From Pantoea coffeiphila (GTDB lineage: Bacteria; Pseudomonadota; Gammaproteobacteria; Enterobacterales; Enterobacteriaceae), in the NCBI RefSeq assembly GCF_016909495.1, contig NZ_JAFBFW010000009.1, forward strand, positions 1 through 64,000: a stretch of DNA of 64,000 nucleotides, read 5' to 3'. The stretch's first letter is position 1, and each line of letters opens with the position of its first letter. Made by a program: the position numbers and the translations under genes. Below the pieces are notes generated by a model. It was given only the letters and a program-made list of their open reading frames with translations. It did no database searches and had not been told where the DNA came from. Of the stretch, positions 1-64,000 are shown piece by piece.

Positions 1-103
1 TTGGCAGATTGGCAGATTGGCAGATTGGCAGATTGGCAGATTGGCAGATTGGCAGATTGGCAGATTGGCAGATTGGCAGATTGGCAGATTGGCAGATTGG
101 CAG
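1..103. repeat. Octamer tandem repeat (TTGGCAGA)n, cut by window edge
   Basis: The window opens inside a perfect direct repeat of the 8-bp unit TTGGCAGA, with just under 13 copies visible. It ends at base 103, where the sequence changes to GACTGTGACAGG. The left end is cut by the window, so the true copy number is unknown. No copy has a mismatch, which suggests recent slipped-strand expansion. It lies about 275 bp upstream of yiaG and is not inside any gene I can support. Confidence 0.97.
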
Positions 104-377
104 GACTGTGACAGGTAAGTACGGCTTATGCTACCTAAGCCAATGACATTTAAGGCGACAGAGATAACGCCTTTCAGTTTTTGCAAAGCAAAACAGAAAA
201 ATAATTAAAAAATATGACCTGAATCACCAGGATTAGTCTAATACTTAAGGTCCTGGCGTTTCCCTGTGCTGCCTCGCAGTTTTCCAGCGGTTGATGTCCG
301 CCAGTATTCTGAGCCTGAGCTTGAGGCTCTACTCCTCTGGTTGTTCACATTAAGTGAGTTTAATGAGGTGTGTACTT
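104..377. other. Intergenic region upstream of yiaG
   Basis: I see no gene here. The middle part (about 180-250) is AT-rich and could hold the yiaG promoter. A purine-rich GAGGTG at about 364-369 is a suitable ribosome binding site for the ATG at 378. Confidence 0.5.
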
Positions 378-674
378 ATGGAAACAAAAGATCCAATGTT
401 TGAATTACTCTCCAACCTGGAGCAGATCGTGTTGACGCGTGATGTGATGCAGGCTGGTGCGATGACAGAAAGTGAAGTAGCCATGCCCGAACCAAAACGG
501 ATCAGGGAAATTAGCGGCATGCAGATTGATGAGTTTGCCCTGGCAATGGGCGTCAGTGTTTCATCGGTGAAAAGCTGGGAAGCACAACGTACCAAACCGT
601 CAGGCAGCGCACAGAAGCTGATGCAGTTGATTCATTCGAATCCGTATCTGGGACGACAGTTGCTGGAAAGATAA
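378..674 (+). CDS. yiaG: YiaG-like helix-turn-helix protein
   Basis: Encodes a 98-residue protein of the YiaG type (XRE-like helix-turn-helix, related to HigA/NadS antitoxin folds). The N-terminus METKDPMFELL and the C-terminal block with WEAQRTKPSG closely resemble E. coli YiaG as I remember it. The helix-turn-helix spans roughly residues 45-75 (GMQIDEFALAMGVSVSSVKS). I chose the ATG at 378, not the upstream in-frame ATG at 354, because it has GAGGTG about 8 bp upstream and gives the family length. No toxin gene is adjacent, so it is probably a solitary regulator. Its targets are unknown. yiaG also lies in the glyS neighbourhood in E. coli. Confidence 0.85.
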   Translation: METKDPMFELLSNLEQIVLTRDVMQAGAMTESEVAMPEPKRIREISGMQIDEFALAMGVSVSSVKSWEAQRTKPSGSAQKLMQLIHSNPYLGRQLLER

Positions 675-681
675 AAGAACG

Positions 682-712
682 AAAAAACAAACCCGCCACA
701 GGGCGGGTTTTA
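682..712. terminator. Bidirectional terminator between yiaG and the alcohol dehydrogenase gene
   Basis: Stem AACCCGCC/GGGCGGGTT with an ACA loop, followed by TTT on the plus strand and preceded by an A-run at 682-687 that serves as the T-run on the minus strand. It sits between two convergent genes and can end both transcripts. Confidence 0.85.
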
Positions 713-724
713 TGCAGGAAAATC

Positions 725-1771
725 TTAGCGTCCCGCTTTCATATCAATGACAAAACGGTACTTCACGTCACCCTTCAGCATCCGCTCAAACGCATCTTCA
801 ACCTGATTCAGGCCGATCACCTCAACATCCGACACGATATTGTGCTGGCCACAGAAATCGAGCATCTGCTGGGTTTCCTTGATGCTGCCGATCGAGGTGC
901 CGGAAATACTCAGGCGTTTAAAGACAATTGGCGTGACGTTGGGTGACGTGTGCGGAGAGTCAGGGATGCCCACCAGTACCAGATGACCGTTGGTTTTCAG
1001 CGCATTGAGGTATGGGTCCAGATCGTGGGGTGCGGCCACGCAGTCGAGGATCATATCCAGACTGTTCTTCACGCTCTCCATCTGCTCTGCATCTTTCGAC
1101 ACCACCACCTGGCTGGCACCCAGGCGCAGCGCATCGGCACCTTTCGCCGGTGAGGTGGTAAACAGCACCACTTCGGCCCCCAGTGCACTCGCCAGCTTCA
1201 CCGCCATATGGCCAAGGCCGCCCAGCCCGATAATTCCCACACGCTGGCCCGGCTGCACGTTCCAGTGCTGAAGCGGTGACCACGTGGTCACACCGGCGCA
1301 CAGCAGCGGTGCCACCGCGCTCAGCTCCAGATTATCCGGAACGGAGACGACAAATTTACTGTCAACCACGATACTGTCGGAGTAACCACCGAAGGTCATA
1401 CCGCCGATGGTTTTCTCTTCGCTGTTATAGGTTGCGGTAAAGCCTTCTTCGCAATACTGCTCTTCACCACCGTGGCACTGAGCGCAGTGGCCGCAGGAGT
1501 CGACCATCACGCCTACACCCACCAAATCACCCGCTTTAAACGCGGTAACGTCGCTACCGGTGGCGACAACGCGCCCAACGATTTCATGTCCCGGCACCAG
1601 CGGGAACTGGCTGACGCCCCATTCGTTACGCGCCATATGCAGGTCAGAGTGGCAGACGCCGCAATAGTGGATGTCGATATGGACATCACCGGCCTGCAGG
1701 TCGCGGCGCTTGAATTCGAAGGGTTCGAGAGGGGTGTTGGCTGCCTTTGCAGCGTATCCAAAGGATTGCAT
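725..1771 (-). CDS. Zinc-dependent alcohol dehydrogenase, YahK/CAD type
   Basis: A 348-residue medium-chain zinc dehydrogenase predicted to reduce aldehydes to alcohols, probably with NADPH. Catalytic zinc ligands are visible at Cys37 in CGVCHSDLH and in the GHE motif near residue 62. Structural zinc cysteines are at 93, 96, 99 and 107. The Rossmann motif GLGGLG is at 182-187. Overall pattern and length match the YahK and cinnamyl-alcohol dehydrogenase-like group. It is transcribed alone, convergent with yiaG. The exact substrate cannot be read from sequence; broad aldehyde detoxification is the usual role in this group. Confidence 0.9.
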   Translation of the reverse strand: MQSFGYAAKAANTPLEPFEFKRRDLQAGDVHIDIHYCGVCHSDLHMARNEWGVSQFPLVPGHEIVGRVVATGSDVTAFKAGDLVGVGVMVDSCGHCAQCHGGEEQYCEEGFTATYNSEEKTIGGMTFGGYSDSIVVDSKFVVSVPDNLELSAVAPLLCAGVTTWSPLQHWNVQPGQRVGIIGLGGLGHMAVKLASALGAEVVLFTTSPAKGADALRLGASQVVVSKDAEQMESVKNSLDMILDCVAAPHDLDPYLNALKTNGHLVLVGIPDSPHTSPNVTPIVFKRLSISGTSIGSIKETQQMLDFCGQHNIVSDVEVIGLNQVEDAFERMLKGDVKYRFVIDMKAGR

Positions 1772-1864
1772 AACTGTCTTAACCTGAATGGCAAAAACCG
1801 CACAGGGTAAGGAAATGGAGCCCCAGGGGCAAGGTGGAATTGTAAGGCGGGGTGTCTGCGCGAT

Positions 1865-1893
1865 AAAAAAGGGCGGACCGATGGCCCGCCCCT
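1865..1893 (-). terminator. Rho-independent terminator after glyS
   Basis: Read on the minus strand, a GC-rich stem (GGGCGGGCC pairing with GGTCCGCCC) with a short ATC loop is followed by six T. It starts about 13 bp beyond the glyS stop codon and ends the glyQS transcript. Confidence 0.85.
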
Positions 1894-1905
1894 TATGGCA
1901 GCAGA

Positions 1906-3975
1906 TTACTGCAGCAGGGAGATATCCGCAACCTGCAGGAACAGCTCGCGCAGCTTAGCCAGCAGCGTCAGGCGGTTAATACGCACCGCCTGATCGTCAG
2001 CATTTACCATTACCTTGTCGAAGAAGTTATCCACCGTTTCGCGCAGCTCAGCCAGCTCGATCAGCGCTTCCTGGTAGCGGCCTTCTGCGAAGTAAGGCTG
2101 CAGCTTGCTGCTCAGGGCAGACACATAGGTCGCCAGCTTGATCTCTTCATTCTCTTTCAGCAGCACGGCCTGCACGCTGTCGTTCAGCGGTTCGCTGGAC
2201 TTGGCAAGAATGTTAGAGACACGCTTGTTGGCGGCGGCCAGCGTGGCTGCGGCTTCCAGCGTACGGAAGTGAGACACTGCCTTCATGCGGGCATCGAAAT
2301 CCGCCGGACGGGTCGGACGACGCGCCAGCACGGCCTGGATGGTATCCACGCTGTGGCCTTCTTCCTGATACCAGGTGCGGAAACGACCCAGCATAAAGTC
2401 GATCACCTCATCCACCACCTTGGCGTTAGACAGCTTGCTGCCGTACAGGCGCACCGCTTCTTCCGTCAGGGTTTGCAGATCCAGCGGCAGGTTTTTCTCG
2501 ACGATAATACGCAGCACGCCAAGCGCGGCGCGGCGCAGAGCGAACGGGTCTTTGTCGCCTTTCGGATGCTGACCGATGCCGAAAATCCCGGCCAGGGTAT
2601 CCATCTTATCGGCAATCGCCAGCGCGCAGGCAATCGGGTTCGACGGCAGCTCGTCACCGGCAAAGCGCGGCTGATACTGCTCGTTCAGGGCAACCGCAAC
2701 ATCTTCGGCTTCGCCATCGTGACGCGCATAGTGCATGCCCATCACGCCCTGGGTGTCGGTAAATTCGAACACCATGTTGGTCATCAGATCGCACTTGGAC
2801 AGCAGGCCAGCACGGGTCGCGTGATTCACATCCGCGCCGATCTGGGCAGCAATCCAGCCCGTCAGCGCCTGAATGCGGTCGGTTTTATCGCGCAGGGTAC
2901 CCAGCTCTTTCTGGAACAGCACGGTTTCCAGGCGCGGCAGGTTATCTTCCAGACGACGCTTACGGTCGCTGTTGAAGAAGAACTCGGCGTCGGCGAGGCG
3001 TGGGCGCACCACTTTCTCGTTACCGGAGATAATCTGCTGCGGATCTTTCGAGATAATGTTCGTTACGAAGATGAAGTTTGGCAGCAGCTTGCCCGCGGTG
3101 TCGTACACCGGGAAATACTTCTGATCGCCCTTCATGGTGTACACCAGCGCTTCAGCCGGAACCGCGAGGAACTTCTCTTCAAACTTCGCCGTCAGCACCA
3201 CCGGCCACTCCACCAGGGAGGTGACTTCTTCCAGCAGGCTTTCGCTCAGATCGGCAACGCCGCCGATTTTACGGGCAGCTTCTTCGGCATCGGCTTTGAT
3301 CGTCGCTTTACGGGCGTCGAAATCCGCCTGCACTTTACCGCGCTCCAGCAGGATCGCGGGATACTGGTCGGCGTTATCGATGGTGAATTCCGGCTCGCCC
3401 ATAAAGCGGTGGCCGCGAATGGTACGCGCCGAGTCGATGCCCAGAATGGTGGCCGGGATCAGCTCATCGCCGAGCAGAATGGTCACAGTATGCACCGGAC
3501 GCACGAACTGCACGTCAGACGCGCCCCAGCGCATCAGTTTCGGGATCGGCAGCTTAGCCAGTGAGGTGGCGATCATCGCCGGCAGCAGCGCCTGCGCGCT
3601 TTCACCGGTCACTTTCGCACGGTACACCAGCCATTCACCTTTGTCGGTGCTCAAACGCTCGGCCTGATCGACGGTGATACCGCAGCCGCGCGCCCAGCCT
3701 TCGGCAGCCTTGGTGGCCACGCCGTTGGCATCAAACGCGGCGGCAATCGCCGGGCCACGTTTTTCCACTTCGCGATCCGGCTGCGCGGCGCTCAGGCTGG
3801 CGACTTTCAGCGCCAGGCGGCGCGGCGCGGCGAACCACTTCACGTCGCCGTGGGCCAGGCCTGCGGCATCCAGTTCAGCGGTAAAGTTAGCCGCGAAGGA
3901 CTCGGCCAGGCTGCGCAGGGCTTTCGGAGGCAGCTCTTCGGTGCCGATTTCCACCAGGAAGGTTTTTTCAGTCAT
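1906..3975 (-). CDS. glyS: Glycine-tRNA ligase beta subunit
   Basis: A 689-residue beta chain of the heterotetrameric (alpha2beta2) bacterial glycyl-tRNA synthetase, which charges tRNA-Gly with glycine in the cytoplasm. The start [20 protein letters not shown] is the family hallmark and the length equals the usual 689. The C-terminal part (about residues 570-680) is the helical anticodon-binding region. It follows glyQ by 9 bp in one operon and ends at a clear terminator. The reading frame is intact. Confidence 0.98.
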
Positions 3976-3984
3976 GGCTGCCTC

Positions 3985-4896
3985 TTATTTCTTGTTATTG
4001 CACATCGGGAAGCCCAGCGCCTCGCGGGAGGCGTAGTAAGCTTCGGCCACGGATTTCGTCAGGGTGCGGATACGCAGAATATAACGCTGACGCTCGGTGA
4101 CGGAGATGGCTTTACGGGCATCCAGCAGGTTAAAGCTGTGTGCGGCTTTCAGAATACGCTCGTAGGCAGGCAGCGGCAGCGGTTTTTCCAGCGCCAGCAG
4201 GCTCTGCGCCTCTTTCTCGTACTGCTCGAAGCAGGTAAAGAGGAAGTCGACGTCGGCGTATTCGAAGTTATAGGTGGACTGCTCCACTTCGTTCTGATGG
4301 AACACGTCGCCGTAGGTGGTTTTACCCAGCGGACCGTCGCTCCACACCAGATCGTAAACGCTGTCCACGCCCTGGATGTACATCGCCAGGCGCTCAAGGC
4401 CGTAGGTGATTTCTCCGGTAACCGGTTTGCACTCCAGGCCGCCAACCTGCTGGAAGTAGGTGAACTGCGTTACTTCCATGCCGTTCAGCCACACTTCCCA
4501 GCCCAGACCCCAGGCACCCAGCGTTGGGTTTTCCCAGTTATCTTCCACAAAGCGGATATCGTGGATGGTCGGGTCCATGCCCAGCTCTTTCAGCGAGCCA
4601 AGGTACAGCTCCTGAATATTGTCCGGTGACGGCTTGATGATCACCTGGAACTGGTAGTAGTGCTGTAAGCGGTTCGGGTTTTCACCGTAGCGGCCGTCGG
4701 TAGGGCGGCGTGACGGCTGCACGTAGGCCACCGCCGTTGGCTCTGGCCCCAGCGCCCGCAGGCAGGTCATCGGGTGAGAAGTACCAGCGCCCACTTCCAT
4801 ATCCAGCGGTTGGATGATGGTGCAGCCCTGGCGCGCCCAGTAATCCTGTAAGGTCAGGATCAGGCCCTGGAAAGTCTTGGTATCAAACTTTTGCAT
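3985..4896 (-). CDS. glyQ: Glycine-tRNA ligase alpha subunit
   Basis: A 303-residue alpha chain of glycyl-tRNA synthetase. It carries the class II catalytic core that forms glycyl-adenylate. Typical blocks are seen near the N-terminus ([18 protein letters not shown]) and at [18 protein letters not shown]. It is the promoter-proximal gene of the glyQS operon and is divergent from wecH. The 247-bp gap to wecH should hold both promoters. I saw no T-box-like leader. Confidence 0.98.
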
Positions 4897-5143
4897 GTTG
4901 ATTTCGCACGCGATACGAGTGGTTAAAAAAGTGGGCGTCAGTATACCCTTTGACCGGGTTGATTACCAAAATGGTAATGATAACGGCGGTGATTTAATCG
5001 AATTCGCTGCTTTTGTCGGCGACGCCACACATTTTATTCGTCCTGTTCCGAGTTTTTGCTCGTCGGGTTGTTGAAGTCCGTTCCCCTGGCCAGGCTTAGC
5101 GGGCATCGATACGGATTTTTTCCCGGCAAACAGGATTGAAATA

Positions 5144-6136
5144 ATGCAGAAAATTGGCTGGATAGATAATTTGCGCGCGGTGGCGTGTTTGATGGTGATT
5201 ATGATCCACACCACCACCTGGTACGTGACCACCGGAATGTCGGTCGGCGAGCACAGTTGGGATCTGTCAAACCTGCTGAACTCGGCATCCAGGGTGTGCG
5301 TGCCGATCTTCTTTATGATCTCCGGCTACCTGTTTTTCGGCGAGCGCAGCGCGCAGAAGCGCCATTTCCTGCGCGTAGTGCTGTGCCTGCTGTTCTACAG
5401 CGCGATTGCGCTGGCCTATATCACCCTGCTGACGCCAATTAATGAAGTCACCTCGGTGAAAAACCTGCTGCAAAAACCGATCTTTTACCACCTGTGGTTT
5501 TTCTTTGCGATTATCGCCATCTATATGTTTTCACCGCTGATTCAGGTGAAACCGGTCAGCGCGGGCTATATGGCGATTGTCATTCTGGTACTGGCTGTGC
5601 TGGCGAATCCAAATACCGTCGACGGTTCGATCGCCCGCTTTCACTGGCTGCCGGTAAACCTCTATATCAACGGGGATTCCATCTACTATCTGCTGTACGC
5701 GCTGACCGGTCGGGCCATCGGCACGATGAAAACCGACAGGCCGGGCGTCAGTTGGCTGGCCGCCATCACCTTTATCGCCTGCGTACTGGTGATCGCCTTC
5801 GGCACCAAACGCCAGTTCGCCATTAACGGCGCCTTCGCCGATACCTGGTATCTCTACTGCGGCCCGGCGGTGTTTATTGCCGCCGTTAGCCTGCTGGTGC
5901 TGTTTAAAAACACGCTAAACGACCGCCCTTTGCCGATTTTAGCCACCATTTCGCGCTATTCATTGCCGATTTACGGCTTCCACGCGCTGTTTATCCACTA
6001 TATGCGCACCCACGGGCTGGATAATACCGACCATCCGTTGATCGACATCCCGCTGGTGTTCGCCATCACCCTCGGCGGCAGTCTGCTGCTGGCCATTGGC
6101 CTGCAGCGCATCGATAAACATCACCTGGTGAGCTAG
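5144..6136 (+). CDS. wecH: O-acetyltransferase WecH (enterobacterial common antigen)
   Basis: A 330-residue integral membrane acyltransferase (acyltransferase-3 family). It matches E. coli WecH (YiaH), which O-acetylates enterobacterial common antigen. Diagnostic stretches are WIDNLRAVACLMVIMIHTTT near the N-terminus, SGYLFFGERSAQ and LPINLYINGD-like PVNLYINGD. About ten hydrophobic segments are spread over the chain. It is divergent from glyQ, as in E. coli. Its stop codon overlaps the stop of the convergent GlxA-type gene within the palindrome CTAG at 6133-6136. The acetyl donor and site in this organism are inferred from the family. Confidence 0.93.
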   Translation: MQKIGWIDNLRAVACLMVIMIHTTTWYVTTGMSVGEHSWDLSNLLNSASRVCVPIFFMISGYLFFGERSAQKRHFLRVVLCLLFYSAIALAYITLLTPINEVTSVKNLLQKPIFYHLWFFFAIIAIYMFSPLIQVKPVSAGYMAIVILVLAVLANPNTVDGSIARFHWLPVNLYINGDSIYYLLYALTGRAIGTMKTDRPGVSWLAAITFIACVLVIAFGTKRQFAINGAFADTWYLYCGPAVFIAAVSLLVLFKNTLNDRPLPILATISRYSLPIYGFHALFIHYMRTHGLDNTDHPLIDIPLVFAITLGGSLLLAIGLQRIDKHHLVS

Positions 6137-7065
6137 TCCGCCTGCCAGCGCTGCTGAGCGCGGCGCAGCTGGCGGGAGGAGGAGAACCCTGCCGCCAGCG
6201 CCGCCTGCTCGTTGCCTTCGCCCTGCTGGCGACGCTGCTGGACAATCGCCAGCCGCAGCTGCTCGTGATACTCACGTACGCTGATGCCGAGATGCTGGCG
6301 GAACAGCCGCGTCAGATGGCGCGCACTAACGTGGACTCGCTCGGCGATGTCATCCAGCGACCACTCCTGCTCCGGCTGCTGGATCAGGAGATCCTGGGTG
6401 CGGTGAATGGCCGGATGCATATGGTTGCGGTAGCGCAGCCACGGCGAAAGCTGCGGATCATCCCCCGAGCGGCGGAAGTAAACCACCATTTCCCGCGCCA
6501 CGTTGAGCGCCATCTGCGAGCCACACAGGCGGTTAATCAGATGCAGCGACAGATCGATGCCGGCGGTAATCCCCGCGCTGGTCCAGATACCGCGATCTTC
6601 GATAAAGATACGGTTTTCCCGAACGATAGCGGCAGGTTCGGCGTTTTTCAGACGTGCTATCACTTCATGATGGGTGGTGCATTCCACACCGTGCATCAGA
6701 CCTGCGCGGGCGGCCAGCAGCGAGCCGGAGCAGACGCAGATCAGGGTAATATGGCGGGCGTGAATCGCGGGCTGGATGCGCATCAGCCAGTTGCGGGCGG
6801 CAATAGCCTGCGGGGTGTCAAACCATACCGAAGAGTCCTGCACGCCCGGCACGACTAACAGGCTGCCGGGGGGTAACGTTTCCGGCAGCGGCTGGATGCG
6901 GCTGATGGCCATATCCGTTGAGCTCAGCACGGTTTCATCGGGGCCAATATAGTGCAGGCTGAAGGCCCCGTCGGCCAGCTTCAGCGTCTCCGCCGGGCCG
7001 GTCAGATCGAGGGTCATCACACCGGGCAGGGTCAAAAACCACACCGGAATCGTCATATTATGCAA
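6133..7065 (-). CDS. GlxA-family transcriptional regulator (DJ-1/PfpI plus AraC domain)
   Basis: A 310-residue regulator with an N-terminal DJ-1/PfpI-like domain (about residues 5-175, with the nucleophile-elbow-like CVCSGSLLAARAGL) and a C-terminal AraC-type DNA-binding domain (about 215-305, with LDDIAERVHVSARHLTRLFR). Such proteins usually sense small metabolites and activate a neighbouring catabolic gene. It overlaps the upstream hydrolase gene by 8 bp, so the two are probably cotranscribed. A second possible start is Met4. The ligand is unknown. Confidence 0.9.
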   Translation of the reverse strand: MHNMTIPVWFLTLPGVMTLDLTGPAETLKLADGAFSLHYIGPDETVLSSTDMAISRIQPLPETLPPGSLLVVPGVQDSSVWFDTPQAIAARNWLMRIQPAIHARHITLICVCSGSLLAARAGLMHGVECTTHHEVIARLKNAEPAAIVRENRIFIEDRGIWTSAGITAGIDLSLHLINRLCGSQMALNVAREMVVYFRRSGDDPQLSPWLRYRNHMHPAIHRTQDLLIQQPEQEWSLDDIAERVHVSARHLTRLFRQHLGISVREYHEQLRLAIVQQRRQQGEGNEQAALAAGFSSSRQLRRAQQRWQAD

Positions 7066-7600
7066 GCTCCTGCAGGCACTCCTCCACCGTGCGGATCGCG
7101 GCGAAGCGATCGATCAGCACGCTTTCGGTACGGTGGTGCAAATCCGCCACGCTGAGCGTAATGCCTTTATGGGTAATGGGGAACGTCAGCGTTGCTTCCG
7201 TCACAAACGTCACGCGGTAGCCGAGGTCCGACGCCACGCGCGCGGTGGTTTCACAGCACTGCTCGGTACGGATACCGCTCACAATCACGTGCTTCACCTG
7301 CCGCTGCTCCAGCCACTGTAGCAGACCGGATTCCGTCAGCGCATTATGTACCGTTTTTTTCACGGCGTGTGCCGCCTGATGGGTCAGAAACGGCAGGCGA
7401 ACCACCAGGCCGGACGCCGGTGAAAACGGGCCTTCCGTTTCCACATGCAGCACGTCCACCACCGGAATTTCTTTCTGCTGACAGCCCGCAATGAGCCTGC
7501 TCAGCGCCTGTTCAAACACGGGCGTTTCTGGGGTTTGCTGATAGCCACGATGATAGAACGATTGCTGCGCGTCAATTACCAGTAAAACGGTATCGGTCAT
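7058..7600 (-). CDS. Cysteine hydrolase, isochorismatase family
   Basis: A 180-residue isochorismatase-fold hydrolase. The expected catalytic triad is present: Asp10 in LLVIDAQQSF, a lysine at 81/82 in VKKTVHNAL, and a cysteine at 115/116 in SGIRTEQCCETTARVA. The family hydrolyses amides or vinyl ethers such as nicotinamide, N-carbamoyl compounds or isochorismate. It is the first gene of a two-gene operon with the GlxA-type regulator, which suggests that the regulator responds to its substrate or product. The substrate is not predictable from the sequence alone. Confidence 0.88.
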   Translation of the reverse strand: MTDTVLLVIDAQQSFYHRGYQQTPETPVFEQALSRLIAGCQQKEIPVVDVLHVETEGPFSPASGLVVRLPFLTHQAAHAVKKTVHNALTESGLLQWLEQRQVKHVIVSGIRTEQCCETTARVASDLGYRVTFVTEATLTFPITHKGITLSVADLHHRTESVLIDRFAAIRTVEECLQELA

Positions 7601-7776
7601 TTTCGGACTCCTTACCTGAGGGGAATAACCCTATGATGGCAAGGATTGGCGAGGGAAAGAAGGTCAGAAACGGACACGTTGCTGCCGCTGCGGGACATCA
7701 GACATCTTATTTAATGAAACCATGGTTTTTATAAGGGTATCACCAATGATATACTCGCCGCGCTTCTGTATTAAAA

Positions 7777-7871
7777 GGAAGATCGTCGTCTCCGGTGAGG
7801 CGGCTGGACTTCAAATCCAGTTGGGGCCGCCAGCGGTCCCGGGCAGGTTCGACTCCTGTGATCTTCCGCCA
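7777..7871 (+). tRNA. selC: tRNA-Sec (selenocysteine, anticodon TCA)
   Basis: A 95-base sequence that matches enterobacterial selC: the acceptor stem GGAAGATC pairs with GATCTTCC, the anticodon loop carries ACTTCAAAT, the extra arm is long, and the discriminator and CCA follow (GCCA). It decodes UGA as selenocysteine with SelB. The 3' end of selC is a well-known integration site for pathogenicity islands, and the next gene is indeed island-like. Confidence 0.97.
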
Positions 7872-8083
7872 ATCGAAGTCTCTTAAACCCGCCTGTTATC
7901 TCAGTAATACCACTTTCCCGGTTAGCACATCTTTCCGCTTGGCCGCAATGTAACCAACGCGGTATTGCATCTCCTGGCTGGGAGGCCTCCCGCAAAATGG
8001 ATACGCTCGTACGGTAATTTTCGGTCAGCATCTCTGGCATACTAAACCTCTAATCAGACATTTTTCAGCGTAGCGGAGGCGAC

Positions 8084-9121
8084 ATGAGCAACGATCCCAT
8101 CACACACTCTCCTGCAGGCGAATTTTTGATCTTCGCCAGCAGCGATGGGCGCTTGCGTGTTGAATGTCGCTTTGAATCCGATACGCTCTGGCTAACGCAA
8201 GCAGCGATTGCACATCTCTATCAGATTACCCCTCAGGCAATTACGCAGCATATCAAAGCTATTTACGAAGAAGGTGAGCTTGCGCAAAACTCAACTTGTA
8301 AGTCTTACTTACAAGTTCAACAGGAAGGCTCTCGCCAGATAAGTCGTAATAAGCTGCACTACAGTCTTCCCGTCATACTCGCCGTCGGTTATCGCGTTCG
8401 CTCTACTCGTGGTAAGCAGTTCCGTCAGTGGGCCACGCAAACCCTCCAGGAATACCTGATAAAAGGGTTTGTTACAGATGATGAGCGGCTGAAAAATCCA
8501 CCCATCGGCACTTCCACCGTACCCGACTATTTCGATGAGATGCTGGAACGCATCCGTGATATTCGCGCCAGTGAACGCCGGGTTTATCTGCGAGTCAGGG
8601 AAATATTTTCGTTAGCTGCCGACTACCAACCGTCTCACAAAGAAACCGCTCATTTTTTTCAAACCATTCAGAACAAGCTGCATTTTGCCTGCACCGGTTT
8701 TACCGCGGCTGAACTTATCCACCTGCGTTCTGATTCCAGCCAACCGCATATGGGATTAACCAGCTTCAAAGGCGATGAAGTTCGTAAGAGTGATGTAACT
8801 GTGGCAAAAAATTACCTGAGCCAGACAAAAGTCAGCGAACTCAATCGGGTGGTCAATATGTGGCTGGATTTTGCTGAAGATCAGGCTCGTCGTCGACAGC
8901 AGGTATTTTTGCAGGACTGGCAGGAAAAACTGGATCAGTTCCTGCAGTTTAACGACCGTGACGTATTACAAGGCACAGGTGCAATGACGAAGAAACAGGC
9001 AGATGAAAAAGCCCGGCAAGAATACGTTCACTTTTCTGATCAACAGCGCCGTTTAAAGGAAGCAGAGGGCGAAAAGGATATTGCCGGTTTGTCAGAGTGG
9101 GAAGGAACGAGCAAAAAATAG
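8084..9121 (+). CDS. rhuM: RhuM-family virulence-associated protein
   Basis: A 345-residue protein of the RhuM family, first named from Salmonella SPI-3, which is also inserted at selC. Family-like blocks include an N-terminal winged-helix-like region with LWLTQAAIAHLYQITPQAI, a conserved SLPVILAVGYRVRSTRGKQF, and a Fic/DOC-like C-terminal half with RNKLHYS and AKNYLSQTKVSELNRVV. The biochemical function is unknown; a phage-defence or toxin-like role has been suggested for relatives. The start at 8084 follows a GGAGGCGAC ribosome binding site. No integrase is visible on either side, so it is probably a relic of an island. Confidence 0.88.
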   Translation: MSNDPITHSPAGEFLIFASSDGRLRVECRFESDTLWLTQAAIAHLYQITPQAITQHIKAIYEEGELAQNSTCKSYLQVQQEGSRQISRNKLHYSLPVILAVGYRVRSTRGKQFRQWATQTLQEYLIKGFVTDDERLKNPPIGTSTVPDYFDEMLERIRDIRASERRVYLRVREIFSLAADYQPSHKETAHFFQTIQNKLHFACTGFTAAELIHLRSDSSQPHMGLTSFKGDEVRKSDVTVAKNYLSQTKVSELNRVVNMWLDFAEDQARRRQQVFLQDWQEKLDQFLQFNDRDVLQGTGAMTKKQADEKARQEYVHFSDQQRRLKEAEGEKDIAGLSEWEGTSKK

Positions 9122-9373
9122 TTCTACATATCTGTTTTATATCGCCTAAAAATCTCCCCTTTTGAACGCACTGTAAATTCTGCTGGTCTGTTAATTCGGA
9201 TCATTCGAATCTACCCACCCTCATCAACCGTCCATTTTTCATCCAAAAACAACGACTACTTAACACTTACGCTAAGTCGATTTGACAATTTTTTGTGTCG
9301 ATTGCAAATGTATATACAGGAAAATACATGAACAGAAGACATGCATTGCAACATCACAACGGGCGGGGGTTAC

Positions 9374-10714
9374 ATGGTTTATTCGGGTAAAGTGAATATC
9401 CAACAGGCAATCGACGAAGCACCGGTTTCACGCTTTCACTGGGTGATTATCATCCTGGGATTTCTGATCCTCGCCATCGACGGGTTCGACACGGCGGCGA
9501 TGGGCTATATCGCCCCCACGCTGTCCAGCGACTGGGGAATTAAAAGGCAGGACCTCGGGCCGGTATTAAGCGCCGCGCTGCTCGGGCTTTCCATCGGCGC
9601 ACTGATCGCCGGGCCGGCCTCGGACAGACTGGGGCGTAAAAAGGTGCTGGTTTTCTCCTGCCTGTTCTTCGGGCTTGCCAGCCTGGGAACCGCCTACGCA
9701 CAAACGCTGAATACGCTGACGCTGTGGCGCTTTCTGACCGGTCTCGGGCTGGGCGCGGCGATGCCGAATGCGATTACGCTCGTCTCTGAGTTTGCCCCGA
9801 AGCGCTGCCGTTCTATGGCAATCAACACCATGTACTGCGGCTTTCCGCTGGGTGCGGCGGGCGGCGGGGCGATTTCGTCCTGGCTGATCCCTAACTATGG
9901 CTGGCATAGCGTTCTGCTGGCCGGAGCGATTGCGCCGCTGGCGCTCACCGTGTTGCTGGTTCTGTTCCTGCCGGAGTCGGTCAAATTCCTGGTACATCGC
10001 GGTAAAGACATTGTGCAAATCCGGCGCATTGCCCAGCGGTTTATTGCCGGGAGTCTGGCGCAGGTGACACATTTTTATCTCGATGAAGAACGTACCACCG
10101 GCAAAAAAGGCAGCGTGGCACAGCTGTTCAGTCAGCCGTGGCTGGCCGGTACGCTGATGCTGTGGATGACCTACTTTATGGGGCTGGTGATCTATTACGT
10201 GCTGCTGAGCTGGATGCCGACGCTGATGCTGGGGATGGGCTATCCGCTGGCGGAATCGGCCTGGCTGACCTCGCTGTTTACCTTCGGCGGCACGGCGGGG
10301 ATTCTGCTGGCGGGCTGGATGATGGACAGGTGGGAAGCACACAAGGTGGTGATGACCGGTTTTGCCCTGACGATGCTGTTTGCGCTGGCGCTGGGCTTCG
10401 AGAACAACCATATCGTGCTGTTCGGCGGGCTGATCTTCCTGATGGGCATTACCATGAACGGCGCGCAGTCGGGCCTGCAAACGCTGGCGGCCACCTTTTA
10501 TCCGACCCACTGCCGTGCCACGGGAATTGCATGGATGCAGGGCGTCGGGCGCTTTGGCGGCGTGGCAGGCACCATGATGAGCGCACAGCTGCTCTCTCAA
10601 CAATGGCAGGCCGACAGTATCCTGATGTTCCTCAGCGTGCCGGCACTGCTCGCGGCGGCAGCCACGCTGTATAAGCTGCAGCGCTATAAAACACAAAATC
10701 TGAGCGTCGCCTAA
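9374..10714 (+). CDS. MFS transporter, aromatic acid:H+ symporter (AAHS) type
   Basis: A 446-residue major facilitator with about 12 membrane segments. The first segment carries DGFDTAAMGYIAP, the Asp-Gly-Phe-Asp signature of AAHS transporters such as PcaK, and the loop motif GPASDRLGRKK follows. I chose the ATG at 374 bases past 9000 (MVYSGKVNIQQ) because GGGCGGGGG lies just upstream; an earlier ATG at 9341 lacks a site. No aromatic-ring degradation genes are beside it. The substrate, likely an aromatic or other organic acid, is inferred from family. Confidence 0.9.
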   Translation: MVYSGKVNIQQAIDEAPVSRFHWVIIILGFLILAIDGFDTAAMGYIAPTLSSDWGIKRQDLGPVLSAALLGLSIGALIAGPASDRLGRKKVLVFSCLFFGLASLGTAYAQTLNTLTLWRFLTGLGLGAAMPNAITLVSEFAPKRCRSMAINTMYCGFPLGAAGGGAISSWLIPNYGWHSVLLAGAIAPLALTVLLVLFLPESVKFLVHRGKDIVQIRRIAQRFIAGSLAQVTHFYLDEERTTGKKGSVAQLFSQPWLAGTLMLWMTYFMGLVIYYVLLSWMPTLMLGMGYPLAESAWLTSLFTFGGTAGILLAGWMMDRWEAHKVVMTGFALTMLFALALGFENNHIVLFGGLIFLMGITMNGAQSGLQTLAATFYPTHCRATGIAWMQGVGRFGGVAGTMMSAQLLSQQWQADSILMFLSVPALLAAAATLYKLQRYKTQNLSVA

Positions 10715-10720
10715 ACCCCG

Positions 10721-10755
10721 TTATCCTGCTCCCGCCTGGGGGCAGGATAAATTTG
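10721..10755 (+). terminator. Probable terminator after the AAHS transporter
   Basis: A perfect 9-bp inverted repeat TTATCCTGC/GCAGGATAA spans 10721-10750 and closes a GC-rich loop. It starts 6 bp after the stop codon. The following ATTTG is only weakly T-rich, so termination may be partial. Confidence 0.6.
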
Positions 10756-11082
10756 AGGGCAAACGCAGTTAGCTGAATGGTCAGCGGGATAAACGTCATC
10801 GCAAACGCTAACGGGTAATCGGTAGTGGCATAACCTTTATTAAAAATACGCATGACTGAATTATTTATTCAGCTGATACCGACTTAACGCCTTCTTTCTA
10901 ATTCCTCTCCGTTGAATAAACCCGAATATAAAATCACTTATCCACCTCGCACAGGCCGTTTCTACCCGCATCTCCCGCGTATTAAGTAAATTAAGATGGA
11001 TTAATTACCATCCTTGATATCCATCAAGGCGTGGGGAGCTGTTTTTGTTCAAAAAGGGCATAGGGGAAAATAAAGGGAAATA
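10756..11082. promoter_or_regulatory. Leader region of the DASS transporter with two inverted repeats
   Basis: I see no supported gene in this stretch. Two adjacent inverted repeats stand out: GATGG/CCATC around ATTAATTA at 10995-11012, and CCTTGAT/ATCAAGG around ATCC at 11012-11029. They lie 55-90 bp upstream of the start codon and may be operators or leader hairpins. A short minus-strand frame (about 10750-10853) reads as a hydrophobic peptide but I could not assign it. Confidence 0.45.
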
Positions 11083-12534
11083 ATGATGACTGAACAAGTG
11101 CAGGTAAAACTGGCATTTCCACTGTGGAAGGGCGTTTTCACGCTCTTTGTGGGCCTGCTAATCTGGTTTATGCCACCGCCCACCGGGCTGGATATTGTTG
11201 CGTGGCATATGTTTGCGGTCTTCGCCGCGACCATTCTGGCGATTATTTTAAAAGTGATGCCGATGGGCGCGGTAACCATGGTGGCGCTGGTCGTCTCGGC
11301 AATGACCGGGCTGACGCCGATCTCCGGCGGTGGCAGCGGCAAAGTGGCCGCACTGTCCGGCTTTGCCAACGGCACGATCTGGCTGATCGGTATCGCCATG
11401 TTTATCTCCCGCGCGGTGATTAAAACCGGGCTGGGCAGGCGCATCGCGCTGTGGTTTATCTCGAAATGCGGACACAGCATGCTCGGCGTGGCTTACGGTC
11501 TGGCGCTGTCCGATATGGTACTCGGCCCGGGCATTCCTTCCGCCTCGGCGCGCGGTGGCGGCATTATGTATCCCATCACCCAGTCGATTGCCACCGCATA
11601 CCAGTCCGAGCCGGGGCCAACGGCCAGAAAGGCCGGGGCATTCCTGATGATCTGCGTGTCGCAGATTGATGCCATTATCTGCGCAATGTTCCTGACGGCG
11701 ATGGCCGGAAACCCGCTGATTGCCGAGCTGGCTGCCAGCCAGGGGATTCAGGTTAACTGGGGGATCTGGTTCTTAGGTGCCATCGTGCCCGGTCTGCTGA
11801 CGCTGCTGATTATTCCTCTGTGCCTCTATTATATTTATCCACCGGAACTGAAAAAAACGCCGGAAATACCGGGCATCGCGCGGGAAGAGCTGCGCAAAAT
11901 GGGGCCAATGTCCCTTGCCGAAAAAATCCTGGCGTTCGACTTCGTGCTGCTGATCGTGCTGTGGACCGCGGGCGATATCTTCTTCCAGATCCCCGCCACG
12001 CTGTCGGCCTTTATTGGTCTGGTTATCCTGCTGCTCTCCAATATCATGTCGTGGAAGAACATTATTGAAGAGAAAACAGCGTGGGATACGATGTTCTGGT
12101 TCGCTGTGCTGGTGATGATGGCCAACGCCCTGAACAAATACGGCATGATTGCCTGGATCTCCAAGGGCATCGTGGGCTACATCGGCCACTTTGACTGGCT
12201 GCTGGTGTTCCTGGTGCTGATTCTGGTTTATTTCTACACCCGCTATTTCTTTGCCTCGGCGATGGCACATATTTCCGCGATGTATCTGGCCTTCCTGGCG
12301 GTATCCGTTTCGGTCGGCGTGCCGCCGCTGCTGGCCGCGCTGACGCTGGGCTACACCTCCAATCTGTCGATGGGGCTGACCCAGTATTCCGGCGGCCCCG
12401 GCCCGGCACTGTTCGGCTCCGGCTATAACTCTACCGGCCAGTGGTGGGGCGTCAGCTTCCTGGTGTCGATCGTTTCTATCGCCATCTGGCTGCTGGCCGG
12501 CGGCGCATGGATGAAAATCGTGGGCATCTGGTAA
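11083..12534 (+). CDS. DASS-family anion transporter (CitT/SodiT1-like dicarboxylate carrier)
   Basis: A 483-residue inner-membrane carrier of the divalent anion:Na+ symporter family, of the subgroup that includes CitT, TtdT and the plant 2-oxoglutarate/malate translocator. Characteristic parts are the loop with GFANGTIWLIGIAMFISRAV, the SASARGGGIMYPI segment, and GGPGPALFGSGYNSTGQWW near the C-terminus. About 12-14 hydrophobic segments are present. Probable substrates are C4- or C6-carboxylates, by antiport or symport. It stands alone; a convergent MFS gene lies beyond an octamer repeat. A start three bases later (second ATG) is equally possible. Confidence 0.9.
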   Translation: MMTEQVQVKLAFPLWKGVFTLFVGLLIWFMPPPTGLDIVAWHMFAVFAATILAIILKVMPMGAVTMVALVVSAMTGLTPISGGGSGKVAALSGFANGTIWLIGIAMFISRAVIKTGLGRRIALWFISKCGHSMLGVAYGLALSDMVLGPGIPSASARGGGIMYPITQSIATAYQSEPGPTARKAGAFLMICVSQIDAIICAMFLTAMAGNPLIAELAASQGIQVNWGIWFLGAIVPGLLTLLIIPLCLYYIYPPELKKTPEIPGIAREELRKMGPMSLAEKILAFDFVLLIVLWTAGDIFFQIPATLSAFIGLVILLLSNIMSWKNIIEEKTAWDTMFWFAVLVMMANALNKYGMIAWISKGIVGYIGHFDWLLVFLVLILVYFYTRYFFASAMAHISAMYLAFLAVSVSVGVPPLLAALTLGYTSNLSMGLTQYSGGPGPALFGSGYNSTGQWWGVSFLVSIVSIAIWLLAGGAWMKIVGIW

Positions 12535-12588
12535 CACTCACGTTCGCCAGCGGGCAGGCGCTCAGCCTGTCCGCTGCTGAGCGCCTTT

Positions 12589-12680
12589 CTGCCTGTCTGC
12601 CTGTCTGCCTGTCTGCCTGTCTGCCTGTCTGCCTGTCTGCCTGTCTGCCTGTCTGCCTGTCTGCCTGTCTGCCTGTCTGC
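12589..12680. repeat. Octamer tandem repeat (CTGCCTGT)n
   Basis: A perfect 8-bp direct repeat CTGCCTGT with 11.5 copies fills most of the gap between two convergent transporter genes. It starts 54 bp after the DASS stop codon and ends 28 bp beyond the MFS stop codon. There are no mismatches. It is a candidate variable-number tandem repeat. Because it lies after both genes, an effect on their 3' ends or on termination is possible, but a phase-variation switch of a start codon is not. Confidence 0.97.
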
Positions 12681-12708
12681 AACTTAATCGTTATCCGTGT
12701 TTTACTGG

Positions 12709-13899
12709 TTATCCGCGTTTTTTTATCGATATCAGCGTCAGCAGCGCCACTATTACCGGCACCAGCGATCCCCACAGTACGGCATTCCAGCCGAAAAGAT
12801 GCAGCAGCGCGCCGGAAGAGAATGACCCAATAATCATCACGCCAAAGACGATGAAATCATTCAGCGACTGCACCTGAGTTTTCTCTTCGGGGCGATGGAA
12901 ATCAACGATCTGCGCGGAAGCACCGGTAAAGCCAAAGTTCCAGCCCACGCCCAGCAGGATCAGCGACACCCAGTAATGACCAATCTCCGTTCCGGCCAGC
13001 CCGGCCAGCACAGAAAGAGCCGTAATCACCAGCCCGGCGGCGGCAACGCGAGAAGCACCAAAGCGGCTAATCAGCCCGCCGGTAAAGAAGCCCGGCGCGT
13101 ACATGGCAATCACGTGCCACTGGATGCCCAGGTTAGATGCCTCCTGAGAGATGCCGTGCATATGCATCGCCAGCGGCGCGGCGGTCATCAGAAAGTTCAT
13201 CACCATATAGGCAACCGCGCCGGTAAACACCACGCGGGCAAAACCCGGCTGGCGAATAATTTCAGCCAGCGGGCGGCCAGCGGCCCCAGCTTTATTCTGC
13301 GCGACCGGCTCGGCCGACTTCACGCCGGAGAGCACCAGGGCGGAAATCGCAGCCACCAGCGCCTGGGCAATAAAGGTCACCGCGAAGGTATGTGGCGGCC
13401 AGAGATCCATCGTGCCGGTCACCAGCATCGGGCCGATAACGCCCGCCGCCACGCCGCCGCCCATCACCAGCGAAAGCGCCCGCGCCCGGCGTTCTTTGCC
13501 CACGCCATCGGTGGCCGCAAAACGAAATGACAACCCTACCGCCGCATAGGCTCCGCCCATAAACGCGGCAAGGCAAAACAGAGAGAACGAACCTATGACC
13601 ACCGCCAGTGCGGCGGCCAGGCCGGTGATCACCCCGGTACCGGTGCCCAGCAGAAAGGCCGCTCTGCGGCCATGCCGACGGGCAAACGCGCCGAGCGGTA
13701 AAATACAGGCGGCCATCCCCAGCACAAAAATCGTCAGCGGCAGGGTGGCCAGCGTGCTGTCCGGTGCAATGCTATTACCGACAATCGCCCCCGTCGTATA
13801 GAACACCACCGCATTCGCACCCGCCAGCGCCTGAGCGGTGGCAAGGCGAAGAATATTGCTATTCTGCTGCCGCAGGGGCAGGGTTATTTCAGCGTTCAT
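12709..13899 (-). CDS. MFS transporter (putative drug/metabolite exporter)
   Basis: A 396-residue major facilitator with about 12 hydrophobic segments. The loop between segments 2 and 3 reads PLGAFARRHGRRAAF, a relaxed form of the MFS motif A. The later motif with VGWNFGFTGASAQIVDF is common in the YfcJ/EmrD-like and related groups. It is divergent from the LysR gene at 14127 across a 227-bp gap that contains a perfect 9-bp palindrome, so the LysR protein is a likely regulator. The substrate is unknown. Confidence 0.85.
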   Translation of the reverse strand: MNAEITLPLRQQNSNILRLATAQALAGANAVVFYTTGAIVGNSIAPDSTLATLPLTIFVLGMAACILPLGAFARRHGRRAAFLLGTGTGVITGLAAALAVVIGSFSLFCLAAFMGGAYAAVGLSFRFAATDGVGKERRARALSLVMGGGVAAGVIGPMLVTGTMDLWPPHTFAVTFIAQALVAAISALVLSGVKSAEPVAQNKAGAAGRPLAEIIRQPGFARVVFTGAVAYMVMNFLMTAAPLAMHMHGISQEASNLGIQWHVIAMYAPGFFTGGLISRFGASRVAAAGLVITALSVLAGLAGTEIGHYWVSLILLGVGWNFGFTGASAQIVDFHRPEEKTQVQSLNDFIVFGVMIIGSFSSGALLHLFGWNAVLWGSLVPVIVALLTLISIKKRG

Positions 13900-13990
13900 T
13901 GAGTCTCTTTGCGCAGGTTAAATGCCCGATTCCGGGCATAATGTTGTCCGCTTATCAGCTAACAACAATGCCAGCGTTATCGCAACGCCA

Positions 13991-14011
13991 GACGTTGTCC
14001 TTGACAACGTC
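13991..14011. promoter_or_regulatory. Perfect palindrome between the MFS and LysR genes
   Basis: GACGTTGTC and GACAACGTC flank a CTT spacer, giving an uninterrupted 9-bp inverted repeat about 90 bp before the MFS start and 115 bp before the LysR start. A half site recurs directly after it (CAACGTTTAG). Position and symmetry suit an operator for a dimeric regulator controlling the divergent pair. This is inferred from layout only. Confidence 0.55.
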
Positions 14012-14126
14012 AACGTTTAGCTAAACCACTAAAACTGACTGCAAAATTCGTGAAGTTCAACACAGATAAACGCTTTATCGCCGCCATTTTGCCGGATATG
14101 ATCCTGAGAACGAATAAGGATGGTCT

Positions 14127-15035
14127 ATGGCAAACTACACATTGCGTCAGCTGAAGTATTTCGTCACGACGGTTGAATGTGGCAGCGTGGCGGAAGCTTC
14201 CCGCAAGTTATTTATCGCACAGCCGTCGATCTCAACGGCAATAAAGATTCTGGAAGAGAGCTTCGGCGTACAGCTTTTTATTCGCCATCACGCGCAGGGC
14301 GTGTCGCTAACGCCTTCCGGTACCCGTTTTCATCGTAAAGCGGTCAGACTGCTGCGAATGGCCCATGAGTTTGAGCAAAATGCGCTGGCCGATACGGACA
14401 TTGTGGCGGGTAAAATCGATATCGGCTGCTTTGAAACGGTCGCTCCGCTGATTCTGCCAAAGCTGATCCACGGCTTTAAGGCTCTGTATCCCGGCGTGGA
14501 GATTATGATCCGCGACGGCGAGCAGCACGAACTGTTGCAGGGGCTGGCCGCAGGCCGCTTCGACGTGGCGCTGCTCTATCAGCACGATCTCGACAACAGC
14601 CTGACCGTGGAACCGCTTGTGGCACCGAGAAAGCCCTATATTCTGCTGCCTGCGGCGCACCGACTGGCGCAGCAGAGTGCGGTTTCCCTGTCTGAACTGG
14701 CCGATGAACCAATGATCCTGCTGGATGTACAGCCCAGCCGTAACTACTTTATCAGCCTGTTTACCCGCGCAGGCATCACGCCGGATATTGTCTTTAGCTC
14801 GCCATCGATTGAAATGGTGCGCGGTATGGTTGGCCACGGTTTTGGTTTTGCCGTGCTGGTAACCCGCCCGAGTGGCAAGTTCAGCTACGACGGGAAGCCG
14901 CTGGCCATGGTGGAGCTGAAAGATGAGGTGGAGGGTTCCGGGCTGGCCGCCGCCTGGCTGGCGGGCGATCGGCTGACCAAGCCCGCCGGACTGTTCGTGG
15001 AGTACTGCAAAGCCGAACTACCGGGCATGCTGTAA
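14127..15035 (+). CDS. LysR-family transcriptional regulator
   Basis: A 302-residue LysR regulator. The N-terminal winged helix-turn-helix spans about residues 5-64 (LRQLKYFVTTVECGSVAEAS, then AQPSISTAIKILEE). The remainder is a periplasmic-binding-like effector domain starting near GKIDIGCFETVAP. It is divergent from the MFS gene and tail-to-tail (17 bp) with the M20 deacylase gene, so it could act on either unit; divergence makes the MFS gene the more likely target. The effector is unknown. Confidence 0.93.
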   Translation: MANYTLRQLKYFVTTVECGSVAEASRKLFIAQPSISTAIKILEESFGVQLFIRHHAQGVSLTPSGTRFHRKAVRLLRMAHEFEQNALADTDIVAGKIDIGCFETVAPLILPKLIHGFKALYPGVEIMIRDGEQHELLQGLAAGRFDVALLYQHDLDNSLTVEPLVAPRKPYILLPAAHRLAQQSAVSLSELADEPMILLDVQPSRNYFISLFTRAGITPDIVFSSPSIEMVRGMVGHGFGFAVLVTRPSGKFSYDGKPLAMVELKDEVEGSGLAAAWLAGDRLTKPAGLFVEYCKAELPGML

Positions 15036-15052
15036 ACGGGCCAGCGCGCCGC

Positions 15053-16201
15053 TCAGGCGCGCAGCCATTGGGTCAGATTACCCAGCATTTTCATACAGGC
15101 ATCGATCTGTTCCACGCTGATGAACTCATCCGGTTTATGCCCCTGATCCATACTACCCGGACCGCAAACCAGCGTCGTCATACCCGCCTGATGAAATAAT
15201 CCGCCTTCCGTGCCAAAAGCAACGGTGCTGAAACGGTCGCAGCCGCACCATTCGGCCAGCAGGCTGGCGAACCGACACGTGGGATCGGTCAGCAGACCGG
15301 GATACTGGCTGAGCGGCTGAAAGGTGATGCTACAGCCGTCGGCTTTTTGCCGCATAGCGGGTAACAGCTCGCACTGCGCATACTGTGCGATCCGTTCAAT
15401 GACCGCGTCAGCCGGGGCATCGGGAAGATGGCGGATTTCAAAGTCAAACTGGCAGGACTGCGGCACGATATTTAACGCTGTGCCGCCGGAAATCGTACCA
15501 ACCTGCAGGGTGCTGAAGGCAGGATCGAAACGGCTGTCCTGCACCTCAGCCAGCTTGTCACCTTCATCCATCAGCCGGGTAATCAGCCGGGTAGCATACT
15601 CAATCGCATTCACCCCCTGCGGCGCATAGGCGGAATGACACGCGTGGCCGCGCACGTCGCAGCGCATCGCCACTTTACCCTTATGGCCGTAAACCGGCCG
15701 CATTTCAGTGGGTTCGCCAATAATGCACAACGCCGGTTTACTGGCCGCATCAGCCAGCAGCTCCGTCAGGCTGCGCACGCCCAGGCAGCCGACCTCTTCG
15801 TCGTAGGAGAATGCCAGGTGCAGCGGCAGTCGCAGCGGTTCGGCAACAAACGCCGGTACCGAGGCCAGCACGCAGGCGAGGAATCCCTTCATATCGGTGC
15901 TGCCGCGCCCGTAATAGCGGCCTTCCTGTTCCGTCAGCGCAAACGGCGGCACGCTCCACGTCTGACCCTCGACCGGCACCACATCGGTATGGCCGGAGAG
16001 CATCACGCCACCCGCTGTATCAGGGCCAATCACCGCGTAGAGATTCGCCTTGCTTCCGCTGTCATTATGCAGCAGCCGGGATGCCACGCCGTGTTCCGCC
16101 AGCCAGCTCTGAACAAAGTGAATCAGCGCAAGATTGGATTCACGGCTGGTGGTATCGAACGCCAGCAGCTGCGCCATTAAATCGCGGACCGAGCTACTCA
16201 T
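15053..16201 (-). CDS. M20 metallopeptidase, ArgE/acetylornithine deacetylase-like
   Basis: A 382-residue M20-family amidohydrolase, close in length to E. coli ArgE (383). Zinc-site motifs are complete: His71 and Asp73 in SGHTDVVPVEG, Asp103 in RGSTDMKG, Glu135-Glu136 in YDEEVGCLG, then IIGEPTEM and HACHSAYAP. Its place as last gene of an operon with an NCS1 permease, a RidA-like protein and a DUF1028 protein argues for deacylation or decarbamoylation of an imported N-substituted amino acid, not arginine synthesis. An ATG 15 bases upstream (16216) is possible; I chose the one that overlaps the previous gene by 8 bp. Confidence 0.88.
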   Translation of the reverse strand: MSSSVRDLMAQLLAFDTTSRESNLALIHFVQSWLAEHGVASRLLHNDSGSKANLYAVIGPDTAGGVMLSGHTDVVPVEGQTWSVPPFALTEQEGRYYGRGSTDMKGFLACVLASVPAFVAEPLRLPLHLAFSYDEEVGCLGVRSLTELLADAASKPALCIIGEPTEMRPVYGHKGKVAMRCDVRGHACHSAYAPQGVNAIEYATRLITRLMDEGDKLAEVQDSRFDPAFSTLQVGTISGGTALNIVPQSCQFDFEIRHLPDAPADAVIERIAQYAQCELLPAMRQKADGCSITFQPLSQYPGLLTDPTCRFASLLAEWCGCDRFSTVAFGTEGGLFHQAGMTTLVCGPGSMDQGHKPDEFISVEQIDACMKMLGNLTQWLRA

Positions 16202-16868
16202 CGCCGGGAACCCCATAGCCGGGAGCCTGGCGCGGATCGAGTGCTCGCGTCAGATAGTCCTGCGCCTGAGGTTGCCAGGCGCGCCAGAGATCGTTCAGCC
16301 GGGCCAATGGAGCAGCATCCGCCCAGTCAACTCTGAGATCGATCAGCGGCCAGCTGTGATCGCCCGCCACTTTCAGCGCGGCGGAATGGACCGGGCCAGC
16401 TTCTCCTCCCGCCGCCAGCCCCGCTTCCATCGCGAGGATCAGGCGCTCAGCCAGTGAACCCTGGCTTTTTTCAAATGCGCTGACCATAGCGACGATCACC
16501 TGTTTCCCTGCCAGCATATTTCCCGCAGCCACGCACGCTTTCCCCTGAACCGCATGATGCACACCCAGCGTCTGGCTGCCGCTAAATATGGCGGTGTGGC
16601 CATCGCGCCCAATCACCGTCACCTGGCGATACTGGCAGTGTGCGTCACGGGCCAGCGCGGCATCTAACGCACCCGGCACGGTCGCCCCCTGATCCAGTGC
16701 CGCGAGGATTTCCGGGCCAAGAGCGGGCAGGGTGATGTTCTGGCTGGATACTGCACCGACCCCGCTCAGTACCCACGGGCAGCGGGCGCCCACCGCCATG
16801 CTGGAGGAGCTGACGGCCACGCCAAACTGCCCGGTTTCACTACAGCGCGCCGCGATTGAAAAGGTCAC
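16194..16868 (-). CDS. DUF1028 family protein
   Basis: A 224-residue protein of the DUF1028 family. The start MTFSIAARCSETGQFGVAVS is the family signature, followed by GARCPWVLSGVGAVSSQN and GNMLAG. The family has been grouped with Ntn hydrolase-like folds, and members often occur with amidohydrolases and RidA proteins, but no reaction has been settled to my knowledge. It overlaps RidA upstream by 4 bp (ATGA type) and the M20 gene downstream by 8 bp, so expression is tightly coupled. It may cleave an amide or ring of the substrate brought in by the operon's permease (inference). Confidence 0.85.
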   Translation of the reverse strand: MTFSIAARCSETGQFGVAVSSSSMAVGARCPWVLSGVGAVSSQNITLPALGPEILAALDQGATVPGALDAALARDAHCQYRQVTVIGRDGHTAIFSGSQTLGVHHAVQGKACVAAGNMLAGKQVIVAMVSAFEKSQGSLAERLILAMEAGLAAGGEAGPVHSAALKVAGDHSWPLIDLRVDWADAAPLARLNDLWRAWQPQAQDYLTRALDPRQAPGYGVPGDE

Positions 16869-17293
16869 AGCGCCTCCTCATCCGGAATAACGGCTATAAC
16901 ATCAATTTCCATCAGCCACTGCGGCTGCGCCAGTGCAGACACCACCAGCCCGGTAGAGATAGGGAAAACGCCCTTCAGCCACTTTCCGACTTCCTGATAG
17001 ACCGGCTCACGGTAGCGGGGATCGATAAGATAGGTGGTCGTTTTGACGATGTGCGACAGATCGCTTCCCGCCTCTTCCAGCAGCTGTTTCACGTTTTTCA
17101 TCGCCTGCTCCGCCTGCGCGCGCGGATCGCCCAGCCCCACCAGCGCCCCGGAAAAATCGGTACCCACCTGGCCACGCACGTAAACGGTGTTACCTGCACG
17201 TACCGCCTGGCACAGATCGTTATCCAGGCTCTGATTTGGATAGGTCGCTTTGGTATTGAACATGCGAATGCGGGTATGCGTCGGTTTGCTCAT
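16865..17293 (-). CDS. RidA/YjgF-family protein lacking the canonical arginine
   Basis: A 142-residue RidA-superfamily protein with recognisable blocks GNTVYVRGQVGTDF, QAEQAMKNVKQLLEEAGSDL and HIVKTTTYLID. Typical RidA enzymes deaminate 2-aminoacrylate-type imines by means of an arginine in a PARS-like motif near the C-terminus. Here the matching segment reads FPISTGLVVSAL (about 110-121), so that arginine is absent, as in the Rid4-7 subfamilies. It is probably a pathway-specific Rid protein, not a general imine deaminase. It lies second in the operon, 56 bp after the permease gene. Confidence 0.88.
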   Translation of the reverse strand: MSKPTHTRIRMFNTKATYPNQSLDNDLCQAVRAGNTVYVRGQVGTDFSGALVGLGDPRAQAEQAMKNVKQLLEEAGSDLSHIVKTTTYLIDPRYREPVYQEVGKWLKGVFPISTGLVVSALAQPQWLMEIDVIAVIPDEEAL

Positions 17294-17349
17294 CTTTTAA
17301 CTCCTGTAAAACGGGTAAATGAGGCCGCATAACGCGGCCGGTGGAAAAT

Positions 17350-18756
17350 TCAGGCGGGTCGGCAGTAGCTTTGCTGCCTGCGGCGATACGCGCTGTTGCG
17401 GCTGGCCAGCCAGTAATAAAGCGGTGAGGTCACCAGCAGGCCGATCAGCCAGGAGAGATCCGCGCCGTTAATCCACGCGGAAACGGGGCCAACATAGAGC
17501 GGGGTATTCATAAAGGGGATCTGCACCACAATGCCGATGCCGTAAGCCAGCAGTGCCTGCGGGTTATAGCGGCCATAAATCCCGCCATCCACCTGAAAAA
17601 TAGAGCTGATGTCGTAGTTGCCTTTGTGGATGGCATAAAAATCAATCAGGTTGATCGCCGTCCAGGGCACCAGCACCACCAGCAGAGCCAGGACCAGATC
17701 CACAAAGTGGCTGATGAAATCCGCCGAGGCAAAGATCGCCGCCACCGAGCAGATCACCAGGGTGATTGCCGACAGCACGGCCCGGCTTTTACTGCCGGGT
17801 ATCCAGCGCCAGAAAAAGGTTTGCACCAGGGTAATTAACGACATCACCGCGCCGTACAGGTTAAGGGCGTTATGGCTGATCACGCTCAGCAAAAACAGCA
17901 CCAGCATCAGTGGCCCAATCGCACCGGTGGCAGCCCTGACGGCGTCCATGGTTTGCAGGCCCGGCGGGGTCGCCAGTACCGCCACGGCACCAAAGATAAA
18001 TGACAGGCTGGAGCCGAGCGTCGATCCCCAGTAAGTCGCCCAGAACGTACCTGCTACGGACACATTTTCCGGCAAATAGCGGGAATAATCGGAAACGTAG
18101 GGGGCAAAAGCGATCTGCCACAGCGCCGCCAGCGACACCGTTGCCAGCCAGCCGTAAAGTGAAAATCCGCCGCGCGTCAGGAAATCCGCCGTATGGATAT
18201 GGCTAAAGATATAGCCGAAGCCCAGCACGATACCGATCCCCAGCACCCAGGTCCCGATGCGGTTCAGCACGTGGATAAACCGGTAGCCGATAATGCCGAT
18301 TATCCCGGAACCCACAGCTCCGATAATAATCCCGACCGGCAGCGGCACAGCGGGAGCGATGCCGTGCAGCGACTCACCGGCCAGGACGATATTCGAGGTA
18401 AAAAAACCGATATACATCACTCCGGCAATCGCCACCACCAGCAAAGAACCCAGCGAGCCGAACTGCGCACGGCTCTGAATCATTTGCGGAATCCCCATCT
18501 GCGGCCCCTGTGCGGAGTGCAGCGCCATCAGCGCACCGCCGGCCAGATGGCCGACCAGAATGGCCACCACGCCCCACAGCAAGTTCAGATGAAACAGCTG
18601 AACGGCCAGTGCGCCGGTGACAATCGGCAGCGGAGCGATATTTCCGCCAAACCACAGGGTAAACAGATCGCGGGTTTTACCGTGACGATCGGCCGGGGGA
18701 ACATAGCCAATAGTGTGTTTCTCAATCAGCGGGGGCGAAGTTTCTGTTGGCGACAT
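17350..18756 (-). CDS. NCS1-family permease (cytosine/purine/hydantoin type)
   Basis: A 468-residue nucleobase:cation symporter-1 with about 12 membrane segments. Visible family features are the N-terminal DLFTLWFGGNIAPLPIVTGA, the QFGSLGSLL loop and FAPYVSDYSRYLPENVS. Relatives import cytosine, allantoin, hydantoins or similar N-heterocycles. I chose the ATG at 18756 because GGAG lies 6 bp upstream; a TTG 12 bases earlier is the alternative. It is the first gene of the operon with the RidA-like, DUF1028 and M20 genes, so its cargo is presumably their substrate. Confidence 0.9.
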   Translation of the reverse strand: MSPTETSPPLIEKHTIGYVPPADRHGKTRDLFTLWFGGNIAPLPIVTGALAVQLFHLNLLWGVVAILVGHLAGGALMALHSAQGPQMGIPQMIQSRAQFGSLGSLLVVAIAGVMYIGFFTSNIVLAGESLHGIAPAVPLPVGIIIGAVGSGIIGIIGYRFIHVLNRIGTWVLGIGIVLGFGYIFSHIHTADFLTRGGFSLYGWLATVSLAALWQIAFAPYVSDYSRYLPENVSVAGTFWATYWGSTLGSSLSFIFGAVAVLATPPGLQTMDAVRAATGAIGPLMLVLFLLSVISHNALNLYGAVMSLITLVQTFFWRWIPGSKSRAVLSAITLVICSVAAIFASADFISHFVDLVLALLVVLVPWTAINLIDFYAIHKGNYDISSIFQVDGGIYGRYNPQALLAYGIGIVVQIPFMNTPLYVGPVSAWINGADLSWLIGLLVTSPLYYWLASRNSAYRRRQQSYCRPA

Positions 18757-19079
18757 AGCAGGCTCCAATGTCAGAAAGTGCAGGGGATTTCGAGGCGTCG
18801 ACGCATCGTTTTTTTATTGAGGCGATAATGCGCACTCTTTTTTCGACGGGTAAATTAGTAAGTTTATGGTCAGAGAGAATGAAAAAACTTGGCAGGGCAA
18901 ACCAGTGGTGATTTAACGAAAATTCAACAGTTGCGACATATGAGTAACATTGACCGGAAACGAACTCCCGCTGCCTGAATCGTTAATTTATCGTCAATGA
19001 TGAACTTAATAATATTTTACCGTCTCTGATTCGCTCCCTAGGCTGCATTTGACGATTCCATAAGCCTGAGGATAGAGAG
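18757..19079. promoter_or_regulatory. Divergent promoter region, NCS1 operon and flavin monooxygenase
   Basis: A 323-bp gap between divergent genes. It is AT-rich in its central part (about 18820-19030) and I see no open reading frame that deserves a call. It should hold the promoters of both units. A GAGGATAGAGAG stretch just before 19080 is the ribosome binding site of the monooxygenase gene. Confidence 0.5.
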
Positions 19080-20330
19080 ATGACGCCAGAAATAACCTTC
19101 ATTGATACGCTGGTTGTCGGTGCCGGTCAGGCAGGTGTGGCAATGAGCGAACACCTGACGCGGCTGGACATCCCCCACATTGTGTTAGAAAAAAATCGTA
19201 TTGCTGAAGCCTGGCGCACCGGCCGATGGGATTCACTGGTCGCCAATGGCCCCGCCTGGCACGACCGCTTTCCCGGCATGGCGTTTTCCGGTATCAGCCC
19301 TGATAGCTTTGTACCTAAAGAGCGCGTGGCGGACTATATGGAAGCCTACGCCAGCCGCTTCAATGCCCCCATTCGCACCGGTGTAGAGGTGCGGCGCGTC
19401 GATCGCAACATTGGCAAGCCCGGCTTTCGTGTAGAAACCTCCGCCGGCGTGTTTGAAGCCCGCCATCTGGTGGTGGCTACCGGCCCGTTCCAGTGCCCGG
19501 CGATTCCGTCCATTGCACCGCAGACCGCAGAACTGACGCAGCTGCATTCGGCACATTATCGAAACCCCGCGCAGCTCCCGGATGGAGCAGTGATGATTGT
19601 CGGTGCGGGTTCATCCGGTGTGCAGATCGCCGAGGAACTGAATCGCGCCGGGAAAGCAGTCTATCTTTCCGTTGGTCCGCACGACCGGCCGCCGCGCAGC
19701 TATCGCGGGCGCGATTTTTGCTGGTGGTTAGGGGTGCTTGGCCTGTGGGATAAAGCGACCACGGAACCGGGCAAAGAACACGTGACGATCGCCGTCAGCG
19801 GCGCAAACGGCGGCCATACGGTTGATTTCCGCAAGCTGGCGGAGGAAGGGGTCAGGCTGGTTGGCCGCACGAAGCGTTTTGCCAACGGTGTGGTGGAATT
19901 TGAAAACGATCTGGCGCAGAACATCGTGCGCGGGGATGAAAACTATCTCTCCCTGCTCGATGCCGCAGATGAGTGGGTCACACGCAACGGTCAGGATTTA
20001 CCGGAAGAGCCGCAGGCACGGATCATTCGCCCGGCGCCTGCCTGTATGACCTCACCGGAGCGACAGCTGAATCTGGCCGCAAACAACATCACCACGATTA
20101 TCTGGGCGACGGGCTTTACCTCGGATTATCGCTGGCTGAACGTTAATGCCTGTGATGCACAGGGCAAACCACAGCATCAGCGCGGCGTATCCTCGGAACC
20201 CGGGGTTTATTTCCTCGGTTTACCGTGGCTCTCCAGGCGCGGTTCGTCATTTATCTGGGGCGTATGGCACGATGCCAAATATATCGCTGACCAGATTGCC
20301 ATTCAGCGCAACTACCTTACCTGGCAGTAA
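19080..20330 (+). CDS. Flavin-containing monooxygenase-like NAD(P)/FAD oxidoreductase
   Basis: A 416-residue flavoprotein with two dinucleotide-binding motifs: VVGAGQAGVAMSE at about residues 12-24 for FAD, and VGAGSSGVQIAEEL at about 176-189 for NADPH. Between them LHSAHYRNP occupies the place of the FMO identifying sequence and resembles the HSxxY form of YUCCA-type enzymes more than the FxGxxxH form. A C-terminal ATGF motif (IWATGFTSDYRWL) is present. It probably hydroxylates or oxygenates a small organic compound. It is divergent from the NCS1 operon and could act on the same substrate. Substrate unknown. Confidence 0.87.
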   Translation: MTPEITFIDTLVVGAGQAGVAMSEHLTRLDIPHIVLEKNRIAEAWRTGRWDSLVANGPAWHDRFPGMAFSGISPDSFVPKERVADYMEAYASRFNAPIRTGVEVRRVDRNIGKPGFRVETSAGVFEARHLVVATGPFQCPAIPSIAPQTAELTQLHSAHYRNPAQLPDGAVMIVGAGSSGVQIAEELNRAGKAVYLSVGPHDRPPRSYRGRDFCWWLGVLGLWDKATTEPGKEHVTIAVSGANGGHTVDFRKLAEEGVRLVGRTKRFANGVVEFENDLAQNIVRGDENYLSLLDAADEWVTRNGQDLPEEPQARIIRPAPACMTSPERQLNLAANNITTIIWATGFTSDYRWLNVNACDAQGKPQHQRGVSSEPGVYFLGLPWLSRRGSSFIWGVWHDAKYIADQIAIQRNYLTWQ

Positions 20331-20441
20331 GCACCATCGCCGCGGAAGGAGAAACGTCAAAAACGGCGGAGAGGTAAGAACATGGCCGGAAAGGGGACAT
20401 ATCCGCTTTCCGCGCCGTTACAGATCCGTTTTCAGGCCGTA

Positions 20442-21878
20442 TTAGCCTGCCGTTTTCTCCGCAGTGCGAGTTTTCTTCACTGCCTGCAAAATCACCGGCT
20501 CCAGCAGTCGGGCCACGGCAGCAAAAGCGGGCACCACCACCGAATTCCCAAACTGACGATAGGACTGGGTATCCGACACCGGAATACGAAACGTCTTTTC
20601 CCCCGGCTTTTCGAAGCCCATCAGGCGAGCACATTCACGCGGCGTTAACCTGCGCGGGCGGTGTTCAAGGTTGGCCGCATCGTGGAACGATTTCTCGCCC
20701 AGCGCTTTATCCCATCCCCGGTCGATCAGGATCTCAGAGCCATCCTTGTGGTAACGCGCGGAAAGGGTGCGTGATACCACCTGACGATCGGCAGGTGACA
20801 CCAGTCCGTAGCCAAAACCATTACCTTTAGCCTGGTGTTTCTTCGCGTAGTTGTAGAGGTACTCCCACAGTTTTACCGTCAGGATATATTTGCTCTCAAC
20901 CTGCTTATCCAGCAGATCGGCAAAGGCGGGGCGCTGCGGCGGATAGAACTTCGCAATATCGCGCAGGGTAAAGTCTTGTGCCAGGCCGAGATCGCGGCGG
21001 AAACCCACCAGCACAATACGCTCGCGGTGCTGCGGTAAAAAATGTTTGCCGTCGATGATTTTGGGATCGGCCGCACCGTTAACATCAGCATCAGCGACGT
21101 CGTAACCCAGCTCATCCAGCGTTTGCATGATCACGCGAAACGTTTTGCCTTTATCGTGGCTTTTCAGGTTTTTTACGTTCTCCAGCACGAAGATTGCCGG
21201 TTTTTTGACGGCAATAATTCGCGCCACATCGAAGAACAGCGTGCCCTGCGTATCACATTCAAAACCGTGCGCACGGCCGAGGGAATTCTTTTTGCTGACG
21301 CCCGCCAGGCTGAACGGCTGGCAGGGAAAACCCGCCAGCAGCACGTCGTGCTGCGGGATCTGATGATCGATATGAGCGTAGGCTTCCGCTTCGGCCACCT
21401 CGGGTTTATCGCTCAGCGTGACCTTGCGGATATCGGTATTAAACGTGTGCTCGTGCTCATCGTTAAACCAGTTAGCCCGGTAGGTTCTGACCGCGTGCGG
21501 GTTCCACTCGCTGGTGAACACGCACTGACCGCCAATCGCCTCAAAGCCGCTACGAATGCCCCCGATACCGGCGAAGAGATCGATAAAGCGGAACGGATAG
21601 TGGGGATGATGCGACGGTGGCTGCGGCAGCATGGCCTCAAGCGCGCTGACTTCCGCTGCGGTTAATGCCTGTGCGGCAGATTTTCCGCTTATCCAGCGGC
21701 TTACCGACTCACGCGTCCAGCCGTCACCGCCGACCGATTGCAAATGTTCGGCAACGGTCCGTCGATCGTAAATTTCCAACACCCGCAGCAGCAGTGCGAG
21801 ATCTTCCGCGATGCGGGCCTGTAATCCTTCACGGGAACCGGCCATCAGCGGCTGCACGGCAGGCGGTAATTCTTTCAT
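20442..21878 (-). CDS. dcm: DNA cytosine-5 methyltransferase Dcm
   Basis: A 478-residue C5-methyltransferase, closely similar to E. coli Dcm (472 residues), which methylates the second cytosine of CCWGG. Motif I is [16 protein letters not shown], motif IV has the catalytic cysteine in [18 protein letters not shown], and motif VI is [15 protein letters not shown]. The motif X region [13 protein letters not shown] is near the C-terminus. In E. coli the mismatch endonuclease gene vsr overlaps the 3' end of dcm; here only 111 bp separate dcm from the convergent gene, so vsr is absent at this place. Confidence 0.95.
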
Positions 21879-21934
21879 GACGATAATATTCCGGGTTAAG
21901 TTCGTGACAGGCTATCACATAATTGACCCGGATT

Positions 21935-22915
21935 TTACAGACGGCTCTCGCTATCCACCTCGTGCAGCGGCTCGCTGTGGCTTAGTGGCAGGATACGGCT
22001 GATTTCACCACCAAAACCGGTGATGATAAGCCTGTTCCCGTTGAGTTCGGCAACGGCAAAAGGCACGTTATCCGGGCCGTCGAGCATCCCTTTCAGAGTA
22101 ATAAAATCGGTATTCCCACGCCGGTAATAGCCGCCACGGTGATCGTGACCGGCAAAGTAAGCACGGACCTGATAGCGGCACAGCAGATCCGCCACCACTT
22201 CACCGTTCCACAAAATGTGTTTTTTCAGCGGAGCCAGCGGATAGTGACCAAACACAATAACCGTTTCACCCAGCGCCTGCGCCTGTTGCAGATTCTGCTC
22301 AATCCACGCCATCTGCTTCTCGCCGACCGCACCGTTCCAGCGCTGGGCCTGCGGCTGCTGCTGTGCAATCAGTTCATCAAGCTGTTCACGAGCCTGCTGC
22401 AGGTCGTCACCGTTGCCCGCATTACAGTAGAGGCTGATATCGTTACCGTCGATCACCAGAAAGCGATAACCGCTGAGTCGGAAATGATAATAGCTTTTCG
22501 GCAGGCCCAGCGGCGGAGTGTGCGCGGCCAGATGCTCGGAAATCACCTGCGCATCATGATTGCCGATTACCGCGACATGTGGATGGTGCAGGGCATCATA
22601 ACGCGGCAGCAGCTCGCTGTAGCTTGACCAGTGGCGATCGACCAGGTCGCCCAGCGTGGCAACAAAATCGAGCGACAGATCGTTCAGCGCGCTAATGGCC
22701 GAGGAAAGCTTACACAGCCCGTGGCGGTAATAGAGGTTATTTTCCACATCGGGATCGGCATCCGCATACTGCGGATCGGCAATCAAGCCAAAGCGCAGGG
22801 TGCTGTCGGCGGGGTCAGGCGAGCGTATGGCAGGGAGCTGATAAAGAATTCCGGCCTCGCCCAGCGCCAGCCGCTGCGGCTGGGAAAGCGGATTTGGCAA
22901 CGTTTTAAGGGACAT
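21935..22915 (-). CDS. Calcineurin-like metallophosphoesterase
   Basis: A 326-residue metallophosphoesterase with the full motif set: DPQYADAD, GDLVDRH, GNHDAQV, GHYPLAP and GHDHRGG, which bind two metal ions. Related enzymes cleave phosphomonoesters or diesters such as ADP-ribose or CDP-alcohol-type compounds. The frame is open back to a GTG at 23041, but that stretch encodes the terminator of the upstream gene; I therefore chose the ATG at 22915 (MSLKTLPNP). Its ribosome binding site is weak, and a start in between is possible. The substrate is not known. Confidence 0.8.
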   Translation of the reverse strand: MSLKTLPNPLSQPQRLALGEAGILYQLPAIRSPDPADSTLRFGLIADPQYADADPDVENNLYYRHGLCKLSSAISALNDLSLDFVATLGDLVDRHWSSYSELLPRYDALHHPHVAVIGNHDAQVISEHLAAHTPPLGLPKSYYHFRLSGYRFLVIDGNDISLYCNAGNGDDLQQAREQLDELIAQQQPQAQRWNGAVGEKQMAWIEQNLQQAQALGETVIVFGHYPLAPLKKHILWNGEVVADLLCRYQVRAYFAGHDHRGGYYRRGNTDFITLKGMLDGPDNVPFAVAELNGNRLIITGFGGEISRILPLSHSEPLHEVDSESRL

Positions 22916-23003
22916 CGTGCAGCAGATCCAGGCAATAATTAAGAGCCCTATCCTCGCCGTGCGGAATGACGTTTTTATTGCCGAAACGTGACGTTTATAC
23001 GAC

Positions 23004-23033
23004 AAAAAACGGACTGCCGGGAAGCGACAGTCC
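23004..23033 (-). terminator. Rho-independent terminator after the flavin monooxygenase gene
   Basis: On the minus strand GGACTG and CAGTCC form a stem around a GC-rich loop, followed by a run of six T. It starts 9 bp after the stop codon of the 23042-24346 gene and separates it from the phosphoesterase gene. Confidence 0.85.
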
Positions 23034-23041
23034 GATAACAC

Positions 23042-24346
23042 TCAGCCAATCCCAAGATGCCCGGCCAGCGTTGTGGATGAATACTCGCGGCGCAGCAGGC
23101 CCTCTTCACTCAGGCGTGGCATCAGCTGGCTAAGGGTGAGATCCATGCAGCCCGGCGAACCGCCCGGAATGGCGATAATCCCGTCCAGCGCACCGGCCTC
23201 GAAGCGTTCACGAATTTCGCGTACCGCATCTTCCACCGTGCCGATAACCTGCCAGTAGGCGGAACCAACCACCTCCGGTCGCGTCATCAGATCGCGCAAC
23301 AGCGGCTGCTCGCGCTCGATCAGCCGCCGCAGCAGATTGGCGTGTGTCTGGCTGAATACTTTCCCCGGCGGTGGCAGCATGTCCGGCGTAATGCGGGTAT
23401 CCGGCGACAGCTCGCGCAGGTTAATGCCGAGCAGCTCGCTGGCGCGGGCGAATTTGCGCTCCGGGTCCAGCCCTTCCTGCGTGGCGCGGTACAGTTCCTG
23501 CGCCTCCTCCCGGGTATTGCCCAGATACAGACTGACGCCCGGCATCAGGCGGATATCATCAGCGCTGCGCCCGTGCGCCACCGCCCTGCGCCGCAGATCG
23601 TTGCGCAGCTCTACGCCCGCAGCGATATCAGGCGTGGCGGCAAAAATGGCATCGGCGGTGCGGGCTGCAAAGTCGCGGCCGGAATCGGAAGCCCCCGCCT
23701 GGAACAGCGGAATGCGCGGGCCGTCCCATTCGGGCACGTTAAGCGGGCCCTGAACGCTGAAGTGCTCGCCCTGATGATCGATCGGCACCACTTTATCAAA
23801 ATCGGCATACACACCCGCTTCACGATCGATGCGCAGCGCCTCTGCCGGATAGCTGCGCCAAAGTTTGCGCACCACCTCGGTGAATTCCAGCGCCTGAGCA
23901 TAGCGCTGCGCCGACGGAGGCATTTCGCTGAGGCCAAAATTCAGATTCCCGGCCAGTGAGGTCACCACGTTCCAACCTGCGCGGCCCCGGCTGAGCTGGT
24001 TCAGCGACTGGAACTGGCGCGCCACCACGTAGGGCGGCATAAACGTCGTTGAGGCGGTGGAAACCAGCCCGATACGGCTGGTATGCGCGGCAATGGATGC
24101 CATCAGCAGAGTGGGATCAACGCTGCTGAAGGCTGGAGATTCAACCACCGCCTGGCGTGATAGCCACATCGCATCGGGGCGGAACAGGAAATCGAGCTTT
24201 GCTGCTTCGGCGCGCCGGGCGATATCAACATAAAATTCGCTTGAGTAAATTGACTCTACGTCACTGTCATTTCGGCGCCATCCATTGCCGGTTAGCCAGG
24301 TTACAGCAAGCGATAACCCGACGCAGAGCTGCCTGTTATTATTCAC
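23042..24346 (-). CDS. LLM-class flavin-dependent monooxygenase, NtaA/SnaA/DszA family
   Basis: A 434-residue luciferase-like monooxygenase that uses reduced FMN supplied by a separate reductase. The family marker LSRGRAGWNVVTSLAGNLNFG is at about residues 135-155, and DFLFRPDAMWLS near the N-terminus is typical. Relatives oxidise nitrilotriacetate, pristinamycin precursors or dibenzothiophene sulfone, often to obtain sulfur or nitrogen. I chose the GTG at 24346 because AAGGAG lies 6 bp upstream; the ATG at 24370 has no such site. It is divergent from the fepB-like gene. No reductase or sulfonate transporter is beside it. Confidence 0.88.
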   Translation of the reverse strand: MNNNRQLCVGLSLAVTWLTGNGWRRNDSDVESIYSSEFYVDIARRAEAAKLDFLFRPDAMWLSRQAVVESPAFSSVDPTLLMASIAAHTSRIGLVSTASTTFMPPYVVARQFQSLNQLSRGRAGWNVVTSLAGNLNFGLSEMPPSAQRYAQALEFTEVVRKLWRSYPAEALRIDREAGVYADFDKVVPIDHQGEHFSVQGPLNVPEWDGPRIPLFQAGASDSGRDFAARTADAIFAATPDIAAGVELRNDLRRRAVAHGRSADDIRLMPGVSLYLGNTREEAQELYRATQEGLDPERKFARASELLGINLRELSPDTRITPDMLPPPGKVFSQTHANLLRRLIEREQPLLRDLMTRPEVVGSAYWQVIGTVEDAVREIRERFEAGALDGIIAIPGGSPGCMDLTLSQLMPRLSEEGLLRREYSSTTLAGHLGIG

Positions 24347-24485
24347 TCCATTCTCCTTATATCCTTGCATTTGCTGATGTTGTTGTAGATGTGCGTGCGG
24401 AATATACTGCCCGTCGTTTTATGAATACGCAATGGCGCAGGGCAGCGTGTGCTGTGCAAAATAGTCCTTACAAATGAATGGATAT

Positions 24486-25451
24486 ATGAAAAAAATTAAA
24501 CTAAATTTGCGATACTTATTATCTCTGGTGCTGTTGATAACGGCTTTTTCCAGCCAGGCTGAAGGTGAAAAAGGCTGGCCGCGCCAGTTCCACAATGCGG
24601 ATGGCACGACCACGACCATCCCGGCGAAACCAAAGCGTATTCTTTCCACATCGGTCACCGTGACCGGCACGCTGCTGGCCATTGATGCGCCGCTGGCGGG
24701 CAGCGCCACCGGCGTGAACGGCGACTGGTACGCGCAGTGGCAAGCGGTAGCGGCAGAGCGCAAGCTGGAAAAATTGTGGACGGCGGGTACCGTCGATCTG
24801 GAACAGGCGTACGCAGTCACCCCGGATCTGATTGTGGTTTCCACCGGCGGAGCGGATTCCGCCAAGGCGCAGCTGGCAGACTTCCGCCAGATTGCACCAA
24901 CGATCGTCGTTGACTACGGTGGACAAACCTGGCAGGAACTGGCGACGCTGCTCGGTGAAGCCAGCGGACTGGAAAAAGAAGCCAGTGCGCGCATTACCGA
25001 ATTTGACGGCCTCGTAAAGCAGGCGCGGGAAAAAATTACCGTACCGCCGGGGCAGGCCAATATCATCAGCTATAACGGCCCAGGTATCCCTAACCCGATC
25101 GCTACGGCAAGAGGCGTGCACAGCAGCCTGCTGGCATCACTCGGCTTTAAAATGGAAGATCCGAACCCGGCCTGGCAAACCACGGTCAAAGCACAGAATG
25201 ATTTTGTCTGGGCAACCTACGAGAATCTGACCCAGCTGACTGCGGCCACCACCTTCCTGCTGCGCGCGCCGCAGGAGCGGGTCGATGCCTTTCTTCGCGA
25301 TCCGATGCTGGCGAATCTGCCTTCGGTGCAAACGAAGCGGGTTTACAGTCTGGGGATCAACTCCTTCCGTATTGACTACTACAGTGCCAGTGAGATCGTG
25401 CGTGACGTGGTGAAAAACTTCGCTAAAACCCCGGCAGCCAGCGGGCAATGA
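24486..25451 (+). CDS. fepB: Iron-siderophore ABC transporter, periplasmic binding protein (FepB-like)
   Basis: A 321-residue periplasmic binding protein with a signal peptide of about 26 residues (MKKIKLNLRYLLSLVLLITA onward, cleaved near SSQA). It resembles E. coli FepB: the stretch ILSTSVTVTGTLLAIDAPLAG and the C-terminal FRIDYYSASEIV are close. It should bind a ferric catecholate-type siderophore and pass it to the FepD/FepG permease. It overlaps fepD by 4 bp. An ATG 12 bases upstream is an alternative start. I saw no clear Fur box in its 115-bp upstream gap. Confidence 0.85.
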   Translation: MKKIKLNLRYLLSLVLLITAFSSQAEGEKGWPRQFHNADGTTTTIPAKPKRILSTSVTVTGTLLAIDAPLAGSATGVNGDWYAQWQAVAAERKLEKLWTAGTVDLEQAYAVTPDLIVVSTGGADSAKAQLADFRQIAPTIVVDYGGQTWQELATLLGEASGLEKEASARITEFDGLVKQAREKITVPPGQANIISYNGPGIPNPIATARGVHSSLLASLGFKMEDPNPAWQTTVKAQNDFVWATYENLTQLTAATTFLLRAPQERVDAFLRDPMLANLPSVQTKRVYSLGINSFRIDYYSASEIVRDVVKNFAKTPAASGQ

Positions 25452-26458
25452 ATCAACTTTTCAGTCCTGCATTTCGACGCAGCGGTTTGCTCTGGGGCAT
25501 GCTGCTACTGGTTTTGCTGACCATCTGCAGCATGTTTATCGGCACCCGGGCGATTTCGCCTGCGACTACCTGGCAGGCGCTGGTACATTTTGATCCACGT
25601 AATAGTGAACATCTGCTGGTGCACTATTTGCGGGTACCGCGCACGCTGCTCGGGCTGGTTGTTGGTGTGGCGCTGGGCGCAGCCGGTGCGGTAATGCAGG
25701 CGCTAACCCGCAATCCGCTGGCCGACCCTGGCCTCCTCGGCGTGAATGCCGGCGCCACGCTCGCCAGCGTTATGGCGATCGCCTTTCTCGGGCTGTCCGA
25801 TATCAATCAGTACATCTGGTTCGCCCTGGGAGGCGCTGCACTGACCGGCGGTGCGGTATGTGCACTGGGTGGCCTGCGCGGCAACAACCCGGTGCGGATG
25901 GTGCTGGCCGGGGCTGCGCTGTCGATTATGATGCTGGCACTGACTCAGCTGATTACCGTTAACAGCGATGAGGCCGTATTTGACCAGTTTCGCCACTGGG
26001 TTGTCGGCTCACTACAAGGGCGAGGCTATGCGGTGCTGCTGCCAGTGTCGCTGCTGGTTTTAACCGGCGTGGTGCTGGCGCTTATCCTTGCGACGGCGCT
26101 GGATACGCTGGCTCTCGGCCTCGACCTGGGTAAATCCCTCGGAGTGAATCCGCTGCGCATCTGGCTGCTGGCGGCGCTGTCGATTGTGCTGCTGGCAGGA
26201 TCGGCAACCGCCGCCGCCGGACCGATCGGGTTTATCGGACTGACCGCGCCGCACTTCGCCAGAGCATTTTCCGGCGCGGATCACCGCTGGCTGCTGCCCT
26301 GGGCGATGCTGATTTCGGCCATTCTGGTGATGGCGGCAGATACGCTTGGGCGTCTGGTGGGATATCCCGGAGAAGTCAGCGTAGGCATTATGGTCGCGCT
26401 GCTTGGCGGACCGGTATTTATCTGGCTGGTAAGACGCTGGAAGAGGGTACAGGCATGA
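25448..26458 (+). CDS. fepD: Iron-siderophore ABC permease FepD-like
   Basis: A 336-residue permease of the BtuC/FecCD family with about nine to ten membrane segments. The family motif ALTRNPLADPGLLGVNAGAT is at about residues 87-106, and the cytoplasmic coupling region GPIGFIGLTAPHFARAF is at about 260-276. It should form a heterodimer with FepG for ferric siderophore import. Start and stop overlap fepB and fepG by 4 bp each, which indicates one translationally coupled unit. Confidence 0.88.
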   Translation: MNQLFSPAFRRSGLLWGMLLLVLLTICSMFIGTRAISPATTWQALVHFDPRNSEHLLVHYLRVPRTLLGLVVGVALGAAGAVMQALTRNPLADPGLLGVNAGATLASVMAIAFLGLSDINQYIWFALGGAALTGGAVCALGGLRGNNPVRMVLAGAALSIMMLALTQLITVNSDEAVFDQFRHWVVGSLQGRGYAVLLPVSLLVLTGVVLALILATALDTLALGLDLGKSLGVNPLRIWLLAALSIVLLAGSATAAAGPIGFIGLTAPHFARAFSGADHRWLLPWAMLISAILVMAADTLGRLVGYPGEVSVGIMVALLGGPVFIWLVRRWKRVQA

Positions 26459-27504
26459 AGAATCAGGATCTGCCGATCACAGGTCGCGTCTGGCAGTGGC
26501 GGCAATTTTCACTTCGCCTGTCACTGCGCAATCTGCTGGTGTGCTGTTGCCTGCTGGTGCTGGCGCTCATACTGGGCTGTTATGCCATGACCGTCGGCCG
26601 CCTGCCGATTGGTATTCCGCAGGTGCTTGCTGCACTGTCCGGCAGCGGTGATGAGGGGATTTTCGGCCACGTTATCCGCAATATTCGCCTGCCGAGAGTG
26701 CTGGTGGCGCTATTTGTCGGGGCGGCACTCGGTGTTTCCGGGGCAATTTTCCAGTCGATTTCGCGCAATGTGCTGGGTTCGCCTGACATTATCGGCTTTA
26801 CCACGGGGGCAGCCAGCGGGGCCATCATGCAGATTGTACTGTTTGATGGCGGAACGCTACAGGTCGTGATCTGGTCGCTGGCGGGCGGCATGCTGACGGC
26901 ACTGCTGGTCTACCTGCTGGCACGCCAGGGAGGCGCGGTACGGGGCTACCGGCTGATTCTTACCGGCATCGGCGTAGGCGCGATCCTCAGTGCATTCAAT
27001 GGATTACTGCTGGTTAAAGGCGATCTCGATAATTCCATCATGGCAAATCTGTGGCTTTCCGGCACTACCGCCGCGCGCAGCTGGGATCATGCTATTCCGG
27101 TGATTGTTGGTGTCGTCGTGCTACTGCCGCTGGTCCTGCTTGGGGCACATCGTCTGAATTTAATGGAGATGGGCGATGACCTGGCCCGTCAGTTAGGCGT
27201 TCCGGTTGAACGTATGCGCTTACTGATGCTGTTTGCCGGCGTAATGCTGGCGGCAGTGGCGACCAGCGCTACCGGACCAATAGCCTTTGTGGCGCTGGCC
27301 GCTCCACAACTGGTGGTTCGCCTGACTGCCGGGCGGGGAGTGCCGGTGCTGGGGGCGGCATTAATGGGTGCCTGCCTGCTGATTCTGGCCGATCTATTCA
27401 CCCAGCTAATGCCTGTAGGGATCACCGTTCCCGTTGGACGCATGACCGGAATTATTGGCGGGCTCTATTTGCTTTGGCTGCTGACCCGCACCCGACAAAT
27501 TTAA
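26455..27504 (+). CDS. fepG: Iron-siderophore ABC permease FepG-like
   Basis: A 349-residue FecCD-family permease, partner of FepD. Diagnostic blocks are FQSISRNVLGSPDIIGFTTG and ATSATGPIAFVALAAPQLVV, the second being the ATPase coupling region. It is the last gene of the fepBDG unit. In E. coli fepC, the ATPase, follows directly; here a non-coding stretch and then a receptor gene follow, so the ATPase must come from elsewhere in the genome. Confidence 0.88.
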   Translation: MKNQDLPITGRVWQWRQFSLRLSLRNLLVCCCLLVLALILGCYAMTVGRLPIGIPQVLAALSGSGDEGIFGHVIRNIRLPRVLVALFVGAALGVSGAIFQSISRNVLGSPDIIGFTTGAASGAIMQIVLFDGGTLQVVIWSLAGGMLTALLVYLLARQGGAVRGYRLILTGIGVGAILSAFNGLLLVKGDLDNSIMANLWLSGTTAARSWDHAIPVIVGVVVLLPLVLLGAHRLNLMEMGDDLARQLGVPVERMRLLMLFAGVMLAAVATSATGPIAFVALAAPQLVVRLTAGRGVPVLGAALMGACLLILADLFTQLMPVGITVPVGRMTGIIGGLYLLWLLTRTRQI

Positions 27505-27875
27505 AACATCTTCAGTACAAATAACTGCAACAGAATCATTTCCCGGCATATAAACCCAAAATTTACTTTTGTTACATTTGATAATGATTTGCATTAACAT
27601 GCGCAAATCATTATTATTTTTGACGATTTTTTAGCGCGGTATTACTTACCTCATAGGGGCCACTTCTCAGCTGCATCGCTTGATGTCGCGTTAACATCAT
27701 GGTTAAAAAGCATAATTTACCAGCGTGACTATTATTTTCGCAGAAAGTCAGCGTAGGTATTACATAACCAAAAGCCAGGATGGCCGATAAAGTCATTAGC
27801 AATGTGAATGTTATTGTCGTTTCACCCTCGTAAAAACAATAAAAGCAGTGCGCATCTGGGAAAGGAGAAAGACAC
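27505..27875 (+). promoter_or_regulatory. Receptor promoter region with Fur-box palindrome
   Basis: A 371-bp gap with no convincing gene. At 27581-27592 and 27603-27614 the arms ATAATGATTTGC and GCAAATCATTAT form a perfect 12-bp inverted repeat with a 10-bp spacer. Each arm holds a match to the GATAATGAT / ATCATTATT half-sites of a Fur box, so two Fur dimers may bind. It is about 260 bp before the receptor start, which implies a long leader if transcription starts there. AAAGGAG at 27861-27867 is the receptor's ribosome binding site. Confidence 0.75.
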
Positions 27876-29984
27876 ATGGCCGAGCAGACTCAGGCTCAAC
27901 GTCAGCCCGAAGCAGGACGGGTTTTCAAACGGACATTTTCATCGCTGTTAATTGGCTTATGCGTGTTAGGCGCAGGTAATGCCACGGCAGCTGAAGAGAA
28001 AGTGGCTGATGACAAAGTGGCAGAAGGTAATCAAAAAGAAACCGAAACTGCCGTTGATAACACGATGATCGTCACCGGTGAGAAGACTAACCGCTCCATC
28101 TATGACACCGGCTCTAGCGTCAAAGTTTACGACAAAGACGCAATCGATTCCCTGCCGCACGCAGTGGAAATTCGCGACATCATGCAGATGATCCCGAACA
28201 TTACCGATGTGGGCCCGGGTAACGATCTGCCCACCATTCGTGGCCTGGACGGTTCCGGTCCGGCAACCGGCGCGACCGCTTTCTTCACCGGTTCACGCCC
28301 GCGTATCAACATGTCCGTCGATGGCCGTTCGCTGAGCTATAACGAAATGGCATTCGGCAGCCAGTCGCTGTGGGATGTGGACCGTACCGAAGTTTTCCTC
28401 GGCCCACAGAGCTATGTGCAGGGACGTAACGCCATTGCCGGTGCGGTGGTAATGACCACGCGCGATCCGTCATTTGAATGGGAAAGTGCGGTAAAAGGCG
28501 GTATCGGTAATCAACACGCCTCGCAAACAGCCGCCATGGTTTCCGGTCCATTGATCGAAGATGAACTGGCCTTCCGCGTCAGCCTCGATCGCCAGCGCCG
28601 CCAGAGCACCGTCGACCTGATTGATTACGATCCCTATCCGGGGAAAGTGAAGCAGGTTGAGACCAATACCGCGCGTATGAAACTGTTGTATAACCCGTCA
28701 TCGCTGCGCGAACTGAGCACCAAGCTGACGGTCAACCACTTTGACAGCATCGCACCACAGAACGAAGCGCTCAGCCCGGAAACCAACACCGTTGCCCGCT
28801 ACGATCGCCGCCGTCCGGTCTTCCAGAACCAGTACAACAGCACGATCTGGGATATCTCCTGGGATCAGTCGGAACAGCTGCGCCTGTCGAACAAAGCGCT
28901 GTATACCGCGTTCAATCAGCATCGTCATACCTACGCCAGCAACGTCAGTGCTAACGTCGATGGCCATGAATTCCAGATGTCGCCACTGGTGAACTTTGCC
29001 ACCGAAGATAACGTCTGGCGCGGTCTGGCCGGACTGAACTACTTCACCGCCAGCCAGGATGAGGATGTGTACCTTTACGGCGGCAGCTTCTTCAAGGATG
29101 AAACCAAAACCTCATCGGCCTTCGCTGAACTGACCTATGCGCTGACCGAACAGGTTGATGTCACCGCATCCAGCCGCCTGGAACGCGAACATCGCCGCCG
29201 CGTTGGTAGCGGTGGTGCATCCGCAGTGAATTTCGATGAAACCTACAACGTTTTCCTGCCGAAACTGGACGTGGCATGGAAGCCGATTGAAGGCCAGACC
29301 TTCGGTGCCAAAATCGCTCGCGGTTATAACGCCGGTGGTGCGGGCATCACCTTCGCCACGCCGGTGGTCACCTACACCTACGATCCGGAATACGTCTGGA
29401 ACTATGAACTGTATACCCGTCACCATATTGATGCGGCCGACCTCGACCTGACCAGTAACGTGTTCTATAACGATTACAAAAACATGCAGCTGCCGTATAC
29501 GCTGTCATCAGGTTCATCGATTATCGACAATGCGGACAAAGTGGTGACTTACGGTGCAGAGTTTGGCGCTATCTGGAAGCCGAGCATTGATTTTGAAATG
29601 AATACCTCCGTTGGCCTGCTGAAAACCAAGATCAAGGAGTTTAACGGCAGCACCAACGAAGGCAATGTTCTGCCACGAGCACCGGGCTATACGGCTAACG
29701 TGGGCGCGAAATATATGCTGCTGCCGGGCGTTGAGCTGAGCGGTAATGTGAAGTTCAGCGGATCTTATTATTCAGCCTATGATAATGATAATCGTGGCCG
29801 CATTTCTCCATACTGGGTTTCTAATGCGCAGCTGGCTTATACCTTCAAATATGGTCGTGCAACGCTGTATGCGCAGAACTTATTTGATAACGATCACAGT
29901 TTGAGTATTAGTTCGAATGACAGAAATACGCCAATTACGCTTCGTGAACGCGCAATTGGAACCACGCTGGAACTGAACTTCTAA
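27876..29984 (+). CDS. TonB-dependent siderophore receptor
   Basis: A 702-residue outer-membrane receptor. A long N-region is followed by a hydrophobic signal segment (FSSLLIGLCVLGAGNATA, about residues 21-38). A TonB-box-like DNTMIVTG is near residue 62, the plug domain spans about 70-190 (PTIRGLDGSG), and the beta barrel ends in ELNF with a terminal phenylalanine. It should take up a ferric siderophore with energy from TonB-ExbB-ExbD. The Fur-type palindrome upstream and the fepBDG genes support iron uptake. Which siderophore it binds cannot be told. Confidence 0.92.
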   Translation: MAEQTQAQRQPEAGRVFKRTFSSLLIGLCVLGAGNATAAEEKVADDKVAEGNQKETETAVDNTMIVTGEKTNRSIYDTGSSVKVYDKDAIDSLPHAVEIRDIMQMIPNITDVGPGNDLPTIRGLDGSGPATGATAFFTGSRPRINMSVDGRSLSYNEMAFGSQSLWDVDRTEVFLGPQSYVQGRNAIAGAVVMTTRDPSFEWESAVKGGIGNQHASQTAAMVSGPLIEDELAFRVSLDRQRRQSTVDLIDYDPYPGKVKQVETNTARMKLLYNPSSLRELSTKLTVNHFDSIAPQNEALSPETNTVARYDRRRPVFQNQYNSTIWDISWDQSEQLRLSNKALYTAFNQHRHTYASNVSANVDGHEFQMSPLVNFATEDNVWRGLAGLNYFTASQDEDVYLYGGSFFKDETKTSSAFAELTYALTEQVDVTASSRLEREHRRRVGSGGASAVNFDETYNVFLPKLDVAWKPIEGQTFGAKIARGYNAGGAGITFATPVVTYTYDPEYVWNYELYTRHHIDAADLDLTSNVFYNDYKNMQLPYTLSSGSSIIDNADKVVTYGAEFGAIWKPSIDFEMNTSVGLLKTKIKEFNGSTNEGNVLPRAPGYTANVGAKYMLLPGVELSGNVKFSGSYYSAYDNDNRGRISPYWVSNAQLAYTFKYGRATLYAQNLFDNDHSLSISSNDRNTPITLRERAIGTTLELNF

Positions 29985-30006
29985 TAATTTCAGATAAAAT
30001 CCTGCC

Positions 30007-30036
30007 GTCGGAGAGTTAATAACTCTCCGACATTTT
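30007..30036 (+). terminator. Terminator after the receptor gene
   Basis: GTCGGAGAGTT and AACTCTCCGAC form a perfect 11-bp stem with an AAT loop, followed by ATTTT. It starts 23 bp after the stop codon. Confidence 0.88.
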
Positions 30037-30563
30037 CACCGTTTCAAACTCATAAAAACCCTTTTCCATTTATAATTCTTTTAATACATACCCTTATCTA
30101 TACGTGAATTTTACGATCAATCAATTAATACCCACTCAAATTCCAAGCTTGAAAGTAACAAATAAAACCTATTTCGGGTTTAAAAACGATATTTAACTCT
30201 ACCTGTCGATTAGCAATGAGACTTAAGTGTTATTTTCACCCCTATCCTGTAATTAAGGTTTTTTAGGTTGATTTTTTCAATATCATTTTCATTGCGCTGT
30301 CGATAAGAGATATTTATCAACATGATTACTATTTTTTTCTTTACAGTTGTTAGCTGCAATCAACACGATTCTTAATATTCAGTTAATTTTCATGGAGGAT
30401 AATTTGAAGGGATATATTTTCTTCTGAGTTAAATCTGTAATTAGTTTCCGCTGAGATAATTTTTTATTTCTGGCGTGAGGTTTTATGCTTAAAAATTAAT
30501 GAAATAAAACAGGAGCCAGTGAGGCGAACTGTTCAATTGTTTATTATAAAAGGAATTGCAGTG
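30037..30563. other. AT-rich intergenic region before the autotransporter
   Basis: More than 500 bp of strongly AT-rich DNA without a supported gene. It contrasts with the GC-rich neighbours, as is common for horizontally acquired, H-NS-silenced surface-protein loci. AAAAGGAATTGCAGTG at its end supplies the ribosome binding site of the autotransporter. The regulatory content cannot be resolved by eye. Confidence 0.5.
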
Positions 30564-33500
30564 ATGAGAAAAAACAGTTTCAAGCTGAGTGTTCTGGCGG
30601 CTTCAGTTATCGTCAGCCTTAGTACCCCAGCGTTTTCCGCCACCACGTCATCTTCCGTCGCAGTAAAAGACAAGGCTGTGTTAAGCCATGATGCCCAGGG
30701 TCAATATACTGGCGGCGGTGCCGTATTTATTGGCGGAAGCGACCTTCCGATTGTCAATAACACCCTTACCGGTAGTGAATGGGTTGCCATTAATACGAAT
30801 ACTCAGGGCTTTCACGCTCTGGTAAACAGCAGCGGTTACAAAGACTACTTGAACTCGACCGTTCCAAGCCTGCCAGGCGATGCCAACTACATTATTTTCG
30901 AAGATTACCAACGTGCCGTACATGGTGAGCGTCTGGCAAAAGCCACAGCAGCGAACGGTTATTCTGTTCCGGTTGGTGTCGTTGATGGCCTGAAAATGGG
31001 TACCGCGAATAATCGCTATCAAAAAACACAGAGCGTAACGCTTTATCAACGTGATGCCAGCGGCGCTATTCAGTATCAGAAAAAAGCCGACGGTACATTT
31101 GTACTTGATACGGCCGGAAATAAAATTCCTTTAACCGTCAGCAAAGTTATCGCGCTCGATCGTAACTCTGACGTTTATATCAGCCCGGTCGATCGCACCG
31201 GCGGTGTTTTTGGCCTGCAAAACGCAGCTGTATATTCTCAGGTGAAAAGCCTGAATCAAAGCGTAGCAGCCGTTGCCGTTGATGGTAATCTGCAGGAAAC
31301 CGCTACGCACGATCGCGCTCGCGATGTGCTGGTGATTAAAAATACCACTATCGATAACACGCTTAATACGGATTCCGTGCCGGTTGATCCTTCAGGAAAT
31401 GTTCAAGGTGAAGAGCATGTCTATACCATGCGTCCTTCAGCGACCGGCCTGAGCATTAACAGTAGCAGCATGAATTACGCGGTTGACAGCAACGGTAACC
31501 ATATTGCTGCGAATCAGACGCTGACCCATCAGGTTGCTAAAACGCCAAACGTTGTTTTAGATAACGCTCAGATCACGGCAAAAAATATCGCTGCGGTTCG
31601 TGAAGATGATAACTACGACGGTAGCCATAAAAATAACGGCAACTACAGCCGCGATGCCGACAGCAAATCCACTGCGGTAGCCATCTCCGGTTCTGGTTTA
31701 TTTGTCTCCGTGACCAACAATTCAACGCTGTCCGCTGGGGTAAACAACGCAGGTTCTGCACTGGACATGTCCGGTCATGCTAACCGCGTGGATGTGAATG
31801 GCTCAACGCTGAATGGCAACGTGAATCTGACCCACGACGGCTATACGCCAACGATCAACGTAACCGTAGTGCGTGATGCGAAGACCGGCGACTATGTTGC
31901 AAGCGGTGCCAGCATTACTAATACGCAGGCTATGGATCGTGAACACAACGGCACCACGCTGAATCTGACCAACAATACCGTGGTAAACGGTGACATCACC
32001 GCTCGCGGTGCCACTGGCTACGTTGTTCAACTGACCGACGTGACCGATGCGAAAGCGCCGGTGGTTCTGGCACAGGGGGCAATTGATGCTTCACTGTCTG
32101 CGTCTTCCATCTATAAAAATGCCGTCAGCAGCGTCAGCAATACCATTCTGGTGAATGCCAGCAATGCGTGGACGCCGGTTACCGTTAACCTGAACCACAG
32201 TACGCTGAATGGTAAAGTCGGCGGTATTACTAACATTTCTCGTCCTGACGATACCCTGGTATCTTCATGGAACCCGGACATGAACGTTAAAAACGGCGCG
32301 GTGTGGAATGCCGCTGCAACGGCTGATGGCGGTCTGGCAATCAGCGACGTTCATGACATGAACCTTTCTGCCTCCTCATTGAATTTGATCAACCTGGCAG
32401 ACGACACCGCAACTCTGGGCGATCGCGGCCGCTATGAAGACCTGGGCGCTGCACGCGTTGTCGTTCATGGTAATCTGAACCAGGACAAAGACAGCGCTGG
32501 CCATTATCAGACTTCGGTTATCACCGTGGGTAAAGCCGTAGCCGAGCCGCTGCTCAACATCGGTGGTGATTACACCTATGGTTCAGTTCAGGTTAAAGGC
32601 ACAGCAAAGGGTGAGTACCGTCTGGAAATCGCTAACTCTGGCGTAGAACCTTATGTCAAAGACGGCTACATTGCCGATCGCGACCGCGTTAATGGCGTGA
32701 ATCCTCACAGCTTCGTTAACTATCTGGATAAAGGCAGCGATGCGCACTTCATTGGCCGCACCGAGCTGGGTGTTTACCAATATGACGTTCAGGACATTCT
32801 GAATGACAAAGTGCACGACGAACGTAACGTTTATTTTAAAAATAATGGCCACCTGTCAAACAGCGCGGTAACGGCATTAAGCATGGCGGCCGCGCAGGTG
32901 AATGTTGCCAGCATGGAGTCGGATGCACTTAACCAGCATATGAATGCTTCACGCCACGCCAGGGATGACGGTGGTGTATGGATCTCTTACTTTGGTGGAG
33001 AAAACCACAATACAACGTCAGCCGGTGCTGGGTATAAGTTAAATACCAACGGCGTTATGCTGGGCGTTGATAACCTGTTTGATGCGAAGAATGGCGGCAG
33101 CTGGTTAGCCGGTGTGGCGTTCTCGTCAGCGCGTTCCGATCTTGACGTGATGAACAGCAGCGGCGATCTCGATAGCTACGGCGCACAGTTCTATCTGTCT
33201 CGTCGCTTCGAAAATGGCATCTTTGTTGATACGTCCGCGCAGTACAATCATTTCAGTAACAGCGGCGATGCCCGTACTCTGGATGGTCAACGTTCACGTT
33301 CTGACTTCTCTACCAACGGCTATGGCCTGGGTATGAAACTGGGTTACACCTGGGAAGACAGCGGTTACTTTGCTGAACCGTATGTGAAAGCGACCGGTCG
33401 TGCCATTGATGGTGCACACTACACCATGAATAACGGCATGGTTGTCAATGGCGACGATTTCAAATCAATGGTAGGCGAAATCGGTACGGATGTGGGTTAT

Positions 33501-33758
33501 ACATTCGAACTGAATCAAGGCTATATCAAACCTTACCTGCACATGGCAGCGCTCAACGAATTTGCTGATAGCAATGAAGTGAGACTGAACAACGTTAATA
33601 TGAATAACAGCATCGATGGTGCTGCATTCCAGATTGGCGGCGGTGCAGAAGTTCAACTGATGAAAAATGTCGGCGGTTATGCCAGCTTCAACTATACCAC
33701 TGGCGACAACCTTGAGCGTCCATGGCAGGCAAACGTGGGCGTGAATTACTCCTGGTAA
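30564..33758 (+). CDS. Autotransporter (type Va secretion) with pertactin-like passenger
   Basis: A 1064-residue autotransporter. The signal peptide is residues 1-26 (cleavage after TPAFSA). The passenger, about 27-790, is rich in Asn, Thr, Ser and Asp with repeats such as NSTLSAGVNNAGS, typical of a beta-helix. The linker helix precedes residue 800, and the beta barrel runs from GGVWISYFGGENH to the C-terminal NVGVNYSW with a terminal aromatic residue. I chose the ATG at 30564, which has AAAGGA upstream, not one at 30519. No protease or lipase motif was noticed, so adhesion or aggregation is the default idea. A CaiF/GrlA-type regulator follows. Confidence 0.9.
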   Translation: MRKNSFKLSVLAASVIVSLSTPAFSATTSSSVAVKDKAVLSHDAQGQYTGGGAVFIGGSDLPIVNNTLTGSEWVAINTNTQGFHALVNSSGYKDYLNSTVPSLPGDANYIIFEDYQRAVHGERLAKATAANGYSVPVGVVDGLKMGTANNRYQKTQSVTLYQRDASGAIQYQKKADGTFVLDTAGNKIPLTVSKVIALDRNSDVYISPVDRTGGVFGLQNAAVYSQVKSLNQSVAAVAVDGNLQETATHDRARDVLVIKNTTIDNTLNTDSVPVDPSGNVQGEEHVYTMRPSATGLSINSSSMNYAVDSNGNHIAANQTLTHQVAKTPNVVLDNAQITAKNIAAVREDDNYDGSHKNNGNYSRDADSKSTAVAISGSGLFVSVTNNSTLSAGVNNAGSALDMSGHANRVDVNGSTLNGNVNLTHDGYTPTINVTVVRDAKTGDYVASGASITNTQAMDREHNGTTLNLTNNTVVNGDITARGATGYVVQLTDVTDAKAPVVLAQGAIDASLSASSIYKNAVSSVSNTILVNASNAWTPVTVNLNHSTLNGKVGGITNISRPDDTLVSSWNPDMNVKNGAVWNAAATADGGLAISDVHDMNLSASSLNLINLADDTATLGDRGRYEDLGAARVVVHGNLNQDKDSAGHYQTSVITVGKAVAEPLLNIGGDYTYGSVQVKGTAKGEYRLEIANSGVEPYVKDGYIADRDRVNGVNPHSFVNYLDKGSDAHFIGRTELGVYQYDVQDILNDKVHDERNVYFKNNGHLSNSAVTALSMAAAQVNVASMESDALNQHMNASRHARDDGGVWISYFGGENHNTTSAGAGYKLNTNGVMLGVDNLFDAKNGGSWLAGVAFSSARSDLDVMNSSGDLDSYGAQFYLSRRFENGIFVDTSAQYNHFSNSGDARTLDGQRSRSDFSTNGYGLGMKLGYTWEDSGYFAEPYVKATGRAIDGAHYTMNNGMVVNGDDFKSMVGEIGTDVGYTFELNQGYIKPYLHMAALNEFADSNEVRLNNVNMNNSIDGAAFQIGGGAEVQLMKNVGGYASFNYTTGDNLERPWQANVGVNYSW

Positions 33759-33765
33759 ACCCTAT

Positions 33766-33803
33766 CCCCATTGCTAACTTTAGCAATGGGGAACTATTTT
33801 TTT
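33766..33803 (+). terminator. Strong terminator after the autotransporter
   Basis: CCCCATTGCTAA and TTAGCAATGGGG form a perfect 12-bp stem with a 2-base loop as written, followed shortly by a run of seven T. It makes cotranscription of the next gene from the same promoter unlikely. Confidence 0.9.
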
Positions 33804-33937
33804 AGCTGCGTATAGTTATTTTTTCTGTGTCACTGCGGGTTGGGCAAATACTCTTTGCCCATTTTTCCCATTTTCACGTGAAAAAAAGAGCCTTGAATCT
33901 CATCGGTAGTGTACATTTCTTATCAAACAGGGACGAC

Positions 33938-34378
33938 ATGATTATGAGTAAAGACGAAAACGTTATTTCTCCCGATAAGGGAACAACCAAGGTGGTAAAA
34001 CAGAGCAATCATGACGGTGGCCGCGTGCCTGCGGAATTAAGTCAGTATGCCGACCAGCCTTTATATGTTCTTATCGCATTATGGGGTCTGATGCAGAAAA
34101 CGTGGATTGGACATAAACAAGTTTCTGAGGTCTTTGCTATTACCGAGCGCAGGGCATCCTTCCAGCTGTCTTATATTTTACGTAAGACAGACGTCATAAT
34201 CTGCCAGACAAGAAAGGTAAAAGCTCAGGGTACGCGCCGCTTATGCCATCAGATCAAGGTTGAGGAGGTCAGAATTGCAGGTACAGCTGAAAAAACATCA
34301 AAAGTAAAGACTCAATCAGGTATCTATCACCAGACTAAAGGTGAATGCGTTGCGAATATCCCGCAGCTTGCAACATAA
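33938..34378 (+). CDS. CaiF/GrlA-family transcriptional regulator
   Basis: A 146-residue protein whose central part (about 40-95) resembles the CaiF/GrlA family: QPLYVLIALWGLMQKTWIG, then ITERRASFQLSYILRK, the putative winged helix. GrlA activates the LEE type III secretion genes of enteropathogenic E. coli, CaiF activates carnitine genes, and similar proteins sit near fimbrial or adhesin genes. Here it follows the autotransporter after a terminator and may regulate it. Two in-frame ATGs (33938, 33944) share the AGGGA site; the 5' extension of the frame has no support. Base composition is AT-rich, which suggests transfer. Confidence 0.75.
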   Translation: MIMSKDENVISPDKGTTKVVKQSNHDGGRVPAELSQYADQPLYVLIALWGLMQKTWIGHKQVSEVFAITERRASFQLSYILRKTDVIICQTRKVKAQGTRRLCHQIKVEEVRIAGTAEKTSKVKTQSGIYHQTKGECVANIPQLAT

Positions 34379-34583
34379 AAATCAACCTGCCTTATTATTT
34401 GTTGAAACCCATGGATATTTTATAGTTAAATGTTATTAAAAAAAATAACCAATATGATTTTTTGATAATTACAGGCCAAAACAATACAGTTTACTCTGAT
34501 ACAGTACAGTCGATATAATTGATCGCACATTTAACAAGCAACATGTTTAAAAAATCATCTTAATTGCGCGATCAATCTTTCTT

Positions 34584-35192
34584 TTACTTTTTCTTTTCGG
34601 TGAATAAATACCCGAGCGTGGCAAAAAGACACAGGGTATATCCCAGCAGTTCACTCCCTTCTTCTGCCATGTTTTTCACCGTGCGGTTATAACCGTCTGG
34701 CATCAGATGCCGCCATAACTCATTCATACCAAACAGGCGTGAAAACACCAGGATAGTGAGCATACCGGCTACCATCATTCCCCACGCGGGATGTCGCATA
34801 AAATCAGCCAGCCCCGAAATCAGATAACGAGGATGCCTGATCGCGGCGATAAGTGAAGCAAACGTTACTGCCAGCGCGAACCAAAACCAACTTCCATGGC
34901 TGATTTTATCAAACAAAAAATCCAGCTCACGAATCAACATGCAGGCAAAAAAGCCAGCGACCAGAATTCGTATCGGCTGCTGATCTACAGAATCTCTGGC
35001 ATGACGAATAAACAAAAATACGATCACACCCAGTATTAATTCCTGAGTGATTTCCGTAAATGAAGCTTCATGCACCTCATCACTCATCCAGACCACATCA
35101 ATAAATACTAATCCCATCATCGCACTAAGAAATGCTGCAAAGATAAAAAAAACACCAATTTTATTTCTAATTGTAAGCAGATCTTCAGACAT
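34584..35192 (-). CDS. Multi-pass membrane protein of unknown function
   Basis: A 202-residue hydrophobic protein that I do not recognise. About five or six membrane segments are visible, for example GVFFIFAAFLSAMMGLVFID, LILGVIVFLFI, FWFALAVTFASLIAA and MMVAGMLTILVFSRLFG. A charged loop with NRTVKNMAEEGSELLGYT lies before the last segment. I chose the ATG at 35192 (MSEDLLTIRNK) because a GGGGG stretch lies just upstream; a longer frame to 35282 has a hydrophilic and unlikely N-terminus. It is a single gene between the regulator (convergent) and the HD hydrolase gene. No function is claimed. Confidence 0.65.
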   Translation of the reverse strand: MSEDLLTIRNKIGVFFIFAAFLSAMMGLVFIDVVWMSDEVHEASFTEITQELILGVIVFLFIRHARDSVDQQPIRILVAGFFACMLIRELDFLFDKISHGSWFWFALAVTFASLIAAIRHPRYLISGLADFMRHPAWGMMVAGMLTILVFSRLFGMNELWRHLMPDGYNRTVKNMAEEGSELLGYTLCLFATLGYLFTEKKK

Positions 35193-35341
35193 TATTGCCC
35201 CCGGTAAACTAATCTCCGGGCAATTATAGGGATGTGAAATCTTGATTCCTGGCATTCTATGCCGTGGACCATACAATGGCACAGAATGCCAGGGTAGCCG
35301 CCTGCTTAGAAACAGAACCTGTGTCCGCTGGTTATCAATAC

Positions 35342-35923
35342 TTATCGATATTTCGCTTCCTGAAGAGCAAACCAGTCGTCGGGAACATTGTAAGGCGGCT
35401 GGCCGAGCTGATGGATACCCTGTTCAATAATTCGATTGGCGGACTGCCATAGCGTTTGATCTCCAGCGGTCAGTAAGGCTATCTGCACGCGCTTTTCAAC
35501 CAGATAGATACGGGCGAAATGCGGATCGAAATGAATAATAGAACGGGTATTGTCGATAATGTCGGCCAGCTTAATCGTCTGGGCATCAGGTGACGCCTCA
35601 GCCGTATGACGAAAGTGAGCGACTTTTCGCGCGGCACGGTTCTGGCCGGGAAGATTTCCGCTGTTGGTGAGCATAGAAACCAGAGAAGCGACCCGTTCAC
35701 CAAAACGCGCTTTAATATCACCGAGTGTGCCGGGAGTATCTTCAACGGTATCATGCAGCCAGGCGGCAGCCAGCATTTCTTCATCATCACTGACGCTGCG
35801 AACCAGTTCCACTACCGCTTCGGGGTGGACGATATAGGGTTCATCGGTATACTTGCGTCTCTGTCCAGCCGCCGCATGCGCTTTAGTGGCATAGCGCCGG
35901 GCACGTTCTTCGAGTGTATGCAT
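35342..35923 (-). CDS. Stand-alone HD-domain hydrolase (SpoT/MESH1-like small alarmone hydrolase type)
   Basis: A 193-residue HD-domain protein. Motifs match the hydrolase half of RelA/SpoT proteins: RKYTDEPYIVHPEAVVELV, the HD pair in AAAWLHDTVEDTPGT, and QTIKLADIIDNTRSI. It lacks synthetase, TGS and ACT domains, so it resembles small alarmone hydrolases that degrade (p)ppGpp or NADPH. The catalytic residues (His and Asp of HDTVED, Asp of KLADIIDN) are intact. It is a single gene with no partner synthetase beside it. Whether it acts on (p)ppGpp is inferred from family. Confidence 0.85.
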   Translation of the reverse strand: MHTLEERARRYATKAHAAAGQRRKYTDEPYIVHPEAVVELVRSVSDDEEMLAAAWLHDTVEDTPGTLGDIKARFGERVASLVSMLTNSGNLPGQNRAARKVAHFRHTAEASPDAQTIKLADIIDNTRSIIHFDPHFARIYLVEKRVQIALLTAGDQTLWQSANRIIEQGIHQLGQPPYNVPDDWFALQEAKYR

Positions 35924-36179
35924 GGTGATTTTCCCCGATTGACTTCGAAAAGAGGCGATTGTATCGGCTGAGTGGTTAGTTAACAGAATGCCATCACGCA
36001 GCGTGATTAACGATCGGTCATGGTCATCTGTGTCGGCATTTATGCTGTAAGAATAGTTTGTTTATAAAAGGGAATTTAGGTTTATAGGTTTTTTCCGAAC
36101 TCTCTGACAGCACCAGGGTCTGATAAATGTTCAGAATGTGTATAGAAATTGTTTAGGTCATGCCAGGACTAAAATCCCA

Positions 36180-37880
36180 ATGAATTATATTAGAATGCTT
36201 ACCCAGCAAAAGTTATCTCTGATGCTGGCCGTTTATATCGGTATTTTCTTAAATTTTTCAGTATCTTACCGACGCTTTGATCCTCTGTTCTCCAGTTTTA
36301 AACCCATGCAGTGGCTCTCCGCACTGGCGGAAGTGACCGCAGCGGTTCTGCTCACTTTCTTCCTGATGCGCCTGCTGTCGCTGGGTGGGAAATGGTTCTA
36401 TCGCGTTACCGCGACCCTGCTGGTGCTGATATCCGTTTCGGCCAGCTATTATATGACCTTCTTCAACGTGGTTATTGGTTATGGGATTGTCGCGTCGGTC
36501 ATGACGACCGACGTTGATTTGTCGAAAGAGGTCGTGGGATATCACTTTATTCTGTGGATGGTGCTGGTCAGCATCGTGCCGCTGGTGCTGATATGGACCA
36601 ATAAACAACGAATGACGCTGCTGGAACAGCTCAAAACCCCAGGCCAGCGTATTAAACCACTGCTGACGCTGCTGCTGGCCGTCGCTCTGGTCTGGCTGCC
36701 GATTCGCTACTTCGACAAGCTGCAAAGCGCCAACGAGAAACTGACCAATATTGACCTGCCAAGCTACGGTGGCGTCGTGGCTCACTCTTATCTGCCGTCA
36801 AACTGGCTCTCGGCGCTGGGGCTGTTTGCCTACACCAGCTACGATGAAAAGATGGAGCATGATGACCTGCTCGATCCGGCGAAGAAGTTTAGCTACGTTG
36901 CGCCCGCCGCGGGTCTTGACGATACCTACGTGGTATTTGTGATCGGTGAAACTACGCGCTGGGACCACATGGGCCTGTTGGGCTATGAGCGCGATACCAC
37001 ACCGAAGCTTTCGCAGGAAAAAAATCTGGTCGCCTTCCGTGGCGAATCCTGTGATACCGCCACCAAGCTTTCCCTGCGCTGCATGTTCGTTCGCGAGGGC
37101 GGTACCATGGACAACCCGGGACGCACCCTGAAAGAGCAAAACGTCTTCGCCGTGCTGAAAGAGTTAGGATTCAGCTCCGAGCTGTTCGCTATGCAGAGCG
37201 AAGTCTGGTTCTACAACAATACCGACGCCGACAACTATGTCTTCCGCGAGCAGATTGGCTCCGAGCAGCGTAATCAGGGCAAATCGGTGGATGACATGCT
37301 GCTGATCCCGGAGCTGAAGGCATCAATCGATCGCCATCCGCAGGGAAAACATCTGGTGGTGTTGCATACCAAAGGCTCCCATTATCTTTACTCGCAGCGT
37401 TACCCGCGTGAGTACGCGCGCTATCAGCCGGAATGTATGGGGGTCGATGACACCTGCAGTAAAGCCATGCTGATTAACGCTTTCGATAACTCGGTACTGT
37501 ATACCGATACGGTACTGGACAGCGTGTTCGACCAGCTGCGCGATAAGAAAGCCATCGTCTTCTACGCGGCGGATCACGGTGAATCCATCAGCGACAACAT
37601 GCACCTGCACGGCACGCCGCGCAATATGGCCCCACCGGAGCAGTTCCGCGTGCCGATGATTGTCTGGGCGTCGGACAAGTATCTGGCTGATGCCAACAAC
37701 AAAAGTGCATTTGAACGCCTGCAGGAGCAGCAACGCGCGGGCAAAACGCATCGCCACGTAGAGCTGTTCGATACCATTATGGGTTGCCTGGGCTATACCT
37801 CACCCAACGGCGGTATTAAGCAGGCGAATAACTGGTGTGCCGACCCGAAAGCAGTGGCAGAGGGCAGTACGGCGAAATAA
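36180..37880 (+). CDS. eptB: Kdo(2)-lipid A phosphoethanolamine transferase EptB
   Basis: A 566-residue inner-membrane enzyme that adds phosphoethanolamine to the outer Kdo of lipopolysaccharide. It is very similar to E. coli EptB: MNYIRMLTQQKLSLML at the start, NVVIGYGIVASVMTTDVDLS, the catalytic region GETTRWDHMGLLGYERDTTP and ATKLSLRCMFVR, and ADHGESI with HLHGTPR. Five N-terminal membrane segments precede a periplasmic sulfatase-fold domain. Start at 36180 by homology; 42 extra in-frame bases upstream are probably not translated. eptB beside dppA matches E. coli gene order. Confidence 0.95.
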   Translation: MNYIRMLTQQKLSLMLAVYIGIFLNFSVSYRRFDPLFSSFKPMQWLSALAEVTAAVLLTFFLMRLLSLGGKWFYRVTATLLVLISVSASYYMTFFNVVIGYGIVASVMTTDVDLSKEVVGYHFILWMVLVSIVPLVLIWTNKQRMTLLEQLKTPGQRIKPLLTLLLAVALVWLPIRYFDKLQSANEKLTNIDLPSYGGVVAHSYLPSNWLSALGLFAYTSYDEKMEHDDLLDPAKKFSYVAPAAGLDDTYVVFVIGETTRWDHMGLLGYERDTTPKLSQEKNLVAFRGESCDTATKLSLRCMFVREGGTMDNPGRTLKEQNVFAVLKELGFSSELFAMQSEVWFYNNTDADNYVFREQIGSEQRNQGKSVDDMLLIPELKASIDRHPQGKHLVVLHTKGSHYLYSQRYPREYARYQPECMGVDDTCSKAMLINAFDNSVLYTDTVLDSVFDQLRDKKAIVFYAADHGESISDNMHLHGTPRNMAPPEQFRVPMIVWASDKYLADANNKSAFERLQEQQRAGKTHRHVELFDTIMGCLGYTSPNGGIKQANNWCADPKAVAEGSTAK

Positions 37881-37911
37881 GCCCCTCTGGCTTAGGTTAC
37901 CCAAAACTCAA

Positions 37912-38460
37912 TCACGTCGACGGACCGGCGTGGTGCTGGCTTTCATCGATTTGCAGCTTAATCGGGTAGGAGAACATCCTGCCCGTTACCCCCACACCTG
38001 AATACCCTGCCAGTAAAACCGCCAGATCGACCTTTCCCCCAGTACGCCACCCCCAATTCAAATACCAGGCCGACATTTAAAACAGACGACGCTAAATCCG
38101 CAGAGCGGACGGGTTCCGGCTCTGAACCGGCAATCCACAGCGCTGAACGAAGAGAGGAAGCCAGGATTTGGCCGCATGGACGCGGCCAAAAGCCGCAGCC
38201 GGTCCAGGACGGCCCGTCTGAGGCGGTCCGACAGGCTGACGAACGGCGTGAGGGAACCACGCAGCGCGCGTGGCGCGAGGCGCTAGGACCAGCCGATCAG
38301 AGCCGGAACCCGCCCGCGAACGCCACCAGCGTTAAAGGCAACACCAATATTCCAGCCAATCACTTCACGCGTACCAGTGGCTTTATACCCGTCCGACAAT
38401 CTCCCCACCCCCAACATAAAACTCTACTGTTGCAAAATTATCCACCGTTTCAACCCGCAT
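37912..38460 (-). pseudogene. Decayed outer-membrane-type gene interrupted by a structured repeat
   Basis: No intact frame exists, but minus-strand fragments read like one broken protein. From an ATG at 38460: MRVETVDNFATVEFYVGGG; after a frameshift: YKATGTREVIGWNIGVAFNA up to about 38318. Beyond the 213-bp repeat: NVGLVFELGVAYWGKG; and after another frameshift: DLAVLLAGYSGVGVTGRM, ending in YPIKLQIDESQHH and a stop at 37912. Alternating hydrophobic and polar residues suggest beta strands of an outer-membrane barrel. The pieces sum to about 110 residues, so it is a remnant. I cannot name the family. Confidence 0.45.
38105..38317. repeat. 213-bp GC-rich structured repeat with long terminal inverted repeats (MITE-like)
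   Basis: Left end 38105-38131 and right end 38292-38317 are near-perfect inverted repeats of about 26 bp; the core GGGTTCCGGCTCTG/CAGAGCCGGAACCC is exact over 14 bp. Inside, GGCCGC/GCGGCC around ATGGAC is another perfect hairpin, and further GC-rich stems follow. It is GC-rich within an AT-richer gap and has no coding potential that I can support. Layout suggests a non-autonomous mobile element or an interspersed structured repeat; it splits the decayed gene at 37912-38460. Confidence 0.7.
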
Positions 38461-38975
38461 TAAATCCGACAAAAAAACAACCTAACATGATGTTATATAT
38501 GTAAATAAAATCTTAATTCGCGACGAATTATGTTGATGTCCGATTCACGTTAAACGACGATTTTTCACCGGACCGTTGCAGCATATTTATCTATAAGTTA
38601 GCCATATGGATAATTTTATCGCGCGGCAGACGGGGTTATTCGGTTTATTTTAAAGGTTTTTTCTCAACGCGATCCGCTGGATATCAGCATCGTATTTAGC
38701 GATTAATCTGGTTTTGTGACGAAGTCATAAGTTTTTAATCCGCAAAATAGAGCTAATTGTTTTTTTAATATTTGCATGCGGTTTCTCACACTCTGCGTAA
38801 ATACACTACGATTGTATTGACGTTCCTTGAAACTGTTGACAAATTGAAACCCCAGCACAAAAGGTAAGGAGATTTGTCTGAAGGTTTCTCAATCGTATGG
38901 AAACCGCAAACTCCGCTCCCAGGACTGACGCCGCAAGGCATTACGCCAGACCACACAAAAAAATTATCGGTCGGC
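38461..38975 (+). promoter_or_regulatory. AT-rich region upstream of dppA
   Basis: About 500 bp with no supported gene. It contains TTGACA-like hexamers near 38819 and 38837 and several AT-rich tracts, and should hold the dppA promoter and its CRP-type control, known for dppA in E. coli. In E. coli the tRNA gene proK lies between eptB and dppA; I find no tRNA-Pro sequence here. Confidence 0.45.
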
Positions 38976-39000
38976 ACGCAACACACAACATCACATCACT
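38976..39000 (+). promoter_or_regulatory. C/A-rich GcvB-type sRNA target in the dppA leader
   Basis: The leader just before the dppA ribosome binding site contains ACGCAACACACAACATCACA, a C/A-rich stretch that resembles the CACAACA-type element paired by the G/U-rich region of GcvB in E. coli and Salmonella dppA. Binding there would limit peptide uptake in rich conditions. The pairing itself is inferred; gcvB is not in this window. Confidence 0.55.
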
Positions 39001-39013
39001 ATTGGAGCTAAGC

Positions 39014-40624
39014 ATGAGTATTTCCCTGACTAAATCCGGGATGCTGAAGGTCGGTTTCAGCGCGATCGCACTAATGATGGCCGCCAGCGTACAGGCGAAA
39101 ACCCTGGTTTATTGTTCTGAAGGATCGCCAGAAGGGTTTAACCCTCAGCTGTTTACTTCCGGTACCACCTACGATGCCAGCTCGCGCCAGATTTATAACC
39201 GTCTGGTGGAATTCACCATCGGTACCACGGAACTGCACCCGGCTCTGGCGGAAAAATGGGACGTCAGTGAAGATGGCAAAACCTATACTTTCCATCTGCG
39301 TAAAGGCGTGAAGTGGCAAACGACCAAAGACTTTAAGCCAACGCGCGACTTTAACGCCGACGATGTGGTTTTCACCTTTGAGCGCCAGCTGGATAAAAAT
39401 AACAAGTATCACGGGGTTTCCGGCGGCAGCTACGAATACTTTGAAGGCATGGACATGCCTAACCTGATTAGCAAAATTGAGAAGGTTGACGACAACACCG
39501 TACGCTTCGTCCTGACCCGCCCTGAATCACCGTTCCTCGCCGACCTGGGAATGGACTTTGCCTCTATTCTGTCTGCGGAATACGCCGACAACATGCTGAA
39601 AGCGGGCACTCCGGAAAAAGTCGACCTGAACCCGGTCGGTACCGGTCCATTCCAGCTGCAGCAGTATCAGAAAGATTCACGTATTCTCTATAAAGCCAAC
39701 GCGGACTACTGGGGCGAGAAGCCGAAGATTGACCGCCTGGTGTTCTCCATCACCCCTGATGCATCGGTGCGCTACGCCAAGCTGCAGAAAGGCGAATGCC
39801 AGGTGATGCCGTATCCAAATCCTGCTGACATCGCCAGCATGAAGAAAGACACCAAAATCAACCTGATGGAGCAGCCGGGTCTGAACGTCGGCTATCTGTC
39901 GTTTAACGTTGAGAAAAAGCCGCTGGATAACCTGAAAGTTCGCCAGGCGCTGACCATGGCGGTGAACAAGCAGGCGATCATCGACGCGGTTTACCAGGGT
40001 GCAGGACAGGCGGCGAAAAACCTGATCCCACCAACCATGTGGGGCTACAACGACGCCGTGAAGGACTACGCCTACGACCCGGAAAAAGCCAAAGCGCTGC
40101 TGAAAGAAGCGGGTATGGCCGATGGCTTTGCTATCGACCTGTGGGCGATGCCGGTACAGCGTCCGTATAACCCGAACGCTCGCCGCATGGCGGAAATGAT
40201 CCAGAGCGACTGGGCGAAGATTGGCGTGAAGGCCAAGATCGTCACCTATGAGTGGGGCGAGTATCTGAAGCGCGCGAAAGCCGGTGAACACCAGACCGTG
40301 ATGATGGGCTGGACCGGTGATAACGGAGATCCGGATAACTTCTTCGCCACTCTGTTCAGCTGTGCGGCAGCCAAAGACGGTTCGAACTATTCACGCTGGT
40401 GTGACAAATCGTTTGAAGATTTGATTCAGCCTGCCCGTGCGACTGAGGATCACAACAAGCGTATCGAACTGTACAAGCAGGCTCAGGTGGTGATGCATGA
40501 CCAGGCTCCGGCGCTGATCATTGCCCACTCAACCGTGTATGAGCCAGTGAGCAAAAAAGTGTCCAACTACGTGGTTGATCCACTGGGCGGACACTACTTT
40601 GCCCAGGTTGATATCGCCGAGTAA
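39014..40624 (+). CDS. dppA: Dipeptide ABC transporter, periplasmic binding protein DppA
   Basis: A 536-residue substrate-binding protein of the SBP_bac_5 (family 5) type. The signal peptide runs to about residue 28 (ends SVQA, then KTLVYCSEGSPEGFNPQLFT). It captures dipeptides, and in E. coli also 5-aminolevulinate or heme. Start at 39014 is set by GGAG 6 bp upstream and the signal peptide; the upstream frame is an artefact. It is the first and usually most expressed gene of the operon, separated from dppB by 196 bp with a strong hairpin. Confidence 0.97.
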   Translation: MSISLTKSGMLKVGFSAIALMMAASVQAKTLVYCSEGSPEGFNPQLFTSGTTYDASSRQIYNRLVEFTIGTTELHPALAEKWDVSEDGKTYTFHLRKGVKWQTTKDFKPTRDFNADDVVFTFERQLDKNNKYHGVSGGSYEYFEGMDMPNLISKIEKVDDNTVRFVLTRPESPFLADLGMDFASILSAEYADNMLKAGTPEKVDLNPVGTGPFQLQQYQKDSRILYKANADYWGEKPKIDRLVFSITPDASVRYAKLQKGECQVMPYPNPADIASMKKDTKINLMEQPGLNVGYLSFNVEKKPLDNLKVRQALTMAVNKQAIIDAVYQGAGQAAKNLIPPTMWGYNDAVKDYAYDPEKAKALLKEAGMADGFAIDLWAMPVQRPYNPNARRMAEMIQSDWAKIGVKAKIVTYEWGEYLKRAKAGEHQTVMMGWTGDNGDPDNFFATLFSCAAAKDGSNYSRWCDKSFEDLIQPARATEDHNKRIELYKQAQVVMHDQAPALIIAHSTVYEPVSKKVSNYVVDPLGGHYFAQVDIAE

Positions 40625-40634
40625 CGAACCCGAT

Positions 40635-40674
40635 AAGGGGTTGAAGAGCTGCATCGGTGGCTGTTCAACCCCTT
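40635..40674 (+). other. Hairpin between dppA and dppB
   Basis: AAGGGGTTGAA (40635-40645) and TTCAACCCCTT (40664-40674) make an exact 11-bp stem with an 18-base loop. The T-run after it is poor, so it is more likely a partial terminator or mRNA stabiliser that raises dppA over dppBCDF levels. A second stem, GCCGGGT/ACCCGGC, lies at 40739-40754. Confidence 0.7.
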
Positions 40675-40820
40675 TCGATGTTTCGAAGCCCGCTAAATCC
40701 TTGTTTATTCAGGTCAAGGCGCAGTTCGCTGCGTCGTGGCCGGGTCTACCCGGCTACAAGATGTGAGCAATAATAATCCCGCAGGCTAAGACCGGCGGGA
40801 AACAGAAGAGAGTACGGAAT

Positions 40821-41840
40821 ATGCTGCAGTTCATACTCCGACGGCTGGGACTCGTTATCCCAACGTTTATTGGTATCACCCTGTTAACTTTCGCGTTTGT
40901 CCACATGATCCCCGGCGACCCGGTGCTGATTATGGCAGGTGAACGCGGGATCTCCGCTGAACGTCACGCTCAGCTGCTGGCCCAGCTTGGTCTGGATAAG
41001 CCACTCTGGCAGCAATACTTCACCTATGTCTGGAACGTGCTGCACGGCGATTTAGGTATGTCGCTGAAAAGCCGCATTCCGGTATGGGACGAATTTGTTC
41101 CGCGCTTCAAAGCGACAATGGAACTGGGCATCTGCGCCATGCTGTTTGCGGTAATCGTCGGCATCCCCGTTGGCGTGCTGGCCGCGGTTAAACGCGGTTC
41201 AATTTTCGATCATACCGCGGTGGGTATCTCCCTGACCGGTTATTCCATGCCGATTTTCTGGTGGGGCATGATGCTGATCATGCTGGTTTCGGTGCAGCTT
41301 AACCTGACCCCGGTGTCAGGGCGCATCAGCGATACGGTCTTCCTCGACGACACGCTGCCGCTGACCGGCTTTATGCTGATCGACACCCTGATCTGGGGCG
41401 AGCCGGGCGACTTTATTGATGCCGTGATGCATATGATCCTGCCTGCCGTGGTGCTGGGCACCATTCCGCTGGCGGTGATTGTGCGTATGACCCGTTCGGC
41501 GATGCTGGAAGTGCTGGGCGAGGATTATATTCGCACCGCGCGCGCCAAAGGGCTGACCCCGATGCGGGTGATTATCGTCCACGCGCTGCGCAACGCGATG
41601 CTGCCGGTGGTCACGGTGATCGGCCTGCAGGTCGGTACGCTGCTGGCCGGCGCTATCCTGACCGAAACCATCTTCTCCTGGCCAGGCCTGGGTCGCTGGT
41701 TGATCGACGCACTCCAGCGCCGCGATTATCCGGTCGTCCAGGGCGGCGTGCTGATGGTTGCCACGCTGATTATCCTCGTTAACCTGCTGGTCGACGTGCT
41801 TTACGGCGTGGTCAATCCACGCATACGCCACAAGAAATAA
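40821..41840 (+). CDS. dppB: Dipeptide ABC transporter permease DppB
   Basis: A 339-residue inner-membrane permease with about six membrane segments. MLQFILRRLGLVIPTFIGIT at the start and the EAA-like coupling loop RTARAKGLTPMRVIIVHALR near residues 236-255 are as in E. coli DppB (also 339). It pairs with DppC. A GAGAGTACGG sequence precedes the start. Confidence 0.97.
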   Translation: MLQFILRRLGLVIPTFIGITLLTFAFVHMIPGDPVLIMAGERGISAERHAQLLAQLGLDKPLWQQYFTYVWNVLHGDLGMSLKSRIPVWDEFVPRFKATMELGICAMLFAVIVGIPVGVLAAVKRGSIFDHTAVGISLTGYSMPIFWWGMMLIMLVSVQLNLTPVSGRISDTVFLDDTLPLTGFMLIDTLIWGEPGDFIDAVMHMILPAVVLGTIPLAVIVRMTRSAMLEVLGEDYIRTARAKGLTPMRVIIVHALRNAMLPVVTVIGLQVGTLLAGAILTETIFSWPGLGRWLIDALQRRDYPVVQGGVLMVATLIILVNLLVDVLYGVVNPRIRHKK

Positions 41841-41849
41841 GGGGCCACT

Positions 41850-42752
41850 ATGTCTGTTGTAGATCCGGGCAGCGTCCCTGCTGCACCCAAGCCGATGACC
41901 CCGTTACAGGAATTCTGGCACTACTTTAAGCGTAACAAAGGCGCGGTGATCGGCCTGGTTTACGTCGTCGTAATGATTTTAATCGCTATTTTTGCCAACT
42001 TCCTGGCACCGCATGCCCCGGCAGAGCAGTTCCGTGACGCGCTTTTGCGCCCACCGGTCTGGCATGAAGGCGGCAGCTGGCAGTACCTTCTCGGTACGGA
42101 TGATGTGGGCCGCGATGTCCTTTCCCGCCTGATGTACGGCGCACGCCTGTCGCTGCTGGTTGGCTGTCTGGTGGTGGTTCTGTCATTGATTATGGGCGTG
42201 GTCTTCGGCCTGATCGCCGGCTATGTCGGCGGTGCGATTGATGCAGCGATTATGCGCCTGGTCGATATCATGCTGGCACTGCCGAGCCTGCTGCTGGCGC
42301 TGGTGCTGGTGGCGATCTTTGGCCCATCGATTGTCAACGCCTCGCTGGCGCTGACCTTTGTCGCCCTGCCGCACTATATCCGCCTGACCCGCGCGGCAGT
42401 GCTGGTGGAAGTGACCCGCGACTACGTCACCGCCTCGCGCGTGGCGGGGGCAGGGGCGATGCGCCAGATGTTTATCAATATCTTACCAAACTGCCTGGCA
42501 CCGCTGATCGTGCAGGCGTCTCTTGGCTTTTCCAACGCGATCCTCGATATGGCCGCGCTGGGTTTCCTGGGTATGGGCGCGCAGCCGCCTACGCCGGAGT
42601 GGGGCACCATGCTCTCCGACGTACTGCAGTATGCGCAAAGTGCCTGGTGGGTGGTCACCTTCCCCGGTGTTGCCATTCTGCTGACGGTACTGGCATTCAA
42701 CCTGATGGGCGACGGCTTACGCGACGCTCTTGACCCGAAACTCAAACAGTAG
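41850..42752 (+). CDS. dppC: Dipeptide ABC transporter permease DppC
   Basis: A 300-residue permease, partner of DppB, with about six membrane segments. The OppC-type N-terminal region ([20 protein letters not shown]) and the coupling loop [20 protein letters not shown] are visible. It lies 9 bp after dppB and 8 bp before dppD. Confidence 0.97.
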
Positions 42753-42760
42753 GCAGCGAG

Positions 42761-43747
42761 ATGGCACTATTAACTGTAGATAAACTCTCGGTGCATTTCG
42801 GTGACGAAAAAGCACCGTTCCGCGCCGTAGACCGCATCAGCTACCAGGTTGAACAGGGGCAGGTGGTCGGTATCGTCGGCGAGTCCGGCTCCGGTAAATC
42901 CGTCAGTTCACTGGCAATCATGGGGCTGATCGACTATCCCGGTAAGGTCATGGCAGATCAGCTGGTCTTCGATCAGCGCAACCTGCAGCAGATTTCCGAG
43001 AAAGAGCGCCGCCAGCTGGTGGGTTCGGAGGTCGCGATGATCTTCCAGGACCCGATGACCAGCCTGAACCCCTGCTACACCGTGGGCTACCAGATTATGG
43101 AAGCGATTAAGGTGCATCAGGGCGGTAATCGCCGTACCCGTCGCCAGCGCGCGATCGACCTGCTGAACCAGGTGGGCATCCCCGATCCGGCCTCCAGGCT
43201 GGATGTCTATCCGCATCAGCTGTCGGGCGGCATGAGTCAGCGCGTGATGATCGCGATGGCGATTGCCTGTCGGCCCAAGCTGCTGATTGCCGATGAACCG
43301 ACTACCGCACTGGATGTGACCATTCAGGCGCAGATCATTGAGCTGCTGCTGGATCTGCAACGCCAGGAAAATATGGCGCTGATCCTGATTACTCACGATC
43401 TGGCGCTGGTCGCCGAAGCCGCGCAGCACATCATTGTGATGTATGCCGGGCAGGTGGTGGAAACCGGTAAAGCGGTGGATATCTTTAAAGCACCGCGCCA
43501 TCCCTACACCCAGGCTTTGCTGCGCGCGCTGCCGGAATTTTCCACCGACAAGGCAAGACTGGCCTCGCTGCCGGGCGTCGTGCCGGGTAAATATGACCGG
43601 CCCAACGGTTGTCTGCTGAATCCACGCTGCCCGTACGCCACCAACCGCTGCCGATCGGAAGAACCGCCGCTGCGCGATCTTGCAGGGCGTCAGTCCAAAT
43701 GCCACTTCCCACTGGATGATGCCGGGAGACCAACTTATGAAGCCTGA
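42761..43747 (+). CDS. dppD: Dipeptide ABC transporter ATPase DppD
   Basis: A 328-residue ATPase. Walker A is [16 protein letters not shown], the signature is [14 protein letters not shown], and Walker B is [14 protein letters not shown]-terminal oligopeptide-transporter extension has four cysteine-type residues ([14 protein letters not shown]). It energises DppBC together with DppF; its stop codon overlaps the dppF start by 11 bp. Confidence 0.97.
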
Positions 43748-44741
43748 AGGAACGAATCCGACCCTGCTGATGCAGGCGATCGATCTGAAGAAGCATTACC
43801 CGGTCAAAAAAGGCCTGTTTGGCCAGGAACGACTGGTGAAAGCGCTGGACGGCGTATCGTTTAACCTCGAACGCGGTAAAACGCTGGCGGTGGTGGGGGA
43901 GTCCGGCTGTGGTAAATCCACCCTGGGCCGCCTGCTGACGATGATCGAAACGCCAACCGAAGGCCAGCTGTTTTATCAGGGGCAGGATCTGCTGAAGCAC
44001 GACCCGCAGGCGCAGCAGATGCGGCGGCAGAAGATTCAGATTGTTTTCCAGAACCCGTATGGCTCGCTCAACCCGCGTAAAAAAGTCAGCCAGATCCTGG
44101 AAGAGCCGCTGGTAATCAATACCAACCTGACTAAAGCCGAGCGCCGGGAGAAAACCCTGGCGATGATGGCGAAAGTGGGCTTGAAAACGGAGCACTACGA
44201 TCGCTATCCGCATATGTTCTCCGGCGGCCAGCGCCAGCGTATTGCTATTGCCCGTGGCCTGATGCTTGACCCGGACGTGCTGATTGCCGATGAACCGGTC
44301 TCCGCGCTGGATGTGTCGGTCCGCGCCCAGGTCCTGAATCTGATGATGGACCTGCAGCAGGAGCTGGGGCTTTCCTACATCTTTATCTCTCACGATCTGT
44401 CGGTGGTAGAGCACATTGCCGATGAAGTGATGGTGATGTATCTGGGGCGCTGCGTAGAGAAGGGAACCAAAGAGGAGATTTTCGCTAATCCGCGGCATCC
44501 TTATACTCAGGCGCTGCTTTCCGCCACGCCGCGTCTTAACCCGGACGATCGGCGCGAGCGTATCAAACTGACCGGCGAGCTGCCCAGCCCGCTGAATCCA
44601 CCGCCGGGATGTGCGTTTAACGCCCGCTGCCGTCGGCGGCTTGGCACCTGCACCCAGCTGCAGCCGCAGCTAAAATCCTGGGGTGGGCAGCAGGTCGCCT
44701 GCTTTGCCGTTGAGCAGGATGAGAGCGAACCGGCGGCCTGA
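43737..44741 (+). CDS. dppF: Dipeptide ABC transporter ATPase DppF
   Basis: A 334-residue ATPase, the same length as in E. coli. Walker A is [14 protein letters not shown], the signature is [14 protein letters not shown], and Walker B is [13 protein letters not shown] chose the ATG at 43737 ([11 protein letters not shown]) over an upstream frame extension because of length and the GGGAG site. It is the last gene of the operon and is followed by a terminator. In E. coli the bcsGFE cluster and yhjV lie beyond; here bcsO follows. Confidence 0.96.
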
Positions 44742-44757
44742 AGGCGGCCATAATGCA

Positions 44758-44786
44758 AAAGCGGAGATTAGCTCCGCTTTCTTTTT
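44758..44786 (+). terminator. Terminator of the dpp operon
   Basis: AAAGCGGAG and CTCCGCTTT form an exact 9-bp stem with loop ATTAG, followed by CTTTTT. It starts 17 bp after the dppF stop codon. Confidence 0.92.
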
Positions 44787-45166
44787 AACAACGCTGAAAC
44801 TGTACACACCTTAAACACTTAAGATAAGTAAAAGAGTCGTTTTACCGATAAAGGGAATTTTTTCCAGTAGTGATAACGAGTTAACGGATAACCTTAATAA
44901 TTTAAAGGAAAATTAAGGAAAAGAAGTTAATAACTATTTTTAAGCTATTTCAAGTTTGTGAAATGAAAGCCTTTAACCCGGTAAAATTATCCAATTTATT
45001 AACATAGTCACTAATATGATAAGTGACGTTGGCAATAAATAATTTTGCTAGTAACCCGTTAATTTACTGATTGAAAATCAGCAAACTGCGCACTGAGATT
45101 AATCTGACGATTTCAAAAAGAGTGTGTTATATTGCCGTAAAATCCTCCTTCTGCGCGATCGCTTCT
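44787..45166 (+). promoter_or_regulatory. AT-rich leader of the cellulose operon
   Basis: A 380-bp AT-rich stretch with no supported gene, between the dpp terminator and bcsO. It should hold the bcs promoter. I do not see an inverted repeat strong enough to name. In E. coli this junction carries yhjV and bcsGFE, none of which is found here. Confidence 0.5.
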
Positions 45167-46240
45167 ATGAAAAGTTATGATGACTTGCAGCGTTTTAAAG
45201 AAAAGACGCAAACAAACCACATCGAATTCAAAGATATGTCCGAGCAGTCACTCCATTCTGACAGCTCAAACTGGGCCATTATCAAGCAGTTGCTCAGTGA
45301 TGGCACCGACCCGGTGCTGGATAAGAGTCAGAGGATTGATGTTGTTGCACCTCAGCCTATCGATCCGTCGGTGCTGCTGGCTCCGCCGGTAGCAGCTGCG
45401 CCCGCACAGCCGTTGCCGTCATTCTCCGCGTTGGAGGACCACACGCCATCGGTGGGCGCATCGTTATTCGACAGCATTTCATCATCGCTGAAGCCAGGCA
45501 CGCCGCCTGAAGCATCCGCACCCGTTACGCCGCAGCCGGAAGTTCCGCCTGTTGCACCAGCGAAACCGGCGGTACAGCTGACCAAAGTCGCCGATCTGCG
45601 TCCGGAGTCTGTTGCTCAGGCATCAGGCTCGCTGTTCGATCAGCTGGCAAAGTCACAGCCAAGCACTGCGCAGAAAAAGCCTGATGCTCCGCTTGAGCAG
45701 CCCGCAGCGCCGCAGCTCAACGCGCTATTACAGCAGCCGGAGCCAACACAGCCGAACGCTCAGCCCCTGTTGCAGTCGGGCTTCCCGCTGCCGCCTCCGC
45801 CTGTGCAGCCGCAGCTGAATGCACTGCTGCAGTCGCCGCCGGTAGCGCCACAGCCTCAGCAGGTTGCCGCACCGCAGTATCAGCCACATCCGCAGCAGGT
45901 GCCGCCACAGTATCAGCCACAGCAGGTTGCTCAGCAGCCGTACTATGCGTCCCAGCAGGTTTCGCCGCAGCCGCTGTATCAGTCGCAGCCTCAGCAGGTC
46001 GCGCCGCAGCCCGTTTATCCACAGCAGCAGGCCGCACCGCTTTATCAGTCGCAGCCGCCAGCAACCTCGCCGCTTTTTGCCAGCAGCCAGGCGATACAGC
46101 CGCACGCGCAGCCTGCGGCAACATCTTCAAATATCAGCTATAAACAGTTATTCAGCCCGGCCCACGGCTCGGCTGAGCAGATCGTTTCTAAAGAGATGCC
46201 ATTACAATCCCTGCTGGAGAAAATTGCCTCATGCCGTTAG
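45167..46240 (+). CDS. bcsO: Cellulose biosynthesis protein BcsO (proline-rich)
   Basis: A 357-residue protein with a conserved N-terminal part (MKSYDDLQRFKEKTQTNHIE), a long Pro/Gln/Ala-rich central stretch (about residues 65-320, with many PQPQQVAPQ-like repeats), and a conserved tail SYKQLFSPAHGSAEQIV. This organisation fits BcsO, an accessory protein of type I bcs operons thought to act in localisation or packing of the synthase; its biochemical role is unsettled. No signal peptide or membrane segment is visible. It overlaps bcsQ by 10 bp. I chose the ATG at 45167 from the conserved start; the frame extends to 45071. Confidence 0.8.
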   Translation: MKSYDDLQRFKEKTQTNHIEFKDMSEQSLHSDSSNWAIIKQLLSDGTDPVLDKSQRIDVVAPQPIDPSVLLAPPVAAAPAQPLPSFSALEDHTPSVGASLFDSISSSLKPGTPPEASAPVTPQPEVPPVAPAKPAVQLTKVADLRPESVAQASGSLFDQLAKSQPSTAQKKPDAPLEQPAAPQLNALLQQPEPTQPNAQPLLQSGFPLPPPPVQPQLNALLQSPPVAPQPQQVAAPQYQPHPQQVPPQYQPQQVAQQPYYASQQVSPQPLYQSQPQQVAPQPVYPQQQAAPLYQSQPPATSPLFASSQAIQPHAQPAATSSNISYKQLFSPAHGSAEQIVSKEMPLQSLLEKIASCR

Positions 46241-47028
46241 TTTGCGTCTGTTCCCCTAAAGGCGGTGTGGGTAAAACCACCATGGCAGCCAACCTTGCAC
46301 ACGCGCTAGCCCGCAACGGTAGCAAAGTGCTGGCGATCGATTTTGACGTACAGAATGCGCTGCGTCTGCATTTTGGTGTACCGCTGTCGGACGGACGCGG
46401 CTTTGTCGCCAAATCTGCGGAATCGTCCGACTGGAGCCAGTCCATTCTCACCACCGGCGGGAACATCTTTGTTCTGCCTTACGGTGATGTTACCGAACAG
46501 CAGCGTATGCAGTTCGAAGATAACCTGACCCACGATCCGAACTTTATTATCCGGGGTCTGAACACCGTGCTGAACTATCCCGGTCTGGTGATTATCGCTG
46601 ATTTCCCTCCGGGCCCTGGCCCGGCGCTGAAAGCTATGGCGGCACTGGCCGATATGCACCTGGTGGTGATGCTGGCCGACACGGCTTCGCTGTCGCTGCT
46701 GCCGCAGGTGGAAAATGAAAAACTGATTGGCAGCGCCCTGAATCATCGTAAAGGCCACTATTTTGTGCTGAACCAGAGCGACAGCCGACGCAATATCAGC
46801 CGCGACGTCACGCTGTTTATGCAGCAGCGCCTGGGCGACCGGTTAATTGGCGTGGTAAACCGCGATGAAAGCGTGGCCGAGGCAAATGCCTCACAGCAGT
46901 CTATTTTTGATTTCAGTTCCGTATCCGCTGCCGCGTTCGATATCGAACTGATCGGTAAACGTCTTTCCGCGCTGCTTGATATCAAAGTCGGCGATGGCGA
47001 GATGCATGCGCCGCTTCAGTCTCGCTAG
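46231..47028 (+). CDS. bcsQ: Cellulose biosynthesis protein BcsQ (MinD/ParA-like ATPase)
   Basis: A 265-residue P-loop ATPase of the ParA/MinD type. The deviant Walker A motif SPKGGVGKTTMAANLA is at residues 8-23, and VIIADFPPGPGPALKAM is the switch region. In enterobacteria BcsQ is needed for polar placement of the cellulose synthase. It is translationally coupled to bcsO and followed 90 bp later by bcsA. Confidence 0.93.
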   Translation: MPLVCVCSPKGGVGKTTMAANLAHALARNGSKVLAIDFDVQNALRLHFGVPLSDGRGFVAKSAESSDWSQSILTTGGNIFVLPYGDVTEQQRMQFEDNLTHDPNFIIRGLNTVLNYPGLVIIADFPPGPGPALKAMAALADMHLVVMLADTASLSLLPQVENEKLIGSALNHRKGHYFVLNQSDSRRNISRDVTLFMQQRLGDRLIGVVNRDESVAEANASQQSIFDFSSVSAAAFDIELIGKRLSALLDIKVGDGEMHAPLQSR

Positions 47029-47118
47029 AGCGGGCCACAGGAACCTGGCACGGATGCCTGAAGACGCGTGGTGAAATGCGCCACGAAGAATTATACCCAC
47101 ACGTGTTCAGGATGACTT

Positions 47119-49218
47119 ATGAATAAAGTCCTGTTTTATCTGCTCTTACTCATCTTACTGCCCGTTGCGGCGGTAATCGTTATCACCCCGATGGATAGCC
47201 AGAAACAATATACCTTTGGTCTGATTGCCATCGGTATTGTGTTCCTGCTGGGCTTTATTAAGAGCAAGCCGGTCTCGCTGATCATGGTATTTCTTTCCGC
47301 GATCATGTCGACCCGCTATATATACTGGCGCGCTACCGAAACCCTGCACTTCAATTCCGAAGTGGAAGCGATTCTGGGTATCGGTCTGTTTATCGCCGAA
47401 CTTTACGTCTGGCTGATTCTAATTCTCGGCTATCTGCAGACTTCCTGGCCGCTAAAACGCACCATCGAACCGCTGCCGGATGATATTTCACTCTGGCCGA
47501 CGGTGGATGTTTACGTTCCCAGCTATAACGAAAGTCTTGATGTGGTTCGTGACACCGTGCTGGCTGCACAGTGTATTGACTACCCGCGCGACAAGCTCAA
47601 GATCTACCTGCTGGATGACGGCAAGCGCAGCGAATTTGCCCGCTTCGCCGCCGACGTCGGCGTGGGTTATATCACCCGCGACGATAACCGCCACGCCAAG
47701 GCCGGTAACCTGAACCATGCGATGAAAATCACCAAGGGTGAACTGATTACCGTCTTTGACTGTGACCACGTAGCCACCCGCACCTTCCTGCAGGCCACCG
47801 TGGGTGCCTTCCTGAAAGATGAAAAGCTGGCGCTGCTGCAAACGCCGCACTACTTCTACTCGCCGGACCCGTTTGAACGTAACCTGAAAGCCGCCCGCGA
47901 AATCCCTAACGAAGGCGCGCTGTTCTACGGCCCGGTACAGCAGGGTAACGATAACTGGAACGCAACGTTCTTCTGCGGTTCCTGTGCCGTAATTCGCCGT
48001 TCCGCGCTGGAAGAGATCAATGGTTTTGCGGTGGAAACCGTGACCGAAGATGCGCACACCGCATTAAAAATGCAGCGACTGGGCTGGGGTTCCGCGTTTC
48101 TGGCCATCCCGCTGGCTGCCGGTCTGGCTACCGAGCGTCTGGGTCTGCATATCGTTCAGCGTACCCGCTGGGCGCGCGGCATGACGCAGATTTTCCGCGT
48201 GGACAATCCGCTGCTGGGCCGTGGCCTGAAGTGGCAGCAGCGCCTGTGCTACCTCAACGCCATGCTTCACTTCCAGTTCGGTCTGCCGCGCGTGGTGTTC
48301 CTGACGGCGCCGCTGGCCTACCTGCTGTTTAACCTGAACATTATTCACTCATCGGCCAGCCTGATCTTCGCCTACGTGCTGCCGCACCTGGTGCTGTCGC
48401 TGTACGTGAACTCCCGCATGAATGGCCGTTTCCGCGCCACCTTCTGGGGTGAAATTTACGAAACGGTGATGGCATTCCACCTGGTGATCCCGACGTTGCT
48501 GACGATGATTTCGCCGAAGCACGGCAAGTTTAACGTAACGGATAAAGGCGGCCTGCTGGATGTGGGCTTCTTCGACTTCAACATCGTCCGTCCGCACGTG
48601 ATCTGCGCCCTGCTGCTGGCAGCCGGGGTGATCAGCGGCATCGTACGCGCCACCGCTCACGACTACTTCGGCGTAGACCCTTACGTTATTGCGCTGAACG
48701 TCGGCTGGGCCACCTTCAGCCTGATCATTCTGATGGCGGCGATTGCCGTGGCGCGCGAAACCAAGCAGGTACGTAAAACCATTCGTATCGACGTGAATAT
48801 CCCGGCAATTGTGCACTATGCCAGCGGTATCTCCTCACGCTGCCACACCATCAACCTGTCGATGGGCGGCGCGCAGCTGACCGCACCGGATCAGCGCTTC
48901 GAGAATGATGAGATTGAAGAGATCGAACTGATGCTGCACTCCGGCGCTATCTCGATCCCGGTCCAGCTGATCAGCGCTGATTCCGGCGTGCTGCGCTTCC
49001 AGTTTAAGGACATTCCGCTGTCGCGCCGCCGCGAGCTGGTACGCGTGGTGCTGTCCCGCGCCGATGCCTGGCTGAAACCGGAAGGGCCAAAAGATAACCC
49101 ACTACGCTCGCTGGTTAACATCATTCGTACAGTATTCGAACTGTTCTGGCTGACCTGGAAAGATCGCCGCGCGAATAAAAAGCGCCGTATGCGTGCTGAG
49201 AAGGATGGAGTGGCATGA
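47119..49218 (+). CDS. bcsA: Cellulose synthase catalytic subunit BcsA
   Basis: A 699-residue inner-membrane family 2 glycosyltransferase that polymerises UDP-glucose to beta-1,4-glucan. Motifs in order are DDGKRSE (about residue 165), DCDH (213), VTEDAH (308) and QRTRWARG (346). About eight membrane segments are present. The C-terminal PilZ domain (about 550-655) has the c-di-GMP-binding arginines in RKTIR and a NLSMGG motif (usually DxSxxG; here Asn replaces Asp). Synthesis is therefore probably c-di-GMP dependent. It overlaps bcsB by 4 bp. Confidence 0.97.
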   Translation: MNKVLFYLLLLILLPVAAVIVITPMDSQKQYTFGLIAIGIVFLLGFIKSKPVSLIMVFLSAIMSTRYIYWRATETLHFNSEVEAILGIGLFIAELYVWLILILGYLQTSWPLKRTIEPLPDDISLWPTVDVYVPSYNESLDVVRDTVLAAQCIDYPRDKLKIYLLDDGKRSEFARFAADVGVGYITRDDNRHAKAGNLNHAMKITKGELITVFDCDHVATRTFLQATVGAFLKDEKLALLQTPHYFYSPDPFERNLKAAREIPNEGALFYGPVQQGNDNWNATFFCGSCAVIRRSALEEINGFAVETVTEDAHTALKMQRLGWGSAFLAIPLAAGLATERLGLHIVQRTRWARGMTQIFRVDNPLLGRGLKWQQRLCYLNAMLHFQFGLPRVVFLTAPLAYLLFNLNIIHSSASLIFAYVLPHLVLSLYVNSRMNGRFRATFWGEIYETVMAFHLVIPTLLTMISPKHGKFNVTDKGGLLDVGFFDFNIVRPHVICALLLAAGVISGIVRATAHDYFGVDPYVIALNVGWATFSLIILMAAIAVARETKQVRKTIRIDVNIPAIVHYASGISSRCHTINLSMGGAQLTAPDQRFENDEIEEIELMLHSGAISIPVQLISADSGVLRFQFKDIPLSRRRELVRVVLSRADAWLKPEGPKDNPLRSLVNIIRTVFELFWLTWKDRRANKKRRMRAEKDGVA

Positions 49219-51707
49219 AGCAATTGATACTTCGCGCACTGTGCCTGAGTACTGCGCTGACGCTGAGCAATCTCAACGCCGCAGATACGGCCAACAACAA
49301 TTCGCAGTTTGGCAACTTACTGAATAACTTTGTTCCTGCCAACCAGGGTAACGGCGCGGAAGCTGAAGAGAACGATCAGCCCGCTGCGGCATCAGACAAT
49401 CCGGCACCGGCAACGGGCGCGGAAAACGGCTTGCCTGCGGGCAACGAACCGGCGCTGCCGCCGGGATCGGTGGCCGAGCTGCCAGGGCTGCCTCCGCTTC
49501 CTGCACCGCCTGCTGATACCTCACCGATGGTCTCCCTGAATCAGCCGCTCTCCAGCACAGTGACGGTTGCACAGATGGGCCAGCCGCAGGGCGTGCTGCT
49601 GACCGGTGGCCAGCTGCAGTCCGGTATCACCTTTACGCTGCCGGGCGATGAAGTGATCACCAATGCGCGTCTGAATCTGTCGCTGAAGGTCTCTTCCGCG
49701 CTGGCGGCGCGTAATACCTCGCTGCAGCTGATGATGAACGGTCAGCCTCTGGGTACGCTGCCGCTGAGCGCGTCGGATAAAGAAAGTGAAGACTATCAGC
49801 TGGATATCCCGGCGGCGATGGTGGTCTCAAGCAACAACCTGAGCTTCAAAATTAACGATGCTGACCAGCTCCTGTGCGAGCGCGACAGCGAAGATCAGTA
49901 CCAGGTGACGATCCTGCCAACGACCACGCTGTCGCTGGAAGGTCAGCAGCTGAACATCGGCACCAGCCTGAGTAATTTCCCGCGGCCGTTCCTCGATCCG
50001 CTGCGGATGAACTCCTCCAGCGTCGCCATGGCGTTTGGTGAAAATATTCAGCCGGGCGAAGTCAGCGCGGCGGCAATTCTGGCGTCGTGGCTGGGCATTC
50101 AGGCGGACTACCGTGGGATTACCTTCCCGGTGCTGCGCGGCCAGCTGCCGGAGAAAAACGGCGTGGTGTTCGGCCACCCGGGTGAAGTGATTTCCAGCCT
50201 GACGCTGCCGGAAACCAGCGTGCCGCTGGTGAAAATCGTCGATAACCCGGACAACCCGGTCTATAAACTGCTGCTGGTCGTCGGTAAAGACGACCTGCAA
50301 CTGCGCCAGGCGGCAACCCGTCTGCTACAGCCAATGAAGGTAGACAGCGCCCAGCTGGAAGTGGGTCAGCAAACGCTGCCGCTGCGTAAACCTTATGACG
50401 CTCCGCGCTGGATTAATACCGAGCGCCCGGTTCGCCTGAGCGAGCTGCTGCGCCAGGATCAGAACCTGACTGCCAACGGCATCTGGCATGACGCGCTGCG
50501 GGTTAACTTCCGCGCGGCACCGGATCTGTTCCTGTGGGACGGCGATACGCTGCCGCTGCAGCTGAACTATCGTTTCCCGTCTGAAAACTGGATTGATGAA
50601 GATAACTCCGTTCTTAACGTCACCCTGAACGGCACCTTCCTGCGTAATCTGACGGTCAATAAACTCGGGCTGCTGGAAAATATCTGGCACCGCCTGGGCG
50701 GCGACGCACGCCAGGAGAAATACACGCTGAAACTGGACCCGTATCTGATTTACGGTGATAACCAGCTGCAGCTCTATTTCAATATCAAACCGAAGGCCAA
50801 CGCACCCTGTAGCGTTCTGACCAACAACAATATTAAGAGCCGAATCGAAGAAGACTCCTCGATCGATCTGAGCCACACGCGCCACTTCGCGATGCTGCCG
50901 AACCTCTCCTACTTCGTCGGTGCCTCGTTCCCGTTCTCGCGTCTGGCTGACTATTCCCAGACCGTACTGATGCTGCCTGAGAAGCCGGCTAATGCCGAAA
51001 TCAGCGCGCTGTTAAACATGGCAGGGCGTTCCGGTAATGCCACCGGCGTAGCGCTGGCCTACAACAACGTGGTGTTCGGCGTACCTGGCGGCGGCGCGAT
51101 GCGCGAACGTCTGGAAAACAGCGATGTCCTGGCGGTGTCCACGCTCGGTCAAACCGCGTTTAACGAGTCGATTCTGGCCGCTTCACCGTATGAAGTTCAC
51201 GGCCATACGCTGGGCGTGAAAGTGCAGGGAACGCTGGAAAAACTGCGCAGCTGGCTGACCGGCGACTGGTCACGGCAATCACTGGATGCCGACCGCTATC
51301 TCTCTTCTAACGAAGACTGGCGTGGGTTTGTCAGCTATCGCTCGCCGTGGAACGGCAGCCGTCTGGTGGTGATGACCATCGCGACCGACGACGATCAGCT
51401 GAACCGCCTGAGCAACGATTTAACCTTGCAGCGCATCAACGCCGGTATTCGCGGCGATACGGCTATCATTACGGATGAAACCGGTGTGCGCAGCTTCCGC
51501 GTTGGTGCCCAGTTCCCCAGCGGACAAATGCCGTGGTACATGATGGTGGTCTGGTATGCCAACCAGCACTCCGTTCTGATGGCCCTTGTGGCACTGCTGT
51601 GTTCGACATTAGTGGGATTAAGTACCTACGTGCTGCTGAAACGCCACTCATGGCGTCGCCTGCATCCACCGAAATCATCCCGTTCCTCTGGCGAGAAAAA
51701 AGAATGA
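49215..51707 (+). CDS. bcsB: Cellulose synthase periplasmic subunit BcsB
   Basis: An 830-residue periplasmic protein anchored by one C-terminal membrane helix (HSVLMALVALLCSTLVGLST, about 779-798). The signal peptide is about residues 1-22. An acidic Pro/Ala-rich linker lies near 35-95. Two carbohydrate-binding jelly-roll repeats and flavodoxin-like domains are expected from the family. It guides the nascent glucan from BcsA across the periplasm. It overlaps bcsA and bcsC by 4 bp each. Confidence 0.95.
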   Translation: MKQLILRALCLSTALTLSNLNAADTANNNSQFGNLLNNFVPANQGNGAEAEENDQPAAASDNPAPATGAENGLPAGNEPALPPGSVAELPGLPPLPAPPADTSPMVSLNQPLSSTVTVAQMGQPQGVLLTGGQLQSGITFTLPGDEVITNARLNLSLKVSSALAARNTSLQLMMNGQPLGTLPLSASDKESEDYQLDIPAAMVVSSNNLSFKINDADQLLCERDSEDQYQVTILPTTTLSLEGQQLNIGTSLSNFPRPFLDPLRMNSSSVAMAFGENIQPGEVSAAAILASWLGIQADYRGITFPVLRGQLPEKNGVVFGHPGEVISSLTLPETSVPLVKIVDNPDNPVYKLLLVVGKDDLQLRQAATRLLQPMKVDSAQLEVGQQTLPLRKPYDAPRWINTERPVRLSELLRQDQNLTANGIWHDALRVNFRAAPDLFLWDGDTLPLQLNYRFPSENWIDEDNSVLNVTLNGTFLRNLTVNKLGLLENIWHRLGGDARQEKYTLKLDPYLIYGDNQLQLYFNIKPKANAPCSVLTNNNIKSRIEEDSSIDLSHTRHFAMLPNLSYFVGASFPFSRLADYSQTVLMLPEKPANAEISALLNMAGRSGNATGVALAYNNVVFGVPGGGAMRERLENSDVLAVSTLGQTAFNESILAASPYEVHGHTLGVKVQGTLEKLRSWLTGDWSRQSLDADRYLSSNEDWRGFVSYRSPWNGSRLVVMTIATDDDQLNRLSNDLTLQRINAGIRGDTAIITDETGVRSFRVGAQFPSGQMPWYMMVVWYANQHSVLMALVALLCSTLVGLSTYVLLKRHSWRRLHPPKSSRSSGEKKE

Positions 51708-54700
51708 TGAAAACACAACTCACACAGTTAAGCGCCAGAATTCGCCATCGCTGGATGATCGGCGGCAGCCTTGCGCTGTCGGTCATCTCCTTCCCGCTGA
51801 TGGCGGCTGATAACAACCCGGCCGTTCAGGCGCTTTTTGACCAGGCAAACTACTGGCATCAGAAATCGCATGACAATCTGGCGCGTGAAGCGTTACAGAA
51901 AGTGCTGATGGTGGACGGCAATAACACCCAGGCGATGTATCTGATGGCCCTGTGGTCGCAGCAGAACGGCGACACCGCAGGCATGACCAAATGGCGTACC
52001 CGGCTGAGTGAAGTGTCGCCGCAGGACCCGCGTCTGGTTGAGCTGGATAACGCCCGCCAGATGCAGTCGATTCCGGCAGCACAGCTGTCGCTGGCCCGCC
52101 AGCAGGCGCGCACCGGCAACACCGCCGCCGCGCTGCAAACCTGGCGCAACACGTTCAGCGGCAACCAGCCGCCTGCCAGCGTGGCGGCGGAATACTATCT
52201 GACGATGGCCGGTGACCGTAACATGCTGCCGCAGGCGATCGATAACCTGCGCCAGTTCAGTGCCCAGAACCCGCAGGATAACGCCGCCAAGCTGGCGTTG
52301 GCCAAAGCGTTGACCTATCAGGAATCCACCCGTCGTGAAGGCCTGCAGTCGCTGGAAACGATGGCTCCGGCGAATCCGGATGCCGACCGCTCGCTGCGCC
52401 AGGCGCTGCTGTGGCTGGGCCCGAAACCGACCGATGATGCGCTGTATCAGAACTACCAGCAGCGCCATCCGCAGGATACGGCGGTGATGGCCTACTACCG
52501 TAAAAACGTCGGTGGCGAAACCAAAGGTCAGGGCTTTAACGCGCTGAACAGCGGCGACGTTTCCAGCGCGCAAAACGCATTCGACCAGGTGCTTCAGGTT
52601 AATCCGGAAGATGCGGATGCGCTGGCCGGTCTGGGCTACGTTGCCCAGCGCAACGGCAATTATACTCAGGCCGCCGACTACCTTGAGCGTGCGGCCAAAC
52701 TGGGCGGTAATAACAGCCAGCAGCGTCAGCAGCAGGCGGATGATGCCCGCTTCTATGGCCAGCTGGCCACCGCTCAGCAGGCGCTGAAATCCGGCAATAC
52801 CGCACAGGCGCTGTCGCTCAGTGAGCCACTGACTCAGGCCGCCGGTGAAAAAGGCGTTTCCGCCAAACTGTTCCGTGGCGATGCGCTGCGCCGCAGCAAC
52901 CAGCTCGATCAGGCGGAACAGACCTTCCGCAGCGTGCTGGCCACCGATGCCGACAACCGCCCGGCCAAAGAAGGGCTGTTCTACGTGCTGCGTCAGCAGA
53001 ATCGTACGGCAGAAGCCAATACGCTACTGGCCTCACTGCCAGCCAGCGTTCGCGCTGCGGTCACGCCGCGCCCGGTCGCCACCAGCGATCCGGTGCGCAA
53101 CGAGGCCAAACAGGCGCTGGCGGCGGGTAACCCGCAGCGTGCGGTGTCGATCCTCCAGCAGGGGATGCAGCGCTTCCCGTCAGATCCGTGGCTGCGCCTC
53201 GATCTGGCGCGTATCTATGAGCAGCAGGGCAATTCGGCTCAGGCCGCAGGCGTCATGCAGCCCGCTTACCGCAACGGTGCCTCCAGCAACGAAGTTTACG
53301 CCGCCGCGCTGTTCGCCAGCGAAACGGGGTCGTGGGCGCAGGCCAACAGCCTGCTGTCACGTATTCCGGCCCGCAGCCAGAACGCCGACATGCGCACGCT
53401 GGCACAGCGGGCCAGCTTTAATCAGCAGATGGACGTTGCAAAACAGTACCTGGCGCAGGGCAACAGTGCCGCCGCTGCCAATACGCTGAAAGTGCTGGCG
53501 GCCAATCCGCCGTCCAGCCCGTCCGATGCTGGTAATCTGGCGAAAGCCCTGGCCCAGGCGGGCGATATGAGCACCGCCGTGTCGGTAGTACGCGGCAACA
53601 TGCGCCGTGGCGTGCAGGGCAATGCCGGGGACTATGCCGCACAGGCCGCCGTACTTGAGCAGGCAGGATTAGGTGCCGAGGCGCAGAGCTTCCTCAGCAG
53701 CCCGGAAATCCAGTCGCGCAGTACGCCAACCCAGCTGGCCGGTATTCGTAACGGTGGGGTGATCAATGAAGTTGACCGCCTGCGCGAGCAAAAACAGTAC
53801 GCGGCGGCCTACGACAAACTGATTACCGCCCTGCAGAAAGATCCGCAGAACACCGACCTGATGTTTGCCATGGCGCGGCTCTATCAGTCCGGCAAAATGA
53901 ACAAAGAAGCTGGCGTGGTCTACGACTACCTGATGACTCGCGATACGCCGAATCAGGATGCGCGTGAAGGCGCTATCAACGTGGCGCTGGCGCTGAACGA
54001 TGTCCCACGCGCGCGCTCACTGAGTACCGGCCTGCGCGGTCAGCAGTCACCTGAGCGCCTGCTGCTGCTGGCTCGCGTGGCGAATGCCGACGGCGATCAT
54101 AACGAAGCGCTGAGCTACCTGCGCACCGCGCGTGGCAAGGTGATCGGTCTTTCGGGCGCAGATACCGGCAGCAGTGCGGGGATTGGCGGTCTGGCGATGT
54201 CAGACAACCCGTTTATCAACCGCACCACGCTGTCGCCGCGTCCTTCACCATCAACCTACGGTAAAACCATGCCGTGGCAGCTGTCGCCGACTTATCGTGA
54301 TTACCGCGATATTCCGGGCGCTACCTTCACCATGGGTAATGCACCGCTGCTGCGCGAGAACCAGACGCTGGCCCAGATTGATACCATGATGGCCGATCTG
54401 GAAAAAGACACCGGAACCTGGATGCAGGCCGGGGTGCAGATCCGCAGCCGCGACGGCGAGAATGGTCTCAGTAAACTGACCGAAGCCAAAGCGCCGCTGA
54501 CCTGGACCAGTTCACCGCTGGGTGATGCGCACTTTGACTTTACCGTTACGCCGATTAATCTCAGCGCGGGCAGCGCCAGCGGCGATGCCTATCGCCGCCT
54601 TGGCTCCGGCGCAACCGAACAGGCGATCGGCAACCTGCTGGAAACCATCAAGAGTGAACAGACCTACATCAGCACGCTTAACGCGACCGATCTGGCGACC

Positions 54701-55750
54701 TTCAACACCACCAATCCGGGGGTGGCGACCGCGCTGACCGCGCTGGACGGTATCACTTTTGAAGAGTTGAACCCGCTGACCGCCACCGGATTGAGCAACC
54801 TCACCAGCCTGAACAACAACACCGCGCTGAAAAATTATCTGGTCGCCTCCACGCGTAAACCGAGCGTGGACAGTGCCAGTTCCGGTACCAGCGACTCGCA
54901 GAACGCCAGCGGCGTTGAGCTGAACCTGGCGCTGACCGGCACCAGCTACAAGATCGACCTCGGCAGCACGCCGCTGGGTCAGGACTTGAGCACCATGGTC
55001 GGTGGCGTGAAGTGGGCACCGAAGCTGACCGATTATCTGACGCTGATCCTCACCGGGGAACGTCGTGCGGTGACCGACAGTCTGCTCTCCTATGTGGGCG
55101 TGCAGGATAAGCTCTCCGGCAGCAACTGGGGACGGGTGACCAAGAACGGCGGTAACGCCCTGTTAAGCTATGACGACGGCGATGCCGGATTCTACGTTGG
55201 CGCAGGGGCCTACAGCTATCTGGGTGAGAACGTGGCCAGCAACCAGAGCCTGGTCGCCAACGCCGGTGCCTACGTTCGTCCGTACCATTACGACGATCGC
55301 GAACTGAAAACCGGTATCAGCCTGAGCTGGATGGATTTCAAAAAGAACCTCAGCTACTACAGCTACGGCCAGGGCGGCTACTTCAGCCCGCAAAACTTCG
55401 TCAGCGTCGCCTTCCCGATCGACTACTCGCAAAGCTATGACGATCTGAGCGTGCGCATCGGCGGTTCGGCGGGTTATCAGGCCTATACCCAGGATCGCAG
55501 CGCCTATTATCCGAACAATCCTGAGTGGCAATCCGCGCTGGAATCAGCAGTTACTGCTGGTTTTGCCAAAGAAGCCTACTATTCCGGCGGCAGTAAGAGC
55601 GGAGTTGGCTATAATCTTCATGCGGGTGCGGATTACAAGATTAATAAAAATATCACCGTCGGTGGTCAGCTGGGTTATGACACCTTTGGTGAATATAACG
55701 AAAGCACGGCGCAACTTTATTTCCGTTACATGCTGGGAGGTAGTCAATAA
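51704..55750 (+). CDS. bcsC: Cellulose export outer-membrane protein BcsC
   Basis: A 1348-residue export protein. A long basic signal peptide (to about residue 34, ending SFPLMAAD) precedes many TPR repeats (about 40-850, for example LFDQANYWHQKSHDNLAREA) and a C-terminal outer-membrane barrel domain that ends ELYFRYMLGGSQ-like in LYFRYMLGGSQ. It forms the outer-membrane exit channel for cellulose. It is longer than E. coli BcsC (about 1157 residues); type I operons often have longer versions. I chose the ATG at 51704, which overlaps the bcsB stop by 4 bp. Confidence 0.95.
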   Translation: MMKTQLTQLSARIRHRWMIGGSLALSVISFPLMAADNNPAVQALFDQANYWHQKSHDNLAREALQKVLMVDGNNTQAMYLMALWSQQNGDTAGMTKWRTRLSEVSPQDPRLVELDNARQMQSIPAAQLSLARQQARTGNTAAALQTWRNTFSGNQPPASVAAEYYLTMAGDRNMLPQAIDNLRQFSAQNPQDNAAKLALAKALTYQESTRREGLQSLETMAPANPDADRSLRQALLWLGPKPTDDALYQNYQQRHPQDTAVMAYYRKNVGGETKGQGFNALNSGDVSSAQNAFDQVLQVNPEDADALAGLGYVAQRNGNYTQAADYLERAAKLGGNNSQQRQQQADDARFYGQLATAQQALKSGNTAQALSLSEPLTQAAGEKGVSAKLFRGDALRRSNQLDQAEQTFRSVLATDADNRPAKEGLFYVLRQQNRTAEANTLLASLPASVRAAVTPRPVATSDPVRNEAKQALAAGNPQRAVSILQQGMQRFPSDPWLRLDLARIYEQQGNSAQAAGVMQPAYRNGASSNEVYAAALFASETGSWAQANSLLSRIPARSQNADMRTLAQRASFNQQMDVAKQYLAQGNSAAAANTLKVLAANPPSSPSDAGNLAKALAQAGDMSTAVSVVRGNMRRGVQGNAGDYAAQAAVLEQAGLGAEAQSFLSSPEIQSRSTPTQLAGIRNGGVINEVDRLREQKQYAAAYDKLITALQKDPQNTDLMFAMARLYQSGKMNKEAGVVYDYLMTRDTPNQDAREGAINVALALNDVPRARSLSTGLRGQQSPERLLLLARVANADGDHNEALSYLRTARGKVIGLSGADTGSSAGIGGLAMSDNPFINRTTLSPRPSPSTYGKTMPWQLSPTYRDYRDIPGATFTMGNAPLLRENQTLAQIDTMMADLEKDTGTWMQAGVQIRSRDGENGLSKLTEAKAPLTWTSSPLGDAHFDFTVTPINLSAGSASGDAYRRLGSGATEQAIGNLLETIKSEQTYISTLNATDLATFNTTNPGVATALTALDGITFEELNPLTATGLSNLTSLNNNTALKNYLVASTRKPSVDSASSGTSDSQNASGVELNLALTGTSYKIDLGSTPLGQDLSTMVGGVKWAPKLTDYLTLILTGERRAVTDSLLSYVGVQDKLSGSNWGRVTKNGGNALLSYDDGDAGFYVGAGAYSYLGENVASNQSLVANAGAYVRPYHYDDRELKTGISLSWMDFKKNLSYYSYGQGGYFSPQNFVSVAFPIDYSQSYDDLSVRIGGSAGYQAYTQDRSAYYPNNPEWQSALESAVTAGFAKEAYYSGGSKSGVGYNLHAGADYKINKNITVGGQLGYDTFGEYNESTAQLYFRYMLGGSQ

Positions 55751-55752
55751 GC

Positions 55753-56217
55753 ATGAGCCAGTTACAGGAACGTACCCTGCAATATTATCGTCAGCAGCAG
55801 TGTCAGCCAGGCTGGTTTGACCTGCTGAGCGTGATGATCGGCGGCATGATGGGCAATGCCGGCGAGCGTGAAAGCCAGGCTTTCCTGCAGCAGATGGGGG
55901 ACAGCCTCGCGGGCCGTTACCCGCTGGGTAAAGCGGCGACCGTTGGCGATTTGGAAAAGCAGATTAACCAGGTGCTGGCGCGCTTTAACTGGGGCTTTAT
56001 CGACATTCAGCCTTCCGAAAGCGCAATGATTATTGAACATCTGGCGCTGCCTGTAGCAGATGGCGCACTGCCGCTGCATCAGTGGCATCTTGCTCTGAGC
56101 GCAGTATTGACCGGATTGTACGCCCGCTGGCTGCGTGAGCAGGGAGGATACGATCGCGTTTCACTGAGCGTGGAAGCGACCAGCGATGTTTCACTCCGCT
56201 TCCGCTATAAGGCCTGA
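55753..56217 (+). CDS. bcsD: Cellulose synthase subunit BcsD
   Basis: A 154-residue protein of the BcsD family, known from Komagataeibacter as a periplasmic ring of eight subunits that guides glucan chains toward crystalline fibres. Recognisable parts are [20 protein letters not shown] and [19 protein letters not shown]. Its presence marks the operon as type I, since E. coli lacks it. It lies 2 bp after bcsC and 8 bp before bcsZ. Confidence 0.9.
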
Positions 56218-56225
56218 GTGATACG

Positions 56226-57233
56226 ATGATTGCGATGTTGAGGGCGACGGTAATTATGCTGGTAATGGCGCTGGGATGTACCCAAGCCTTTGCTGCGGAC
56301 GGCTGGGGCAGTTTTAAGACGCGCTTTATGACCAGTGATGGTCGCATTCAGGACACCGGTAACAAAAACGTCAGCCACACGGAAGGGCAGGGCTACGCCA
56401 TGCTGATGGCCGTGCAATACAACGACCGCACCAGTTTTGACAAGTTGTGGAACTGGACGCAAAACACGCTGAAAAACCCAAATAACGGCCTGTTCTACTG
56501 GCGCTATATCCCGACCCAGGCTGATCCGGTGGCGGATAAAAACAATGCCTCCGATGGTGATGTGCTGATCGCCTGGGCGCTACAGCAGGCCGGGGAAAAA
56601 TGGCACGTTCAGGCCTACCTGAAAGCGTCAGACGCCATTCAGCGGGCCATTCTGGCACAGAACGTTATCCCGTTTGGCGGCTACACGGTGATGCTGCCGG
56701 GCGCGCAGGGCTTCAATAAAAACAGCTACGTGATCCTGAATCCTTCCTACTTTGTGTTTCCGGCATGGCGTGACTTTGCCCGGCGCAGCCATCTTCAGGT
56801 GTGGAATCAGCTGATTAGTGACGGGATGGAGCTGCTGGCGCAAATGCGGTTTGGCGATACGAATCTGCCGCTGGACTGGGTAGCGCTGAACGCCGACGGC
56901 ACCTTTGCCCCGGCCGCAGCCTGGCCGCCGCGCTTTAGCTATGACGCCGTCCGCATCCCACTCTATCTGCACTGGTACGACGCACAGAATCCTCAACTGG
57001 TCCCGTTCCAGCGCTTCTGGGGTGGTTTCCAGCGTCTGCAAACGCCGGCATGGATCGATGTGTTAAGCGGCGAGAAAGCCCCGTACAATATGGCCGGTGG
57101 CCTGCTGTCGGTGCGCGATTTAACGCTGAATGAAACCGGTTATCTCAACGATGCGCTGAGCAGTAACGAAGATTACTACTCCTCCAGCCTGCATCTGCTG
57201 ACCTGGCTGGCATTTCTGCAACAGCAGCAGTAA
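56226..57233 (+). CDS. bcsZ: Endo-1,4-glucanase BcsZ (glycoside hydrolase family 8)
   Basis: A 335-residue periplasmic cellulase. The signal peptide is about residues 1-19 (ends TQAFAAD). The family 8 catalytic acid lies in [16 protein letters not shown], and [16 protein letters not shown] holds a conserved Asp. It trims glucan chains and is needed for proper cellulose production in related bacteria. It is the last gene of the operon. A small CTGGCTC/GAGCCAG hairpin follows. Confidence 0.94.
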
Positions 57234-57260
57234 CTGGCTCTCTGGAGCCAGTCGCCTTTC
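57234..57260 (+). terminator. Weak terminator-like hairpin after bcsZ
   Basis: CTGGCTC and GAGCCAG flank a TCTG loop directly after the bcsZ stop codon. The following TCGCCTTTCC is not a clean T-run, so readthrough into the phosphodiesterase gene is possible. Confidence 0.5.
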
Positions 57261-57408
57261 CGCGACGGAGAGGAAAACGATCGGAAAACGCTTAAACCGA
57301 TAGTCGCAGAGCGTGATAGCTTAACAAGCGGTTGCCATAGGATATACTCAGGGCAGTTTTTTGCCTTATGCGCCATGAATCCGGGGATTCAGGCTTTGGA
57401 GAACAGGC

Positions 57409-59433
57409 TTGCGCGTCAGTCGTTCACTAACGATTAAGCAAATGGCAACGGTGTCCGGCGTTGCGGTCGTCACCATCTGCATCTTTATCGTTATACAGCT
57501 TTTCCACTTTGTGCAGCAGCGCAGAATTGACTACGCCCAGCAGATGGAAAATGTTGCCCATACGGTGCGCCAGCCGCTGTCTCAGGCGGTGCTGAAAGCG
57601 GATATCCCCCAGGCTGAATTCATCCTCAACTCCCTTCGACCGGCAGGAATCCTGGCGCGTGCCGAAGTGGTGCTGCCCAACGGCCTGCAGGCGCTGCATA
57701 CCGATTTCGAGCCGGAAAAACCGGTACCGCAGTTTATCGCTACTCTGTTTGAGCTGCCGGTGCAGATCACCGTGCCGCTCTACTCCGTGGAACCGGCAAA
57801 CCCTAAACCGCTGGCGCTGCTGATCCTGCAAGCCGACTCCTGGCGGGTGTATCAGTTTATCCTCAGCGCCGTTGCAACCATGGTGACCACCTTCCTGCTG
57901 CTGGCGCTGATCCTCTCTGTCGCTATCAGCTGGTGTATCAACCGCTTGATCGTTCGCCCCGTGCGTAAAATCGCCCAGGATCTGCAGGACCTTACGCCGC
58001 AGGAGCTGCTGAACCACCAGCTGGCGCTGCCACGCTACCACCGTAACGATGAAATCGGCCTGCTGATCCGCAATTACAACCGTAACCAGCTAACGCTGGG
58101 CACGATGAACGAGGATATCAACCGACTGAGCACGCATTATTCGCTCACCGATTTGCCGAATAAAACCCTGTTCCTGGCGCTGCTGGAACAGCATTTGCGA
58201 TCGGTGAAAGGCGGCGGCGTCTTCACCGTGCTGGTGCTGCGTATTGAGACGCTGCTGGACGCCAACGGCATCGTCAGCGACAGCGAACGGGATGCGCTGA
58301 CCCTAACGCTGGTGGATAAAATCCGCGGCTGCATTGATGAACAAACGGTGCTGGCGCAGCTGTCCAACTGTGACTTCGCGCTGCTCGTTAAGCAGGCCGA
58401 TAACCCGTTCCGCGCACTGCGGCTGGCCAATACACTGCTACAGACACTCAATCAGCCGGTCAGCCTCCAGCATATGCAGCTGAGGCCCAACGTCAGCATC
58501 GGTATGGCGCAGCGAGCGGAAGCGCGGCAGAACGCCACTGAGCTGCTGGGGCGTGCCGTCTCTGCGATGATGTCCGCCCGCCATCAGGGCAAAAATCAGA
58601 TCCTGTTCTTTGATTCTGAGCTGGCGGAAAAAGCCGAGAAGCGCCTGACCCAGGAATTCGACATTTTACAGGGGATCGAAGAGGGTAAGTTTGCCCTCTG
58701 GCTCCAGCCGCAGATCGATATGCGCAGCGGCGAAGTGATTGGTGCAGAAGCCCTGCTGCGCATGCAGCAGCCGGATGGCAGCTGGTGCCTGCCGAGCGAC
58801 CTGATTGTTAATGCAGAAGAGATCGGCGTGATTAATGCCCTTGGGCGCTGGGTCTTTGAGGAGTCCTGCCGCCTGCTGGCAGACTGGCAGCAGCGGGGCA
58901 TAGAGCTGACACTGAGCGTTAATCTGTCGCCGATTCAGCTGCGCGATGCCGATATGGTTACCCATCTGCGCGAACATATCGATCGGCATAACATTACTCC
59001 CGGCAGCCTGGTGCTGGAAATCACTGAAACCGCACAGGTAGGCGAGTCTGACCACGCGCTGCATCTGTTACAGGCGCTGCATGAGGCGGGGATTTCCGTT
59101 GCGCTGGATGATTTTGGTATGGGCTATGCCAATCTGAACTGGCTGAATCAGTTTAAATCCCTGCCGATCAGCAAAATTAAAATCGACCGCAGCTTTGTGT
59201 CTGCGCTGCCGGATGATGACACGATGGTGCGAATTGTGGCGTCGATAGCCGCTATCAGCAAGCTGGAAGTAGTGGCGGAAGGGATAGAAACCGAAGCACA
59301 GCGCGACTGGCTGCTGGCGCGTGATATCTATATCGGTCAGGGTTATCTCTATTCGGAACCTTTACCGCGAGGCCAGTTCGACCGTTATTATTTTTCCCTT
59401 GGAAAAGTGATAAATCACCGTGAAGAATGTTAA
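57409..59433 (+). CDS. pdeK: Membrane c-di-GMP phosphodiesterase, HmsP/PdeK-like (EAL)
   Basis: A 674-residue membrane protein related to E. coli YhjK (PdeK). Order: a membrane helix (about 14-34), a periplasmic sensor region, a second helix (about 150-175), a HAMP-like segment, a degenerate GGDEF domain without the GGDEF motif, and an EAL domain (about 425-670). EAL-domain residues appear complete: AEALLR at about 445, NLSPIQLR, LEITETAQV, DDFGMGYANLNWL, KIDRSFV and AEGIETEAQ. It should hydrolyse c-di-GMP and so damp BcsA. It begins with TTG at 57409 after GGAGAACAGGC. Location after bcs matches E. coli. Confidence 0.9.
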   Translation: MRVSRSLTIKQMATVSGVAVVTICIFIVIQLFHFVQQRRIDYAQQMENVAHTVRQPLSQAVLKADIPQAEFILNSLRPAGILARAEVVLPNGLQALHTDFEPEKPVPQFIATLFELPVQITVPLYSVEPANPKPLALLILQADSWRVYQFILSAVATMVTTFLLLALILSVAISWCINRLIVRPVRKIAQDLQDLTPQELLNHQLALPRYHRNDEIGLLIRNYNRNQLTLGTMNEDINRLSTHYSLTDLPNKTLFLALLEQHLRSVKGGGVFTVLVLRIETLLDANGIVSDSERDALTLTLVDKIRGCIDEQTVLAQLSNCDFALLVKQADNPFRALRLANTLLQTLNQPVSLQHMQLRPNVSIGMAQRAEARQNATELLGRAVSAMMSARHQGKNQILFFDSELAEKAEKRLTQEFDILQGIEEGKFALWLQPQIDMRSGEVIGAEALLRMQQPDGSWCLPSDLIVNAEEIGVINALGRWVFEESCRLLADWQQRGIELTLSVNLSPIQLRDADMVTHLREHIDRHNITPGSLVLEITETAQVGESDHALHLLQALHEAGISVALDDFGMGYANLNWLNQFKSLPISKIKIDRSFVSALPDDDTMVRIVASIAAISKLEVVAEGIETEAQRDWLLARDIYIGQGYLYSEPLPRGQFDRYYFSLGKVINHREEC

Positions 59434-59582
59434 TTTACCTGAGGTTATAGGAATCTTCTGCTGAAGTGATTCAGTTCATAAATTTGCGTTATGGCTGACC
59501 CCGTATTCCCTCCGGTTATATCAATCCCGTTACCCGGGTGTTATTTTCGCCCTATCGAATTCCCGCCGATAACGGATATTTT

Positions 59583-60869
59583 ATGAAGCTTTCCCTGTTT
59601 AAAAGCCTGTATTTTCAGGTGCTGACCGCCATTGCTATTGGCGTATTGCTGGGCCATTACTATCCCGAACTGGGTGCACAGATGAAGCCGTTGGGCGACG
59701 GATTCGTTAAGCTTATTAAGATGATTATTGCTCCCGTCATCTTCTGTACCGTGGTAACCGGTATTGCCGGTATGGAAAGCATGAAAGCCGTTGGCCGCAC
59801 CGGCGCGGTCGCGCTGCTCTACTTTGAAGTGGTCAGTACTATCGCGCTGATTATCGGTCTGATCGTCGTCAACGTCATGCAGCCAGGTGCGGGGATGAAC
59901 GTTGATCCTTCCACACTGGATGCGAAAGCCGTGGCGGTCTATGCCCAGCAGGCAGAACAGCAGGGCATTGTTGCCTTCCTGCTGGATGTGATACCCGGTA
60001 GCGTTATTGGCGCATTTGCCAGCGGTAATATTCTGCAGGTTCTGCTGTTCGCCGTGCTGTTTGGCTTTGCACTCCATCGCCTGGGCGATAAAGGTACGCT
60101 GGTATTCAACTTTATTGACAGCTTCTCGCGGGTGATTTTCGGCATCATCAATATGATTATGCGCCTCGCCCCAATTGGCGCATTCGGCGCAATGGCCTTT
60201 ACCATCGGTAAATATGGTGTCGGTTCGCTGGTACAGCTGGGCCAGCTGATCGTCTGTTTCTATATCACCTGCGTGCTGTTTGTGGTCATCGTGCTGGGTT
60301 TAATTGCCCGCGTGGTCGGCTTCAATATCTTCAAGTTTATTGCCTATATCAAAGAAGAACTGCTGATCGTACTGGGTACCTCCTCCTCTGAATCGGCGCT
60401 GCCGCGCATGCTCGATAAAATGGAGAAGCTGGGCTGTAAAAAATCCGTCGTTGGGCTGGTGATCCCCACCGGCTACTCGTTCAACCTGGACGGGACATCG
60501 ATCTATCTGACGATGGCGGCGGTATTTATTGCCCAGGCCACCAACAGTCATATGGATATTTTCCATCAGATTACCCTGCTGGTGGTGCTGCTGCTCTCTT
60601 CCAAAGGCGCAGCGGGCGTGACCGGCAGCGGCTTTATCGTGCTGGCAGCAACGCTATCCGCAGTAGGGCATCTGCCGGTCGCCGGACTGGCGCTGATCCT
60701 CGGCATCGATCGCTTTATGTCCGAAGCACGCGCGTTAACCAACCTCGTGGGTAACGGCGTGGCCACCGTGGTGGTCGCGAAGTGGGTCGGCCAGCTGGAT
60801 GAAAAACAGCTGAAAGCGACGCTTAATGCTGATAAGAGTCAAAAAAATCTCTCTGATAGCGCTAATTAA
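59583..60869 (+). CDS. dctA: C4-dicarboxylate transporter DctA
   Basis: A 428-residue proton or sodium symporter for succinate, fumarate, malate and aspartate. It is almost identical in many stretches to E. coli DctA (428): [20 protein letters not shown], the serine-rich loop [15 protein letters not shown], and [20 protein letters not shown]. About eight membrane segments and two re-entrant loops are expected. I chose the ATG at 59583 by homology. DctA after the phosphodiesterase gene keeps E. coli order. Confidence 0.97.
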
Positions 60870-60895
60870 GCACTTAATTCATTAAAATTGCACAG

Positions 60896-60932
60896 AAATG
60901 CCCGACGCGACTTGCCCTCGCGGCGGGCATTT
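60896..60932 (+). terminator. Terminator-like hairpin after dctA
   Basis: AAATGCCCG pairs with CGGGCATTT around a GC-rich inner stem (GCGA/TCGC), starting 27 bp after the dctA stop. There is no long T-run, so efficiency is uncertain. Confidence 0.65.
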
Positions 60933-61125
60933 GCATAATAACATCCAACACTTTTTTATGATTTTTTACTCCGCTGTGTGACATCCTCGCCGATGCGTGG
61001 TCTAACAAGCTGTTCCTTTAAAATACAGCGGCTTCCCAGGGGTTTTTGACCGGCTGAAACGTCGCGGGCAGCAGGTAACAGATCACCAGTGATTCTTTTT
61101 GGTTTGTGATTGAGTAGGGGTTCAC

Positions 61126-62616
61126 ATGCAGGGCACCAGAATTCGTCTTTTGATTGGTGGGGTAGTACTGGCAGCGGCCAGCTGCACGGTACAGGCTGAA
61201 ACTCTCCAACCCGATCCCGCCTGGCAGCAGGGAAAACTGGATAACGGTTTCAGCTGGCAGTTATTAACAACACCTCAACGACCAAGCGATCGTATTGAAA
61301 TTCGCCTGTTGGTTAATACCGGATCGCTGGTTGAAAGCGCCCAGCAAATCGGCTACAGCCACCTTTTGCCACGTCTGGCGCTGGTGCACAACGCCGCTCT
61401 TGAACCCGCTCAGCAACGCTCTCTCTGGCAGCAAAGCATCGATCCACAGCATCCACTCCCTCCAGCCATCACCTCGTATAACTACACGGTTTATAATCTC
61501 AGTCTGCCTAATAACCGCCCGGAAATGGTGAAAGAGGCCCTGAACTGGCTGGCCGCGACCGTGGATAAAATGACTATCAATACTGAGGTGGTGAATACGG
61601 CGCTGAATGCCGACGATCCCATCGGTACCTGGCCCGGTAATACTCAGGATGTCTGGTGGCGCTACCGGCTGAAAGGCTCCACGCTGCTCGGCCACGACCC
61701 GGCATCAGCGGTGAAAGTGCCGGTCGATCTGGCCCAGCTCAATGCATTCTATAAACAGTGGTATACCCCGGATGCGATGACCCTGTTTGTTGTCGGCAAC
61801 GTTGACAGCCGCAGCCTGGCCGAGCAGATCAACAAAGTGTTTTCGCCGCTGGAAGGTAAACGTGAGCAACCCGCGCCTCTGCCAACGCTTTCTCCACTGC
61901 CGCCGCAGCCGGTAAATCTGGTCAATCCGGCACTCGGCCAGGACCGCCTGTCTCTGGTCTGGGATAATCCCTGGATGCCAATCCGCGAATCGCAGAATTT
62001 ACAGCGCTACTGGCAGGGCGATCTGGCGCGCGAAGCGCTGTTCTGGCACGTTCAGCGCGTACTGAGCGAGAATAAAGCTCAGGGTGTACAGGTCGGCTTT
62101 GACTGCCGCGTGCTGTATCAGCGCGCCCAGTGCGCCATCAATATTGATTCGGACAACGCGGCGCTCAGTAGCAACCTGGACCTGATCGCCAAAGAGATGG
62201 CTAACGTGCGTGACAACGGCCTGACGCAGCAGGAATTTGATACGCTGATGGCGCAGAAAAATACCGAGCTGAACAAGCTGTTTGCCACCTATGCCCGCAC
62301 CGATACCGATGTGCTGATGAGCCAGCGCCTGCGTTCACAGCAAAACGCGGTGGTGGATATCGCCCCGGAACAGTACCAGAAGCTGCGCCAGGCGTTTCTC
62401 TCCGGCCTGACGCTGGACATGCTGAACCAGGAACTGCGCCAACAGCTGACCCAGGACATCACCATGATGCTGATGCAGCCGCAGGGCGAACCGGAAATCA
62501 ATGCCGGACAGCTGCAGGAAAGCTGGCAGAAAATTATGAAGCCGGTTGACGCCGCGCCTCAGGCCCCCGCAACGCCAGCCGACCCGGCGGTAGCAACGGA
62601 TGCGCCAGCGCAGTAA
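61126..62616 (+). CDS. yhjJ: M16-like periplasmic protein YhjJ, zinc site lost
   Basis: A 496-residue M16-family protein with a signal peptide (about 1-24, ends TVQAE). The canonical zinc-binding HxxEH of this family would fall at residue 79, where the sequence reads HLLPR, so the second His and the Glu are missing and the protein is probably not an active protease. E. coli YhjJ also lacks the motif. A Pro/Ala-rich tail follows (about 478-496). It is the usual gene after dctA. Confidence 0.9.
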   Translation: MQGTRIRLLIGGVVLAAASCTVQAETLQPDPAWQQGKLDNGFSWQLLTTPQRPSDRIEIRLLVNTGSLVESAQQIGYSHLLPRLALVHNAALEPAQQRSLWQQSIDPQHPLPPAITSYNYTVYNLSLPNNRPEMVKEALNWLAATVDKMTINTEVVNTALNADDPIGTWPGNTQDVWWRYRLKGSTLLGHDPASAVKVPVDLAQLNAFYKQWYTPDAMTLFVVGNVDSRSLAEQINKVFSPLEGKREQPAPLPTLSPLPPQPVNLVNPALGQDRLSLVWDNPWMPIRESQNLQRYWQGDLAREALFWHVQRVLSENKAQGVQVGFDCRVLYQRAQCAINIDSDNAALSSNLDLIAKEMANVRDNGLTQQEFDTLMAQKNTELNKLFATYARTDTDVLMSQRLRSQQNAVVDIAPEQYQKLRQAFLSGLTLDMLNQELRQQLTQDITMMLMQPQGEPEINAGQLQESWQKIMKPVDAAPQAPATPADPAVATDAPAQ

Positions 62617-63901
62617 CCGCAGGGCGGCCTTTCAGGGCCGCCCTTTTTCTTTGCGCGGGGCGATTCCGTTCCTGCTGCTCATCCTCTCAGCGTTCTCCCC
62701 TGCGATCTGTGCACAGGAATATGCCTTCCTTAACGACAGCGACCTGGTACTGAACCGCCAGCGTTTATTACAGCAACAGGCACCCGAACCGACGATTGCC
62801 GCCTGGCAGGCGCTGCATCGCGCGGCAGATAAAGCGCTGAAGCAACCGCTGCTCAGCGTCACCGATAAAGGAATGACTCCGCCCAGCGGGTCAAAGCATG
62901 ACTACCTCAGCCTCAGCGCCTACTGGTGGCCGGACGGCAATAAACCGGACGGGTTGCCCTGGGTCAGGCGCGATGGTCACGTTAATCCGGCAAGTAAAAA
63001 TGAGCAAAGCGACGGCGTGCGGCTGGCAACATTTACTGCCAGCGTGCAGACATTAACCCTCGCCTGGTATTTCTCCGGCGACCGGCGCTATGCGGATAAA
63101 GCCATCGCGCTGATCCGCCACTGGTTTATTAACCCGGCAACGCGCATGAACCCCAACCTGGAGTATGCCCAGGGCGTGCCGGGCATCGCAGACGGGCGGC
63201 ACACCGGCGTGCTGGACGGCCGCTACTTAGCCACCCGCATTGTCGACTCGCTGATCGTGCTGCGGCAGGCTCCGGGGTGGCAGGAAAAGGACGAACAGCA
63301 GATGCAGCGCTGGATGAACGATTATCTCCAGTGGCTGCTGACCAGCCGAGAGGGCCGGGGCGAGGCGGCGGCGAAGAATAACCACGGCAGCTGGTACAGC
63401 GCGCAGGTGGCGGGCATTGCCTGGTACGTTCAGCGACCTGACGTTATCCGCCAGATGGTGCAGCAGGCACAGCAGCGAATGGCACATCAGCTCACTACAG
63501 ATGGCCGCCAGCCGCTTGAACTGGCGCGCACCCGCTCGTTTCACTACAGCTGGTTTAACCTGCAGGCGCTAACCGCGCTGGCGACCGTTGCCAGCCAGAG
63601 TGGAGCAGGGGATTTATGGCGTTACCGGACGCCGCAGGGTTCCGGGCTGTTAACCGCGCTGGACTTTATGGCACCCTGGAGCGACGGCGCGAAGCACTGG
63701 CCTTATCCCAGCCTCGATCATATTGGCGTCAGACTGATTCCGCTGCTGGAACAGGCGGATAACCAGCAGCAAAGCCAGCGCTACCGGCAGCAAATCGAAC
63801 GGGCTGACTGGGCGCTGCCCGCAGCCGGTGCCGCTCGCGGTGCAACGCTCGATGCCCTGCGAGCCAGCTGGCTGCTGGCAGTGCCCGCCTACAGCCGCTG
63901 A
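62600..63901 (+). CDS. Alginate-lyase-family polysaccharide lyase
   Basis: A 433-residue secreted protein resembling the alginate lyase family (PL5-like helical barrel). Conserved parts are the aromatic SLSAYWWPDG, the NNHGSWYSAQVA motif with the catalytic Asn-His pair, and RSFHYSWFNLQAL. A signal sequence (hydrophobic IPFLLLILSAFSPAICA) lies at about residues 22-38. The substrate may be alginate or another uronate-rich exopolysaccharide. The frame starts inside yhjJ (17-bp overlap), and a hairpin-plus-T-run falls in its first 17 codons; a TTG at 62651 would give a start just before the hydrophobic region. I keep 62600 with doubt. Confidence 0.82.
   Translation: MRQRSNRRAAFQGRPFSLRGAIPFLLLILSAFSPAICAQEYAFLNDSDLVLNRQRLLQQQAPEPTIAAWQALHRAADKALKQPLLSVTDKGMTPPSGSKHDYLSLSAYWWPDGNKPDGLPWVRRDGHVNPASKNEQSDGVRLATFTASVQTLTLAWYFSGDRRYADKAIALIRHWFINPATRMNPNLEYAQGVPGIADGRHTGVLDGRYLATRIVDSLIVLRQAPGWQEKDEQQMQRWMNDYLQWLLTSREGRGEAAAKNNHGSWYSAQVAGIAWYVQRPDVIRQMVQQAQQRMAHQLTTDGRQPLELARTRSFHYSWFNLQALTALATVASQSGAGDLWRYRTPQGSGLLTALDFMAPWSDGAKHWPYPSLDHIGVRLIPLLEQADNQQQSQRYRQQIERADWALPAAGAARGATLDALRASWLLAVPAYSR
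62621..62650 (+). terminator. Terminator-like hairpin after yhjJ, inside the next frame
   Basis: AGGGCGGCC (62621-62629) and GGCCGCCCT (62636-62644) form an exact 9-bp stem with a 6-base loop, followed by TTTTTCTTT. It sits 5 bp after the yhjJ stop and within the first codons of the alginate-lyase frame if that starts at 62600. Confidence 0.8.
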
Positions 63902-64000
63902 CGGGCTTCACTGCAATCGAGCTCGCCTTCCACACCCGACGGTTCAGGTGATAACCCCGTCGGTATTGCCTGCTGAACGGTGGAATGGTGGGCAGCCGGT
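63902..64000. other. Right edge, nothing assignable
   Basis: The last 99 bases follow the lyase stop. In E. coli kdgK lies beyond yhjJ. A minus-strand frame here could be a gene end, but the match is too weak to call. Confidence 0.3.

Follow-up and report, generated by a model that had tools for sequence, protein, structure and literature searches.

The window analysed here is a 64,000-nucleotide stretch of an Erwinia genome in which four tightly packed genes at 15053-18756 encode an NCS1 permease, a RidA-like protein, a DUF1028 protein and an M20 deacylase (Table 1). The permease and RidA-like genes are 56 bp apart, the RidA-like and DUF1028 genes overlap by 4 bp, and the DUF1028 and M20 genes by 23 bp. 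A flavin monooxygenase gene is divergent from this operon, and a LysR gene converges with the end of the M20 gene, with 17 bp between them. The gene calls and Pfam matches thus agree with the arrangement given in the first-pass annotation, as do the coordinates of the two flanking genes that it had placed at the start and end of the operon. We treat the MFS and Na/sulfate-symporter genes at 9341-13899 as neighbours rather than as part of the cluster, although G011 and G013, two Erwinia relatives, have the same two kinds of gene next to it.

Table 1. Genes and predicted operators of the putative hin locus in the window
Feature	Position	Strand	Basis or remark
hinK, LysR-type regulator, predicted imidazole-4-acetate response	14127..15035	+	similarity to 3fzv
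hinG, M20 deacylase, ArgE-like PRK07522 group	15053..16216	-	PF01546, E 4.2e-33
hinH, DUF1028, Ntn-hydrolase fold	16194..16868	-	PF06267, E 4.1e-68
hinL, RidA-like with Ser at the Arg105 position	16865..17293	-	PF01042, E 7.5e-23
NCS1-family permease, first operon gene	17350..18756	-	PF02133, E 1.3e-43
Predicted HinK operator for permease-hinLHG operon	18851..18875	+	score 18.1; 95-119 bp 5' of permease ATG
Predicted HinK operator for hinF	18995..19019	-	score 22.1; 61-85 bp 5' of hinF ATG
hinF, FAD monooxygenase, predicted imidazole-4-acetate monooxygenase	19080..20330	+	similarity to G532 monooxygenase, tree

We compared the locus with the hin genes of Pseudomonas, whose route runs from histamine through imidazole-4-acetate to aspartate, with its inducer and the regulator HinK (de la Torre 2018 and Wang 2021, as covered in PMC8231116 and PMC6467879). 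For P. aeruginosa, the review lists PA5393 as hinF, PA5392 as hinL, PA5391 as hinH and PA5390 as hinG, and PA0218 as hinK, PA0219 as hinD, PA0220 as hinA and PA0221 as hinC (PMC8231116, PMC6467879); histamine mutant and induction data are described for PA0220 and its neighbours (PMC2542419). The P. paraeruginosa-like genome G532 served as the reference, standing in for the PAO1 and P. putida U sequences, and both of its gene orders match the reviewed PA5393-PA5390 and PA0218-PA0221 orders. The window proteins are 71% (HinF, over 408 aa), 96% (HinL, over 136 aa), 66% (HinH) and 65% (HinG, over 366 columns) identical to those of G532, where all four genes lie in one cluster in the order F-L-H-G. 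Since the four enzyme genes of the window correspond in order to hinFLHG, the DUF1028 protein is assigned as HinH. The LysR protein of the window is identical at 216 of 298 positions (72.5%) to that of P. aeruginosa structure 3fzv, as is the G532 protein at 297 of 298. We infer that 3fzv/6m5f is HinK from the species, from gene order, and from this near-identity (297/298) to the LysR gene that adjoins hinDAC in G532.

The window thus resembles P. putida U and P. aeruginosa in its four enzymes and their order, in a closely related LysR protein and in having hinDAC elsewhere. It differs in that hinF is divergent from L-H-G, the NCS1 permease comes first in the L-H-G transcript, and hinK lies at the cluster end, whereas in P. 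aeruginosa hinK adjoins hinDAC. Among the putative histamine genes listed for Brevibacterium (PMC6467879), the HinF, HinL, HinH and HinI homologues are close by locus tag, and HinA, HinD and HinG homologues are also present, the last apart by locus tag; unlike the window, Brevibacterium has a histamine oxidase, and its HinC homologue is weaker, at the 32-36% also given for HinK. In the open-access literature we found no paper on DUF1028, PF06267 or COG3342, and among the matches listed there (the best 15 of 126 for Erwinia) none described hin genes in Erwinia or linked an NCS1 permease to hin genes.

HinK is reported to regulate its own gene in P. aeruginosa (review; PMC8231116, PMC6467879). 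Across 298 Pseudomonadaceae genomes, HinF and HinK occurred together in 110, HinK alone in 2, HinF alone in 11 and neither in 175. A search for palindromes shared between the promoters found none. The motif used instead comes from a Gibbs search with 58 hinF and hinD promoters from outside Erwinia as its training set; it is our own rather than a published operator, and 8 of the 58 training promoters score 10 or less. The two best motif sites of the 64-kb window both lie between hinF and the permease gene (22.1 and 18.1; the third scores 14.6), and a score of 19.2 is reached at the hinD promoter of this genome; 5' of the window hinK no operator was found (score 0.5). When the 323-bp stretch was put through 5000 plain shuffles, 22.1 was reached once and two sites of 18 never occurred; shuffles of the AT-rich intergenic stretch can nonetheless score above 20. 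Within 800 kb of the same genome there were no sites of at least 22 and four of at least 18, the highest at 20.9. Clusters without HinK gave scattered scores, with A. guillouiae (L021) reaching 21.4 and 20.4 and B. badius (L055) 19.1. Because HinK-less clusters and 800 kb of the genome itself reach such values, a score near 20 alone is weak proof. Upstream of 13 permease genes, including those of the window and two close Erwinia, the motif scored 10.9-18.1 in eight, 7.0-9.6 in three, and 0.5 and -6.7 in the remaining two.

The first-pass annotation had proposed a survey of DUF1028 neighbourhoods, and this indicated that the linkage is conserved rather than due to chance. Among 60 loci with DUF1028 of at least 40% identity, a RidA-like gene lay within 1.5 kb of it in 53, an M20 gene within 6 kb in at least 51 (by BLAST, a lower bound as L049 and L050 have annotated M20 genes that BLAST missed), a monooxygenase gene within 8 kb in 49, and an NCS1 permease gene (three types pooled) within 8 kb in 16. 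None of the ten loci with distant DUF1028 (below 40%) had any of the four. The surveyed loci are a non-random sample, since they were chosen by DUF1028, monooxygenase or LysR similarity; genes in them were located by tblastn, and any locus below 13.9 kb in length was excluded before counting, as were ten that were duplicates or lay off the cluster.

HinF groups with Pseudomonas HinF in the tree, where a 97/99 split sets off three Nit1C-like rows (MSMEG_0569 group), although one of these sits on a very long branch and the inner forks are partly open. Identity as an MSMEG_0569 (Nit1C) flavoprotein was rejected on this separation and on a TIGR04046 score of 378.5 against a cut-off of 498 bits. 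HinG matches NCBIfam PRK07522 (552 bits, cut-off 412) and is predicted to be N-formyl-L-aspartate deformylase. In the published assignments, HinF of P. putida is EC 1.14.13.5 and HinG is the deformylase EC 3.5.1.8 (PMC6467879).

HinH is a predicted Ntn hydrolase of proteasome-like fold, with Thr2 as its putative N-terminal nucleophile. Thr2 is invariant in all 92 aligned sequences. The structure model (pLDDT 95) matches 2imh with a Z of 32.8, and HslV and proteasome beta with a Z of about 12, and in many of the structure matches its residue 2 is aligned with the first residue of the mature chain. The modelled protein would thus combine the two marks of an Ntn hydrolase, a proteasome-like fold and a predicted N-terminal Thr after Met removal. 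HinH shares fold and N-terminal Thr position both with 2imh, which is SPO2555 of Ruegeria (Silicibacter) pomeroyi, at only 28-30% identity and with an entry titled by Pfam DUF number only, and with HslV and the proteasome, which are proteases and 7-15% identical.

HinL shares fold family and length with the RidA imine deaminases (PMC4433059, PMC5619798), but the position of E. coli RidA Arg105 is Ser in 78 of 79 homologues and Phe in one. The imine type assigned earlier to the RidA-like protein is doubtful, because Ser replaces the Arg105 needed by imine-deaminating RidA; at this residue HinL does not fit the RidA imine/enamine deaminases. Roughly 10% of all RidA proteins carry Ser here, which suggests other functions (Niehaus 2015; PMC4433059, PMC5619798).

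Elsewhere in the genome, contig C5 (L160) carries hinD-hinA-hinC, with identities to G532 of 79% for hinC, 71% for hinD and 64% for hinA, so that the histamine route looks complete by gene content. A second FLHG set is found on contig C1, with a GMC oxidoreductase and a HinD-like dehydrogenase as entry genes instead of hinC. Aspartate ammonia-lyase is absent among the operon genes. We put at about 90% the probability that the operon, the divergent monooxygenase gene and the LysR gene form an Erwinia hin module for conversion of imidazole-4-acetate to aspartate.

The middle-step chemistry between imidazole-4-acetate and aspartate is established knowledge. In the proposed pathway, hinDAC would take up histamine and convert it to imidazole-4-acetate, which the permease may also take up; HinF would convert it, with NAD(P)H and O2, to imidazolone-acetate. 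HinH, as an Ntn amidohydrolase with an N-terminal Thr, may then open the imidazolone ring at the amide bond to give N-formimino-L-aspartate, and the Ser-type HinL may take off the formimino nitrogen to give N-formyl-L-aspartate; these two assignments might be swapped. Deformylation by HinG would yield L-aspartate. HinK would sense imidazole-4-acetate and activate hinF, the permease operon and, on the other contig, hinDAC.

The permease passes PF02133 (149.8 against a cut-off of 23.5 bits), scores below the NCBIfam TIGR00800 cut-off (81.5 against 353 bits), and gave no phmmer match to PDB chains at 0.001. Copies 82-85% identical adjoin hin genes in Pseudomonas (L128, L139, L164-L167), and copies 76-78% identical likewise lie beside hin genes in Burkholderia/Paraburkholderia (L022, L026, L029). 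We consider the chances about even that it imports imidazole-4-acetate or a close imidazole. A serious possibility, if somewhat short of even odds, is that it is a bystander inside the hin operon with a substrate of its own, which would leave the rest of the hin explanation intact. Indeed, a permease of at least 83% identity occurs in only 8 of 77 HinF-positive Pseudomonadaceae genomes, in two of them not directly beside the cluster; 14 of 19 genomes without a HinC orthologue also lack it, and the Erwinia genome studied here carries both hinDAC and the permease. However, it directly adjoins hin genes in six of the eight, five of which have no HinC orthologue, whereas HinC is present in 58 of the 77 overall, and a predicted HinK site lies 5' of it in the window. 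Somewhat less likely than not is the joint claim that the permease takes up imidazole-4-acetate for use without histamine, and that HinL belongs to the Ser-type tenth of RidA proteins and has a pathway step of its own, hydrolysis of the formimino group or of the imidazolone, instead of a role in removing stray imines.

The two FLHG sets also allow that the window module is hin-derived but now serves a different imidazole or a cyclic amide imported by the permease (for example imidazole-lactate, imidazole-ethanol or hydantoin), the C1 cluster handling histamine. NCS1 proteins with known substrate transport hydantoin or nucleobases, other clusters combine LHG with different oxygenases and transporters, and the C1 set too has a predicted operator (score 18.9). 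Yet the window set has the closer HinK (72% identity to 3fzv, against 59% for C1), its monooxygenase falls among Pseudomonas and Erwinia HinF rows, in a tree with partly open inner forks, and the C1 set has entry genes of its own and no hinC, which makes retuning improbable. Hardly credible is a Rut-like route in which a nucleobase permease, a flavin oxygenase, an amidohydrolase and the RidA-like protein act on a nucleobase. In its favour are the same kinds of part as in rutABCDEFG of E. coli and a weak resemblance of the window RidA to the RutC model, at 29.2 bits well below the cut-off of 169.1. Against it, the window RidA lacks the Arg kept in RutC, the six scanned cluster proteins gave no match to the luciferase-like oxygenase, isochorismatase, alpha/beta hydrolase or flavin-reductase kinds of RutA, RutB, RutD and RutF, and all four enzymes are close to hin proteins in identical order. 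This reading and a thiamin/HMP one, both drawn from gene kinds, were dropped once hin orthology emerged.

The hin module is therefore the reading we retain, and with it the first-pass annotation stands in part. Its import-and-degradation route for a cyclic nitrogen compound fits the complete-looking operon, with predicted amide-opening and N-formyl-cleaving steps, and the conserved linkage agrees. Its imine type is unsupported at the key residue, and its novelty falls away: the annotation had called the operon uncharacterised and named an orthologous operon of known substrate as refuting this, and orthologous hinFLHG has been described in P. putida U and P. aeruginosa. In place of hydantoins, N-acyl amino acids or ureides, imidazole-4-acetate is indicated as the substrate. 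What is new here is modest, an NCS1 permease under a predicted HinK operator, an arrangement shared with some Pseudomonas, and a second hin cluster.

The hin core is found with differing entry enzymes in Erwinia, Pseudomonas, Burkholderia and Klebsiella plasmids, and the permease is a candidate imidazole-4-acetate transporter. DUF1028 would be tied to one defined pathway together with a group of RidA proteins that lack the Arg, which would make a known substrate pair available for assaying both.

Gene calling and profile matches bore out the four genes named in the first-pass annotation, and their coordinates. NCS1 permease, RidA-like, DUF1028 and M20 genes follow one another on the minus strand, with overlaps of 4 bases (RidA-like/DUF1028) and 23 bases (DUF1028/M20). 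The proposed operon is real and well conserved, but it is not uncharacterised, as had been claimed, because its pathway has already been described: together with divergent hinF and convergent hinK, it is a well-conserved operon of the Pseudomonas hin pathway, in which hinFLHG converts imidazole-4-acetate to aspartate.

Annotated plasmids repeatedly carry NAD(P)/FAD oxidoreductase, RidA, DUF1028 and argE-like M20 genes, often with a 'cytosine permease' and a LysR gene. Aspartate ammonia-lyase closes the set in both actinobacterial plasmids examined (n=2), and in an Arthrobacter plasmid primary-amine oxidase and aldehyde dehydrogenase genes adjoin it; this pattern suggested histamine. An excerpt of a Brevibacterium paper (PMC6467879) lists, for P. 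putida, HinF as an FAD-monooxygenase (EC 1.14.13.5), HinL as an enamine deaminase, HinH as an amidase and HinG as EC 3.5.1.8, along with HinI, HinA and HinD. According to passages of a review (PMC8231116), hinFLHG is PA5393-PA5390, hinK, hinD, hinA and hinC are PA0218, PA0219, PA0220 and PA0221, imidazole-4-acetic acid is the signal for HinK, and HinK regulates itself as well as hinD and hinFLHG. According to an extract of an earlier paper (PMC2542419), a PA0220 mutant is defective with histamine, and histamine induces PA0219-PA0221.

In a P. paraeruginosa-like genome, a LysR protein is identical at 297 of 298 positions to P. aeruginosa structure 3fzv, which we take to be HinK; aldehyde dehydrogenase, amino-acid permease and class III aminotransferase genes adjoin it, ordered as in hinDAC. 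Because the M20-DUF1028-RidA-monooxygenase genes also found on that chromosome fit hinG-H-L-F, and the window's counterparts are 65, 66, 96 and 71% identical, respectively, the window's DUF1028 protein is, by sequence, HinH. HinK (E 1e-100) and HinF (E 1e-140) occurred together in 110 of 298 Pseudomonadaceae genomes, HinK alone in 2, HinF alone in 11 and neither in 175, counts that rest on the best six or seven candidates per genome and may include single misses. Nine of the 11 HinF-alone genomes have just a diverged monooxygenase (59-61%), and in the three with surroundings fetched (G419, G502, G557) the monooxygenase lies in a different gene context. Contig C5 of the window's genome carries a HinC orthologue (79%), whose operon also encodes relatives of HinA (64%) and HinD (71%). 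With the window's operon, this covers the set of Pseudomonas genes that leads from histamine to aspartate.

Coordinates of the hin genes, predicted operators and other features (G000, the window's genome, with contigs C; L, compared loci; otherwise window positions)
Feature	Location	Strand	Remarks
8-bp tandem repeat GCCTGTCT	12583-12680		12.2 copies, 98% matches; just after Na/sulfate-symporter gene
hinK	14127-15035	+	
permease-hinLHG	15053-18756	-	
Predicted HinK operator	18851-18875		permease operon side
Predicted HinK operator	18995-19019		hinF side
hinF	19080-20330	+	
C-5 cytosine DNA methylase gene	20442-21878		convergent with hinF
Second hin cluster	L030:8452-18082		G000:C1, about 1027-1037 kb
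Third, distant DUF1028 gene	G000:C7:53137-53721		L031:9638-10288; 37-38%
MSMEG_0569-like flavoprotein gene	G000:C6:264920-266107		separate; 42% to window hinF
9-bp tandem repeat	L160:13579-13692		12.7 copies; ~90 bp upstream of hinD reading frame in the window's genome, past predicted HinK site

A 25-bp motif was derived by Gibbs sampling from 58 promoters of non-Erwinia loci (48 hinF, 10 hinD), 50 of which score >10. On both strands of the 64 kb, the two best predicted sites (22.1 at 18995-19019, 18.1 at 18851-18875) fall between hinF and the permease gene; the third scores 14.6. Predicted sites also precede hinD of the same genome (19.2) and hinF of its second cluster (18.9); upstream of hinK the scan gave no site. 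In 800 kb of this genome no site reached at least 22 and four reached at least 18 (maximum 20.9). When the 323 bp between hinF and the permease gene were put through 5000 plain shuffles, 1 shuffle reached 22.1, 14 reached 18 and none had two sites of 18, and none of 203 real same-genome stretches of that size, with equal or higher A+T content, had a site of 18. Clusters without HinK in AT-rich genomes may score equally high (21.4 at L021).

The permease was surveyed in 77 of 121 HinF-positive Pseudomonadaceae genomes; a HinC orthologue (76% or more) was present in 58 and the window-type permease (83-85%) in eight. It directly adjoins the hin genes in six of these eight, and five of the six have no HinC orthologue, so the adjoining permease tends to occur where histamine conversion is missing. 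From this, and from its position in the window under a predicted operator of a system induced by imidazole-4-acetate, we infer that the permease imports imidazole-4-acetate. Against this, the window's genome has permease and hinDAC alike, the permease is absent from 14 of 19 genomes without HinC, and in two of the eight genomes ~11 and ~149 kb, respectively, separate the permease gene from the hin genes.

Among the four proteins, conservation is highest for the RidA-like one at 64 of 66 loci, some of which overlap; its median identity to the window is 94%, versus 71% for F, 65% for H and 60% for G. Where E. coli RidA has Arg105, homologues of the RidA-like protein have Ser (78/79) or Phe (1/79); excerpts of PMC4433059 (see also PMC5619798) state that changing this Arg nearly abolishes imine hydrolysis, and that ~10% of RidA proteins carry Ser there. 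Being strongly constrained and without the imine-deaminase Arg, HinL is, judging by these alignments, more likely to be dedicated to the pathway than to act as a scavenger. All 92 aligned DUF1028 sequences, the window's and 2imh among them, have Thr2. The AlphaFold2 model (33 sequences, pLDDT 95.1, pTM 0.92) best matches 2imh (Z 32.8, 217 residues); HslV and beta subunits of the proteasome come next (Z 11.4-12.4 over 143-169 residues, rmsd 3.3-5.0), and in many structural matches its residue 2 superposes on mature residue 1. Invariance and superposition fit a predicted N-terminal Thr nucleophile, which Met removal would expose, in a presumably catalytic HinH; the division of steps between HinH and HinL we likewise infer.

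Besides FLHG and a LysR protein (59% identical to 3fzv), the second cluster, on contig C1, encodes a different type of NCS1 permease, a GMC oxidoreductase and an aldehyde dehydrogenase with 63% identity to HinD. Going by gene kinds, our guess is that a GMC alcohol oxidase replacing the aminotransferase would fit entry of an imidazole alcohol (imidazole-4-ethanol). Klebsiella variicola plasmid pJNQH579-1 carries nearly the same block, and the 96-99% identity of its entry genes (NCS1 99%, GMC 97%, dehydrogenase 96%) suggests recent exchange.

Another cluster type is without HinK (L048 on K. pneumoniae pKLZT-2, typed conjugative; L013, L014, L133, L141-L143). DUF1028 and a diverged monooxygenase accompany a type II dehydroquinase-like gene in 7/7, with a GhrA-like reductase in 5/7 and an alpha-hydroxy acid oxidase in 4/7; at 5/7 loci the stretch includes M20 or RidA. 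Imidazole-lactate is a conceivable substrate. In Aminobacter, Bacillus badius and Woeseiaceae loci (L054, L055, L016) a 4-hydroxyphenylacetate 3-hydroxylase-like oxygenase adjoins RidA-DUF1028, and HinF was not found within the fetched stretch. The third DUF1028 gene of the window's genome adjoins, by appearance, putative peptide ABC transporter genes; at this locus and nine more of its type BLAST shows no RidA, M20, monooxygenase or NCS1. The MSMEG_0569-like flavoprotein possibly belongs to a Nit1C cluster.

Among the open-access papers listed in literature searches, none reported a hin operon in Erwinia. New here would be the host genus, probably Erwinia, and the permease with the role proposed for it.
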